A stretch of DNA of 64,000 nucleotides from Psococerastis gibbosa (Eukaryota; Arthropoda; Insecta; Psocodea; Psocidae), in the NCBI GenBank assembly GCA_963971405.1, contig OZ020485.1, positions 10,478,001-10,542,000 of the forward strand, read 5' to 3'. Shown piece by piece: positions 1-64,000 of the stretch. Positions within the stretch are counted from its first letter, which is position 1; each line of letters starts with the position of its first letter. Below the pieces are notes generated by a model. That model did no database searches, had not been told where the DNA came from, and was given only the letters and a program-made list of their open reading frames with translations. The position numbers were made by a program, and so were the translations under genes.

Positions 1-118
1 ACTTTTTTATGGAGCCAGGCCCATAGGTTTTCCTATGAATTTGTGGCCATTGGCAAACTGGCATACGTTTTCTATGTCAACTTACACAGGCTACAAGCGA
101 TAATGGACAAGCTGAGAC
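1..118. repeat. Tigger-like MITE fragment
   Basis: The stretch ends in GACAAGCTGAGACA, which recurs at 61751-61762 and 63306-63320. The last of these lies inside a complete Tigger/pogo-like MITE with TIRs (63115-63487). I see no termini here, so this is a truncated copy. Confidence 0.5.
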
Positions 119-151
119 AAGCTGCATGAAACAGGTAAAAGCATGACTTTA

Positions 152-399
152 TGCGGCTATTCCACCGGCTTCATTTGTGATACTGTCACTAACGTTTGTT
201 TTGTTTTAAGGAGATGACTATTATGTAGATACTTAGGCTAACTTATCTATTATAAATTATATTATAATATGGTAGAGACTTATTAATGATTTATGCTACC
301 ATATTATAACTTAATTTATAATATAGTCTCCTTAAAACAAAACAAACGTCAGTGACTGTATCACAAATGAAGCAAATTGGCCGGTGGAATAGCCGCCTT
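152..399. mobile_element. Long hairpin (foldback) element, family H, long form
   Basis: Inverted repeat whose left arm starts GCGGCTATTCCACCGG and whose right arm ends CCGGTGGAATAGCCGC. The arms run through a shared T/A-rich block (GTTTGTTTTGTTTTAAGGAG and its complement) to an apex around 275-300 reading GGTAGAGAC..GCTACCAT. The closest relative is the 43251-43533 copy. No ORF. It shares terminal and apex sequence with the shorter hairpins at 34395, 42629, 42841 and 61494. Confidence 0.85.
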
Positions 400-1816
400 A
401 CCAAGTACAGATACGAGTCTAACATCAGTGGCGGACTTAGCTTTGGCACGGATATACGAGTAGGTGGATAATTATTTTTGTTGACATGCGGAGTAAATAA
501 TAGTACTGCAATGGACAACTTTCATGTAGCATTTCCCAAGCCGGTGGACCTTTTCCTCGCTCTGATTGGCGGGTCAATTCCCAATGTACCGCCCATGTTT
601 AATTGATAGAGAAGGGCACATCGCTTCATTTTTTATTCAAGAGGATATATTCGTTAATTTAAATTGCGGTTAGGACCTCAACGGTTGTTCATGTTTAAAT
701 ATTGAAAAATTGTAGGAATGTAAAGAAGCAGACATAAATAAAAGCACAAAAGATCATCATTTAGATCTTGAATATAAGACATTTAAAAAAAAATGCAAAA
801 TACAAAAACAAATTGGATTGAAGGCTTGGTGAACCATCTTACCTTAAAAGAGTAATGGTGATAATTCACATATAACAAACTAACCATTTACTCAATTTTG
901 AATCATTATTTGTCCTTATTTTGCAGCAACCACGCGAAATAAAAATAATATTTGATTTCTGCATACAAAATTTGTGAGAGGCAAAATGGCGAGACGGTCC
1001 GTAATGTTGACACACCGTACATTTGTTGCATACCATAGGCTACCGTATATTGGACTCGGTGTGCCAAAAAGAAGAAGGGCATTCATTGCTTTAACTGAGC
1101 TTAGCACTTAAGCATGGAATTGTGAACACCCTTTATAAATAGCAAATATGTTTAATATATTTCAACTGTTGAAATTGCTCCGCAGCCAGTAAAATTATAA
1201 ACATCTGTAAATGTGTAAAAATTAACTAAACAATTGAAAATGGTCGTCTACGTAATTTTTGAAAAGTGGGTAATCCAGAAGACTTGGATGGTTCCCCTGG
1301 TCAACTGCCTCACTAAGCAACCTCTTTATAATGTATTCTAATGGTATTATGTAAATTATCTACATGGAAGACTTTTCCTTTGACTCAGTAATGCAGCAAA
1401 ATTCAATTTTCAACATTTTAAATCCTGAAATATTTTACGGATATACCGTATATTACATCATGCAGAAAAAAATAATTTAGTCACTCTTTTCCCTCGCTAT
1501 CCTATACTGCTGTGCCATATGTACTAACAGTACAGTATAATTTTTAATTTGGAGTAAAATATTTACTATGTACATCAGACGCAGTGGCGTAATGGCAATC
1601 TCCGCGGTGCGGGGGGGGGGGGGGGGGCAGCATTGGTGAGGGCGCTCTTTGGCTCCCAGTTCCAGGTTTGTGCTGAAAAAAAATTATAGGCGAAATTAAA
1701 TCATCCCATTATTTCAGCCTAAGCCTTGATACAGTTCTCAAAATGCGTAAAACCCCACTGTTTCAGGCCTTTTTTTTCAAAAATTCTCACTCTTGTTTGC
1801 AATTTTATATTCATCG
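400..1816. other. No gene recognised
   Basis: AT-rich DNA without a coding signal. An isolated CAGTGGCGG, as in hAT termini, is at 427-436, and another hAT-like start (CAGTGGCGTAATGG) is at 1580, followed by a run of about 17 G at 1611-1627. No matching right ends were found. About 1690-1770 carries the inverted form of the 'GTGGGGTTTTACGC' repeat seen more fully at 3600-3870. Confidence 0.5.
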
Positions 1817-2051
1817 CCTGTAGACCTGTAGAGTAGTGGTACAGACTCCGACTTTCACCCGAAAGGGTTGTTGGTTCGAGTCCAACACTTCAACATTTTC
1901 TGGCCATGCTTCGGAGGGCATGTAAAGCAGGCGGTCCCGGGTCATCCTAGTTGAGTGTAAGAGAGGGCTTTATAGCCCTAACTCCGCTAGGTTGGCTTAG
2001 TAATAGAACAACAAAAAGTCAAGATTTATTTATTTATTTATTTAAAAGCAC
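1817..2051 (+). mobile_element. tRNA-derived SINE, family A
   Basis: The head is tRNA-like. A B-box-perfect GGTTCGAGTCC lies at 1872-1882, with an A-box-like TAGAGTAGTGGTA upstream at about 1828-1841. The body contains TTTTCTGGCCATGCTTC, and the tail from 1948 (TTGAGTGTAAGAGAGGGC, then a small GGGCTTTATAGCCC hairpin, then CTAACTCCGCTAGG) matches the 3' end of the CR1/L2-like LINE at 20410-20490. The element ends in an ATTT microsatellite (2029-2046). A second, minus-strand partial copy is at about 18325-18425. Confidence 0.75.
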
Positions 2052-3590
2052 TGAGTTTCCACACGTTATGCCAATGGCCAAATCCAGCCCTATCCTTCAG
2101 GAGAATTTTGAAGCAAAATATTTTTTTGCTGGAAATATAAAAGGAAGATCAAAGTTGGGTGGTTACAGATCTGGCAGCCGTCAACTCTTTCATTCAGAAA
2201 ACCAATCCAGACATCTGAGCTGATCGCATTCGCAGCACGTAATGCAAAGCCCTGCCCCCTCCCTCCATAATCTTAAAGGTATTCTTATTTTAAATTTGCC
2301 TAGGGCCGTCTGCTTCTGTTCACCAATATTATGCATCTCCCCCATTCTTCTCTTTCATCCAGTTCATATAGTCTCAAATTATTCTTTTCACTACCCGATT
2401 TGCAATTGTCAAGTGAAGCACTAACTATAAATAAATAAATAAAAATTTAATATCCTGGATGGCGTGACCTACTTCGAGCCTGCGGTGAGTTGAACCTATA
2501 CTGATGACAGCTAAAAATGGGAGCCAAAGTTGGTGTGTAATGTATTGAAAATAAGGCGGAAAATCAAGAGTGGCCGGAAGGTGCTGCCATCTACAAAAAT
2601 CAAGGGAACCATAGGAAGAACATTACAGGTGGCCATTGGTTAGCGGGATTCAGAAGAGGAAGGACGACATCAGGCTCGGAGGGACAGAAGAAATTCGGAG
2701 GACGTAAATTTGGCCTGCGCCTGCTGCTGTGAATACATCAACGTTCAGTATAATTTATGTGACCTCTTGTTGTTCGTTGGGGTAGGTTTCCTATCCCCTT
2801 TGTGTGACGTATTTAAGTTAAGGTGAAGTGTTTTGGTACTTCAGATTCACCCTGACCTCCGAGTCTGAGGAACAATACGATATTAATACCAACATGGGCA
2901 TCAAAATTAATTTTTCCATGATTTTGTAGAAAAAATTAATTAAATCCGAGCATGGCTTAAACTACTATATTGTATTATGACCTTGGCCTATATAGGTAGT
3001 ACAAACAACAGTGGATTCTGTGTGGAAAATGTTTTATTCTACGGGTTGACTGCGGGTTACAATTTGTTGATGACAAGCTTGAGAAAAGCCTCTTATTACG
3101 TCTCAAAATTGGGAAAGTTTCTATAACAGAGATTTAACTCGGCAAATTGTTTTACGGAAAACTGCCAATTCTTCGCCTACTTGCTGTATTATTACTAGAT
3201 AGCGTTGAAATAACGCTTAAATTTCGCAATGCAATACGTTCATAACAATGGGCAATATTAGTTTTATGTTATAGGCTTTATCTGTTTATACAGTATATAC
3301 AGAGTGTTTCAAGGGAACGCGAACGGCGAAAAACTACTAGGGCGTAAATTCCCCGTTCACTTTGGAGCAAAAATAATCACAGATTATTTTATGATACCCA
3401 AAATGAAGCGGTATCGACCTAGGGGGGGGGGGGGTTAAGAATAAAGTGTGGGAAACAAGGGCAGGACAGATTTTCGGAAGGGGCCACTCCGGGAAAAGTG
3501 GGTGTAGCCTACCAAGCCAAATTAATTTTTAGCAATTTTGCAATCGGTGTGTTCGTTAGCGAAACAAGGTACATTAATTTACAGTGCATT
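2052..3590. other. No gene recognised
   Basis: Open frames are short and without recognisable domains. An ATAA microsatellite sits at about 2426-2445. At 3300 a GAGTGTTTCAAGGGAACG motif, and at 3421-3433 a G13 run, suggest old repeat ends, but I cannot delimit an element. Confidence 0.4.
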
Positions 3591-3624
3591 ACTTGAAAAA
3601 CCCATGCGGTTGATGCAGATAGGT

Positions 3625-3990
3625 ACCAATCGGGGGGTCCAGGGGTCTCCCCCGGAGGAAAAATGTGAAAATATAAGGGCAAAATAGTGGGGTTTTACGC
3701 ATTTTAACAGCAGTAAAGCATCAATTTTTTAAAGCTTACAAAAGAATGCATAACTGCTTATTCATATTGCTGGAAACAGGGGGGGGTCCGGGGGTCTCCC
3801 CGGGGGAAAAAGTTGAATATATAAGGGCAAAATAGTGAGGTTTTACGATTTTTACAGCAGTAAAATTTATAATTTAAACATGGAAGCCATATTTATGTTA
3901 CCATACTAAGGTTTTTGTTTAGAATGTACTATTTTGTATAGTGTACGCTAATTTATCTCGGGGGGGGGGGGGGGGCATGGCCCCCATCTT
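3625..3990. repeat. Two tandem units of the GGGGTCTCCCCC / GTGGGGTTTTACGC repeat
   Basis: Two consecutive units of about 150 bp start near 3632 and 3781. Each runs GGGGGTC, GGGGTCTCCCC, ATATAAGGGCAAAATAGTG and GGGTTTTACG, then an ACAGCAGTAAA stretch. The block ends at a G run (3961-3975) and the hAT-like end CCGCCACTGG at about 4002. Further units occur at 44280-44560 and 45360-45450 (inverted) and at 60550-60720. Confidence 0.7.
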
Positions 3991-4094
3991 GACCCGCCAC
4001 TGGTGGGAAATGTGCCGAGTTTCAGAGAAATGCACCCACCTCAAGAAATACTGGACCTAGTGTAGGTCTAAGCATTGCCGAAATTAGATTATTT

Positions 4095-4190
4095 ATTATA
4101 AGATCGTGGGTTCTGATCCAAAAATACGCTACTAAGCCTTATTGAGTAACTCCACCATGCTGGCTTAGTATAATAAAACAAGAAGTCCCC
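4095..4190 (+). repeat. Degenerate SINE-A-like tail
   Basis: GTAACTCCACCATGCTGGCTTAGTATAATA resembles the tail of SINE A (CTAACTCCGCTAGG..GGCTTAGTAATA) and is preceded by a B-box-like GGGTTCTGATCC at 4108-4119. It looks like an old, diverged copy. Confidence 0.45.
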
Positions 4191-4616
4191 TACTTCATTA
4201 TATTCTCACTGTATATGTAATATTGAAGAAACACAATACATTTATTTATTATTATTATTTATTTATACATAAATATGTACAGGAACACACAGGAATATAA
4301 TAATTTATTTACTAGCCAGGGTAGCTAAAATATAATCTATATGTTTTATTGATTTTTTGGGGAAGTTGCGGTCCCCAGTTCCTGTGTGACACATACGATA
4401 AAATATGTAGCCTAGATACCTAGTGTAACTTATAGAACATGAAATAGCTTTTTGTCTGTCGTTCCAAGAAACCATGGGCCATAAAAATGTGCAGTACGAT
4501 ATACGAGGGAAATGCAGATAAAGTAAAAAATTGTACATTCCTCTATGCATGTCGATGATAATAAAATTGAAGTTATTGTGCGAGGAAACGTGAAATTTTC
4601 AATTCGTAGGATACGT

Positions 4617-4885
4617 TACAGTATTTATTGTGTATCTCCAATGGTGCGAGTAAAACATGTACCGTTAGGCTTTCACGGGTAACTACGACCACCCATTTTA
4701 TTGACACAGTCATCAACGAACATCGACTTCGATGGCCAGGTGGTAACCTGCTTGCACTTGTGCGAGTCTTTACACGCCATGCGATCGGAGACGTGTCGTA
4801 ACTCAACACGGGTACTAAACTACTAAAGGCGACTGATGAGGTCAATCGGATATATTCATTAACTTGTTTGTATGCGATTAACCTT
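4617..4885 (+). repeat. Dispersed repeat, copy 1
   Basis: The block GATCGGAGACGTGTCGTAAC..TCAACACGGGTACTAAAC, followed by TCAATCGGATATATTCATTA, recurs inverted at 55500-55690, and in diverged form at 52770-52890 and 49895-49990. It has no coding potential and ends are not determined. Confidence 0.65.
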
Positions 4886-4989
4886 TCTAAAAATAAAAAT
4901 AAATAAAAATAAAAACATTCCCATAGTTTGGATCAGAGCAAATCGAGGTAGTTTTCTTAATAAGCAGACTATTTACCCGTGGGATTTAC

Positions 4990-5760
4990 TTTTGTACTAT
5001 CCTATAAAATTTGCATAATGCGCTTTGCCATTTTCTTTTAGAGTAATAATATTTCAGGTGTAAAAATTTACTGGGAAATCTAGTATATTATTTATGAATT
5101 ATTCATCAGAACATTTACATATCTTTGCAGCTGTGGAACAATGAATGAATGAATCAATTTAGTTTATATGAATCGGCGTCTTTTGCTTACAAAATAAATT
5201 TGAAATTGCTACCTTAAGGGCTCTTTATCAGTTGGCATACCTCATTCACCATCAGCGCGCTCCAAGGCCGTCAGGGGGCGTAGGTGAACCAGAATTTCGG
5301 AATTGGATGAATAATGAACGGTGACGGATATTCCAGACGCAAAAAGAGACAACTGTCAGCGACAGCGCTCTCTTATCAACATTTTTGGCGAAAGTGAACG
5401 CAACAGCAAAATTTCACTTTCTCCAAGTTAACGGCATTATTCAGCACTGGCTCTTATCTTATTTGCAGCAGTTTTCCGAACTTGAAATGGCGCGCGATTC
5501 CCTCCGCATTCATCTTAAAGATCTATTTCCGATTTATTAAACAAATCACTGTGCCCACAAATTCTAACTTTCAACCAAGCTTTTAACTTTTGCTGTAAAA
5601 CATTCACATCCGTGGTTTTCCAAGATTGTTTGAAAGTGAGAGATTTCTACAAATTTTTAAAACAAGGAATATATGGCGGTGAATTTTTGACGAAATTAAT
5701 TAATTCCACGTTCCACAGCAGCGAAAATGCTCAGATGAAAAATTCATAAATAATGCAAGG
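4990..5760 (+). repeat. Dispersed non-coding repeat
   Basis: The segment around 5090-5165 (TTATTCATCAGAACATTTAC, then ATCTTTGCAGCTGTGGAACA) resembles 26560-26640 and 52330-52420. The segment around 5635-5730 (GAGATTTCTACAAATTTTTA, TTTTTGACGAAATTAATT) resembles 48310-48400. This suggests one old repeat family present four times in different truncations. Confidence 0.45.
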
Positions 5761-6214
5761 TTTCTCACAAAGCTGGCTAATTACCTGATGATTTGTTTAT
5801 ATTCTCTAAAGTCTGTTTGATACACTTAATAGTTTTTTTTTTAATAAGTAATAATTTCAGTTGAGAAAATGTAAACCTGAAGTTCAGAAGAGAGGAAGGG
5901 CGCGCATGCGTAGTTCTCAATCTGAATTTCATAAGAATAGATATAAAGACTAGAAGAGGACTAAAACATTCGCTGCAAACCAATCAATAGATTGCAACTC
6001 AAGAAGAAGAGGTTATATGGGCTTACGCTCATCGCCGTCAATGATGTACTGTCGGAAATTTATTTATTTTATCTTAAATGTAGTTGTCAAATTTCTGGTC
6101 AATACACAATTATTATTATTATTATTAGTGCCACTGCACTATGATCTCTCGAGAAGCGGAAGCTTGAGCGTGATAATGCTGATTAATAACAAATTGTTGT
6201 TCTCAATATATGCA

Positions 6215-6390
6215 CCTTGTCCGGGGTTACCGGTCAAGGAAAAAAGTAAAGTAAAAGTAAATTATATAACCCCTAAGGGGGTTTTTGGTACCCTACCAAA
6301 AATTGTATGCCTGTAAGTTATTGTATTGTAATATATGCTCCTTGTCCAGGGAGTACTGGACAAGGAAAAAATATATATATATATAACATT
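6215..6390 (+). repeat. Two retroposon 3' ends with the same CCTTGTCC hairpin
   Basis: CCTTGTCCGGGGTTACCGGTCAAGG (two parts, 6219-6243) and CCTTGTCCAGGGAGTACTGGACAAGG (6341-6366) are short stem-loops. Each is followed by A-rich DNA and a simple repeat, AAAGT at 6246-6262 and AT at 6371-6384. A terminal hairpin plus microsatellite is the usual 3' end of CR1/L2-type LINEs and their SINEs. The bodies are too short to classify. Confidence 0.5.
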
Positions 6391-6582
6391 GACCATCCGG
6401 GGGTCTATACTTACCCATAGGCAACATACTGTAAAACCTCTGTCTCTTTCTAACAGAACTGAATTTAGTACGTTTTTATTATTTTGGTAGTTTTACATCA
6501 CAAAACTGAAAAACCACGAATAAAGTCTTCTATAAAAACGGTTCCAACGATTTTTTTTTAATTCGCATGTAGTCGTTATTGA

Positions 6583-9150
6583 TGTAAAGTAAAGTAAAGT
6601 AAGTATTTTCTATTTCCTTCAAAATATAGATTAACAATTATTTTATAAGTGTAATAGCAGTAGGAGGGGACCCTTTAGGACGAGCCTGTGCTGGGCCCCC
6701 TTTTAATATAGCTAATAGCTAAAACTGAAAACTAAAAAACTAAAAACTAAGATAAGCGAATAATAATTATTACATTTTAGTTGCGATAGCTAAACATACA
6801 ATACAATAAAAAACATGCTGACAATCTGGGTGGCTGTTAGGACAATAAAGGACGGTTTTTGTATATTTCAGGGTATTGGCTGAGTTGTTTTTTAATTTTA
6901 TCTTTGTAAATAGTTAGGTTTAATGCTGATTTAACTGATAAAGGGAGCAAATTGTAAGCTTTTACTGAGAGAAAGGAGTGTGAATGCTGAAATAAAGTAG
7001 TTCTAAAAGTTGGGGTTCTGAGGCAGCTCTCTTCAGTCAATCTGGTTCCTTGTGAGTGTTGTATGCAGTCTTCAGGGGTGTTGTGTGTGTATCTATATAG
7101 TAAGAGCTGTGTAATGTAGGTAGTTTCAAATGTAGGTACTTGTAGGTCATTGAATAGAGTTCCTGATGGATGAAGGCGTTGCTTACCCATAGCAACTTTT
7201 AGCACTGCTCTAAGAGCTACTATTATTGTCCTTAAGTGGCTATCAGCTGCACCTCCCCAGGCTAGGATACCATACTGTAAAATTGTTTGTACTATTGCAT
7301 AATACACCTGTCTGATTCCTTCCTTGTCAATTATATTTCTTAGTCGCCTGAATTTGTGTATTGTTTTTCTAATCCGCTGTGCTGTATTTAAAGCTTGCTG
7401 GTCCCAGCGTAGGTATTGGTCTATTGTGACCCCAAGATATTTGTATTCACTCGTTCGCTTGATATGTTCACATTTACATGGCTTAGCAAGTTCGCAGCTA
7501 TTCCTATGGAGTTGAACCTTTGATTCAGCTGGCTGTCCTGTTGATGTGGCACTGAACGTCATATATTCTGTTTTGGACATACTCAAGGTTAATAGGTTAT
7601 CGTCTAGCCAGTTCTTAACTTTTGTAAGGGTGGATGCAGCCTTTTCGTGAACTTCTTTCCAATTTGGTCCGTGAAAGTACAGAATTGTATCATCGGCAAA
7701 TCCTATGGCAGTGCAGTCGAAGTTAATTTTGAGTAGCTCATTGATATATATCAAAAACAGGACTGGTCCTAACACTGTTCCTTGTGGAACGCCATATGTT
7801 ACATGAACTGTGTCACTTAGAGTGCTGCTTGATGAATGATTTTCATTCGTTGAATGGATTTTTACTTGTTGTTGTCTGTTATTCAGGTATGACGTAAGCA
7901 ATTTATGACTTAGTCCCCGAAGCCCGGCTTGCTCGAGTTTCTCTCCAAGTATTTCGTGTGGGACTGTGTCGAATGCTTTTTGCATATCTAAAAACACGCA
8001 AAGTGGGTGTTGGCCGGAGTCAAGATGTTGGTATAGTAGTGCGGTAAGTTTAGTGAGTGCATCCTGTGTGCTTCGATTACTTCTGAATCCATATTGGTTT
8101 TCTGCAAAAAATGAGGTGCTTTCCAGGAAATTTACAATACGTTCCTTAATCGCCTTTTCAAAAATCTTACTGATAGTTGATGTGAGAGATATAGGTCTAT
8201 AATTATTCATATCAGTTTTGTCACCTTTTTTGTAAACTGGTGTAACTTGCACCATTTTACAGATGTCAGGAAATTTTGCCTTGGTGAGAATCAGGTTTGT
8301 AATAAGTTTAAGCGGTTCTTGAACATTCTCTACATGTGTCTTGAGTATCCTTGGTGTGATTCCATCTGCCCCTGGAGCGGAATTACTTTTCAGTTGACTT
8401 ATGTAGTTACATATTTATTGATTGTCCGCAGGTGTGAGGAAAAGAGGGTGTGGATTTATGTGTAGCGTGTGATTCATTCCAGGGGTCGTGATTACAGAAG
8501 CAAGCTTTTTCCCCATATTAGCGTAAAAAGTATTAAATTCGTTTGCTAACTCTTTAGGATTATTTTTCGCTCTTAACAGCTGACCTCTTTCGTTAAAATA
8601 AAAAAAAAGGTTTATCACTCGTTTTTTATCCTTTTTAATATTGTCAGTCACTTCATTTATAATTCTCCATGTCTTAGCTGGGTTTGTGATGTTTTCTTTA
8701 ATTTTTTCTTTGTAGTAATCATTTTTCGTTTTTGCCATGAGAGTCTTCAGCATATTTCTGTGGAGCAGGTAGCTATTCTTTATCCTTTGGGAGAACGGAT
8801 GTTTTTTTAATTTCAAACCAAGCTTATCCCTATTTCTTAATGAGGTGAGCAAAGCTGATGTCATCCAGGGCTTCAGCTTGGTGCGACTATTTGATATAGT
8901 TTCTGTTTTTTCGCTTGATGTGTATGTGTTTTTTCAATATCTCTATAAAGTTGTTTGAACTAATGTTAACATCTTCTGTATTCATTACGTCATACCAATT
9001 TTCCGAGGTGAGCCTAGCAGCCAAAATATTGTCATCAATGACTGTTTTTACTTTGAGTTTCTTAGTAGGCTTCAATGGTGGATTTCCGTGCTTGATTGTA
9101 AGTGCGACAGCGTAATGATCCGTTACATTTGTGCGTATGACAACGTATGT
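6583..9150 (-). mobile_element. 5'-truncated non-LTR retrotransposon (LINE-1 copy)
   Basis: On the minus strand the element runs from the end of an endonuclease domain (about 9150), through reverse transcriptase, to a 3' UTR. It ends in a TTTAC microsatellite, seen on the plus strand as four GTAAA units at 6583-6602. The 5' end is cut inside the endonuclease. Its coding part is described separately. The clade is CR1/Jockey-like; I cannot be more precise from sequence alone. Confidence 0.8.
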
Positions 9151-9162
9151 AAACAGAAACAA
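6837..9162 (-). pseudogene. LINE endonuclease-reverse transcriptase (broken ORF2)
   Basis: Three open pieces make one protein. Positions 9162-8887 give the endonuclease end, with the TDH motif at about 9127. Positions 8864-8415 give the linker between domains. Positions 8255-6837 give reverse transcriptase, with the YRPISLTS block, FLDMQKAFDTV, GVPQGTVLGP and a GFADDT form of the catalytic box (FADD in place of YADD). The second and third pieces share a frame and are separated by a stop codon at about 8415. The first is shifted by a one-base indel, probably in an A run near 8900. The C-terminal region ends at a stop at 6837. The element is dead but young enough that the rest is open. It is not a host gene. 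Confidence 0.85.
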
Positions 9163-9179
9163 AAAAGAAAGTTATGAAA

Positions 9180-9545
9180 TTCAGCCTGCCAACGGTCACA
9201 CCAAGTTGAATCCATCAGAACAGAGCCTGTTCCAAACTGCAGTAAACTTGGTAGTTGTGCACAGCGTCGCCAAGGGAACATGGTGGGACGTGACTACCAG
9301 TCAGTCTAAGTGTGTGTCAAGTCCCGGTCACCACCAAATTAATCGTGTGTGTGACTTCACCATGATCCCCAAATGGTTGGGAATAACCTATAATCAGGAG
9401 GTCCACCCTTGCCGTCAACTCCCCATTCTTCCTGAGGTGTAGGAGTCTGCCCTTAGAGTGCTTCAAATTAATTAACAGATTCACTCCCCCCACCAGGTTT
9501 GCTTAAAGTAGAAACGTTGAAAGCAGGCGTTGGAAAAACAAACAA
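9180..9545 (+). repeat. Dispersed repeat R, copy 1
   Basis: A repeat of about 370 bp starts near GCCAACGGTCACACCAAGTT. It contains GGGAACATGGTGGGA, a GGTCCACCCT block and CTGCCCTTAGAGTGCTTCAA, and ends GCAGGCGTTGGAAAAACAAAC. The best second full copy is 27627-27995; minus-strand copies are at 9730-10030 and 12610-12950. There is no coding potential, and ends with A-rich DNA suggest a SINE or non-autonomous element. Confidence 0.75.
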
Positions 9546-9726
9546 ACAACATGAAATTCCGGCTATAATTCCATTCCACCTATACTATTCTGCTAAGACA
9601 GTTTTGTAGCGAAAATGAGGTCCAAACTACACGTCTTATCCACATAATACTCTTTCCTTGATACCCCAGGAATACATACTTACATCCGATTAAATGCTTC
9701 AAATTTAATTAATTATCTCTCAAACC

Positions 9727-10030
9727 TTATCCTTCAAGCGAACTATCATTTTTGCTTTCATGGTAGGCCAGATTGATTTTGTTGTGCCACAAGTAGTAGT
9801 ATGGTTGGACACAGTCCCAGGCCACAGTGTGGGCCCATAGGACAGGGGACCTCCTGATTATAGTGGATTCCGAACCACTTGGGAAACACAGTGAAGTCAC
9901 ACGATTAGTTCGGAAGTGACCAGGACAAGTCCTACCATGTTTCCCTACCGGCACTATGCACACTACCAAGTTATCTGCCTCTTTGAACCTGCTCTGGTCC
10001 GCTGGATTCAACTTGGTAAGGCGGCCGACT
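9727..10030 (-). repeat. Dispersed repeat R, copy 2 (partial)
   Basis: Minus-strand copy. The plus strand shows AGGACAGGGGACCTCCTGAT, GTGGATTCCGAACCACTTGG and TTGAACCTGCTCTGGTCCGC, the complements of copy 1 blocks. The 3' third seen in copies 1 and 4 is missing. Confidence 0.65.
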
Positions 10031-10407
10031 GTGACACAAGTAGTTGGAGGTATTTTATTAGTGAACTAAAGCTGGCCCTAGCCCATGTTTTTTATACCCC
10101 CACTGAAGAAAATCCTAGATCCATTCCTGCTAGAGTCTATTTGTTGATAAAATAATGTAGGATACATGATGAAATATTGTAATAATGGGCCTATTAAACG
10201 CAAACTTCCTTGAACCATTCCTATTGTATAGTACTTAGTTAACTACGCATTTATTAGATCTACATTTAACGAGTGGCTCATCATTTTGTCGGCCGTGGCA
10301 CGTTGCAGGCTGTGCAGTGATTAGAGATTTGGGCCTCGGTTTGTTGTACAGTCCAACATTATTGCATTGTAGTTCCCACATATACTACTATGGAGGCCTA
10401 TCTAGAG

Positions 10408-10721
10408 CAGTGGTTCCCAAACTGTGGTCCATGGATCACCGGTGGTCCACAGGGCAAAGCAAGAATTAAATAACGAAATGAAACAGCTGAGTTATTGGAA
10501 ATTTGAAGTAAAATACAGTAACTGGCACTGAACTATAAAATCCAAACGATACCAGTCCTAAACATTTAATCAAATATTAGCACGTTGTCTTTGTACTCAC
10601 AAACCACTTGATCTTGGTCCTAGAATGTGAAGATTTTCCGGTCACAGCCTAGGTGGCACACGGAAAATCCTAACATAATCTAGTGGTCCACGGACAAAAA
10701 AGTTTGGGAACCCCTGATCTG
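10408..10721. mobile_element. hAT-type MITE with 8-bp target-site duplication
   Basis: The left end CAGTGGTTCCCAAACTGTGG and right end AAGTTTGGGAACCCCTG are inverted. The left flank ATCTAGAG (10400-10407) is repeated at 10722-10729. Five extra bases (ATCTG) lie between the apparent right TIR and the duplication. A GTGGTCCA motif occurs internally at both ends. There is no ORF, so the element is non-autonomous. Confidence 0.85.
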
Positions 10722-11204
10722 ATCTAGAGTACCTATATATTATCTGTCTAATTAGTGACCAGCTCATCGATTACTGTAAGTATTGGAAAGATTGGCGATG
10801 TACGGTAGTATATATTGTGCAGAGAGTAAAGGGCGCGGAGCTTTGTGTACGAAGCGACAAGGGCCCCCTTTGTTGCTCTAGTGGAGTGTTCTTGTAGACG
10901 CTGTTGACCCAGTGTGTACTATGTCCTCGAGTACATCCCCCCCCCCTTTACCCCCCGGGTAACTCTTAATTGGCACTGAATAATTATAGTTCACACACCA
11001 AGTTTAGACAAAATGGAAAAGGCAAAAGAACAAATAGGTTGTCATTACCTGATTTCAATAGCCAAAGAAAACAAAACGGTTCTGATTGTTGTTATAGTCC
11101 CTTTTTGTCAGGTTTGTCATCAAGAAAATTCCGGTTTCCTATGGAGCTAAATCCACAAAATTACTGTCAGTTAATAGAACAGAGGAATATGAATTTATGA
11201 TATG

Positions 11205-11455
11205 AGATGAATATATTGTAGTATTATATGGTGTATATAACACTGACATTAAATTAACTTTGGTTAAAGAGGTAACCTCCTCGTTATAACCGAAATTAGA
11301 GGATATGGAAAAAACCGGGCTTGGCGGGATTCGAACCCACGATCTACGCCTAACCGGGACGTCGTCTTAATCGCTGGGCCACAAGCCCCGACAAGTTCAG
11401 TAAATGCCAAATCCTCTACTTATGCTCTAATTGACATGATTCGTGTTGCTAGACA
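11205..11455 (-). mobile_element. tRNA-derived SINE, family B, copy 1
   Basis: The minus-strand tRNA-like head at 11388-11317 has 7-bp complementary acceptor arms (GGGCTTG..CAAGCCC) and a T arm GTGGGTTCGAATCCCGC. The body continues CATATCCTCTAATTTCGG, GAGGAGGTTACCTC and a CAGTGTTATATACACCATA tail down to about 11205. Copies at 11538-11695, 18063-18320 and 56229-56400 share head and tail. Confidence 0.8.
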
Positions 11456-11537
11456 GGTTAGCTCAACTACACAACTACGAGTATCTAACCGAACAGGTCT
11501 TTGAGCTTACTTAATTGCATAAAGGCAATGCTTTATT

Positions 11538-11695
11538 CAATATATTGTAGTATTATATGGTGTATATAACACTGACATTAAAATAACTTTGGTTAAAGAG
11601 GTAACCTCCTCGTTATAACCGAAATTAGAGGATATCGAAAAATGGGTTCGAATCCCGCCAAGCCCGGCTTTTTCCATATCCTCTAATTCGGATAT
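11538..11695. mobile_element. SINE family B, copy 2, inverted dimer remnant
   Basis: The first 100 bp directly repeat the tail of copy 1 (tail in the same orientation, 11205-11305). They are followed at about 11643 by GGGTTCGAATCCCGCCAAGC and CCATATCCTCTAATTCGG in the opposite orientation. The two half-elements meet head to head with most of the tRNA head deleted. Confidence 0.7.
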
Positions 11696-11699
11696 GAGA

Positions 11700-12605
11700 T
11701 AAATGTACAAATATACATATAGTATATATACTAGCAGTATATGATATGAGTCTGCATCTAGCTTAACTCTTTGATGTCATCATTTTTTGGGAAGAGACGG
11801 TCAGTGTTGCGATATGCTATAATTCCGATTTGTGCTCCCTTCCCAAAACATGACCGACGGTTTTGTCGCAAAACTGAAGACGCAACCATTCAAAATGAAA
11901 AAAATAATACTTTTTGAACGGAAACTTTTGTGTTCAACGAACCGTTAAAAAAAATCACGAGAAAAAACATGACTAGTCCTACGAAAATTTTAAGAAACTT
12001 AAAAGAGAACGAAAAGTCATATTTAATATAAAAAAAATTTGAGAGAGATTCCAAAGATGGAAGGGCATGAAATGAAGAATAAAATTTCGTGAAGATATCA
12101 CTCTTAGAGACGAAAGAAGAACGAAGAAATTAAAATGTGACAAGACTGCTTCGGAGAGGCTCAAATTAAGGAGAGAGGGTGAATTGGGGAGAGAGTTGTT
12201 TTTAAAATGAGTGACTGCTTGGCTTGAAGGTTCCGACACTTGCGTATAGCCTACGTTTTGTGCGCTAAATAATGACAGGGTGAAGGAAAACGCCGAGAAT
12301 CTCATATCCCCATATGAGATTCTATCGGCGTTTTTGTACATGCAAAGAATGCATAAGCTGTTTTCATGGCCAGTGCCGAGTTTGGCTATGGGGCCCCCAA
12401 AAAAGCCCCAAAATACAGAATCACAGTAGGTTAAAAGAAACTAAAACTGAAAACTATGGCAAATAAATAAACTTGTCGAAATATTTGGCTAGAAATTGGA
12501 ACTTGCCGTGGCATTAATGATTAATCGCCTTACTGTTTTCTATTCTAGTGTCTCATGTGCAGCCTTCTGATCGTGTTGCTTCAAACATCTGCTTTCAGCA
12601 TTTCT
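11700..12605. other. No gene recognised
   Basis: Low-complexity AT-rich DNA. The open frame on the minus strand at 11979-12341 is rich in Leu, Ser and Phe, as expected from the complement of GAAA-rich sequence, and has no domain. A short hairpin GAGAATCTCATATCCCC / CATATGAGATTCT lies at 12295-12323. Confidence 0.5.
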
Positions 12606-12609
12606 GCTA

Positions 12610-12950
12610 TATAGGCAACCCTGTTAGCCTGGTGAGGGGATTGAGTCTGTTAACTTGAGGCACCCTAAGGGCAGACTCTTTCCCCCCCAGGGAAAGGGGA
12701 GTTGACTGACAGGGTGGACTTCCTGATTATTGTGGATTCCGAACCACTTGGGGAACATGGTAAAGTTACACGACTAAATCGGAGGTGACCAGGACTCAAC
12801 ACGCACGTAGACTGCCTGGTATAGTCTCAGCGCATTATCATGTCCCACCATGTTCCCCTGCCAACGTTGTACACACTACCAAGTTTGCTGCAGTTTGAAA
12901 CATACTCTGCTCTAATGGATTCAAGATGGTAAGGCCGTCGGCTTCCTTTT
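12610..12950 (-). repeat. Dispersed repeat R, copy 3
   Basis: The plus strand shows CACCCTAAGGGCAGACTCTT, CAGGGTGGACTTCCTGATTA, GTGGATTCCGAACCACTTGG and CATGTCCCACCATGTTCCCC, the complements of the blocks of copy 1 in the same order. Confidence 0.7.
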
Positions 12951-13756
12951 GATCGTTGAAGATGAATAAAACACACAGCAGAACCACCACAGCTGACACC
13001 AATGCGGCAAACAAGGAGATGAAATTCCCACATATCGTACCTACCGGTCCAGGCTACATTATTAGAAACAGAAAGGAAACTCAACCAGCAACAGTAAATT
13101 TCGAAAACAACCCATTGGAAATAATTGGACAAACAAAATGGGCCACAAATAGTTGGATAACTAGCAAAAGGAGATGGAGAAAGCGGGCTATATTTTGAAT
13201 ACACAGCGCAGCACATGTTATTCTAATTCTACTACAATTGCTAGAGTTTATGGGTCACCACAACCATCCACGGTAAATTTTGTTATCAATGTCCCGGCTA
13301 ATAAACAGACAATAAACACGTTAACGGTGCCTTGTCCCTCCCAGAGATCTTCAATTTCCATATGCAAGGTCATGTGCATCTTCTATTGACTAACCAAGGG
13401 TCTTGAGGTCAACCCTCGTTGTTGTAAGGACCTCCCTGGTCTTCCCAGTGGTATAGTGCTCTCCAATAAATGTTGTATTAATTTTTTTTTAATGTAAACT
13501 TGAAGAAGTAAAGCCCAAGTAATTGTTAAAAAATTAAATTCGTCAAATAATTCTACTAATGTTAATAAAAAACTGAGCTGCTAATGCTACCAACTTAATA
13601 GCACAGTTCCACCTTATCGACGATTTGAGACTCTCAACCGAAAGAGTAGACGCAAAATTGAAGACCACAGGGGAAGAATGATGAATGTCCATAAAGTAAG
13701 TTTCGAGAAAAAGGGATTTTAAGATTTCACACTCATCGTTTTTTTTCCCAGAGCAC
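12951..13756. other. No gene recognised; inverted arm near the right side
   Basis: Short open frames (12956-13198 and 13174-13389) show no known domain and no splice context. The piece at 13650-13700 (TTGAAGACCACAGG..GAATGATGAATGTCC) is an imperfect inverted match to 17230-17275, so the TIR transposon that follows lies between two inverted flanks. Confidence 0.4.
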
Positions 13757-14164
13757 TAGTCCGGTCAATTTAGACCAAAAAATGAGAGTGAAGTTACATA
13801 AAGTCCCCACAAGCTGAATTTTTGTGAAGTTGTTCAAAACATAATTATAAACAATGTCTGGAAGTTCCCCATCATTCCCCTGTAAGGAAAAAATTTAATT
13901 CAAGGTCAAAGGTCAAAAAAACGAGTTTTTCGCGATTTTCAGCAAAATGGTAAGTTTTATCATAAAAGTAGCTCAGACAAAAATTGTAGATCATAAAATT
14001 ATCTATAAAAAATGTATCAATACTTTTTTTCTTACGAGCCACCGTTTCTGAGATATAACGATTCTAAAAGTTATGAAAGTTGTTATCGTCATAATATGCA
14101 TGAGTACGCCACGTATATACATCTAGAGTTGTAAAATTTTATATATATATATTTAATGTTTAAA

Positions 14165-14355
14165 TATTTTATTTGATGAACTTATAACAGTCCCAACCAG
14201 TCAACAGAAATTTCTTACTAATACCCACAACAAGTCTCGGTTCATTTCAATGTTGAAAGAAAAGTTTACGGCTGAAAATATATTGGTAAAACAAGCTAAT
14301 AATGATGCTGATGTATTGATTATTGAAACAGCAATAGAGCAATTCAATTTGACAA
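14165..14355 (+). pseudogene. N-proximal piece of the transposon CXC-domain ORF
   Basis: An open frame beginning directly after the left TIR (first stop-free codon about 14160) encodes NKSRFISMLKEKFTAENIL and NNDADVLIIETAIEQFNL. It runs in the same frame, across the 10-bp duplicated target, into the protein resuming at 15714. No start methionine or N-terminal domain is visible between the TIR and this segment, so the 5' part of the gene has been lost or is not recognisable. The acidic NDADVL and the following GEDVDLLVLL blocks recall the Asp-rich cores of nuclease-like folds, but that is inference. Confidence 0.6.
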
Positions 14356-15703
14356 TTTTTTTTTTTTTTTTTTAAATTGGGGTACAGGTGTTACCTGTGT
14401 GCACTTAAGCCTATTGGGCCTATTGTGCCCCCTACAACAAAGAATCTACATATCTACATCAGTTCCTCGAGGCCTATTTCCCTCAGGAGAGCCAGGACCT
14501 TGAGGGGATTTAGAAGTGGTAGGTCTTTTACATGTAATTGCAAGTTTCCCAAGCATGCTGCTCTTCTACGTGCGATTGCATCGCAGTGAAGGAGGATATG
14601 CTCGGGGTCCTCCGCTCCTTCGTTACAGAATCTGCATGCTCTAGACTCTCTGACACCTATGTTGGTCAGATGTCCATTCAAGTTGCAATGCCCAGAGAGG
14701 AATCCTGTGATCACACGCAGATGTCTCCTGTTCATATTAATGCATACTTGGGCTCTTTTGCGCTGGTGGCTTCCCAGGAGCATTTTGGCTTGCCGAAGGC
14801 CCGGCAATGAGGTCCAGTATTCAGCCACTTTCAGGTTCTCCCTGCCTTTAACAAATCTGCGGGCGAGGGTTTCCCCAACACCGCAAAAAGGTTCGGGTCC
14901 CGTAAAAGGGGAGGTAGCTCCCCTTTTTGCAAGCTGGTCAGCAACCTCATTGCCTTCAATGCCTGTGTGCCCAGGCACCCATATCAAGGTAACCTTATTC
15001 GCACCGGACAGTATGTCCAGTTTCAATCTACATTCCCACACTAGTTGTGAGGTGATTTTGTATGCTGTTATTGCTTTAAGGGCTGCTTGGCTATCTGACA
15101 TGATAACAATTTCTCTCGATCTATATTCCCTGTCGAGATTCATTTGCATACATCTGTCAAGGGCACATAACTCAGCCTGGTAGACTGTAGTTGTCTCCCC
15201 AAGAGACTCCAGATATTTCACCCCAGGACCAAAGACGCCAAGACCTGTTCTTGGTCTTGTACGTCCCAGCCTAGAGCCATCAGTGAACCACTTAATTGTG
15301 TGACTATTGAGAATTCCTGCTGATTCGCAGTATTCTTTTTTTGTCCCTAATATAGTTTCGAATTCCCTCTTAAAACAGTATTTTGGGTGAATTCTATCGC
15401 TTGGCATATCCAGGCAGTGGTCAGACGTAGTCAGAGAGGCTGAGTCTCTCTTAATTGCCCTTCCACTCCTTTTTACCCCGCTCCTAATAATCCGTAGCCT
15501 TGCCATTTCGGCTGACGTTTCCACTGCAATATGGAGGGGTGGGAAGTCCAGCACAATCTCCATTGCTGCAGTGGGACAGGATTTCATAGCCCCTGTAATG
15601 CATACACAGGCCAGTCTTTTAGTACTTTAGTGAGGGTGTCTCTTATACTTTGTACTGCAGTCCTGTGGGCCCAAGTCACACTTCCATACGTAATAATGGG
15701 CCT
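14356..15703 (-). mobile_element. 5'-truncated I/R1-like LINE inserted in the CXC ORF
   Basis: The minus-strand insertion has an 18-base poly(A) tail, seen as poly(T) at 14356-14373. It is flanked by a perfect 10-bp duplication AATTTGACAA at 14346-14355 and 15704-15713. It is cut at the 5' side within the region downstream of reverse transcriptase. It carries RNase H and a terminal zinc finger. Confidence 0.9.
14454..15640 (-). pseudogene. LINE ORF2 C-terminus: RNase H and CCHC finger
   Basis: The 377-residue open frame starts at 15587 and ends at a stop at 14454. The RNase H domain shows WFTDGSRL (first Asp), AELCALDRC (Glu), MSDSQAALKAI (second Asp) and WVPGHTGIEGNEVADQLA (His and last Asp), so all four catalytic acids are present. 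The C-terminal finger is CRFCNEGAEDPEHILLHC. The upstream ITGAMKSCPTAAMEIVL segment is the conserved link after reverse transcriptase in I/R1-type LINEs. A one-base shift near 15630 separates it from the remaining 5' codons. The fragment encodes no reverse transcriptase of its own. Confidence 0.85.
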
Positions 15704-16606
15704 AATTTGACAAATACAACTATTGTTGTTGGTGAAGATGTTGACTTACTTGTATTACTCACTGCTCGAACGCCAACTGAAAAAACTATTTTTTTCTTAA
15801 AACCAGGAAAAGCTCAGCATCAATCATATATATATTCATCAAAAAGTTTATTTACTTTTGTAAAGTGTAAAGATCATGTACTATTTTTACACGCAATAAC
15901 TGGCTGTGATACGACATCTGCATTTTACAGGAGGGGTAAAACAGCAGTTTTCAAAATGTTTGAAAAACAAGATTTAATTCAATGTGCTGAAGTTTTTAAA
16001 AAAAGTGATTCAACTCAACAAGAAGTTATTACCAAGGGCATCCGCTTTCTTCTTTCTATGTACGGAACTCCTAAAAAAACTACCTGTTTAGATAAACATC
16101 GATATGCATGTTTCGTTGAAAATACTAAAAATAAAAAACAAGTTCAATTAGCTTGTCTTCCTCCAACTTCAGTTGCTGCTCACCAACATCTTTTTCGAGT
16201 ATATTACCAAGTTCAAGTGTGGCTTGGTTATCAGCTAGACCCTACAGACTGGGGTTGGAAGTTGGTCAACAATATATTAGAGCCAGTTCAAACTTTACTT
16301 CCACCTGCGCCGAAAAAACTGCTAAACATTATTTTTTGCAACTGCAAAAAGGGATGCAGTGCTAAATGTGGTTCCAAAAAAGTCGGACTGTCTTGTTCTT
16401 TGGCATGCACAAATTGTCAAGGCCGGTCGTGCTCTAATATTGAATCACAAACAATGGAGGATTCGTTTGACTCCGACGAAGTATCATGCGATACATCGCT
16501 ATTGACGCAATTTACTTGCATCCAAAATGAAGATGAAGAAGAAGCAGGAGAAGAAGAACAAGAAGAAGATCAAGAAGAAGAACAAGAATTTGAAACTTAC
16601 GAATAA
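15650..16606 (+). CDS. Transposon-borne CXC (tesmin/TSO1-like) domain protein, C-terminal part
   Basis: The real frame resumes after the LINE at 15714; codons before that are LINE sequence. Motifs include GEDVDLLVLLTARTP, a conserved LFLHAITGCDTTSAFYRRGK, LPPTSVAAHQHLFRVYYQVQ and a LDPTDWGW block. A cysteine-rich module CNCKKGCSAKCGSKKVG..CTNCQGRSC at about residues 230-260 of the open frame resembles the CXC repeat of tesmin/TSO1 DNA-binding proteins. The C-terminus is a Glu-rich tail (about 16520-16600). Similar proteins are, to my knowledge, multicopy and uncharacterised in many invertebrates. Being enclosed by long TIRs, the gene is a plausible transposition protein, but no DDE triad is evident in what remains. 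Confidence 0.65.
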   Translation: MYCSPVGPSHTSIRNNGPNLTNTTIVVGEDVDLLVLLTARTPTEKTIFFLKPGKAQHQSYIYSSKSLFTFVKCKDHVLFLHAITGCDTTSAFYRRGKTAVFKMFEKQDLIQCAEVFKKSDSTQQEVITKGIRFLLSMYGTPKKTTCLDKHRYACFVENTKNKKQVQLACLPPTSVAAHQHLFRVYYQVQVWLGYQLDPTDWGWKLVNNILEPVQTLLPPAPKKLLNIIFCNCKKGCSAKCGSKKVGLSCSLACTNCQGRSCSNIESQTMEDSFDSDEVSCDTSLLTQFTCIQNEDEEEAGEEEQEEDQEEEQEFETYE

Positions 16607-17130
16607 GATGAATAAACTTCAACACTTTTTTTTCATTTACATCGCTTTTATCTTTCCCAATCTTTGAAAATTTCCGTTATTTTGCAATAGTTTTACATTA
16701 AACAGGGTCACAACTGACCCGTGGAGTAGGCCTACTGGGGAAACCACGTTAACAAAAACGCGCTAAGTACACTACCTCATAGGTGGCGTGGAAACGTGTG
16801 CATATTATGACGATAACAACTTTCATAACTTTTAGAATCGTTATATCTCAGAAACGGTGGCTCGTAAGAAAAAAAGTATGAATACATTTTTTATAGATAA
16901 TTTTATGATCTACAATTTTTGTCGAAGGTACTTTTATGGTAAAACTTACCGTTTTGCTGAAAATCGCGAAACTCATTTTTTTGACCTTTGACCTTGAATT
17001 AAATTTTTCCCTTACAGGGGAATGATGGGGAACTTCTGGACATTGTTTGTAATTATGTTTTGAACAACTTCACAGAAATTCAGCTTGTTGGGACTTTATG
17101 TAACTTCGAATGTCTAAATTGACCGGACTA

Positions 17131-17904
17131 CACGGTTTATTCAATCTTTGTAGTTTCATTGTTGTTGCCAATTTTAAATTCCTCAAGAAAAACTACGCTA
17201 GAAAAGTGTTAAGTTGGCAAAAGTGAATCTTTTGGACATTCATCATTATTCATTCCTCCACAGTGATCTTCAAATATTGTCGTCGTTCATCAAAAATTAA
17301 ATTGCATTGGTGTAAGAAAATTATGTAAAATGTAAGACAAACACACTAAACCCGTATTTTACAAAAATTAAATTTCACATGAAATATCCATCTTAAGAAT
17401 ATTGTACTCTAGATCCCTCCCCTAAAGAACAGATTTTGGCAGGATCCAGGGGTGGCCAATGCCTACGGCCAGCTTCCTCTTAAACAGTGTCGATGCCAAG
17501 TATCTTCCCGACCTATCGGTTGGACACCACTGACTAGGCTAAAGTTTAGGTTGAAGTTTAGGGAATCGGGATGTGTTGAGGCCCGGACCAAGTGGCGAAC
17601 ATGCGCGCAGCAGGTATCGATCTCCAGCTCAGCAGTGGATACACCTGATCTGGGCCCATATAAACCTGCCTTTTTTAATTAACAGCTAACACTAGAAGTG
17701 TCAATTTCATGTGTCTATGGTGGGGAAAGAACGGCGGAGGGGATCCCTTCATGGCCGTCCTCAACGGGATATGGAACGTGAATAATCCTGCCAGATACGG
17801 ATACTTATTATTTCTTATTTAATGTATAAATTGCGATAGAAGTAAGTTGTTAAAGATTTAGTTTAAGGTATATTCATATATTCATATTCATATATTGTTA
17901 TTCC
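17131..17904. other. No gene recognised
   Basis: 17230-17275 is the inverted partner of 13650-13700. The short open frame at 17452-17682 has no domain. Nothing else can be assigned. Confidence 0.4.
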
Positions 17905-18062
17905 GTCTAGGCCAGCCATCCCCAAACTATGGTCCGCGGCTCTTTTTGATGTGGCCCTCGGCCTGACAAAACATTAAAAACTCTGCGAGTAGCCTAATAT
18001 TGGGGCAATTGTTGAAGAAAATATTAAATAGTCTTCTGTTACTAAGTCAATCAAGAGGAATT

Positions 18063-18320
18063 ACTAGGTCTATAAAGCCCGAAATTAGAGGATATGGAAA
18101 AAACTGGGCTTAGCGGGATTCGACCCCACGATCTACGCCTAACCGGGCGTCATCTTAACCGTTGGAACACAAGGGGCTTGTAGATCGTGGGTTCAAATCG
18201 CGCCAAGCCCAGTTTTTTTCATATCCTCTAATTTCGGTTGTAACGAGGAGGTTACCTCTTCAACCAAAGTTAATTTAAAGTCAGTGTTAAATATACCATA
18301 TAATACTACAATGTATTCTA
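18063..18320. mobile_element. SINE family B, copy 3, head-to-head inverted dimer
   Basis: The left half on the plus strand (CCGAAATTAGAGGATATGG, then a tRNA-like complement at 18102-18175) is followed at once by the right half in the other orientation (GTAGATCGTGGGTTCAAATC, then CATATCCTCTAATTTCGG and the family tail to about 18318). The two tRNA heads abut near 18176. Confidence 0.75.
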
Positions 18321-18324
18321 TAAA

Positions 18325-18425
18325 GCCCTCTCTTACACACATCTAAAAGACCCGCCTACTGTATACGTGTAATCGGAAGCATGGCCAGAAAATGTAGCAA
18401 ACAGCAGGTTGTAGCCTGAGGAGTG
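18325..18425 (-). repeat. SINE family A, partial copy 2
   Basis: The minus strand reads ATTTTCTGGCCATGCTTCCG, a GGCGGGTC block and GTGTAAGAGAGGGCTTTATA, the body and tail of the SINE at 1817. The tRNA head is missing. Confidence 0.65.
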
Positions 18426-18892
18426 GGAGACATTTAAACAAAACGGGGTCACTCACACCTACAACACGAGGCAACGGGGAGACCTTGCAAGGCCAGCGCC
18501 ACGCACAGCCAAGTGTGAGGGACTGGATCCTGTTTCGCCTACCTTAGAAAACTCCCGATTGAACTGAGAGCGGCGAGAAATGCTTCTAACTTCCCTAAAT
18601 TGCTTAGAAACCATCTCTTAGAGAAAGCTTTCTGCACTGTCACTGAGGCACTAGCACAATGACAATGACAGAACTACCTGATTTTGACGATATTCTCACG
18701 ATTTTATTTGATACTTTACTTGTATCGTATAATTCAACGGAAATATATATTGTATTGTTCTCATTAAATTAAAATACACTTTGTCAATTTTCATTGAGGT
18801 AGAAAACCGAACTACGACACAGGAGGGATACTATCCGGCACGGCGTCAAATGGCCTACCAGCCAAGGACGGGCGTTTGCTCAAGAAGTAGAA

Positions 18893-19657
18893 GATTTTCA
18901 TTATTGCTTTCCAATTAATACGTAGTATAAGGAAAGCTTTGTGATGGTCGAAATTTTCGATTCCGAGATTTCAACGGATTTACACGTTTTGAAGTCCCAG
19001 GAACCAAATTTACGAAATGTCTGTATGTCTGTCTTTTCATCGATTTCCGGGCAAACTGCTCGACCGATTTTGATGAAATTTTGCATACAGGCTGAAAAAA
19101 ATCATACATCGAGAACATTTTATTTTATTTTGGGCTAACTTAAATGGGGGGGGGGGGGTTTATTCTCTAAAAAAAATAATTTCTCAAAAACGGCTCCAAC
19201 GATTTATTTAAAATTCACATATATTGTAGTAGTTATTAATGTTAACAAAATGCGGGGGGTCACTTGCCCCTTGATAGTTTGCTTCTGGGGGTTAAAAAAA
19301 AAAAAAAACTCAATTTTCATGAAAAATGACTAAAAAATAATTTTTCTGCGGAACCTTTCTATCGATGATACCTGCAGGTGTGTTTTAGGTGTAACATAAC
19401 ATAAACGGACAGGTTGCAATCCCAAAAAAGTATTTGCTTCTGTGCAAAAAATTATTTTTTGAGAAATTATGGAAAATTCACGTTCCAATACATTACGTGC
19501 CATGTGTCATTGTTACTACTGTTACAATGTATTGGTCTGTTCGTTCCAGAATATGCAATTAAGTTTTAAGGTGTTTTTAATATATTGAGGTGGACCCCTC
19601 CCCCCTCGAGGGATCTGAAATTTAACCATTGGGAAATTATTTCCTATGAAATTACAC
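18893..19657 (+). repeat. Dispersed repeat S, copy 1 (continues at 20502)
   Basis: The repeat starts with a small hairpin (GCTTTCCAATTAATACG..GTATAAGGAAAGC). It then runs TTTCGATTCCGAGATTTCAA, ACGAAATGTCTGTATGTCTG, CGGCTCCAACGATTTATT, GTTAACAAAATGCGGGG and GCTTCTGGGGGT. The family end, TCGAGTAAACTCGGACCGG, is found at 20540-20562, after a LINE insertion. Other copies are 38693-39445, 39448-39885 and 54226-54790. Non-coding. Confidence 0.75.
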
Positions 19658-19663
19658 ATGTCT

Positions 19664-20501
19664 AAAATTTCCCTATCTCCCGTTGTTAAAAACTTTGGAG
19701 TGATGCTTGACTCCACCCTTTCGTGGCACGAACAAGTATCCAGTATCTGTAGAAAAGCCTTTTTCAGCCTGCATTCACTACGCTCACTCAAAAACTTTCT
19801 ACCCAAAAGACTCAAAATTCGGCTAGTTCAGTCACTTGTATTTCCACATTTCGACTACTGTGATAGCCTCCTTACTAATCTTTCCGTTGACTTGCAAGCA
19901 AGACTGCAACGTGCACAAAACTGCTGTATTCGCTTTTGTTGCAATACCCCCTTACAGAGACAGGGTCCCCCCATTTTATGTTAGTATTCCTTGGCTTAAA
20001 CTCGAAGGTAGAAGGAAGCTGCATCAAGGTACTTCAATACATAAAATCCTCAATGGCTTTGCTCCTTCATACTTTCGGTCCTTTTTTCAGCCTCTGTCAA
20101 ACCGTCACTACAACACTCGAAGGGACGATCTTCTCGTTATACCTACTCATTTAACCCAAACCTTTCATGCCTCCTTCCTCGTCTCGTCAGTTCTCCTATG
20201 GAACTCCCTCCCCACCCACATAAAAGAATCTCCCTCTGTTCCAATTTTCAAAGTTCGCTATCGGGAGCATCTAATTAGACTAATACACTAGATTCGCCAA
20301 TATCTGATGTGGTTTCGCTCTCCATGTGTGAATGAGTGTGTGAATGAGTGTTATCATTTTTTGTGTTTTGCAACTATTTTTGTATTTAAAGCTCTGTAAC
20401 AATAATTAACTAGCCCTCTAGTTGAGTGTAAGAAAGGGCCCGAAGGCCCTAACTCCACTAGGGGAGCCTAGTGCAATAAAGAAACAATTATAATTATTAT
20501 T
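19664..20501 (+). mobile_element. 5'-truncated CR1/L2-like LINE
   Basis: The insertion is in repeat S and is flanked by ATGTCT at 19658-19663 and 20502-20507. It encodes the thumb and C-terminus of a reverse transcriptase protein in two frames: 19646-19984, then 19836-20291 after a one-base shift near 19945. Motifs are LGVMLD-like FGVMLDSTLSWHEQV, HFDYCDSLLTNL, RRDDLLVIPTHLT and LWNSLPTHIK, with a stop at 20289. The 3' UTR ends TTGAGTGTAAGAAAGGGC, hairpin GGGCCCGAAGGCCC, CTAACTCCACTAGG and ATTATTATT repeats. This tail is shared with SINE A. Confidence 0.85.
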
Positions 20502-20906
20502 ATGTCTATATCTACTAATTTATAAATTTAAAAGCATGTTCGAGTAAACTCGGACCGGTTCTTTGCACTTGCGGCCCGCGGTAATATATCTGGCCCTTGG
20601 AGTGGCTCTCGAGGAAAAACGTTTGGGGGCCGCCGGTCTAGGCTGACTGGGCCATATACTAAGCTAAGTAAGCTGTAGAAGACTATTTCATGCATAATAT
20701 TGTATGAAATAGTATTTAATTCTTGGTGTTTTTTCTTTAATTCTGCATAGAAGGGAATCTGTCCAAATCAATTCAAATATTATTGAACAGAAAAATACTA
20801 TCTACTAGCCTATTCTGAAGAACCAAATGCTGTATTGACAAGCAACTCAGAAACCAATATCAATTTTTGAACCAAATTAAGTTTCACAGGAAATACCCAT
20901 TGTTCC

Positions 20907-21083
20907 CATGGCCGTGCCCATGGGGGTGGTCCATTGGGTACGCCCCCCCCCCCGAAATGCATTTTTGTATCTAAACCTGAATGGTTTGAAGAATTTATCC
21001 ATTAATTCATCAATAAATTACGTAAAAACATTCTTTGGACCCCCCCCCCCCCCCCCCGAAATCAAAACCTGGGCACGGCCTTG
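20907..21083. mobile_element. Short hAT-like MITE
   Basis: The ends CATGGCCGTGCCCATGG and CCTGGGCACGGCCTTG are inverted. Flanks ATTGTTCC (20899-20906) and ACTGTTCC (21084-21091) match at 7 of 8 positions. It contains C-homopolymer runs at 20943-20953 and 21043-21058. Its ends are related to those of the 41330-41479 element. Confidence 0.75.
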
Positions 21084-21215
21084 ACTGTTCCCATAGAGCT
21101 ATCAAAATTCCACATCCATTAGACAGGGGTTCCTAACCTGTGGCCAGTCCACCAAGTCCCCGAAAATAAATAGTAGGCCTAAATTATCAAATAATTGGTT
21201 TTAAAAGGAAATTGG

Positions 21216-21660
21216 AGCTTTACCTATCAGATGTAATGAAAGAGGACATTTCTTCCTTTCTTGCACTCTCCACATTTGTGAAAGAGAACGAACTGAACTT
21301 TTCAGATCCAGATTTTACTCTCATTTGTGAACATTATAGAAGACTTTGACAAAAAGTTTTCGACAAATACTTTCCACTAAAGGATACTGAAAAATTATGA
21401 CTAAGAAAGAGATCCCTTTTTGAAAGAGAAGGAGCTGAACTATTCAGATCCAGATTTTACCCTCATTATTTTAAGGTTAACCCTTATATAATTAGTTTCA
21501 TTAATTGTGAACATTAGGAGGCTTTGCAAAAAAGGTTTCGACAAATACTTTCCACTAAAGGACACTGAAAAATTATGACTAAATAAGAGATCCATTTGTG
21601 AAAGGGAACGACCAGAAATTTTCAGATCCAGATCCTCATTTGTGAACATGAGCCGAATAA
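21216..21660 (+). pseudogene. Triplicated hAT-transposase-like fossil
   Basis: Translation of the plus strand gives LALSTFVKENELNFSDPDF, then CEH and a FDKYFPLKDTEKL-like segment broken by stops. The same about 150-bp unit begins at roughly 21277, 21421 and 21600 (partial). The second unit has a roughly 40-bp extra piece at 21465-21505. The FDKYFP module is typical of ZBED/SCAND3-like hAT transposases. This is dead. Confidence 0.5.
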
Positions 21661-24600
21661 AAAAATGTGGTACTATTTTATAATTATACATGTGGCACCC
21701 GAGAACCATAAGGTAGGGAAGTAGGCATTCGAAGAAATCCTCTTCTCTCTGCATTTGATACATGCTGTGTGGCCATCACCAACACCGATTGGCCACAGTT
21801 CTTCATCTCCTTCCTCCGAAACCTTCACTGCTTGTTTTTTTTCTTTCAATAATTGTGGTCAATCAGTATTAATAACATGCACATATCATATCTTACAATG
21901 CTGGTGAGCATTACTTCTAAGGGGTGACATTTTTTACAACTCAATGATTGATGAACGAACGATTTCATATAATATTTGATTTCTAACACCTGTAAGGATT
22001 TTCCCCCATCTCTTAATATAATGATCAGTATTTCGCCCCCTCCCCTCCTTAAATTAATACCTAGATGCGCCCATGCTAGTGTGTAGGTGCATAAATCAAG
22101 GTGAATAATTAGAGCGAACGTGCCCCACTGAGAGCAGCGTTGTGGAAACTTTAAAAGCCCTTGTATTGCCCATTGAATATTGAAGGAGTCTAGAGATTGG
22201 TTGCAAGTCACTTCGGTCACTTCAAGTCCTTAGGGGTTATAAAGTTCCGATGTACCTTCCATGAATACCAAACTATACCACCCGCACCCCATGTCTGGCT
22301 TATGAAATGAGTAGGTCAATCATTATGAAGTGCGTGCTGCCCAATGGGGAAGAAGAAATGGTCTCTTTGTTAGAAATTACAATACTTCCATTTTATTATC
22401 TTGCGAATGGTTTTTTATAGGTAAATGCAAAGAGTAGCCACTATATAGCTCCGTAAGAAATACACGTTTAAAAACACACTTATGGATACCATAATTGGCA
22501 ATAAAGACTTAAGTCAAAAATTTAAAATTGAGGTGGATTCGACAAAAATACTCCAACGACAGGCAGATGACCTGAATCTGAATCATGCATTTTCAGAATC
22601 AGCTAGGCTAATCTGACATCCCCACTGTGCGTTTTTTTACTAAGTGGAATTAGAAATTAATCGAATCATGGAATCATAGAGCCATATATGAGAGTAGAAG
22701 CAGAAGAAATGCTCCTCCACATTTTGATATATAGGCTAACACTGTTTTGCAACAGCTTTGGAAGCCGTGCAAAAATGCAAGGCTAGGTTAGGCCACGCCT
22801 TCACAAACTGTGGCCAAACAATGTTGCACCGGTTACATACAATGTATCGACATTAAGAGGAACACTTATATTACTTCTCCTAGTTTCATTTAAGTCTTTA
22901 TGACCAATATCTCATAGAAATTCAACTTAGTACAAAAAACGCGATTATTTCCTCCTAAGAGACAACAGGTGTAAATAAAAACAAATTTGACAGGAAATAT
23001 CGATCGTAAAGCTATCAAACATGTTTCATTGCTTTGATGAAATGTTCCTCTACATTTGATAAATATTATGCGGCCATCAATAACACCCATTGGCTACAGT
23101 ATTTAAACATGTTTCGCAAAAATAAAAAACATAATAATAACGGACACTGCGGATGTCAGATGGAAGGAATTCTAAAACTGTGGCCAATTGTTGCTGTTAG
23201 TGACACATCCACATCCAAGTGTAGACGAACATTTATTCCAATCCATGGTACATTTGTTATTCATGTATTATGGGATTTTATTGGACACCTCCATTGTCCC
23301 TTAATGGGAAGTGGGAAAATTCTACTAATATTATTGGGGCTGTCCTAGGTACAATAATTAGGTAGGTACTGCAACAGGCTGAGGAAACTGTCCTACATAC
23401 TTAATCCCATATTTTCATGGTTTGTTCAGAGCCCACATGGCGAAATTGGGTCATGGAGGTCCTACCGTCTACCGGCACTGCAATGAGTCCGAGGAAACCG
23501 CGGAACACGTGGTTGGCCACAGCCCAGCCCTGTGGGTTGGACTGTTTAGGGGCTGCCTACATGGACCCGGTCGATCTGATTGACCTGCCGTTGAAGGACA
23601 TGGTTGTCTTTGCCAACAAGGTTAAACTGCTGTTTTTCGACAGTTATTAATTGGCAATGGTCATAATATGAATGATTGGGGTCACTGATGTGATCCCAAT
23701 AATTATGCTGTCCAAAGAGTCCCCAGACCTATAAATTTCGACAAGAGAAGGAATCTATGTTTGCGACATTTCCTCGGCAGTGTTATTCGTTGTAAAAATT
23801 TTAGCCGTCGAGGGCTGTCGCTTGTAATGTCATTACAATCGTGAGAATGAAACTTGGTGGGGGCAGAAATTGAATTAACAATTACCCAGATTGGCGCGCG
23901 CGGCCCCACTTCCGCACCGTTAATTTCACGTCATTCTCATCGGGCCAAATTCAGCAGTAGTGCGGTCCTGCTCAAACCAACTGCAGTGCGTATACTATTC
24001 AACAGTACTCGCGGCAATCTCACTTGGAACACATGGTTTCTTAGAGCACTATAAGAAACCACTCAGCACTATAGCAAAATTCCATTTGCGCGGAGGATAC
24101 CAGAACCGTAAGTTGTGGTGGGTAGTGGTCGCGTTTATTGGTTATGCGAAACGTAGTCTTGTTATGACTCACTTTTGGGCCATATTAAGCATGCCGATGG
24201 GTTTAGTAGGGGTGACTTCGACCAATTTCCTAACAGTAAAAACCAAACAATATATTTATCCAGGCTACTGCCTAGTTTTATATATAAATCATCATTGACG
24301 TAAATTTCCAAAATACCTGGGGGGGTCTTAGGACCCTATTTGTGAAAATCCGGGGGAGAGGGGTTAGAACCCAAAAACCTTCAAGATATTAATATCCATG
24401 ATTGCAGTGCAGATTCAAATTTTATTCATTGACAAAAGAACATCAGTCCGAAACTAAAAAAAATTATTGTTATTCTCTGCAAAAAAAAAAAAAAACTTTC
24501 GTATTTTTCAATCAATTTGTTTTATTTCCTCGAAATTCCTGAGGGGGGGGGGACTTGCCAAGTAGCTAGTGGGGTGGCTAAGCCCTCCCCCTAAACCCCC

Positions 24601-24810
24601 CTAACTACGCAAATATAAATAAATGATATTATATACACTCAGGCCCGGAATTAGACGATTGTTTTGACAAGGTCAAGCGACGAGTTTTCACCCCTCACCC
24701 ATAGGTCTAGATCAATTGCTCACTTTATTACAATAATAGGTAATTTTTAACCTATAATAGGCAAGCAACTGAAAACATCCACTACTAAGTGGTTTGTATA
24801 TGTACAATTT
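21661..24810. other. Old dispersed repeats; no gene recognised
   Basis: Recurring blocks include GAAATGTTCCTCTACATTTG with GGCCATCAATAACACC (22977-23100), also at 21750-21800 and 60040-60150. A LINE-tail fragment lies at 23430-23650. The G8 and C-rich runs around 24320-24600 resemble hAT or MITE ends without partners. No splice-supported coding exons were found. Confidence 0.4.
23430..23650 (+). pseudogene. LINE C-terminal zinc-finger fragment
   Basis: Plus-strand codons read [20 protein letters not shown], the CCHC-type finger close to the end of many I/Jockey-like LINE ORF2 proteins. The same block, further decayed, is tandemly duplicated at 40647-41002. Confidence 0.5.
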
Positions 24811-24814
24811 TTAA

Positions 24815-25508
24815 GGCCAAACCGGAGGGGGTCACGTGACTGGCCTGGAAATGTCTTTGCAGAGGGTTCGTAATACATGTTTTAAACCGCAGTGGTATAG
24901 TATACGCGTAGACATGCTTACACTATTGACTAAACCAAAAATTACAAATACATTAGGTCTAAAATTTGTGCATGAAGCAATTAAAAACATACCTTTTAGA
25001 ACATTTTTACGTGCCCCACAGGGAAAAAAACCTCCAACTTTTGTAATGAAATGCACTTTAGTCAGAAGCTCAACACTTAATTTGACAGTAAAGCGCCAGA
25101 AATAGGTAAAACTGCAATTATTTGAAATAATACAAGTCAAATACGGAACAGGTACGAGACGCGGGGCTTTGTTTATAAAATGGATATTCAACGATCCCGT
25201 GGCTGGAGACCGTTATCAATATGGCTGCTAGTGTAGCCTGCACAAGATAAGTACACAATTCGGCGGGGAAATAGCCTGCACAAGCTAACTACTAAACTAC
25301 AGAGTTTTTGACCGGGTCCAGGTATCCGCTTTGCTATGCTGCAATGTGAAAGACTTTGATATTTTTTGCGTTGGTACTTATCTCTGATAGTTAGCTTATA
25401 GTTAACGGGTGCCTCGTAAGGCATATTATGACTCCCACCGCTCCAGTTCTATTATATTTCTATGTATTCAACGCTCAACGGTAAAGGCCACAACCCTCCG
25501 GTTTGGCC
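24815..25508. mobile_element. TTAA-flanked TIR element, non-autonomous
   Basis: The ends GGCCAAACCGGAGGG and CCCTCCGGTTTGGCC are perfect inverted repeats of 15 bp, flanked by TTAA at 24811-24814 and 25509-25512. TTAA duplication is the signature of piggyBac and Kolobok transposons. The largest internal open frames (24836-25105 plus, 24832-25191 minus) have no transposase motif. Confidence 0.85.
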
Positions 25509-25512
25509 TTAA

Positions 25513-27626
25513 TAGGCTAATAGTCTAATTGCCAAATATTCAACAAATAATATTGTAAAAGTGCAAATGATACGAACTTGTTTATTTGCACTTTCTCTTA
25601 AAATTTCGCCCCTTGGAAATTCGGCCTAAGTCATGACCTATTGTTCCTATGGGATCGAAATCCGCATATATATACTGTTTATCTGTATACAATATTGGTT
25701 CCAGTTCTATTGCATGACTCGTACTTGGTTATGTCGAGCTAACACCAGTCAAACTGTCAATAGTAAGCATCATGGCCTGGCTATTGGCGTAGATACATCT
25801 GGAAAGCATTGAGGAGAAAGCTTTGTTGCGCAAAACTATGTCTTCTTCTTGATAATCTCCCTTGTTAGTACCTCTCAATTCATACATAACAATCTCTGTT
25901 GTTTGCAAAATTTTTGCTTTGGCATGGGCTCCACCTCCTGTTTACAATATTGGCTTCAGCCACTCATACAAAATTATTTATAATTAGACAGATGTGGATA
26001 GGTGGCGAAATGGGGCCCTAAACGGAAGTCCAGATCATTAACCACTACACTATGGCTATCCCTATAGTAACTCAGTCACCGCCTCACGCAATAGCCACAT
26101 CCAGCCAACAAATTTAGCAAATTGTTCATTTCTTTACTTTTTTCATTTAATTTTTTCAATCATTTGATGCCCCTTTAGCACTCTCACACCCTCACGGGCC
26201 GGCCCACTCATTGCTCGAAGCAAAAGAAACACGGGAACGTTTCACGAGCCCAATTTCCCAAATTAGCCCCTAAGGCGAGAAAAGAACAAGAAAAACCTTC
26301 CCATCCCGACAGGGTAAAAGCGGAGATTTCCAAATATTTTCTAAACAAGTCAGGCCTTGGAAATTCTAACTAAATAATTACCTCGTTTCACAGCCGCATA
26401 GATAGGATAATGGTTGTATGAAAAAATTCATAAAAATACAAGCTTTCGTAATATAACTTTACATATTCGCACTTGCTCTAGGAAAACATGAAAAAGTGCT
26501 CTAAACAACAGATTTTATAGAATAGTCGTGGTAAGTCAGTAGGGGGAAATAGCTTTTAAAAAATACTTTACGAATTGTTCATAGCTCATTTTATTATCTT
26601 TGCAGCTGTGAAACGAAGAATAAATTAATTTAGTCAAAAATGTTCTAGCCTGGTTTGTTTACAAAATATTTGGATATCCCTGGCTTCATTATCCACTCTA
26701 GTTTTTGAATAGGTGGAAAAAATACAAAATTTGAAAACACAAGCCCTCGCTATATATGAGTATCCCTTGGTTTTGCAAACAAATATCAAATCAAATATAT
26801 TTATAATTCTATCAAAGTACAGGATACATATATATCGTCAATTCCCAAGAATGTGCTACCATGCATGCCTACCATACTAGACTAAATTCAATAACATGTG
26901 CCTCAAATGGATAGCTATACAATACTATTGCAAAAAAAGGAGATTTAATAATAGAAATAGATAAATAGGCTAGTTAGTTAAAAACATTTCATGACATTTG
27001 CTAATATTTGGATTTTTGAGTGATTTGTTTAGCATCGGAAGAGAAACATTGCTGCTTTGTATTGAGGTGAATGGGAGCTGAGAGCTTTAGTAATGAAAGG
27101 AAGTCTGATCTGAAAATTTCTCGTAGGGTAGTTATGTGACAGTGGCAAAAATGTAGGTTGGTTCTGTTAAATCCGATACTCACTGATTATAAGCCAAAAG
27201 TAATTTACCTTTCACGTTAATTCTAGGAGGAAGCCGAAGCCCGCTTCCATTATTTCAAAAGCTCAAAGGTTGAATGAAATTCAAATAAACTCCATAACCT
27301 ATATTATACCTATCGAGTTTAGTATCAATCACAAGTCATCAATCATTATATAAACGCCGCGCCGGTTGAATCGCGAAATGATGAAAGCAATCAGAATTTT
27401 GATAGTAGCCTTGGGCCCAATTTGCATTATAAAAGGTTCCCGCTCGCAGTTTTATCCATCCTACTGCTGAATCACCTTTTGTTAGATCAGCAAACCAGAA
27501 TGATAAATTTTTCTCGCTACGCAAGTGTGTATAGGTAGATGTTAATAAAATTTCTGTATCGACGGTGAAACTGTGTATACCAGACAACACTTAGTCAACA
27601 CCTAATTCTGAAATTAGTTACTTAAC
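25513..27626. other. No gene recognised
   Basis: 26180-26720 contains diverged pieces shared with 4990-5760 and 52300-52680. The minus-strand frame at 27339-27590 has no domain. I see no promoter or exon signal that I would defend. Confidence 0.4.
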
Positions 27627-27998
27627 TTAATTGCCAACCATACCAAGTTGAGTCCATGGCACGAGAACAGAGTCTGTTCCGAACTGTAGCAAACTTGTAC
27701 AGCGTTTGCAGGGGAACATGGTGGAATATGATAACGTGCTGAGACTATACCAGTGAATCTAGATGCGTGTCGAGTCCTGGTCACCTCCCAATTAATCGTG
27801 TGACTTTACAATGTTTCCCAAGTGGTTCGGAATCCACCATATAATCAGGAGGTCCACCCTGTCAGTCAACTCGCCTTCTCCCCGACTCCGAGGTGAAGGA
27901 ATCTGCCCTTAGGGTGCCTCAAGTTATTAAACAGACTCACTCCCCCCGCCAGGCTGACAGGGTTGCTTGAAGCAGAAATGCTGAAAGCAGGCGTCGGA
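27627..27998 (+). repeat. Dispersed repeat R, copy 4 (most complete)
   Basis: It runs from GCCAACCATACCAAGTTGAG through AACATGGTGGAATATGATAA, TAATCAGGAGGTCCACCCTG and CTGCCCTTAGGGTGCCTCAA to GCAGGCGTCGGAAAACAAGC. It is collinear with copy 1. Confidence 0.75.
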
Positions 27999-28102
27999 AA
28001 ACAAGCAAGCACTATCGGTAAGAATCTTTTGAGGCAAACTAAAGATGTGGCAAAATTAGAGTAGAGAGCAGCTTCTTGCAAATATGCCTTCATAGTATAA
28101 GC

Positions 28103-28474
28103 CAGTGGTTCCCGAAAGGCGGACCCATGAGGATATCAATAGAATAAAAAGTATTGGTAGGCCTACAGTAACAGACTTGCAGTCTTCAGAGGGTTCGCCT
28201 GACCAGATATAGAACAACGCAGCCGGCCATTTAAGGAGCCAAGCGACCACAGTTAATGAATATTTCTCTGAACCTAAACGATTGTTGGTTTTGAGATCCC
28301 TTAAGCTGTCAAGTAGACGTATAGTACAAAAAAGGTTTAGCTCATTAACATTAAGGAGGGGGAAGGTTAGGGCACGAGAAAATTGGGAACTTCAGGTTAA
28401 GGAATTACAGGCGGTCCTTGTCATTACAGCGACTTGATGAGGGAGTCCTTGGAAAATTTTGTTGGGAATCCCTG
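28103..28474. mobile_element. Probable hAT-like MITE
   Basis: The left end CAGTGGTTCCCGAAAGGC and right end GTTGGGAATCCCTG are partly inverted. The flanking octamers (GTATAAGC, TGTTAGAA) do not match, so the limits are uncertain. Confidence 0.5.
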
Positions 28475-28842
28475 TGTTAGAATAGGCAAGTACAGAGTAG
28501 CCTATATATAGTAAAGATAAACCTATATAGCCAACTCACAACGTCGCAGAACACAGTGGAATTCAAGAAATGGAGTATTTGCCTTAAAAGTAAAAGGATG
28601 AAAAAAATAGGTAAAGGCAACATATTTGTTCCATTACCTAAGTACTTTTATTCTTCGAAGCAGAACAATCTGAAGCATTTCCTCCAAATTTGTGAAGTAA
28701 TTGTTATGAATTTCACTCATTGCATTAGGACGAAACCTTGTTCTCGTTATAACGTTTTCCAATACGCAGGGGAGTAGAGTAGCTATTTTTTGTTTTTAGA
28801 TTTTCCTATACGTGAAACCCACCCGCAAAGAATTCGTACATT

Positions 28843-31800
28843 ATGGACGTGGATGACGTGCTAGTACAAATAGGAGAGTGTGGCAGGTACCAAAAGCTTC
28901 TCCTCTGGTTCGTTCTTCTGCCGGCTGTCCTACCGTGCGCCTTTCACGCCTACGCCCAAGTCTTCATTTCCGCCAAGCCTGCGCATTGGTGCGGGGGGCC
29001 CCAGCTGGAAAGTGTTTCATTATCGGAAGAAACCGTTCGGAATCTAAGGTAAACACAGGTACCTAACATATTTAATGAGGAAGCCGTAGGATCACGGGCT
29101 GATGGGCCATGGTCAATTTGGAAGCGTACTTCCAAATGTCTCGTCAACATCTGCAGTCGACATATTCAGTGGCACTTCTAAGACAGACGAAGGCTTAGTA
29201 GCGACTGTGATGTCGACTGCTGATGTTGAAAAAACGTAAAGTAAGCTTTACCACGGCCCATCAGCCCAGATTCCATTGCTTCATTATCTAATATCATAAT
29301 CAACATCATCATAATCTAATTATTCATCCCCAGTCATTTGTTGTGAATAAAGCCTATTGATAGCCTTATGATGTCAATATTGTTTTTATATTTTGTATAT
29401 TTTTATTCTTTCCGCACTAGTAGGCTAACGTAATATGATATAAATAATATATATTTATATCAGGAGTAGCATTCGCTACATAGCTGTGATTTTACACTAG
29501 TAACAACTACACACAACTAAATAGGAATAAAACACACTAGATAATTTTCTTTTGTATTATTAGATATTTGGCGGTATATTGTGTTGGTAAAAAGTAACAC
29601 GGTTGCCAACATTGGGGTTTTCTAATGTTAATGTGACGGGCGTGAAGCCAATACTTTATTTTTTGTATTAATAAATAAATGGAACGTACAATTACGTAAA
29701 GGTGTTTTTTATAATAAAGATAGGATCCCATAATAGGTTATGGGCCCAGTGCGACGAATGTGACACTTGTGAAAAGCGTCTAAAATTAAAGAGAAAAGTG
29801 GTGAGTAAATCACAAAAGAAAAAAAAACACAAAATGGCCGACTCCGGCTTTTCAGTCAAATTAACAGGGAATAATTATGAGAAATGGAAATTCGTACTAA
29901 AATGTTTCTTGCAAGGAAAAGGCTTAGAAAGTGTAGCAAATGGAAAACTAAGTAAAAGCGATCAGGAATATTCTAAGAACGACGGAAAGGCCAAATACTT
30001 AATTGCCTCTTCGGTTGATGAAAAGTTGCTAACGATTATTGAAGGTTGCAAAACAAGCAAAGAAATGCTTGACAAGTTCGAGAAAATTTATGGTAGTACC
30101 TCAGAAGTCAATAAAATGCTGTTATACGAAGAACTACATAAACTTCACTTTGAAAGTGAAGAGACTATATCAGGTTTCATTGCAAGAGCGATGAATATTG
30201 CAGGAAAATTGAAAAATGCAGGAGAATCAGTAAGTGACAATCAAATTATAACAAAAATAATTGGAACATTGCCAGAAACATTTGTAAATTTCAGGCAAGC
30301 ATGGCTATCAACTGAAGATTCCAAACAGAACATTGAGAATCTAACGGCTAGACTAATAGATGAGGAAAGGATAATAAAAGGAGCTGAAAGTAAGACAGAA
30401 GCTTACATTGCCCATAAAAAACCTGAGAAAAGTCAGAAAAAGGACACCATCTGCTACCGTTGTTCCAAACGGGGCCATTACGCATATCAATGTGAAAGCG
30501 GGCGCGAACATCACGGACGTGGTACGGGTCGCGGACAAGCTTCAAATCGGGGTAACGAGTATCGCGGGCAAGGACATCGAGGACGCGGATATCAGGGACG
30601 CGGATATCAGGGACGCGGATATCGTAGAGGTAACTACGGCGGAAATTATAATGAACAAAGTACAAAGAAAAATGAAGTCAATAGTGATGCGTTTGTAATT
30701 GCAACCGAAAATAGTTATTACGAGTGGACTGCAGACTCAGGTGCAGGAAGACATATGTGTTATCAGAGAAGTTTCTTTAAAACGTTTGAAAAACGTAAAG
30801 GAAATGTCACCGTAGGAAACAGTGCGAAACTGAATATAGAAGGTGAAGGTGATATTGAGATAAGGAAGCTCGTAAATAATAAATGGGAAAATGGAATTTT
30901 AAAGAACGTCCTATTCGTTCCTGGGCTAAAAAGGAACTTAGTGTCTGAAGGAGAAATGACTGCAAAAGGCCTGGAAATCGTGAAGAAAGGGAAAACTATT
31001 GAAATCATGAAAAATAAAAAAGTAATAGCAAGTGGAACAAGAGATGATACAAATCTGTATCAGCTATTTTTTAAGACAGTAATAAATGATGTCGCATGCG
31101 CTAATGCTGAAGAAACTAAATCAAGTATGAAACTATGGCATGAAAGGCTTGGGCATATAAATATTGAGTATTTAAAGAGACATATGGCCCAAAACAATGT
31201 GAAAATGGAAAAAGAAGATTTCTTTTGTGAGCCATGTGTATTGGCAAAGCAAAGTAAAGCAAGTTTTAAGAAATCAGAAAGAATAAAACCTAAAGGTCCA
31301 GGACAGTTGATTTATACAGACATATGTGGACCAATGACATGTGAATCTGTTGGTAAAGCGAAATATATAATTCTGTTCAAGGATGGAGCTACAGCGTACA
31401 GAAAAGTTTACTTTGTGAGTAATAAAAGTTGTTTTATTGATTGTCTGAAGAAGTTTGACATGCTTTTAGTGAATAAATTTGGGCGTCATTTACAAGTGCT
31501 ACATTCAGACAATGGGACAGAAATCAGAAGTCAAATAGTTGACAGATATCTTGAAGAGATTGGCGCAGAAAGGGAATTAACAGCACCCTATACACCGGAA
31601 CAAAATGCACGCTGTGAACGCGAATTCCGGACAATAATGGAAGCTGCCAGAACCATGATGTTGGGCAAAAATATACGTAAAGAACTGTGGGCAGAAGCTG
31701 TGAATAATGCAGTTTACATTCTAAATCGTACGCCAAACTCGCAAGTAGACATGACTCCATATGAACACTGGACTGGGCAGAAAGCGAAACTAGATCATGT

Positions 31801-34800
31801 AAGAACATTCGGGTGTGATGCATACAAGATGAAACAAAAACATGAAAGAGACAAGTTAAACGCGAAATCTGAAAAACTAATTTTTGTTGGTTGCGACGAG
31901 AAAACGAATAATTACAGACTATATGATGAAAAATGTCGCAAAGTAGTGATTACAAGGAATGTTATATTCAATGAGAAAGGAAGTGAATATTCAAATGACA
32001 AAGAAAGCGATGAGAACGTGAATAATTATGTATTTGATCCAGGAATTGATGAGAACTCAGAAGATAATGATATTCAAGAATTACGTGAAGAAGATGAACT
32101 TCCAAAAAGAGGGACAAGGCAAAGAAGACAGCCAGCTTATTTGTCAAACTATGAGACATACTGTATGTTAAATGAATATGATCCTGTGTGTTATAGTGAA
32201 GCTATTCAAGATGATGATTGGAGGAAAGCAATCACTAAAGAACTGTCAGTGCATGAAAAAGCTAATACTTGGGAGAATGTGAACGAACTTCCAGCGGGCA
32301 AAAAGGCAATCGATACAAAGTGGGTGTTCAGAACGAAAGAAGGAGGTGAGAAGAAAGCTCGACTAGTAACTTTAAGTAAGTTTCTTGACAAGCCTACCTC
32401 GACCACATGGAAGGCGGGGAAAAGAATTCTAAGATATCTAAAAGGAACAAGAGAAATGGGCATCGTGTTTACGAAGAAAGAAAAAGAAGACGAAGAAGAA
32501 ATAGTGGGGTTCTCCGATGCAGACTGGGCGGGGAGCTCAGACCGAAAAAGCACTTCAGGCGGTGTGGTGTACTTTTACGGAAACGCTGTCTCCTGGGTTT
32601 CAAGGAAACAGCAATGTGTAGCCCTCTCAACGACAGAAGCTGAGTATGTTTCTGTGGCAGTGATGTGTTGTGAGTTACTTTTCATTTTTCAAGCGGCCAA
32701 TGATCTTGATAAAAATTTAAAAGCTTGCCTATATACAGATAATCAAGGAGCAATGAGTATTGCTGTTAATGCAGAAAACAGTAAAAGGAGCAAACACATT
32801 GATATAAAGTATCATTTTATTAAAGACTTAGCTAAGAAAGAAATAGTTAACTTTAAATACGTTTGTTCAGAAGACAATGTGGCAGATATTTTTACAAAGG
32901 CATTGGCCAAACCAAAGTTTGAGAAATTTTGCTTCATGTTAAACTTGGGATAATTTTTTTTTTACAATTTTCAACTTTTCATGATATGAAAACTTTTAAT
33001 TGAGAGGGGGTTTTGTATTATTAGATATTTGGCGGTATATTGTGTTGGTAAAAAGTAACACGGTTGCCAACATTGGGGTTTTCTAATGTTAATGTGACGG
33101 GCGTGAAGCCAATACTTTATTTTTTGTATTAATAAATAAATGGAACGTACAATTACGTAAAGGTGTTTTTTGTAATAAAGATAGGATCCCATAATATTTT
33201 CCTAATTGCAAACAATAATAATCAAACACCCCCATATTACACACTCGAATATTGTTCCAAAATTTGATCCAAGATATGGGCACAAGAAATATTCCAAATA
33301 TTTCTTCAATCGAATAAATATTGGGTCGAATAAATATTCGAGTGTGTAATCAGAATATATATATATATATACCCTACAGAATAAAAAAGTAAAATAAAAA
33401 GAGAAAAACACAGTTATACATTTTTGGTTATTTAACTTACAGTAGCCTATGTCAATATTTTACGATATATGAACAATAACTATTGCGTTTATTATGAGAT
33501 TCAGCTAAACCTGTCATAGAAAGACATCGGATTTATAGGTTGAAAACAAATTTTTTACCCGATCGTTTCATTTTGCCTCGAAATCGAAAAACTAGAGGAA
33601 AACTTAACTTCAATTTTTTTGCCTTTTCCGGTCTCCTCAATGTTGTTTTTATTCTCAAAGCCTGTTTTAGTTGCAACAGTTTGTGAACTGAAAAGCGCTG
33701 AGAACTCGTCGACCTAGTTTTAAAAACAGCAAAACTTGATCTGCTTCGGCTCAAATTTAAATAACACTTCCGCACTTTCCCAAAAGCAGCTTTTACAAAA
33801 TTTTTGTTTGAAGTTTAAGGTAGAGCCTTATTGCAATTTTAATTATCCACTTATGCATTCAAGAGAAAAATAAATCAACTGAATTGCCTGCTTTGTAGAT
33901 TTGAATCGATCCCCCGTTATTTAGAGTAAGCTCAACATGAAGTCTTACCGATTTTAGGCATCATTTGATTGGCAATGATTAGGTACCCAATAGACCCATA
34001 GGCCCACCGCCCACCGGCAGATTAGGCTGCAGCCCTTAGCATGGTATCAGAAGCTTCAGACGGGTCACAAACTACTTTATAGTAGTTAATAAATAGGAGA
34101 GAAAAAGGTTTAAAACCCGATGATTTTTGATTATTTCAAAAACTTCCCCCGAACACTTTAGTTCTCAAGCTCTGAAGATATGGTTCTTTTATCTTTTTTG
34201 AAGTATTGTTCGAGATGGAGATGATTACAAGGAATGCTACAGGTTCGACCGGAACTATTCACATGAAATTATCGAAGAAATTCAGTCAGTCCCGTCAATG
34301 ACCCCTTGCAAGGATGGATGGAAATATGATTCCAGCAAATATAAGTCAACTGTTGTCACGGAGGTACGGTACTTGAACACAATTGGTTATGCTAAGGGGG
34401 GTATTCCACATACGTACAACGTCAATGAAAATTATGAAATTGATGGTGGCAGCAGACATTTTTACATACTAAAAATTCTGCTGCCACCATCAATTTCATA
34501 ATTTTCATTGACGTTGTACGTATGTGGAATGGGGGCCTAAATAAATATACTTTATATAATGTATCCCCATACTGTAATATTTAGAAAAACAAAAACAAAA
34601 AACAAGTCGGTTTCGTCACTAACAGGCGGCGTAGAAAGTTTTAAGAACTGCGACATAAAAGTTTATAAATACCTGTGTAGCGGATAATGCCACCAATAAT
34701 GGTCAGATAAAGGGACTACTTCCCATCAAACTACACATAGGCTATGTGGACACATATGGGGTGCCTACCTATTCCTTAGAATCCCAGGAATTCACCAAGC

Positions 34801-37800
34801 ATCCAAACATACACATGTCCTGTTTTCTTTAATTAATTAATTAATGAGTTTGGCAGGATCTCTGCAATGGAAAGTACGCAATTTCTGAAGACTCTCCTAC
34901 TTGTTTGGTGAAACAATAGTGTTTCTGAGAAAAGGATATTTATTTTTAATTACTTTATAAACGCGGGAAAACTTATATTATTTTGCTCTATGTTGGTACG
35001 TTGACCTGTTGGGTCTTGTTACACTTGGCCCCGTAATGACGGAAAGGAGAAGTCGACATTCAGACGTTTTTCACGCAAAGTTCTTTTTTAATAATTTTAG
35101 TTATGTGGTCGCTGCATCCCTCCCCATTCCTTCCAACACCCACCCTACCGCACCGCTAATTAAATATATACAGTCCACTCAGAACCGTTCAACCGTACGT
35201 AAGTAAACCCGCCAACAATAGTTTCAATGCCAACCGCAAGATGGCGCAGCTGTTCCTTTAAACTCTGCGAATGTTCACTTGGGCCCCCTAGAAGAAAAAA
35301 AATAGTTTCCCAGGATATGGCATGTAATAAAATTGGCAATCTGACACTCTCCATTTATCGTTTTATTTACTACGGGCTTTATTAAAAATGTATTGTACCC
35401 CAGTTGTATACTAGAAGACTATTGCGAATAGCCTATCATATTGTAAGGCTTTTCTCATTTATCGTCTAGATATTTTAGTCCGTATTGCGTGCAATATTCG
35501 TCCCCAATAAGGGGTTGAAGTACTGCACCAAATCTTATAAATTCCATACTTGGGTAGATCTTGCGCAGTAATTCTAAATTGTTAGATGTATATAATCTAA
35601 ATTTTCGCAAATTTTCTCATAAAGAGTAGGTAGTATAAGAACAATTTTTTTGCCGCAGTGGGATCTGGTGTGTGAAAAAGGATTTTCCACAACCCTCGCC
35701 CTGGTACTTTACGCTGTAGGAGGCTTAATTGGAAATTATATATTCGGTTACGTCCAAGACATGTAAGTATTGAATAGCATATCGTCTCCAATACACTGGA
35801 AATTTTGCAAACTTCAAAGAGTCCAGAAACTCAAAATTACAACTGACAAACATAACACGTACCGTACCCCCCATAACACAAGTTACGATATTTATCTGAA
35901 AACGCACTGTCCCGCTAACCAACGCCCACCAACTACATATATACGGACCGACTGAACAGTACAGTATACAGAATATAAATGTAGCATGTATAGCACGAGG
36001 ACAGACTGGTAATTTACACAGTGGGCTAATACTAAATAATCCTAAATTATTACTAATAAGATATACTTTTACAAACTGTAAATCTGTACTGTAAGTAAAA
36101 TATTGTCAGCACACTAGGTATTCAATATTACGAGTAAACTGTATATAGCCTACATGCTAAACAAACAGCGAAAAACTGAAAATGCAACAAAAACCACTAC
36201 TACAACTAAAACTACTACCATTGTTTCCAGGCTATTCAAACTAACTGTAAACCTCTTCGTTGCTCGTGCTAGGCCTACTAAACCAATTTCGAAATCAGCA
36301 GAAATGTCAAAAATTTTCACAGGAAAAATAGCTGTATTTATTTAACGCAAAAAGCAAACGAAACATCCATCCAAAGTGTACATTTCAGCTTAAAAGCAAC
36401 AGAAACTTGAGCACAAGTCAAAGGTGTCAACGGGAAAGTAATAAGTCTGAAAGAAGAGAACAGAATACCGAGCACGATTTTCGAGTTTGAGAAATTCGTC
36501 TCTGCTGGCTGATCTACTTGAAAAGTCAACTATATTATCGAGTATATCGTACGTTTCAGGATGGGGAGGCGACCTGCTTTCTTTATATACCTAGGCATCG
36601 AATCCTTATTTACGGTGGCTTCCGCCTTCGCCACCGACTTCATGACCTGGATGATCCTCCGAATAGGCGTCGGATTTACTGTGCCAGCTATCCTCGGAAC
36701 GCCTATGGTGCTCTGTAAGTTATATATTTTCTAGCTCATGCCTACATAGTTTCTGGAATATAGTTTCCCTCTCTTTCCATTCGACCCCCTCGCCGCCCAA
36801 ATCTACGATATGTACAGCAGCTTTAGCTACTCTGACATAACGGTTAGAACAAAATATTTTCAAATGTTAAGTTTACAGATTCCAACTTGTTTATCATATG
36901 GCAAGGTAAGTTATATTGAGTAGGTATCAGTGTCTGGATATACTGTAATTTATATACAGTATGTATGTTTTAATATTTTACAATAACTCACGAAGAATCA
37001 ATCAGCTGCAATGGTGTGGCCACGTCCAAAGGAATAGGACCACCCGGAGGTTGGTGGAAGCAAGGCCATAAGGTAGAAGACCCATCCGCAGACTGAGGAC
37101 AACCATCGAGGAAAGGATTGAACAACTCGCCGGAGCAAGAGGAGAAACAACGGCCGATCTCATGACGCTATAGCGTCCGACCGGGTCGAGTACAAGAAAT
37201 GGGTCCGGGGCGACCCCTTCACGATGCGCACGCGGCACTAAGATGGAAGAGGAGGATGAAGAAGAACAATAATAATAAATGAAATAAATAATAAAAAAAT
37301 GAGCGTGACTACGGCACTGTACCTGGCGCAGCTAAGTTCCGCTCTTACATTGAGCTTATGTCTGATGCTTTCTTGCCATAATGCAGCAGCGTCGCCAGAT
37401 ACAGTGCCTTTGTCGCCTTCCTTTATTTATTTCATTTATTATTATCGTGAATTATTGTAACACATTAAAACATACAAGTATACTGCATATCTAAGGCTCT
37501 CTGGACACGATGCGTTTTTCCCAAGCGTTCAGGAAAAACGTTGCGTTTTAACGTGCATATACAAGCACCCAGTGAGAAAACTCACCGGTAAAACGCTTGG
37601 ACGCGCTATTTGGAATTCGAAATGAACCGATTTCTTGGAGCATGCGTTTTCTCGTCGGTTAGGCGGGCAACATGACAAACACAAAATCCCTGTCTATTTT
37701 GCTATTTTTGCTACTAAAAATGTCTGCTTCCACGATTTGTTTACTATCAAAAGAGACAAAATGGCGGAGCAACTACAACAAGATATTTTGTCTTAATTTT

Positions 37801-40800
37801 TTGATGCGTTTCAGTCATTTTCGTGCCTCAGGCACACGAAACATTCCAATTATTTTAACAAAATTAGGAAAAATTACTTCGCATTAACTGTAGCTCCTTA
37901 ATAAGTCTAACATGGGAGTAATCGTACTTACATTTAGTAAAAATCGTGATTTAACTTATTGCCTATCATGTCGTTGCTCTTCTTCGAGCTTCATCTGTAG
38001 AATTAGGAGTATTGCAGCAAATATAGTCTTTTTCCTTCTTCCTTTTGGTCTAGGCATGTTAAAAAATTAGTTTTGCATTTTATTTTTAAGCAAAAATAAC
38101 AATAAACAAAAATGGCGGACTAACGATTTAACCTCGGGAAAAACGCATCGTGTATTGTACCCTTCACTGCGTTAAAACTGTGCGTTTTGACCTTGGTAAA
38201 ACGCACCTAGAACGCTTGGGGAAAACGCATCGTGTCCAGAGAGACTAAGGCCCACCACGTTTCCCGCAGTCGGGATTAGCCGGCGTCTTATCCAATGTAG
38301 TCATAGGGCAGAAGATTTCTCGTCTACTTGTGAAGCTGGCGTGAAGCCAATCGCACGGCACGAAAGTGCACGCTTTCCTCCAGACGAAATCTTCTGAAGT
38401 AGATTCTCTGGGTTTACACAAACCATTCGCCCAATTCCAAAGAAGTTGCGACCCCGAGAATACATTTGTACCAGGCGTTAAACGTAACAATCTAATTAAT
38501 TTAATGCTTTCAGCTTTGGAATTAGTGGGACCAGAGAAAAGAACAATGGCTTTCGTTTTGGTCAATATAGCATTTTCGCTGGGATTGGTCCTTCTGTCGG
38601 GGGTCGTGTGGTGGATTCGCTCGTGGAGACAACTCACCCTAGCAACATGTCTTCCATTTTTAATATTCTTCAGTTACTGGTGGTAGGCTGACTAGTTGCT
38701 TTCCAATTTATACGTAGTATAAGGAAAGCTTTGTGATGGTCCAAATTTTCGATTCCGAGATTTCAATGAATTTACACGTTTTCTGGTCCCAGGAACCCAA
38801 AAAAGTGGTTTTTACGAAATGTCTGTCGGTCTGTCTGTCTGCCTTTTGCATGTAGGTTCACAAAAATCATGCCTCGAGAACATTTTTTTTATTTTGGGCT
38901 AACTCAATTTGGGGGGTTTTTATTCTCAAAAAACTCAAAAAAAACGTCTAAAAAAATTATTTCTCAAAAACGGCTCCAACGATTTCTTTTAAATTCACAT
39001 AATATATTGTAGTCGTTATTAATGTTAACAAAATGCGGGGGTCGCTTGCTCCTTGATTGTTTGCTTCTGGGGGTAAAAAAAAAAAAAAACTAAATTTTCA
39101 TGAAAAATGATAAAAAAATAATTTTTCTGCGAAACCTTTCAATCGATTATTTCTACCTTCAGGGATGTTTTAGGTATTAAATTGAGTAACGAAACCGGAT
39201 AGGTTGCTTTCCCAAAAAAATATTTGGTTTTGCACAAAAAATTATTTATAATTAATGTGTTTGTCTGGCCTATCTAGAATTTATCTCACTTTCAGTGACG
39301 TCAGGTGGAAACCCCCCCCCCCCCCCCCGAGATATCGGAAATTTAACCACAGGAAAATTATTTACCATGAAATTACTCATTCTCTCTATCTACTAATGTT
39401 GATAAATTGGAAAGCATGTTCGAGTAAACTCGGACCGGTTCTTTTTAATTGCTTTCCTATATTTTATACGTTAGTATGAGGAAAGCTTATATATTATGAT
39501 GGTCTACATTTTCGATTTCGAGATTTCAAGGGATTTACCTACAGGAGCCAATTAAAGTGGATTTTAAGAAATGTCTGTCTGTACCTCGATTTGGGGACAA
39601 ACAGAAAACTACAATATAATTGATAGAATTTGATATGTACGATAAGTTCACAAAAATATTGTCCCGATTTTATTTTTCATTTTTTGTATAACTTCGTTTT
39701 GGGAGGTCTTACACAAAAAGAACTACTAAAATATTTTTTCTCAAATCCGGTTCCGACGACTTCTTTTAAATTCATACACTCGTACAATATATTGTAGCAG
39801 GAAGTTATTAATTTAAACAAAACACAGTAGCCTACGGTACGTTGCATTCCCCTTGATAGTTTAGTTCATACCCGATACCCTAAAAGTACAGCTTTCTTTT
39901 ATTACATGATAGGGTAATGCCAGAATCCCCCCGATGGCTATTATCCAGAGGAAAGTACATGGAGGCGGAAAAAATATTGAGGACCATGGCTATGGTGAAT
40001 GGCAAGCAACTCCCTGACAACTGCATGTATCGACTGAGGAAAAAAATGGAAATGAACAACAAGGAGACGCAAGATGAATCTGCGAGAACTTATGGCATAT
40101 TTGATCTCTTTCGGCACAAAAATCTAAGAAGAAATACAATCATTGTGACATTTATCTGGTGAGTTGAGGATACCGTATGAAATGATACAATGTCCACATA
40201 CACAACTTGATGATATAGAGATATACCATAAATACATACTGTATATACTTGTACTTTAAATAGGTTAGCCTAAAAAAGTCATATTGCATTTCAAAAAAAT
40301 ATAATCATTAATAAATTCAGGGGTGTAAACCAATAACAGTAGGCAGTTTCCACGGATCCACGGGTCATGACCCCCCCCCCCCTAAATGAGTAAATTAGGT
40401 TTTTTTTTAGATTGAATAAAATTGAAATTTTCAAAAAAAAACTGTTTAACTTACATACAACTTGTGACACCCCCCCCCCCTAATTTTTCCACTCACTGGA
40501 TCCGCTCTCGGTTTACCGGGGATGCAGGTAGCCTACGTCAACCCCAACATTATGGTGGTCAATGTTTGAATTGCATACATCGACATTATTCATCTCCCCT
40601 AAGAGATTAGGAAGGCTGCTTAGGCTGAATGTCAGTAGACGCCTCAAGTGGCCACAGCCAAAGTATAACATGGGGGTTCAACCATCTTCTGAAATGAGTC
40701 TGAAGAGACCGCGGAACACTATGACAGGTTGGACAGTCTTCGTTAACCAGGCCGACCTGATTGATGACTGTTTAATGGATAATTTCGCCCATATGGAAAA

Positions 40801-43800
40801 TAAAAACACAATTCAAGTGGCCGTAGCCAAACTAAAACTGGGGGGTCCAACCATCTTCTGAAATGAGTCTGAAGAGACAGCGGAACACTATGACAGGTTG
40901 GACAGTCTTCGTTAACCAGGCCGACCTGATTGATGACTGTTTAAATGGTAATTTCGCCCATATGGAAAATAAAAACACAATTTTCTTTCTTTCCCTCTTT
41001 CTTACTATGACTAAGAAATTTTAATAAATATTTATTTTATTTTCTTAACAGGTTCACCAACACAGCCGTCTATGTAGGTCTGTCTTATTATGCACCCGCC
41101 CTTGGAGGAGACGAGTTTCTCAACTTCTTCTTAGCAGCGGTGGTAGAGTTACCGACCTACTTCGTTCTGTGGCCAGCTTTGGAGCATGTAGGACGTCGCT
41201 GGGTATTGGCCACGTCAATGGCCATAGGCGGAACTGCCTGTTTGGCCACTGTTTTCGCTCATAAAAGTAAGCATAAAAAGGGCGGGGTTTAGATAACTCA
41301 GCGGTAGGCTATTGTTTTATAACAGAGACCAAGGCTGTAGCCTTTTTTTCAGGGGGGTCCCTCGGTCATAGGATGTGAAGTAACCTCAATATATTTAAAG
41401 GCACATTGTATCTAGTGTACACTGCAAATATTTCGGGAGGGGTCCGGACCCCCTGAACCCCCCTCTGGCTACAGCCTTGACAGAGACAAAGGTAGCCTAT
41501 ATGACCAGAAGACTTCTTCAAATAATTATTGCATTCGCGTGCAATCTCAATTCTCAGTACGTTTCCCCGCGGCGCAGTAGCTCATACAGCTGACAGTGAA
41601 CCCATGCAAAAAAGAGCAGTGCAAACCTATGCATAGGTGGGCTATTATGAAATAAATACGGCAAATAACAATTATTAATTCTATTGCTGAACCAACCAAC
41701 TTGGAAGGGATATGCCCTATGAATCATGGACGGAAAAATTCAAAAATAACAAGTGTACGACTCGAAATCCTAGGTACCTGAACAACCTTTTGGGTGAAAC
41801 ACTATCTACACAATTATTTGATCTGGCTAATTAATCCAATCAGAAACTACCAATAATAAAAATGTGCTTTTACATTGCAGGTCACAGTTTAATGCTCGGC
41901 CTATATTGCATAGGGAAGATGGGTATTTCGTGTAGTTTCGTGGCAGTGCCGCTGGTTGCATCCGAACTGTACCCCACGGTGGTGCGAGGGCTCGGCATGA
42001 GCACCAGTTCAGTGGTGGCACAAATTGGCCCCATCCTAGCTCCCTTACTCAATTACTTGGTATGTGGCAAAGTGCAGAGGTGTAACAATAAGGCTAATAA
42101 CACGGGGAAAAAATATACAAATAATATAGGCCAAATAAATAACATGAGTTACATTATTATGCATGTCCCAGTGATTGTGATTAAGGGCATTTTCCGCCAT
42201 CGCTTGAAAGGTAGCGGTAATACTGCTGTAAGGCGCAACCATGCATTTGTATTACAGTCCAGTATTCCTTTCGGATGCTTTTCAGGCGATGGTGGGACCC
42301 AAGGTGTAGTCCTTCGGTTAAAAGTTTAAAATATTCAGGTATTTTATAAACGTTTCTTATTACCGGTCTTGTTTTAATAGTTTTCTTTGACGCTATCATC
42401 TCTATAGACATGATAGCAGGACCAATATGTCACTATAAGGAGGTCAAGGTACCTACTGTACATAAAATTCTCTTCAAATAACAATAATAATAACTATAAT
42501 AAGAGAAATGATTGGATTGCCGGTAAATCAGTGGATCTGTCACTTCTTTTTGAAGTACGGTACCAAACATTGGGGAACATCGTTGCATAGTTCAATATTT
42601 GTAGGGGTTTTGTAGAGCGAACATCATAGGCGGTTATTCCATCGACGTCAATAGTGATAGCAATGCTGATATTGACGTGGTAGCAGACATTTTTAGACTG
42701 TCTGTAATGTCTGCTACCACGTCAATTACTACCATTACTATCACTATTGACGTCGATGGAAAAACCGCCATACGGAACGGTACCTACCTTCTCGGCTACT
42801 TCTGAAAAGCGTTGTATGCCAATGTTGTAATAGCTGTGTAAGGCGGGGTTTCCACATACGTCAATGGTCAATGAGAAATATGAAATTGACGTTTTAGCAG
42901 ACATTAAAGACATACTAAAAATGTCTGCTACCACGTCAATTTCATATTTCTCATTGACCATTGACGTATGTGGAAACCCCGTTTTAATACAATATCCTCT
43001 GTATTTCGACATGACTACAGGCTAATTATTTATCTAATTGCAAAACACCAACCAACTAAATAGTTGCATTAATACAGTAGGTAGCGTAACATAAACTTAC
43101 TTATGAATGGGGCTACTCTTTCAACTTAGAATTGAAACAAAAATTTATTAAAAAACTTCAAGGGATGCGAGAAGAACAAAAGGTTTAATATTGAATTTTG
43201 TAATCGGTGACTGATGTTCTGGAACTTGTAATATGTGCTTGCACTTAATAGGCGGCTATTCAACCGGCCAATTTGCTTCACTTGTGAAGCTGAGAATTTT
43301 GTCATTGACGTTTTTTTTTGTTTTTTTTTTTAAAGGAGACTATTATGTAGATACTTAACTTACCTATTATAAATTAAGTTATAATATGGTAGCAGACATC
43401 ATTAATAATAATATAACTTAAATAAGTTAAGTACGGTATTTACATAATAGTCTCCTTAAAACAAAACAAACGTCATTGACAAAATTCTCAGCTTCACAGC
43501 AAGTGAAGGAAATTGGCCGGTGGAATAGCCGCCTAAGAAGTAGGTATAACAACCAGTGGCGGATACAGAGGGGGGGGGGGTCAGGGGGGTCATGACCCCC
43601 CTCCCCTTAACACCCCGAGGGGGCGGCAAAATGACGATGAAAAATATTTCATTTATTAACATTTAAATTAAAAAAACATATTCAATATATTTATAAGTAT
43701 AATATGCCGGATTTACCGCATGGGCAACATGCAGATTTTAGGGGCGGCAAATTTGTGGAAAATTTTGAGCATTTCGGAAGCGGCGCTGGTGAGTGGTGAG

Positions 43801-46800
43801 CGCGCAGTAAGATGCTAACGCACGAAGTAGCGGCGGCGGCGGCCGCTCACCGCTGAGTGAGTAAGCCCTCAGAAAATTGTAATATTTTCTCATATACCCA
43901 GGTTAGCAAAAGTTTTAGGAAGGGTTGTGTCGGGGGGCGTAGGGGCGGCAGCTTGTCATATGCCCATGGGCGGAGAAAACATAAATCCAGCCCTGATAAT
44001 ACACAAAAGTGAAAATTGAGCGCCAATTTTTGATTGCGTCGTGTATAGGGTGCATGCGTGCACGCAGTGCATGCATACCGCGGTCGTGGTTACAGAAATA
44101 TTTATATTATATTTATAAGAAATGTTTCACCCTGCATGAGCTGTATCAATTTTTTAATCGTTTTTTCTAGTGTCTGGAGGAAGTAGGTAACGACCTAAAC
44201 AGCTACATGTTGTCGTATCAAGGCCGTAGCCAAGGGGGGGGGGGTGACATGAATGTCTTCCTCAGTAAATTATAAACTTTACTGCTGTTAAAATCGTAAA
44301 ACCTCACTATTTCGGACCAATTTTTTCAAAAATTTTCCCCCGGCCCCTCTATGTTTGGAGCAATATAAATGTGCATTCCTTTGCAAGCTTTCCTGCTGTA
44401 AAACCCCACTGTTTTGCACTTACAATTTTCCCACCGGGGGTGACCCCCCCCCCTTCTTTGGGTTGAAAATGCAATATTATTTTTATGAATCAGCATTCGT
44501 TTGTAAGATTCGTACAATCCATACTTTACTGCTGTTAAATGCGTAACGCCCATTCTCATGAAAGTGTGACCAATAAGCGGTAATTTGGATTAGGCTCAAT
44601 ATAATTCGTACTTGACGTAGGCTAGTATATAACAAAAAAATTTAATTTTATTATTATTTATTAAAATATTGCACTACGACTGAGCCTTTACAGACTTGTT
44701 GTTGTTGTTCGCCGGGGCTTTATCGACTTAGGCCGCTTGTGAGTGAGGGCCCATAGAGCGACCCCGACCTTTACAGACTTTGTCATACCTTGACGTTAGT
44801 TATGTCCATTTCCCATAAAATCATATCAAATTTGTCTAAAAATATTTGTCAAGTATTTTATTAGAGCTGTATAAAGTAAAATACGCCGGATAACTTCGCT
44901 TGGTCAAGATCTGTCAAATTTCCGCGTAAGAATAAAAAATGTTCGATTTGTAGCTCCAGTCCCGGTTATGCCAGTCCACTATTCGCCAGGACTGGGATAC
45001 ATTTTCAGGACTGCGGACAAATCTAAGTAATGGCCTTTGCTTTCAAATGCAAGGAAAACATGAAAAAAAGTATAGGCAGAAAAAAAGAGCCTAGACTATC
45101 AAGACATGGTACCCGTTTAGTTCAGTCCCTTCAAAAGCTATCACCGGTCCTTCCTCAGACCGTTTGTGTTAGCCCAGTCCACTGAAAAGTTATACCCAGT
45201 CCTTTTTTTCCAAATATTGCTTAAAATAAAATAAATTAAGGTACGCCAACCTATCTGTTGTTATTTATTGGAAAGTAGGTAAAAGAAGAAAAAAAATTAT
45301 TTTGAACGGATTTTGAGGTTTTATAACTTTGGTTCTATTTTCATGTTTATGGTCACACTTTCATGAGAATGGCCGGTAAAACCCCACTAATACGCACTTG
45401 TATCTTGAAATTTTCCCCCCGGGGGAGACCCCCTCTTTCGGTAAATGCAATATTATTTCTGACTTAATATGAGGCCCGATCAGCCCAGACAACTTCCCTC
45501 CATCTTTGTCGTTCCTCAGCAACCGCTGTCCAAACTGACGCCTCGACGCCAACTCGAAGGAGGTCCTCCTATATTTCTATGCTATCTAAACCGTCGTAAT
45601 GATGACATTACGATTTAGTCCGTATATCAGCAAAATGATAGCCTGCGTTCGCACCGAAACTAAATCCTCCAATAAATTGACGTTATAGCAGATATGCCTA
45701 TGCTATCATATATACGAATAACACCATAGCCTCTAAAGAATACACTAGATACAATTGGATTCTCAAAAAATAAATTTACAATAGATAGGATCACTGTCGT
45801 CACAGCCACTCCCGAAAAAAATCCTGGCTACGGGCTTGTGTATATGTAGTAGGATGCCAATGGTCCACATCAAAGAGCACTAGCGACAATACTATGGGGG
45901 GGGGGGGGCAGCCGCCCCCCCTTAAAAAAAAGTCTGTATCCGCCTCTGATAACAACAACGGAATGCGCTAGCATAATTCTTTCAAAAAACTAAGCCATCT
46001 ATTAGCTATGTTTAGCTTACATTTTTTTGTTGCAGTTGATCCAAGCGGTAACAGTTTCTTTCGGCTTCCAAGTTTTCTCTTCCATTCACAAAGCCTCTTG
46101 GAACGTACGATCCAATTCGACATGACAGTAGGCTACTCGCAATAAACTAAACATAATCTAAAAATAAAGATAATAAAGTAATCAGCTCACAATAAGACTC
46201 ACAATCACAAACCACGCGGACACCCCGACGCCGGGCAATAACAAACAATAACAAGCTGTTTAATTATTTCCCGCGATTTGTTGCAAATTTTTAAAATTCA
46301 CATCCAACCCCATTTAACTAAAATTTACATAGGCTAAATAGGCTATAGCCTAGGGTGGCAAATTTTAAGAAGCGGCAGAATTTTCGGCGTTAAACAATCA
46401 GTTTCTTTGGACTTTAGATGCTGCCCTAGCTCAGCACTCCCTTGATGTAAATTTTTCAATGAAAAACGGCCTGGAAGATTTTACTGTAATCCATCCATTA
46501 TGGATGTTAATAAGTTATTGCATCACTGCAAATTTCATTCCCATGGTGGTGAATTTCGATTTCTGTCTTCAATAGTCTAATTATTGTTCCCAGGAACGAA
46601 AATATAAATTTGGGGCTCCTGGGCTGGTATTTGCGAATAACTTACCTGTAAGTCTTCGTCTGTAAATTTTTTCTTTTTTCTATCGAAATGCGAAAATCCC
46701 TCTAGCTATTTACAAATTCTTTGATTGGTCTGTAAAATCTATACTTTTCAGCTAGGCCTATATAAAAAAAAATTTTCAACACATTTTCCACAGGGGAGCC

Positions 46801-48104
46801 GAATCCCACGCCCTGTTTGTAGTTGAGTATAGGTATACAATAATCTTCACCTGTAGAATCTAAACTTTACTTAGGCCTATAAATCAGTAAGCCCCAGCCC
46901 ACTAGACCTACCTGAAAAAAAAAAAAAAAAATCGGGGGATCGAGCACTGGACAAAAAACAATCACCTGCATATTTTTATAACAAGAAAAAAAATACAACA
47001 AAACTAAAAAAGCATTTTAAAATAAAAATACCAAAATATACTGAAATTATTTGGAATTCATTGTGGAATGGAAGAAAGAAAATTGACTTTATTTTCCATG
47101 TGGGCGAATTTTGGGCCTTTCGGCCCACTTTGACAACTAACCCACTGTGTGGAATGGGGGTTTATAAGCAGCAGCCAACCTGCAATAGCGGTGGTTTATA
47201 AACTTTTAGACAATTTCTCTATTTTTGCAAACTTTTGCAGGGGGAAACATGGAGAATAGTACCTTTGGCGGTGATGGGTCTTCTGCTTATCCTTGGAGGG
47301 GCCAGCAGCCTACTTCTCCCTGAAACACTCCACCAACACCTACCACAAACCCTGCAAGATGGAGAAACTTTTGGCCTAAGGCAGAAAAGGTACGAACTCT
47401 TACTAGCGTCACATCAGCTCAGCTTGGACTCAGCGTTCTGAAGTAGACTGTGTTCTTGTACCAACCCATTTTTGCTCCAATGATGGGTTTCCCAGCGTGA
47501 CTGCCTCGTTGAAATCGCCTTAGAGCGCCGGGCTTTGAGCCGGACCCCTATTAGGTCACTAACGTAGGTGCACTAGCAGCAACATAAGCGTTTGGGCCAA
47601 CAAATCATTCTTAATGAACACTCGCTCAACTGAGTACTCATTGATTATAAACATTATACGGTAGATGCCTTAACCGACAGCAGGTCAGACTTTGTTTGGT
47701 ATTCCAAGGGATTTTAGTTAAAGTGACGTGGGTAGGCTAACTTTGACCATCTTGGGTAAATCACCTGTCTAGTCTACATGCAGACAACATGCCGGTCAGT
47801 ACATGTGGCCTACCTACTTGAAAATAACTTATTAATATTATGGCCGATTCAGTTTCACAATTTCAACATCCTCCTGTTGATGGCGGTTCCTATCATCTAT
47901 TGAAAAGACAAAAAGGCTTGGTAAGGAATACTGCACGCCACCGCCATGCATTGGTAGATGGTGGTGTCGTCCAGTATTCCTTTTATACTTTTCAAGCGCT
48001 TGTGGGACCGGACTTAAATAGGCTACTACTGACAGGGCTTTTCTTACAACCATTTTTCTATTTTCAGGGTAAAGATCGATGAGCCAGACATTGATGATTC
48101 ATGA
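28843..48104 (+). CDS. Orct: Organic cation transporter (SLC22 family), complete, 10 exons
   Basis: Exons: 28843-29048, 34204-34363, 35659-35762, 36560-36714, 38514-38682, 39913-40158, 41052-41266, 41881-42059, 47241-47389 and 48068-48104. All introns are GT..AG and all phases close, giving 539 residues, the usual SLC22 length. Family marks are TM1 at about 17-38, a long first extracellular loop with WC at about 49 and WDLVCE at 123, the TM2-TM3 loop MGRRP at 158-162 (MFS motif A), [10 protein letters not shown] at 210-219, [11 protein letters not shown] after TM6 (266-276), HVGRRW at about 391, [10 protein letters not shown] at 447-456 and LLPETL in the last membrane segment. Substrates are probably organic cations, carnitine-like or other zwitterions at the plasma membrane; the subtype cannot be told. 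The first exon is the least conserved and its ATG is chosen because the frame enters TM1 at a normal distance. Introns are heavily invaded by mobile DNA, yet no exon is damaged. Confidence 0.93.
29095..29273. mobile_element. Foldback MITE in Orct intron 1
   Basis: The ends GGGCTGATGGGCCATGGT and ACCACGGCCCATCAGCCC are inverted. A second inverted block (CAACATCTGCAGTCGACAT / ATGTCGACTGCTGATGTTG) lies inside. It starts 47 bp after the exon 1 donor. No ORF. Confidence 0.75.
29550..29735 (+). repeat. Copia 5' LTR
   Basis: It begins TTTTGTATTATTAG and ends ATCCCATAATA, so it lacks the usual TG..CA limits unless the first three T belong to the target. An AATAAATAAATGG stretch and an AATAAAGA near the 3' side are candidate polyadenylation signals. 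Confidence 0.9.
29834..32953 (+). CDS. Copia Gag-Pol polyprotein lacking the reverse transcriptase core
   Basis: The start is taken at the ATG at 29834 (context CAAAATGG), giving 1039 residues; the frame is open from 29702. In order: a Gag region (to about 190), zinc knuckle [14 protein letters not shown] (about 207), an RG-rich stretch with a 15-bp tandem repeat (30580-30625), protease ADSGAG (about 300), an integrase zinc-binding region ([12 protein letters not shown]) and integrase core with TDICGP (about 493), HSDNGTE (557) and ARCERE (592). Then come the start of reverse transcriptase (DTKWVF..KKARLV, to about 845) and RNase H with [14 protein letters not shown] (about 893) and STTEAEYVS. 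Between KARLV and the [20 protein letters not shown] segment some 200-plus residues with the YVDD catalytic box are missing without loss of frame. The copy could supply Gag, protease and integrase but not cDNA synthesis. Confidence 0.92.
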   Translation: MADSGFSVKLTGNNYEKWKFVLKCFLQGKGLESVANGKLSKSDQEYSKNDGKAKYLIASSVDEKLLTIIEGCKTSKEMLDKFEKIYGSTSEVNKMLLYEELHKLHFESEETISGFIARAMNIAGKLKNAGESVSDNQIITKIIGTLPETFVNFRQAWLSTEDSKQNIENLTARLIDEERIIKGAESKTEAYIAHKKPEKSQKKDTICYRCSKRGHYAYQCESGREHHGRGTGRGQASNRGNEYRGQGHRGRGYQGRGYQGRGYRRGNYGGNYNEQSTKKNEVNSDAFVIATENSYYEWTADSGAGRHMCYQRSFFKTFEKRKGNVTVGNSAKLNIEGEGDIEIRKLVNNKWENGILKNVLFVPGLKRNLVSEGEMTAKGLEIVKKGKTIEIMKNKKVIASGTRDDTNLYQLFFKTVINDVACANAEETKSSMKLWHERLGHINIEYLKRHMAQNNVKMEKEDFFCEPCVLAKQSKASFKKSERIKPKGPGQLIYTDICGPMTCESVGKAKYIILFKDGATAYRKVYFVSNKSCFIDCLKKFDMLLVNKFGRHLQVLHSDNGTEIRSQIVDRYLEEIGAERELTAPYTPEQNARCEREFRTIMEAARTMMLGKNIRKELWAEAVNNAVYILNRTPNSQVDMTPYEHWTGQKAKLDHVRTFGCDAYKMKQKHERDKLNAKSEKLIFVGCDEKTNNYRLYDEKCRKVVITRNVIFNEKGSEYSNDKESDENVNNYVFDPGIDENSEDNDIQELREEDELPKRGTRQRRQPAYLSNYETYCMLNEYDPVCYSEAIQDDDWRKAITKELSVHEKANTWENVNELPAGKKAIDTKWVFRTKEGGEKKARLVTLSKFLDKPTSTTWKAGKRILRYLKGTREMGIVFTKKEKEDEEEIVGFSDADWAGSSDRKSTSGGVVYFYGNAVSWVSRKQQCVALSTTEAEYVSVAVMCCELLFIFQAANDLDKNLKACLYTDNQGAMSIAVNAENSKRSKHIDIKYHFIKDLAKKEIVNFKYVCSEDNVADIFTKALAKPKFEKFCFMLNLG
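33011..33196 (+). repeat. Copia 3' LTR
   Basis: Same length as the 5' LTR and differing at position 33172. Followed by the TTTTC target repeat. Confidence 0.9.
33236..33351. mobile_element. Small foldback element
   Basis: ATTACACACTCGAATATT and AATATTCGAGTGTGTAAT are perfect inverted ends around about 80 bp that are themselves partly palindromic. Non-coding, in Orct intron 1. Confidence 0.7.
33352..34203. other. Rest of Orct intron 1
   Basis: An AT microsatellite at 33356-33370 and otherwise unassigned AT-rich DNA. The acceptor AG at 34202-34203 is preceded by a T-rich tract. Confidence 0.5.
34395..34538. mobile_element. Hairpin element family H, copy in Orct intron 2
   Basis: Near-perfect inverted repeat of 144 bp. 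The left arm is GGGGGGTATTCCACATACG.. and the right arm CGTATGTGGAATGGGGG, with a stem of about 54 uninterrupted pairs. The apex is TGGCAGCAGACATTTTTACA..AATTCTGCTGCCA. It lies 31 bp from the exon 2 donor. Confidence 0.9.
34560..35658. other. Rest of Orct intron 2
   Basis: No repeat or coding element recognised. The T-rich acceptor tract is at 35641-35651. Confidence 0.5.
35763..36559. other. Orct intron 3
   Basis: Low-complexity AT-rich DNA with an ACTACTAC-rich stretch at about 36195-36220. Nothing assignable. Confidence 0.5.
36995..37292 (+). pseudogene. LINE 3' end fragment (RTE-like C-terminus)
   Basis: Plus-strand codons give [20 protein letters not shown] and [20 protein letters not shown], the C-terminal 'W.GH..R' module of RTE-like LINE proteins. 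The copy ends in an AAT repeat at about 37268. Stops are present. Confidence 0.65.
37268..37447. mobile_element. Foldback abutting the LINE tail
   Basis: AATAATAATAAATGAAATAAA with CGGCACTGTACCTGGCG on the left is inverted on the right as CGCCAGATACAGTGCC and TTTATTTCATTTATTATTAT. The left end is continuous with the AAT tail of the LINE fragment. Confidence 0.65.
37497..38244. mobile_element. TIR DNA transposon, internally deleted
   Basis: The ends CTCTCTGGACACGATGCG and CGCATCGTGTCCAGAGAG are inverted, and AAGCGTTC / GAACGCTT continues inside. CTAAGG is repeated at 37491-37496 and 38245-38250. Internally, ATGGCGGAGCAACTACAACA and, on the minus strand, a basic [10 protein letters not shown] start look like residues of transposase or accessory genes. 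Superfamily not assigned. Confidence 0.8.
38251..38440. repeat. Dispersed repeat shared with PAXIP1 intron
   Basis: GAAGATTTCTCGTCTACTTG..GAAGCTGGCGT and GAAATCTTCTGAAGTAGATT match 53250-53350 (GGAGATTTCTTGTCTATTTC, GAAATCTTCTGAAGTAGGCT) in the same orientation. AGAAGATTTC / GAAATCTTCT form an inner inverted pair. It precedes exon 5. Confidence 0.65.
38693..39445 (+). repeat. Dispersed repeat S, copy 2 (complete)
   Basis: Runs from the TTGCTTTCCAATTTATACG hairpin to the TCGAGTAAACTCGGACCGG end. It starts 10 bp after the exon 5 donor and contains a run of about 18 C at 39311-39328. Confidence 0.75.
39448..39885 (+). repeat. Dispersed repeat S, copy 3 (3'-truncated)
   Basis: Starts directly where copy 2 ends (TTGCTTTCCTATATTTTATA..GAGGAAAGC) and stops within CCCCTTGATAGTTTAGTTCA, some 30 bp before exon 6. 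Confidence 0.7.
40620..41002 (+). repeat. Tandem duplication of a LINE-tail fragment
   Basis: Two units of about 186 bp (about 40647-40832 and 40833-41002) are nearly identical: CAACCATCTTCTGAAATGAG, GGTTGGACAGTCTTCGTTAA, TTTCGCCCATATGGAAAATA. ATGAGTCTGAAGAGACCGCG corresponds to the NESEETAEH finger of 23430-23650. In Orct intron 6. Confidence 0.8.
41330..41479. mobile_element. hAT-like MITE with 8-bp duplication
   Basis: The ends CAAGGCTGTAGCC and GGCTACAGCCTTG are inverted, flanked by perfect ACAGAGAC at 41322-41329 and 41480-41487. 150 bp, non-coding, in Orct intron 7. Confidence 0.9.
42180..42310. mobile_element. Imperfect hairpin repeat, family K, copy 1
   Basis: The arms CCGCCATCGCTTGAAAGG and CTTTTCAGGCGATGGTGG are inverted, and GGTAATACTG / CAGTATTCC form the inner pair. 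GCGCAACCATGCATTTGTA at the apex is shared with 47870-48015. Confidence 0.6.
42629..42769. mobile_element. Hairpin element family H, copy in Orct intron 8
   Basis: The ends are GGCGGTTATTCCATCGACG and CGTCGATGGAAAAACCGCC. The apex is GTGGTAGCAGACATTTTTAG..AATGTCTGCTACCAC. The stem carries GTCAATAGTGATAG and its complement, with a few mismatches. ATA stands on both sides. Confidence 0.9.
42841..42985. mobile_element. Hairpin element family H, second copy in Orct intron 8
   Basis: The ends are AGGCGGGGTTTCCACATACG and CGTATGTGGAAACCCCGTTTT, with apex GTTTTAGCAGACATTAAAGA..AATGTCTGCTACCAC. The stem differs from its neighbour 72 bp away (GGTCAATGAGAAATATGAAA and complement). Confidence 0.9.
43251..43533. 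mobile_element. Hairpin element family H, long form in Orct intron 8
   Basis: The ends are GGCGGCTATTCAACCGGCC and GGCCGGTGGAATAGCCGCC. Internal blocks AAGGAGACTATTATGTAGAT / ACATAATAGTCTCCTTAAAA are paired, and the apex is ATGGTAGCAGACATCATTAA. TA is on both sides. Same long form as 152-399. Confidence 0.9.
43554..45948. mobile_element. hAT-type element, 2.4 kb, with 8-bp duplication
   Basis: The ends CAGTGGCGGATACAGA and TCTGTATCCGCCTCTG are inverted, flanked by perfect ATAACAAC at 43546-43553 and 45949-45956. No transposase frame remains. Interior: a GGCGGCGGCGGC stretch at 43832-43845, inverted units of the GTCTCC/GGGGTTTTACGC repeat, and a possible nested element from 44219 (CAAGGCCGTAGCC) to 45834 (GGCTACGGGCTTG). 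Confidence 0.9.
44219..45834. mobile_element. Possible nested hAT-like element
   Basis: The ends CAAGGCCGTAGCCAAGG and TCCTGGCTACGGGCTTG match the MITE at 41330-41479. The flanking octamers TGTCGTAT and TGTATATG match poorly, so one end may be accidental. Confidence 0.45.
45957..47240. other. Rest of Orct intron 8
   Basis: No element or coding segment recognised. An A15 run lies at 46918-46931. The acceptor is at 47239-47240. Confidence 0.5.
47860..48020. mobile_element. Imperfect hairpin repeat, family K, copy 2
   Basis: GGAATACTGCACGCCACC and GGTGGTGTCGTCCAGTATTCC pair across the apex GCCATGCATTGGTAGA. Outer arms (CTATTGAAAAG / CTTTTCAAGCG) are less regular. It ends 48 bp before the last Orct exon. 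Confidence 0.6.
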
Positions 48105-50000
48105 AAAAAAAAAAAAAAATGGAAATCCATCCACAATACCCCGAGAAATAAGCCTCCATGTCGATAAAAGATTCATATTTTTTATTTTGTTTTCGATATC
48201 AATGAATTAAACGCCGTATGCAAATGTGTCACATGGTCTCTAGCCTAACCATAAATATAAAAAATTAAGGCGTAGCTCACCAAGCAGAAGGAATTTAAAT
48301 AAAGACAGAGATTTCAAAATATTTTGTAAACAAATGACGACTGAATATTTTTGACGAAATCAATTCCTTGTTCTGCAGCGTCAAAGAAATGGAAATTACC
48401 ATTGAAACATTAATAAAATAACACAAGCTTTCGCTGAAAATTTACATTTTCTCACTTTAAACATGACTGCCTTAAAAAAGCACGATAAAGTGATTTATAC
48501 TGATTTTACACAGTAGAAGGCCTGGTAGCCTAATCAAATCGGGTGAAAATGGTCTGGGTTGAAAACTACGTTCATTGCAGTTAGGGCATTTTTCCTAAGG
48601 ACTGCAAGATCTGCATTAGTATGCCTAAAACCTTGCAACAGTAAAAAAGTTTTGTTACGCTATTGTGCACATAGCTCTTAAAAACTAAATATCAGACTCT
48701 GAATGGTTAGTGAAAGTCAGTCTTACAATTTAATGCAATTTATTGCCCATCAAAATTATTGTATTTAATTCAATTACGAACAAATACGAACGTCAAAGTC
48801 CAACTCAAAGAATCAACAAAAACAATACGAGATATTCCATCGCATCTTGATTTATAAAAATATAAAGTACTGTACTATTGCACTGTACTGAGTTTTCACG
48901 GTATGAAGCATACCAAGTATATACATAAAAAAACAGTGTATGTCGTAAAGACGACCGATAGAAGTGAAACTTTTGCATAGCAGGGAAACATGTTAGTCAT
49001 TTTTTTTTAATACAATAGCAACCACACACAGCGCGAAAGGAATAAAGCAAGAAGCACGTACATATGCCTCACTTTTCTCCAGTACCCGAAGACTAGTGCG
49101 ACATCTAGTGGACAACTGCAACACTAAGTTGTCTCCCGACAAACAGCATGGTGCACTATTTTCCGTTACATTAAAAGGTTGCGTATCAAAATTGCAAAGT
49201 CCTCCCACAAAAAAGTTTCACTTCAGATAAAATAACTTAACTTTCGTATAGGTATAAAAATAATACAAGTTCATACATGGATTACGGATTTCAGTATTTG
49301 TAAGCGGTGTTTGTAGTATCAATCGTCTGCGTAGATATCGCTCTCATAATCAATTCAGTGCTGTAGAAATCTGAAAACAAAAATCTTTTGTATAGTACCT
49401 GTACCAGTACAGTAAATAGTTGTACAATAGGTAGGTGTAGTTGTATAAATATGTTAATTCGGTTCACTTTCGCACAGGGTTCGGCCTACCCCTATTGAAA
49501 GTAGGTACGACGCTCTTAATTACTTTTACCTCACGTATATTTTTGCTTTCCTATTTATACGTTGGTTGAAGGCAGTGGTTCCCAAACTGTGCACAGCAGT
49601 GCCCTAAGACTGAGACCTTAGACTAGGCCTAGGTAAAACATAAAGAAACTATAATTTAAAACTATGAAAGTATTTATTTTCTTGAAACAATTTTATTTTC
49701 CAGCCAAAGGTTATTTATTTTATGTATATTTGAAAAGCTGAATTTTGTCAGGATAGGTAGAATATGTTCTTTTGTAGCCCTACATGTACAATACTGAATA
49801 TGCATTATGCTATAGGTTAGGCCATGCTGGGCACCGCCTATTCAACCTATGCAAAAAAGGGCACAAAAAAAGGTTTGGGAACCACTGGTATAAGGAAAGC
49901 TTTGTGATTGGCAATCTCCGACCACATGGTGCGTAGAGACTCACACAAGTATCAGCACTGTTATCACCATGCAACTCAACACAGCCCCCTTTCATCTTCT
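48105..50000. other. Intergenic region between convergent Orct and PAXIP1
   Basis: The Orct stop is at 48102-48104. Possible Orct polyadenylation signals (AATAAA) occur at about 48301 and 48413. About 48310-48400 resembles the dispersed repeat at 5635-5730. A hAT MITE lies close to the PAXIP1 stop. Confidence 0.55.
49573..49887. mobile_element. hAT-type MITE just downstream of PAXIP1
   Basis: The ends CAGTGGTTCCCAAACTGTG and AGGTTTGGGAACCACTG are inverted. The flanks GTTGAAGG (49565-49572) and GTATAAGG (49888-49895) match at 6 of 8. It sits inside a scrap of repeat S (GCTTTCCTATTTATACG before, ATAAGGAAAGCTTTGTGA after). The minus strand carries AATAAA within it (about 49673 and 49711), 300 bp downstream of the PAXIP1 stop. 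Confidence 0.85.
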
Positions 50001-53000
50001 CTACCAATGGCTCTTCCACCTCTCTTCTTCATTTCTCATCCCTTCATTTCCCATCCTATCACTTCTTGTGCTGTTTAATAATTTCACCAACGACATAAGA
50101 ACTGCACCATCATAGCGAAATAAGATTTTTTTTTCCAACTCACTCATATTGGCACGAAATATATCGGCGATAAGAGCCAGATCATCGTAGGACGCGACGA
50201 CAAAATAGGTAGGGTCAAGACGATTCAATTCTTGAATGGCCTTCAACGAGCGCCGCTGCTTTTCAACCCGCCCCCCGGACAACTCCACCATTTCGCACAA
50301 GGCTCTTCTCGAGGGGAAAACCCCTGGCGTCAGGTAAAATATTTTGTCCTGCAAACAAAGTAAGCAACTCATTGTGAATAAAACAACTTTGTACAGTTTG
50401 ACGTCATCGGCGTTATTAGGGGAGTGGGGGGGGGGGGGGGCTTAGCCTCAGGTATTATGTTTGACGTAAACCTGCACAAAGTTACAAAGTTAATAAGGAG
50501 GCTGTTAACAAGATCTTCCAGTAGGTAGTGATAAATGACTAATTTAGTTACAATCATTACAACGCCTTCAGTGAGATGTAATTAAATGTTCCAAGTCATA
50601 CTTCATTTATCAGTAAGTGAAAAAATTCGACATACCTTAAAAAGAGCGTTCCGATCAGGACTTAATATGACCTTGGCGATATTGCATTTGAAATCGTCGT
50701 CATCGATGTTGTTAATAATGTAAGGGCCTTCAGCTGAAATACCAAAGATATTCATTTGATATATAATTGGGTCACAACGTTAACGAAACGTGTTGTCTCA
50801 ACAGACCGTATTTTTTAGTACAATTTTTAATGATCCCCTGTACGTATATAGCCCAGGGTAGATAATTTTTTTTTAAATTATAGTGGAATGCAACCCATTG
50901 GAAATAGAAGATAATATGACAGACAAAGGAAAAATAAATTACGGGCGATCTGAGTTCGGGAGTAGGTTTTTAAGGGTGAAATACGGTACATCTTCATTTC
51001 TGGCCAAAGTGCAAGTCCTATGGAAAAACGTCAAATAGTAAAAAGGTAGGTAATAAGAAGATGTACAACAAATTTTATGAGAAAAATGCCAAAAACCAAG
51101 GTTTCGGTTTTTTATTTTTAACATTTACAAAAAAACGTTTTTTTACGTGAAATTCGGTGAAAACTTACCTTTCTATGTTTTAAATACGCAGTATTTTTAT
51201 TTTATTTAAAATATTAATTTTTTCTACCAATTTTTGACTATACATGGAAAAAGCACCCTAATTTCAATCTCACGTCAAAATATCTTTTTTTTTTAAATTA
51301 GGTGGGCTTTTTGTTTATTGAAATCTCTACTTTCCGATGGTATAAAAAACAGTATGCACTACTGTAAAAAATTTTCTTAAAAAAGAAATCGAAAAATGAT
51401 GTCGTTAATATTTAAATATATAGTCCGGTCAATTTAGTTTAGTAGGCCCCATATTTATATCTCTGTCAATCAGCTCTAAAATAAAAATAGTAATCTTTGC
51501 GTTCTTAAATAGTATGGCTAACGTTACATAACCGAAAAAAAAAATCGAATGATATTAGTATAATATTAGATGAGAGTTATTGTAATTTTGGATGACTAAA
51601 TTGGCCGGACTATATTTTAAATATTAACGACATCATTTTTCGATTTCGTTCTTTGCATTTTTTAAGAAAATTTTTGACAGTAGTGCATATTGTTTTTATA
51701 CCATCGGAAAGTAGAGATTTCAATAAATAAATATTTTTTAAAAAAATGACATTTTGACGTGAGATTTTTCGATTGAAAATTAGGGTATTTTTCCATATAT
51801 AGTCAAAATTAGGTAGAAAAAGTTAATATTTTAAATCAAAAAAATTACAGTGTATTTAACACATAGAAAGGTAAGTTTTCACCGAATTTCACGTAAAAAT
51901 GTCTTTTTTGTTTTGTAGAAGTTATAAATAAAAAACCAAAACCTTGGTTTTTGGCATTTATCTCATAAAATTTGAGGTTAAGTGAAAAAAGTGTTATCAC
52001 TGAAGTTGTACATCTTCCTATTACCTACCTTTTTACTATTTGACGTTTTTCCATAAGACTTGTAGTTTTGCCGGAAATGAAGATGTACCGTATTTCACCC
52101 TTAAAAACCCACACCTTCCTACTCCCGAACTCAGATCGCCCGTAATTTATTTTTCCTTTTATGTCTGTCATATTATCTTCCATTTCCAATGGGTTTCATT
52201 CTACTATAATTTAATGTTGTTTTTTTTACCATTTTTCCTGACTGATTTACTAATATTCTAGCATAAGATCAGACTTACACTTATCATGTTTTAGAGCAAT
52301 AACAGTTCCTATGTGAAAACATAAATTTACAAAGAAGCTGGTATTTTTAACGCATTTTTCATAAGACCATCTTCATATCTTAGCAGTTGTGGAAAGAAGA
52401 ATTAATGAATTTGCTCAATATGACGGGCCATAACGTTGAATCTCCTCCCCCTTCAGCCAGTCTAGGGAAGATTTAGGCCCTCGCTCACACTAATTTAGGA
52501 GGAATTTCGCCTGTCTCTCACCATTCAAGCACAGTAATTGAAACACAGGAAAAGACAATCAGCCAAATTCATAAAAGAAGTATAAGCTTATACTTCACAT
52601 AATTGGAGCATATGCTTGTGTTTCTATTTTTAAGAATTTTGAGAAAGCGCATTTGCTTCAGGAGAATAAGGCCGCACTGCATTCCTTGCTCCACGAGCGT
52701 CTCGAGCTTTTTCTTATTTTATGGTGGCAAATGCTAACAAGTAAACTTATTGGATACGGCAAGATGGTAGTAAGTAGTGTTGTAATTGTGTGAGTCTCTA
52801 CAAACCTTGCGATCGGAGACAATTCGTAACTCAACACAAGTAATAAGTTACATTCATTAATTGTTTGTATGTGATTAAACTTTATTTTAAAATATTTAAA
52901 GGAATAGATTAAATAAATATGAAAGAAACGGTATGTTCATCCCTTTACTCTTCTATTAATGAATTCGGATTTAATAAATGTACGAGTATAAATGTACTTA

Positions 53001-56000
53001 CGGAGAAGTTTTCCCTGTATGGCGCAGTCTGTCAGCCAGTCTTGTTTGACCACGTATTTGCATGTGATTAAGCAGGTGAGGAACTTTACAGTACGAACTG
53101 GTTTCCCACAGACAACCAGATGCGTCACTTTGCTCATGCTCTTAACCAGGAAACATCCCAACTGCTTCGCTTTCTGCAAAGAACGTTACTATGAGACCCC
53201 GTATTCACAGACAATTCTCGCGATTTGCCGACGTCTTTTCCATAGTAGCCATAGGGCTAGCCGGAGATTTCTTGTCTATTTCAGAAGCTGGCGTTAAGGG
53301 TTCCTCACAGGCACGCCAGATCATAGAAATCTTCTGAAGTAGGCTCTGCGGGTTCGCACCAACCATTTATCAAGCCCTATTCCTAAAATGGAAAATGGAA
53401 CCTGGCAAGAATTTCGCTCGAACGAGAGATGGCAATTGTTGCAAAAGAGTTAAAAAGCACTATTTGACTATTTATGGGCGGCTCTGACCATCTTTCTGGG
53501 TATTAAACCCGGAGGAGAGGTAAAGTTGGCCCTAAGGCGGTAGTAGACACATCTATTTTACCTAGGAGCGTCAGAGCCACATTAAGGGTTCGGTGAAAAG
53601 GTGGTAAAAGCAAAAGTTAAAAGCAAATGAACAATTCAACAGGCAGGGCTGCCAACAGAATACAGGCGCAATTGACCTTGGGGCTCTCGCAATCTAAATA
53701 ATTTGATTTTATAAATAAATAAATAATGACTTTATTATAGCTGAGACCACCCTAGCGGAGTTAGGGCCATAAGGCCCTCTCTTAAACTCAACTAGGGGTC
53801 AGCAACAAAAACAGCATACATTTTGACTATACTTATTGGGCTAGTGGCGAGAACCACCCGGTTAGACTAGAAAACGATTTTTTTCCGCTTTATTGCATGA
53901 GCTGTGGATGGCTATCCAGCTATAGCCCTGTCCTGAATGGCATACCTTGGAGAATTCCAGATTGACATCGCCGGTAATGGCGACCCACGGCCTGTTTTCC
54001 ACGGTGAGCATTTCAATGTTGGCGACAGGAACGTCCTCCAGCATCTTGGCCTCGGCCTCTTTCAGCTGCTCCACCGTCACGTCCATCCGCGGCCGCTTGA
54101 GCCGCCGGGCCGGTGGGGGAGAGTTCTTGACCGCGTTGTACACCTCCGGGGTCAAACTTATCGGCAATTTCCATGCAGCTGAAAAAAAAACAATGTCTTA
54201 ATATATTTTTTTTTTAATTTGGCGCTTTGCTTTCCTTTATATAAGATGGTATGAGGAAAGCTTTCAGAAGGTCGAAATGTTCGATTTCGATATTTCAATT
54301 TACACCTTTTGAGGTCCCAGGAACAAAAAAAAAAAAAATAGTTTTTACGAAATGTCAGTCCGTTTGTTCTTCGATTTGTGCGCAAACTGCTCGATGGATG
54401 TTGATGAAGTTTAGCTTTTAGGATTAAAATCATTTTAAAATCAAAATTGTCCCGAGATATTATCACGGGACAATTTCTGGGCTGACTCAGTTTTGGGGGC
54501 TTTGCATAAAGAACGCCAAAACGATTTTGTTAAATTCACATATATATTGTAGTCGTTATCGATGTAAACAAAACGCAATAGGTCGCTTCCCCCTTCATGG
54601 TTTGGCTCTGGTGGCAAATAAGTAAAAAAGGCTAATATTCATGAAAAATGACGAAAACATAATTTTTCTGTGGAACCTTTCAATCGATGCTTTCTAACTA
54701 TAGGTGTGTCTTGGTGTTAAATAAAGTTTAAAAAAAAAAAAAAAAAATATGTTGCTTTCCCAAGGGAAATTTTTATTTTGAAGAAATTATGGATCCATGC
54801 CCCATTAGATAGCGTAGCATCCCCTGCCACTATGGCTGTGTTGTATCGTATTATAATGGTCTGCTCATTCTTGACTATGCAATTGTCCCATCGATCAATT
54901 CATGAATTCATGAATTATATCAGGGGCCACCTGTCACGTCTCCCATGACCAGTCAAAAAATATTTCTGACGGACTCTCCTAAATAAAACTGTAAGACATC
55001 CCATCAGATAAGAGCCATATAAGAAAATTTTGTATATTTCAATATTAAGAGATCTATCGTTCTATGCAGGAGAGATGGGACATTCACGCCCGAGAATGTC
55101 CTCATCTCTCCTCTATAGAACTCTAGACATACCCATCAGATGTGGTAGTAGCGAATAGTCGACGCGGAAGACGCTGGATGTGTTGTACTGTTGGTACTTA
55201 TGTAGCTCTGGCTGGTGTATACAGGAGTAATGCCCGAATAGAACTTCATTCAGCCACTGAGCATTCACCGTTACTTTATTTAACTCCTTGGCTTTTCTGA
55301 AAGTGCAAGGAATCAAAGAAAAAACCTCCAAACAGAATCCCCTCCGAGGAATAATAGTAATAATAATACATGTAGTAGAAATACTATGTAGGCCGCACAA
55401 TAGGCCAATAAGGAAAGAAGGTCTTTGCAAACTAGTCTTCTTGTATAGTCGCAATCTAGCCATTGGGTTTTTTTTGTTTTGTTTTTTTTTAAAGATAAAT
55501 CGCATACAAACAATTTAATGAATGTATCCGATTGACCTATTCAGTCGCCTCTATAGGTTAGTACCTGTGTTGAGCTACGACACGTCTCCGATCGCATGGC
55601 GTGTAAAGGCTCGCACAAGTGCAAGCACGTAACCACCTGGCCATCGAAGTCGATTAGTTGTGAGAGTGGGCCGAAAGGCCCAAAATTCGCCCTTATGGAA
55701 AAATAAGACAATTTTCTTTCTTTCTTCTTTCCTTTCATTGGTGTGCAGGAAATCCTTCCATTATCATCTCCATTCACCTATGCCCCGGGCTGTTCTCTTG
55801 AGTTACAAGTCATGAACAAAATTTCGTCTGATTCTTTGTCCGAACGAGAAGGGACAATCACTCCCGCCAAGGATATGTTTTTGAATTTCTGCTGCCACAC
55901 ACCGCGCCTGCTTCGAATAATGACCAATTGCCCCAACTTATTGGTTAAACAACAAACCTGTATTTGGGGCCTTCCGGTTTCCTGCAAATAAGTATCTGAG

Positions 56001-59000
56001 TAGCTGGAGAAAAGTAGTTCCTGTACAGACCGCCAGCAGCTTTAATCATCAAAACGACTCGATCACGCTCACTTCGCTCTTCGAACCCAGTCAGACTCAT
56101 ATGGTACTTTGATAAAGGTTTCTCCCGGCTACAAGAAATAAGTGAGTTAATTAGACTTTTGCACGATCTATTGACGTTCAAAAACCAATAAATTTCCACA
56201 AATTTGTTTTCTATATTAATATTATTATTAAAATTAGAGGATATAGAAAAACTGGGCTTGGCGGGATTCGAACCCACGACCTACGCCTAACCGGGGCGTC
56301 GTCTTAACCACTGTACCACAAACCCCGACAAGAACAGTTGACATACAGTATATCCTCTACTTATATGCTTTTGTTGACATGAGGTTAGCACAGCAAAATT
56401 AGATTTTTGGAGCCATCCACTACGTGGCCTATGACCAGCCATTGAATATACGTAGCAGGTGGCCTCAGGATTAAAAAAAATATTTTTGGCGCGCTCGAAT
56501 GGCCCATCTCTCCCATACGTATAGGACGTATAGAACTCTAATGCTTACCTAAAAGGGAGAGGGAAATGCAGTGCCAACCACGGGACGCTGATGGAGCCCT
56601 TGGCGACGACATCGCTGAGCCAATATGCAGTGACGCAGCGCTTACCATCGCGCAACCCCTGCTGCACAATCCCGTGCTTCTGCGTTTCACACAGTACATG
56701 AGTTACTCTGGAAATTAACAAAAAGTCAACATTTTTGTACAATGGACCACTTTCCTACAGAATAATTCAACATGACGGGCCTCTGCCTCGGTGTGATTCG
56801 CGCAGCGCATCCCCATACTTATCTTATAGAGCTTTGGTATATGATGCAACGCCCTGACTGGTGGGGAGTAATTGCTAATTGACATGTACCCCATCACTCT
56901 TCTCACGGATATGAAGTTAATTAGAGTCTTTCCTTCGTTTGTTCTTTGGAGCACCTCTCCGTTTGTTATATGGTTTCCCCATGATAATTTTAGCATTCTT
57001 CTATAAAACCACATTTCAAAGGCTTCCAACTTTTTCCTATCTTTTTCGTAGATGTCTCTTAGCCATAAAGCAGTATGTTCCAAACAAATGTTTTCCTTAT
57101 ACTGTCGATGTTATTAGACTCGAGCAATTTCGACTTTTCGTTAAAGGCTATTAGGACTAGGGGGAATACGGAAAACAAAAGCTCGAGTTTTGTCATTTAA
57201 GAGCTTACAGTAGGGAGAATCATTCAGCTCTAGGCAGCACAGAAATCACCCCCCTCCCTCTCCCCGCAGGATAATGGTTAATTAATTAAAATATTAGAAC
57301 TTACCTATGAGTGTAGTTACTCTCAACTTCGCCACCATGATCCCGAATAATCTCTTCCCACGCGGAAATATTGACCTCGGAGGACTCCGATTTGTCATAC
57401 TCCACGATGTAGAATACACATCCGATCAGGTACTTGTCCTGCGGTACTAAAATAAGAAACCGCAATATTGTATTTGACTTATGGCGAGAACCTCCACCTT
57501 ACGCTTGGTCACAACTGCGGGATCGTTGATTTTCCAAGCTGTGGATGCCCTGCTTGCTATCCTGGTAGAATCTGGCGTGAGTACGAGCAATCTGTCAATT
57601 ATGCCAACGAAAGCTATAAGTAGGTACTCACTTTTGATATTCGGATTATGGGTGAAGAATTGAGGTTTCGGCGGGACAGGAACGGGCGGAGCAGGAGCCG
57701 GGCTTTTGGGGCCCACATTGGTGATGTTGCCAAGAGTTCTTCGGGGCTGCAGTTGGACGCTGGGGCCGGGGCTGAAGACCACGCCCTCGGAGGCGGGGCC
57801 CGGCACCGCCCTCTGCTGTGCTGACATGAGCCGCAGTTGTCCGGCCGCGCTGTCCGCAACTCCCATCACCTAAATCATGAAATTGTTGTTATTGAGAGAA
57901 CAAGAAAGCACTAACCGCATGCATCCAAAATATCTTAACAGAATTAAATCTATATGGTACTTTTAAAAAATTAAATTAGTTAGCAGAGAGATGACTCTCG
58001 TACCGGCAACTGGTTAGGCACCAAGCACAACCACAACCTAGGGTAGCTACAGAGCCACAAGTTTCAAAATATTTTCGCCCAATGCATTTTGATTACCTCT
58101 TAAAGACCGAGAAGGCGAACATTTCGCATAGAAGGAAAGGCATATTATAACACATAATAGCCATATTGTATGTAACAAATCAGGGTGGCGCTACTCAGCT
58201 ACTGTGTGAATAATCATTTTAGGAATTTTAGCTGCCGGAAATAGTACGGAATCATAGAAATATTCATTAGAAAATTATGAAACTCTATACGACAAAAATA
58301 ATAAACCAATTTCAGTAATTAATTTACCACAGCCTACTACATTTATAATAAAGGGGTAGCGGGCCGTTGACAGCGACCACCTCAGGATCACTCCCAAAAT
58401 AGGTGGGTTCATATTTTTTATTTAATTTAATGGTTAAGTAATAACGATTTTGTGTGCTCAATTAGCAGAGGACTATTACATACATAGTACTACCAGGAAT
58501 GTTTTAGTTTGTGAAACTGATAGGCGACAGAAATTTACCGAATTATCAAATTCGTCGGTGGTAGGTAGGTGGCAAACATCAACGTTAAGAGTGTACAGCC
58601 CGTAGGAAAGTGGCAGCCCAAAATTTAATACTTTTTATTTTTTATTTAATTAACTAAGCATGCTATTAAAGATTTGGCTCATCAAAGTTGTAGAAGACTA
58701 CTTCATGCATCATATATTAAGGTATTTTTAGTTTTCGAAATTGTAGTTTTTTTATAAAATAGATAATACGTGAAAAGTTATTGTTTATAAAATATTTGCA
58801 TGTTTATGAAAAACCTAAAATTTCGAAAATTAAAAATATCTTATAATATGATGCATGAAGTCTTCTACAACTTTAATGAGCCAAATCTTTAATAACATGC
58901 TTAGTTAATTAAATAAAAAATAAAAAGTATTACATTTCGGGCTACCAATTTCCTACGGGCTGTACACTCTTAAAGCTTCCTCTTATATGTTTTTTTGTGT

Positions 59001-62000
59001 TTTTTATCCCTAATCATAAAACACATACAGTTTGTAAAATTATTATCAACACTCCAACGCAGTGAAAACCATGCAATAGTACAATACTACTTAACATAAT
59101 AACTAAGAACGGGGGTGTTAAATATTACGGTATGGTTACTTAACATGAAGATGTTCATGCTTCATCGCTACAGCATCTCTTTGAATTTTAATTATCCGGA
59201 GTAAATTTATGGTGCTTTGGAGTAGGACAAATCAAGACGGTAGAAAATAACCCCCGGACAATATTAGATGACTGTAGCAATGCTTATAGACTACTGCCAG
59301 CCAGTCAATGGTGGAGGCATGGTGGTACATGGTGGTAAGAACATCTAACAAATACCACCCACTCAATTAGTTGATAACAACCATAAACATATTTTCTTAT
59401 TATTTTATTATATTTTTATTAATCATCACTACAATTACTGAATAGTAAGGTTTAGCAAAGCAAAAATGCACAAACGCAAAGAAAACATAGGGACAAAACA
59501 TAATTACGAATATAACAATAAGAAAATTTTTAGCTCGATTTTTCCGATTGTTACCCAATCTTTTCCAAAGTGTTGTTGTGAAAAAATCATTACCATTAAG
59601 TCCCAACATAGCACTGCAATGTTCCAATGCATGAGAGACTTCCCCCTCATAAGACGAACCATTCTCTCTTGACTAAATTTAATAGTAAAATGTTTCTATA
59701 AGAATCAAAATAAAGATTTTTTGTATATTTAGGTAGTATGTACGTGTATTTAAGGTGCAAACATGGTTTTCCTGGTTTTAGTGCTCACCCTTAATTACAC
59801 CTACATACGGTATGTAGAAAAAAACAGCAGTTTCCAGCGTTAAGACATGCTCAGCGATAAATCAGCACAGGCTACAGCGGTTGAAATGAGCTAAACAGGC
59901 ACAATAATGCATTTAATAGTATTCTAAATAATGCAGGAGAGCAGTGACGTGTGTAAAATAATACCCCGCCAATACATGTACGTATTATGAGCAAATCCAA
60001 GTACCCCCACGGCCCACAACGCATTTTTTATAATCAATTTTCAAATGAAATATCGATTGTAGAGCCGTCAAAAATAACTGTTAAATTAGCAGAAATGCTC
60101 CTCTGCATTTCGATACATCACATGTGGCCTTCACTAACACTAATGAACTCCTTCCTCGGGACTACCACACCAATCTTTTTTTTTTTTTTTTAAGTCAATA
60201 ATTAGAAATAGTTAGAAATTGGTTCATGTAATGTATCATAATTCTCAGAAATGTTTTTGCAGTTTTTCTTGATATTTTTGGCAGCTCTAAGATTGATGTG
60301 GCATGTGATATCTGATGTTTACACTAATAAGGCTTTTCCCACTGCGATTGTTTCTTAACAATAGACTACCTCAATGAAAGCTCTACAGTAGAGCGTTAAG
60401 TTTTAGTTAGATGGCGGGGGCAAAACTAAGTAGACCTTATGACGTCATCACGCTTTCCGTAAGGATATTTTTCATGCATAGGCTTCCCCTAGCACGGAAT
60501 CACAGATTCACAAATGTTTAGATTGTATAGAAATAATTTTGCAATTTCTCAAAAAGGGGAGCTCAGGGGTCTCCCCCGGGGAAAAAAAATGAAAATATAA
60601 GTGCAAAATAGTAGGGTTTTACGCATTTTAATAGTAGTAAAGTATAGCTGTAGATTTTACAAATAAGCTAATAAAGGAATGCTTACATTCATATAGCTGC
60701 AAACAGCGGGCCCGGGGGTCTTCATGAACCACGTCCTACAATGCTCAAGGCGGGGGGGGGGGGGGGGGCAAAGCCCCCCCCCAAAAGGAGCTGGCGGGGG
60801 CAAGATAGACCGTGCCCCCGCCAACTTTACGCCCCAGGCTCTACTATCGATATCTCCTGCGAAATTTGAAATTGTACACCTGTAAGGTTTTTCCCCTACG
60901 GTTGTGCTTTATATAGTATAAAAATGGGTTAGCGGGCAGTCTTTTTCACACGTCGGGTCTCTTCTACACAGAACTCTAAGTTAGCTAAGCACAATGATTG
61001 CATTCATGCCATTCCTGATAGGTGTTACCTGCTGCTGCTGCTGCTGGGGCTGCGGAGAGATGTGGCCCGTGTGCAGACGGCTGCTGAGCATGTTGGCCAG
61101 CGCGGTCTTCGTCCGGTTGTTGACGACAATCCCGCCACCGCCCTACACCCAAAACACACGCCCACCACCGGGGTCAGACCCAGACACTCATATAAACACA
61201 GCCCTGCCTCGCTACAATCACTCTGGCACTATAACTCAGGTTTCAGGCGTTCAGACCAATTTCATCGCTTTATTACGTAACACTGCATTAAAGCTTGCAA
61301 ATAGATCGGCTTCTAAGCTTGCCTCGACAAGGACAACCTATCTGCCTTTCCACACCTCGTTTAGGTACTGAGTAAGTGATTATGCTGGTTACTAGGCTTC
61401 ATAGGGATACATTGATCCACATCACAACATGGTCATACAGGTCCAATGTTTTGTCAACAATGGTGTTGAGCGATATGCTGACCACAAATCCTGAGGCGCA
61501 TATTCCACCGACCTCGATAGTGATACTGATATTGACGTGGTAGCAGACATTAAAGACAGTCTAAAAATGTCTGCTACCACGTCAATATCAGTATCACTAT
61601 CACTATCGAGGTCGGTGGAATTTGCGCCTTACAAATGGGAAGCTTCGACTGAATTTTCGGGCACTATTATTGTTTCCCATTATTATATTCGCCGCTAGCA
61701 AACTGGACGTAATTTCGATGGCAGCCTACACCAGTCGCAAACGACAATGGACAAGCTGAGACTTGAATAGGGTGGCCAGATATACTCTTCTCAAGAGTAT
61801 TTATACTCTTTTGTGTTCCAAGTTCGACATACTCTTTCTTTTTGTGCTTTTGATGTAAATATACTCTCTTTTTAAATCAGATCCCACTATATATAAAGAG
61901 CTATGCTAGAGGAAGTGCACTCTTCAGCTAAATACAAGTACCTTAGGTCGGAAAAAAATACACAAGGTAGAATGCAATATAAATAATTTTATAATTCAAG

Positions 62001-62958
62001 TAGCTATTGCTTCACTCAACGCTTGTTAACAATTGTAAAAATTTTTTGCGATTAAATAATCTTGTCATACGATTTTTATAGTGAAGAAATACGTGTACTA
62101 TACCCCATCAATCAGTGATTTAAAGAGGAGAGTGTGACACACCACTCCCCCCCCCCCCTTGGCTCTTACATAATGGATGTATATGTATACTCTTTTGGTT
62201 TTGAAAATCTGGCCACCCTAGGCTTGAAGTACGATATTAATTTGATCAAGTCTTGTGCGAGTCTATTCCAGGCCTAACATCAGTCACTATTTACTACTTG
62301 TATATGCGAGAATTAATGAAGATTTTTGGCCCCCTAGGAACCTTCCTGAACCATATCACAATGTATTAATCTGGTTTTTGTCTGTCCAGACAATAAATTG
62401 CTCCATGAGAATTATGCTTTATCTTATGGGATTTTTTCGTGCCCAATTTCCTTAACCCACACACAAACACTAACCTCCTACCCTCACATTATTGTATTAG
62501 GTGGAAACATTAGGTGGGCTTGCGAGAAATCTAGAGACCTAAAACCGCAACACTAACTAAATAATTTCGGCGCGCAATACATCTAGACCTCCTTTATTAT
62601 GTTGCCTTGCTAATCAAACAAGATATCCGGTTTTTTCCGTAACTGACAGCTCCAGACCGCGTGGTATATGTCCATTGTACTCGTACCTACTACTATTTTA
62701 TATTACTCAACTCTTGAGTCACACAAAATAAAATTAACAATCCAGCTTTCAAGGGCCTGCCATAAGAAGTTACACTTCAAAAACACTTTCGTCACCGTGA
62801 CGTTCAATTTAAAGCGTTACCCCACGGCCACCCCTTCCATGTGAAATTGCCCGACTGCATTTACCCCAAAACTGTGAGATGAAAATGGGACTCACCGGCG
62901 TCTGCTCAACCGCAGCGACCTCCTCGGCGTGGGTGACGGCCGTTGACACTTGAGGTAC
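50001..62958 (-). CDS. PAXIP1: PAXIP1/PTIP homologue, 3' eleven exons (5' end outside window)
   Basis: Exons in transcript order: 62896-62958, 61029-61142, 57632-57869, 57305-57446, 56549-56707, 55958-56128, 55133-55296, 53946-54178, 53002-53173, 50636-50733 and 50001-50348 (stop at 50001-50003). All splice sites are GT..AG and all phases close, giving 633 residues. Residues 1-138 are a Gln/Pro-rich linker (QPQQQQQQ at about 52-59, PAPAPPVPVPPKP). BRCT3 is about 140-230 (RCVTAYWLSDVV), BRCT4 about 248-325 (MSLTGFEERSERDR, VTVNAQWLNEVLFGHY), BRCT5 about 415-480 (VTHLVVCGKPVRTVKFLT, VVKQDWLTDC) and BRCT6 about 495-610 (FYLTPGVFPSRRALCEMVEL). Human PTIP is 1069 aa with two further N-terminal BRCTs, expected upstream. 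PTIP links KMT2C/D H3K4 methylation and double-strand-break repair in the nucleus, its last BRCT pair binding phosphoserine. The final 20 residues are charged and unlike vertebrate PTIP. Confidence 0.92.
50877..52210. mobile_element. TTAA-flanked foldback, 1.33 kb, with a MITE at its centre
   Basis: The ends ATTATAGTGGAATG and CATTCTACTATAAT are inverted. The arms run about 545 bp each (50877-51420 and 51613-52210), with shared blocks CGGGCGATCTGAGTTCGGGA / TCCCGAACTCAGATCGCCCG. TTAA is on both sides (50873-50876, 52211-52214). Exactly between the arms is a 188-bp TA-flanked element. It is in the PAXIP1 intron between exons 53002 and 50733. No ORF. Confidence 0.9.
51423..51610. mobile_element. 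MITE with TIR GTCCGGTCAATTTAG
   Basis: The left end GTCCGGTCAATTTAG and right end CTAAATTGGCCGGAC are flanked by TA. The same terminus bounds the large element at 13759-17128, but the subterminal sequence is unrelated. 188 bp, non-coding. Confidence 0.85.
52300..52900 (+). repeat. Dispersed repeat pieces in PAXIP1 intron
   Basis: 52330-52420 resembles 5090-5165 and 26560-26640. 52775-52890 (GTGTGAGTCTCTACAAACC, GCGATCGGAGACAATTCGTA) is the second form of the repeat at 4617-4885. Confidence 0.5.
53205..53400. repeat. Dispersed repeat shared with Orct intron 4
   Basis: Same family as 38251-38440: CCATAGGGCTAGCC, GAGATTTCTTGTCTATTTCA and GAAATCTTCTGAAGTAGGCT. Confidence 0.6.
53705..53800 (-). 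repeat. CR1/L2-like LINE or SINE A 3' tail
   Basis: The minus strand reads CTAGTTGAGTTTAAGAGAGG, hairpin GGGCCTTATGGCCC, CTAACTCCGCTAGG and an ATTT repeat, the tail common to the 20410-20490 LINE and SINE A. No tRNA head is visible upstream. Confidence 0.7.
54226..54790 (+). repeat. Dispersed repeat S, copy 4
   Basis: From TTGCTTTCCTTTATATAAG through CGAAATGTCAGTCCGTTTG, TTAAATTCACATATATATTG and GGAACCTTTCAATCGATGC to an A17 run at 54731. The end module is missing. In a PAXIP1 intron. Confidence 0.7.
55058..55124. repeat. Isolated hairpin in a PAXIP1 intron
   Basis: GGAGAGATGGGACATTC and GAATGTCCTCATCTCTCC pair around an 8-base loop, and GTTCTAT / ATAGAAC extends the stem. It lies 9 bp downstream of the donor of exon 55133-55296. 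Confidence 0.65.
55500..55695 (-). repeat. Dispersed repeat of 4617-4885, copy 3 (inverted)
   Basis: The plus strand reads GTGTTGAGCTACGACACGTC, GATCGCATGGCGTGTAAAGG and CACCTGGCCATCGAAGTCGA, complementary to copy 1. Confidence 0.7.
56229..56400 (-). mobile_element. SINE family B, copy 4
   Basis: The tRNA-like head is at 56325-56254 on the minus strand, with GGGTTTG..CAAGCCC acceptor arms, ACGCC/GGCGT anticodon stem and loop CCGGTTA (Thr GGT reading, but C at position 33). The 3' tail is shortened to AGAGGATAT at 56238. In a PAXIP1 intron. Confidence 0.8.
56715..57150 (-). pseudogene. LINE C-terminal fragment in a PAXIP1 intron
   Basis: Minus-strand frame 57083-56715: RKKLEAFEMWFYRRMLKLSW, HITNGEVLQRTNEGKTLI and RRVMGYMS, the module after reverse transcriptase in RTE/CR1-like LINEs (normally 'AFEMWCYRRMLKI'). 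Stops upstream (about 57065) show decay. Confidence 0.7.
57870..58582. other. Part of the 3.1-kb PAXIP1 intron
   Basis: AT-rich, no element or exon recognised. Confidence 0.5.
58589..58969. mobile_element. TTAA-flanked foldback, 381 bp
   Basis: The ends GAGTGTACAGCCCGTAGG and CCTACGGGCTGTACACTC are perfect inverted repeats, with TTAA at 58585-58588 and 58970-58973. The arms extend about 175 bp (GTTGTAGAAGACTACTTCAT / ATGAAGTCTTCTACAACT). A scrap of the arm (GCTGTAGAAGACTATTTCAT) is also at 20670. Non-coding. Confidence 0.9.
58974..60400. other. No gene recognised
   Basis: 60040-60150 carries the GAAATGCTCCTCTGCATTTC repeat also seen at 22977-23100. Short frames have no domain. Confidence 0.45.
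60407..60824. mobile_element. Probable TIR element with GTCTCC repeat inside
   Basis: AGATGGCGGGGGCA and TGCCCCCGCCAACT form imperfect inverted ends, and both ends carry a 'GTAGAC / TAGACC' block. The interior is one unit of the CAGGGGTCTCCCCC / GGGTTTTACGC repeat and a G17 run at 60750-60768. Target repeat unclear. Confidence 0.5.
61494..61629. mobile_element. Hairpin element family H, copy in a PAXIP1 intron
   Basis: The ends AGGCGCATATTCCACCGACC and GGTCGGTGGAATTTGCGCCT are inverted, with apex GTGGTAGCAGACATTAAAGA..AATGTCTGCTACCAC. The stem pairs over about 50 bases, with one 6-base bulge (ATCACT repeated on the right arm). Confidence 0.9.
61640..61762. repeat. Tigger-like MITE fragment
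   Basis: CTATTATTGTTTCCCATTAT, TATATTCGCCG and GACAAGCTGAGAC align with 63235-63320 inside the complete Tigger-like element. Confidence 0.55.
61768..62220. mobile_element. hAT-like MITE
   Basis: The ends TAGGGTGGCCAGAT and ATCTGGCCACCCTA are inverted, flanked by GACTTGAA (61760-61767) and GGCTTGAA (62221-62228), 7 of 8 identical. The inside is rich in ATACTCTTTT. No ORF. It inserted at the end of the Tigger fragment. Confidence 0.85.
62229..62895. other. Rest of PAXIP1 intron
   Basis: No element recognised. Confidence 0.5.
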
Positions 62959-63114
62959 CTGCACACACAAACTCTCACACACTCACTTCTCGCAAGCCAC
63001 GGATGTCTAAGCACCGACATAGAAACACTTCGAGCGATACATTGTAGTCACAGCTTCAGGTAGTGACGTCACAGGTAGGGTTTCAATGACGAATCCTGGG
63101 ATGACTTACAAGTA
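62959..63114. other. Upstream intron of PAXIP1
   Basis: Starts with a CACACA-rich acceptor region. Nothing else. Confidence 0.4.
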
Positions 63115-63487
63115 CAGTAGAACTCCAATTATCTGAATTTTGTTTAAATGGGTAAAATTTCAGCTAAATTCGTTTTCTGATGAAATTTACTTGTTAAAAA
63201 ATTGGCAAGTAAAATAGCCAACGACCCCATCGAATTTTCGGATATTATTATTGTTTTCCCTATATTATATTCGCCGTGGGCAGCCTGCATCGGTTGCAAC
63301 CGGCAATAGACAAGCTGAGACATTATTAATTAAATGAGACTGTACTGTACCTAAAGGAAGGTTCAGTAAACATCACGGTCAAAGTAAGCAGTGGGACTGT
63401 CTACTGTATAGTCAAGTTGCTCATCCAGTTAAATATTTTTTTCAGAAATATAATCAGAGTTCGGTTAATAAAATTGGTGTTCTACTG
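63115..63487. mobile_element. Tigger/pogo-like MITE
   Basis: The ends CAGTAGAACTCCAATTATC and AATTGGTGTTCTACTG are inverted, the classical Tigger terminus. The interior has GACAAGCTGAGACATT and GAGACTGTACTGTACC, also Tigger-like. The left flank is TA, the right TG. No transposase. Confidence 0.8.
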
Positions 63488-64000
63488 TGCATGCCATAAC
63501 GTCAATAACCGTAGCTGCCTAAATTGTAAAGGCAACCTTCAATGAGAATGATTCAGAATTATAATTAACAGCAACAGATGAAAATAAACGGAGTTCAATC
63601 ATGCTATCATATTATAAAGCACTGTACTCGTATGTGTATACAGTTAATAATAATAAATAATAATAAAATAGCCTAAAGTTTTTAGGTAAACTCATCCTTA
63701 AAGAATGATGGGCCGAGCTAACAGAGGTTACTTTATTCAAAAGTTTTAATATCGTAAGTACTCACTAGTGGACTCGTGCGAACATTTGCAGAATTTTCAG
63801 CGCCCGTGCGCAAGAAGGATACGTTTGTTTAAAAAAAATTAATTAATTCTGAAGTGTTTAAATAGGATATGAGTATGTTTGGCGTATTCCAGCGATTAGT
63901 ATTATCTTATTCTTGAGGTTAAAAATGTAAACAAAACAATATTGAATAGCACTTTCCCATAGAAATATATTAACTGGAACGGAGGGAACATCCCTTACGG
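63488..64000. other. No gene recognised
   Basis: AAT-repeat DNA at 63640-63668. No PAXIP1 exon identified; the N-terminal BRCT exons must lie beyond the window. Confidence 0.45.

What the first reader, a model, noticed from the sequence alone, without database searches (positions are those of the whole stretch)
34395..43533. Hairpin family H: conserved ends and conserved apex, but different stems
Six elements (152-399, 34395-34538, 42629-42769, 42841-42985, 43251-43533, 61494-61629) share an outer AGGCGGnTATTCCAC and an apex near GGTAGCAGACATT..AATGTCTGCTACC. Between these, the paired stem sequences differ between copies yet stay complementary within each copy. Ordinary MITE copies would be alignable along their length. 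This pattern suggests that one arm is rewritten from the other, by snap-back DNA synthesis, gene conversion between arms or hairpin-template replication. I know of no described family with this behaviour, but cannot search.
Basis: partly seen in the sequence, partly recalled or inferred. Interest (0 to 1): 0.8.

Follow-up and report, generated by a model that had tools for sequence, protein, structure and literature searches.

The report
Hairpin transposons with matched arms
These are small hairpin-shaped jumping-DNA copies in a eukaryotic genome whose two arms have changed together, probably because one arm was copied onto the other by an already described kind of DNA-copying error; the family looks new but the behaviour is of a known kind.

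Summary
All six hairpins are real palindromic, MITE-like elements in a eukaryotic window. Four short copies (E2 34396-34537, E3 42629-42769, E4 42842-42983, E6 61495-61628) form one family in two sister pairs, sharing the spacer; two long copies (E1 152-397, E5 43251-43533) form a related type. So the stems are alignable, against the finding.

The true left-right pairing of arms is the best of 105 possible pairings. Over six copy pairs, 75 sites show both arms changed together and none shows an arm difference shared between copies (shuffle mean 19.8, maximum 42). In the long type the effect is weak: 14 columns against 4.

Flanking 3-mers (TTA, TAA, ATA) are duplicated perfectly at three of six, suggesting a PIF/Harbinger-type (Tourist-like) MITE; no transposase was seen in the nine ORFs scanned.

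Best reading: arms are made equal in the mobile lineage by template switching, then decay after insertion. The same pattern is in print for Galileo repeats, and the process for other inverted repeats. With six copies and no genome held, rewriting of resident copies is not excluded.

The parts
152..397 (.). E1, long-type palindromic element, 246 bp; flanked by TTA on both sides; apex decayed
34396..34537 (.). E2, short-type palindromic element, 142 bp; flanked by TAA on both sides; arms 34395-34460 and 34473-34537
42629..42769 (.). E3, short-type palindromic element, 141 bp; flanked by ATA on both sides; arms 42628-42691 and 42706-42770
42692..42705 (-). E3 spacer between the arms, 14 bp, inverted relative to E4 and E6 (13 of 14 to E6, 11 of 14 to E4)
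42842..42983 (.). E4, short-type palindromic element, 142 bp; flanks TAA / TTA (2 of 3); arms 42841-42905 and 42920-42984
42906..42919 (+). E4 spacer, 14 bp, 12 of 14 identical to that of E6
43251..43533 (.). E5, long-type palindromic element, 283 bp; flanks ATA / TAA (1 of 3); both arms carry a 12-bp stretch that both arms of E1 lack
61495..61628 (.). E6, short-type palindromic element, 134 bp; flanks TGA / TTA (2 of 3); arms 61494-61551 and 61566-61629
61552..61565 (+). E6 spacer, 14 bp

Best explanation
The six are two related types of short non-autonomous DNA transposon, palindromic almost throughout, probably moved by a PIF/Harbinger-type transposase encoded elsewhere. In the short type the arms are only 8-14 bp apart, so a strand can fold back on itself. 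During replication or repair of the mobile copies, synthesis switches from its own template to the other arm (template switching, quasi-palindrome correction) and returns, copying one arm's changes onto the other and leaving the spacer. A change in one arm of a mobile lineage is thus soon erased or made symmetric, and subfamilies come to differ by symmetric changes. After insertion a copy mostly decays, gaining private arm mismatches. Shown: the hairpins, the homology of the copies, the symmetric changes, no shared asymmetry in the short family, 3-bp duplications at three of six. Inferred: the transposase type, template switching as the copying step, and its timing before insertion.
For: True left-right pairing is the best of 105 pairings of the 8 short arms; it is also the best of 10,395 for all 12 arms, but that number is inflated because long and short arms are trivially unlike. 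Over the 6 short copy pairs: 75 concerted sites, 0 left-left/right-right, 0 crossed, 56 with one deviating arm, 19 other. Dealing right-arm letters anew among copies gives mean 19.8, maximum 42 concerted and mean 22.6 shared-asymmetry cells in 2000 shuffles; simulated independent arms give mean 4.0, maximum 21 concerted in 2000. The tree of the 8 arms unites both arms of each of the 4 copies, support 95/93, 61/61, 81/80, 93/92. 16 of 39 variable columns are symmetric in all four copies; private symmetric columns number 8, 3, 4, 5 in E2, E3, E4, E6, and 4 columns mark E2+E4 against E3+E6. In the long type a 12-bp stretch is in both arms of E5 and neither of E1. The spacer is shared, so copies were not rebuilt from one half each time (E2 read directly). 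E3 and E4 lie 70 bp apart yet belong to different sister pairs, so equalising stays within a hairpin. Flanks: 14 of 18 positions match, 3 of 6 perfect. Mechanism in print: PMC8604942, PMC8794818.
Against: Only six copies; no genome held, no further copies found. No transposase among the nine ORFs given to Pfam. ATA in E3 is not TWA, E5 lacks a duplication, E4 and E6 are imperfect. Some single comparisons go the other way: without gaps E3L is closer to E6L (91.4%) than to E3R (90.6%), and E1R closer to E5L (93.7%) than to E1L (92.3%); with gaps E1L-E1R is 66.7% against 69.6% for E1L-E5L and 73.5% for E1R-E5R. Long type: 4 crossed columns (2 adjacent substitutions, 2 gap columns) against 14 concerted. 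E3 has weak tree support. Symmetric changes can be inherited from several source copies. No switch event is seen directly.
Confidence: 0.55

Rival explanations
1. Plain MITE subfamilies: a few source palindromes, each made symmetric by a rare founding event, each gave rise to its own copies; no ongoing arm copying.
For: Copies fall into alignable sister pairs; 4 symmetric columns are shared by subfamily; six copies cannot show how often equalising happens.
Against: Each of the four short copies has its own private symmetric columns (8, 3, 4, 5), so at least one equalising event is needed on each of the four lineages; no shared asymmetry is left from any source.
Confidence: 0.2
2. Rewriting in place: resident, immobile copies keep copying one arm from the other, so stems drift while staying matched.
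For: Private symmetric changes in every short copy; arms matched over nearly the whole stem; template switching acts on ordinary inverted repeats (PMC8604942, PMC8794818).
Against: Private mismatches remain in each copy, also near the apex. In E3 one private symmetric column (38) lies between mismatches at 34 and 39-44, which a later correction tract should have removed; this is one column only. The tRNA-type palindrome 18079-18237 shows 5 split and 0 concerted sites, but it is a single palindrome compared with relatives that are not palindromes.
Confidence: 0.15
3. Selection for the hairpin: a matched stem is needed for movement or for making small RNAs, and separate compensating mutations are kept.
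For: All six fold into long hairpins.
Against: A 12-bp stretch present in both arms of E5 and neither of E1 is hard to get by two independent mutations; no shared half-way asymmetric state is seen in the short family.
Confidence: 0.07

Closest known systems
Galileo (P superfamily, Foldback-like) in Drosophila
   Same: TIRs nearly identical within a copy and divergent between copies: >99% identical within, about 7% divergent between GalileoN-1 and -2 (PMC2775673, passages). [quoted passage not shown]
   Different: 7- or 8-bp duplications and TIRs of hundreds of bp with a middle segment; here 134-283 bp, palindromic almost to the loop, 3-bp flanking repeats. GalileoN-4 and -5 show the reverse pattern, explained in that paper by ectopic recombination.
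Tetris foldback element of Drosophila virilis
   Same: Repeats grouped together within two of three complete elements, taken as a possible sign of homogenisation (PMC4079207, passages).
   Different: The repeats there are tandem repeats of about 220 bp inside the TIRs; the elements here have no such repeats.
PIF/Harbinger group and Tourist-like MITEs such as mPing
   Same: 3-bp duplication TTA/TAA, first TIR base usually A or G (PMC4482050 and PMC2836001, passages); here A or G at 11 of 12 ends.
   Different: No transposase partner found; one duplication is ATA, one absent, two imperfect; the elements are palindromic almost throughout.
Template-switch homogenisation of inverted repeats (quasi-palindrome correction)
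   Same: Arms made equal, spacer kept or inverted (PMC8604942, abstract and passages; PMC8794818, abstract and outline).
   Different: Shown there for yeast coding sequence and RNA genes; here it would act on a family of mobile palindromes.
CMITE elements of corals
   Same: Internal region better conserved between families than the TIRs (PMC2872659, abstract and one section).
   Different: piggyBac-like TIR motif; arm-against-copy comparison was not in what I read.

Membership tests
MITE (non-autonomous TIR transposon) | short, several copies, terminal inverted repeats | tested here: met
   134-283 bp, six copies in 64 kb, inverted repeats nearly throughout
MITE (non-autonomous TIR transposon) | target-site duplication of constant length | tested here: inconclusive
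   3 bp: perfect at 3 of 6, 2 of 3 bases at two, 1 of 3 at one, 14 of 18 in all; length and boundary chosen after looking
PIF/Harbinger group | TWA (TTA/TAA) 3-bp duplication | tested here: inconclusive
   TTA in E1, TAA in E2, ATA in E3, imperfect in E4 and E6, none in E5 (definition PMC4482050)
PIF/Harbinger group | first TIR base usually A or G | tested here: met
   11 of 12 ends (10 G, 1 A; E1 left is T), ends as printed
PIF/Harbinger group | autonomous relative with DDE transposase and Myb/SANT ORF1 protein | not testable with these tools
   no genome held; none in nine window ORFs scanned with Pfam
Galileo | 7-8-bp target duplication | tested here: not met
   7-bp flanks match at 13 of 42, 8-bp at 15 of 48 positions
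Galileo | P-superfamily transposase | not tested
   no autonomous relative available
Template-switch homogenised inverted repeats | arms more alike within a copy than between, no inherited asymmetry | tested here: met
   short family 75 against 0 sites; long type only partly, 14 against 4 columns
Template-switch homogenised inverted repeats | before-and-after pair showing a tract copied from the other arm | not testable with these tools
   needs orthologous sites in relatives

The most novel reading that the evidence does not exclude
Resident copies of this family rewrite one arm from the other at a rate near or above the point-mutation rate, so that a selfish hairpin stays foldable while its stem sequence drifts freely: a transposon whose conserved trait is its fold, with only parts of the ends, the apex and the spacer held in sequence.
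Probability: 0.15. Interest if true: 0.6.

Novelty: new member of a known kind. Interest (0 to 1): 0.3.

Why it matters
A family of mobile palindromes gives many independent records of arm-to-arm copying. If whole-genome copies confirm that no arm asymmetry outlives its copy, one could measure how often hairpins are corrected in an animal germ line and whether this happens before or after insertion. As it stands it is a clear local example of behaviour already in print for other repeats.

Tried and rejected
TA (mariner-type) duplication: considered by eye first; 2-bp flanks match at 4 of 12 positions while 3-bp flanks match at 14 of 18.

Nested hairpins inside single arms: 10 of the 12 arms folded (8 short, the 2 long left arms, that of E5 without its last two bases); z-scores from +1.55 to -2.49, weak and not general. 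Dropped.

More copies: exact-pattern scans of viral contigs and genome contigs found none. One terminal pattern hit 5 viral contigs; none of the 5 has the apex core within 400 bases or an exact 10-base piece of the partner arm within 500, so I take them as unrelated. Profile models of the arms found no further arm in the window at E below 0.01.

Rebuilding of each copy from one half: set aside because the spacer is shared. One search prints 2 of 12 for E2 against E4 because I set the E2 boundary two bases off; read directly they share ACATACTAAAAAT.

Polarity of correction from the apex: the outer 9 columns are less matched, but that part also varies between copies, and the inside shows no gradient (5 of 98 against 10 of 126 cells).

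Literature: eight paper searches ran; two listings were cut (20 of 29, 10 of 11). In the titles and abstract beginnings shown I saw none on arm homogenisation in palindromic MITEs; eight papers were opened, by abstract, passages or single sections, none in whole. A hairpin model of MITE amplification in fish (Angel elements, 1999) is recalled from memory; one search shows only that words of its title occur in other papers.
Full report
What is there. The window is eukaryotic: it holds a copia-type frame, LINE-type reverse transcriptase and RNase H frames and a weak MFS match; no whole genome is held for it. That the host is an arthropod is a guess from recall. Six hairpins lie at the stated places: E1 152-397, E2 34396-34537, E3 42629-42769, E4 42842-42983, E5 43251-43533, E6 61495-61628.

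Alignability. BLAST within the window aligns E2 with E4 (79.9%, 139 columns), E3 with E6 (80.0%, 135; 82.4%, 142 in the other orientation), E3 with E4 (75.9%, 141, other orientation) and E1 with E5 (75.1%, 229). E4 and E6 share 64 columns at 90.6%. E2 against E3 and E6 is found over 30 columns only and joins through E4. The spacers of E3, E4 and E6 match at 11 to 13 of 14 bases in the right orientation, E3 being inverted. As the elements are palindromes, an inverted spacer may only mean insertion in the other direction. E2 shares 13 bases of spacer and arm start with E4 by direct reading.

Arms against copies. Global alignments of the 12 arms give arm identities without gaps of 89.2, 90.6, 93.8 and 98.3% in E2, E3, E4 and E6, against means of 77.4 to 85.4% between short copies; with gaps 87.9 to 93.8% against 65.9 to 80.6%. 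Single values against the pattern: E3L is closer to E6L (91.4%) than to E3R (90.6%) without gaps, though not with gaps (82.8 against 89.2%). In the long type the arms are 92.3 and 92.1% alike (66.7 and 76.0% with gaps), while E1 against E5 averages 90.8% (68.3%), and E1R is closer to E5L (93.7%) than to E1L. The true pairing is the best of 105 in the short type. It is also the best of 10,395 for all six, but most of those pair long with short arms and say little.

Site patterns. In a joint alignment of the eight short arms, over six copy pairs, 75 sites have equal arms within each copy and differ between copies; none is left-left/right-right or crossed; 56 have one deviating arm and 19 are of other kinds. 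Pairs reuse copies, so these are not independent. Counted once, 39 columns vary: 16 are symmetric in all four copies and 23 have an asymmetry in one or two copies. Shuffling right-arm letters among copies gives mean 19.8 and maximum 42 concerted cells in 2000 shuffles, and mean 22.6 shared-asymmetry cells where 0 are seen; simulated independent arms give mean 4.0, maximum 21. The ML tree unites the two arms of each copy with support 95/93 (E2), 61/61 (E3), 81/80 (E4) and 93/92 (E6). In the long type 14 columns are concerted, most of them a 12-bp stretch (9 adjacent gap columns plus neighbours in the alignment) that both arms of E5 have and both of E1 lack; 4 are crossed, 72 have one deviating arm and 11 are other. 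There the equalising was incomplete.

A limited control. The palindrome 18079-18237 is made of a tRNA-bearing repeat with relatives at 11290 and 56231. Its arms are 91.4% alike and 90.7 to 94.8% like those two relatives, with 5 split and 0 concerted sites (a third, shorter relative, 84-86%, was aligned but left out of this count). It is one palindrome against relatives that are not palindromes, so it only shows that a palindrome in this genome can decay without the pattern.

Timing. No asymmetry is shared between short copies, so older ones are gone. In E3 one private symmetric column (38) lies between private mismatches at columns 34 and 39-44; a later correction tract would have removed these. 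One column is slight evidence that correction came before decay. E3 and E4 lie 70 bp apart and belong to different sister pairs, so equalising works within a hairpin, not between neighbours. Six copies cannot exclude slower correction in place.

Ends. With the element starting at the G after the A, the flanking three bases agree in E1 (TTA), E2 (TAA) and E3 (ATA), at two of three in E4 and E6, and at one in E5: 14 of 18. Random window triplets reach 14 in 0 of 100,000 trials and three perfect in 0.011%; A+T-rich triplets in 0.019 and 0.084%. Length and boundary were chosen after looking, so these are generous. TTA and TAA are what PIF/Harbinger elements duplicate (PMC4482050, PMC2836001; passages). 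I file the elements as MITEs; the superfamily is likely, not shown. The outer nine columns are where arms disagree most (11 of 36 against 15 of 224 cells), contrary to 'conserved ends'.

Known or new. The identity pattern is in print for Galileo (PMC2775673, passages), with insertions in one TIR that may pass to the other (PMC4168063). Arm homogenisation and spacer inversion by template switching are described (PMC8604942), as is hairpin upkeep by the same process (PMC8794818, abstract). Eight searches of an open-access library listed nothing that, by title or abstract beginning, reports it for palindromic MITEs. The family looks new in that no copy was found in the collections scanned, which hold almost no animal DNA; Repbase-like libraries could not be searched. 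The kind of element and of process are known.

Verdict. Observation partly confirmed, interpretation partly supported: known in kind, but a clear and countable example.

Noticed in passing
11290-11439, 56231-56382, 18079-18237: tRNA-Thr hits (11316-11388 and 56253-56325) lie inside repeats whose outer ends read AGAGGATAT...ATATCCTCT or a decayed form; at 18079-18237 the start of the same repeat forms a head-to-head palindrome. Possibly a tRNA-bearing mobile element.
   Followed up: partly
11210-11313 and 11539-11642: Direct repeat of 104 bp at 98% identity beside the tRNA-bearing repeat; a related stretch (91%) lies at 18215-18326 on the other strand.
   Followed up: no
50873-52214: Palindrome of about 1.34 kb, arms 78% alike; no second copy in the window at the BLAST cut-off used.
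   Followed up: partly
58585-58973: Palindrome of 389 bp, arms 86% alike; no second copy in the window at the BLAST cut-off used.
   Followed up: partly
42628-43534: Three of the six hairpins, of both types, stand within 907 bp: perhaps a favoured target.
   Followed up: no
37712-37736: Stretch of about 21-25 bp, 91-96% identical to the apex and spacer of the short family, without a second arm; a fragment or chance (BLAST E down to 5e-5; not found by the profile model).
   Followed up: partly
29675-32953: Copia-type frame of 1092 codons with gag and integrase-region Pfam matches; no reverse transcriptase family was reported in it.
   Followed up: partly
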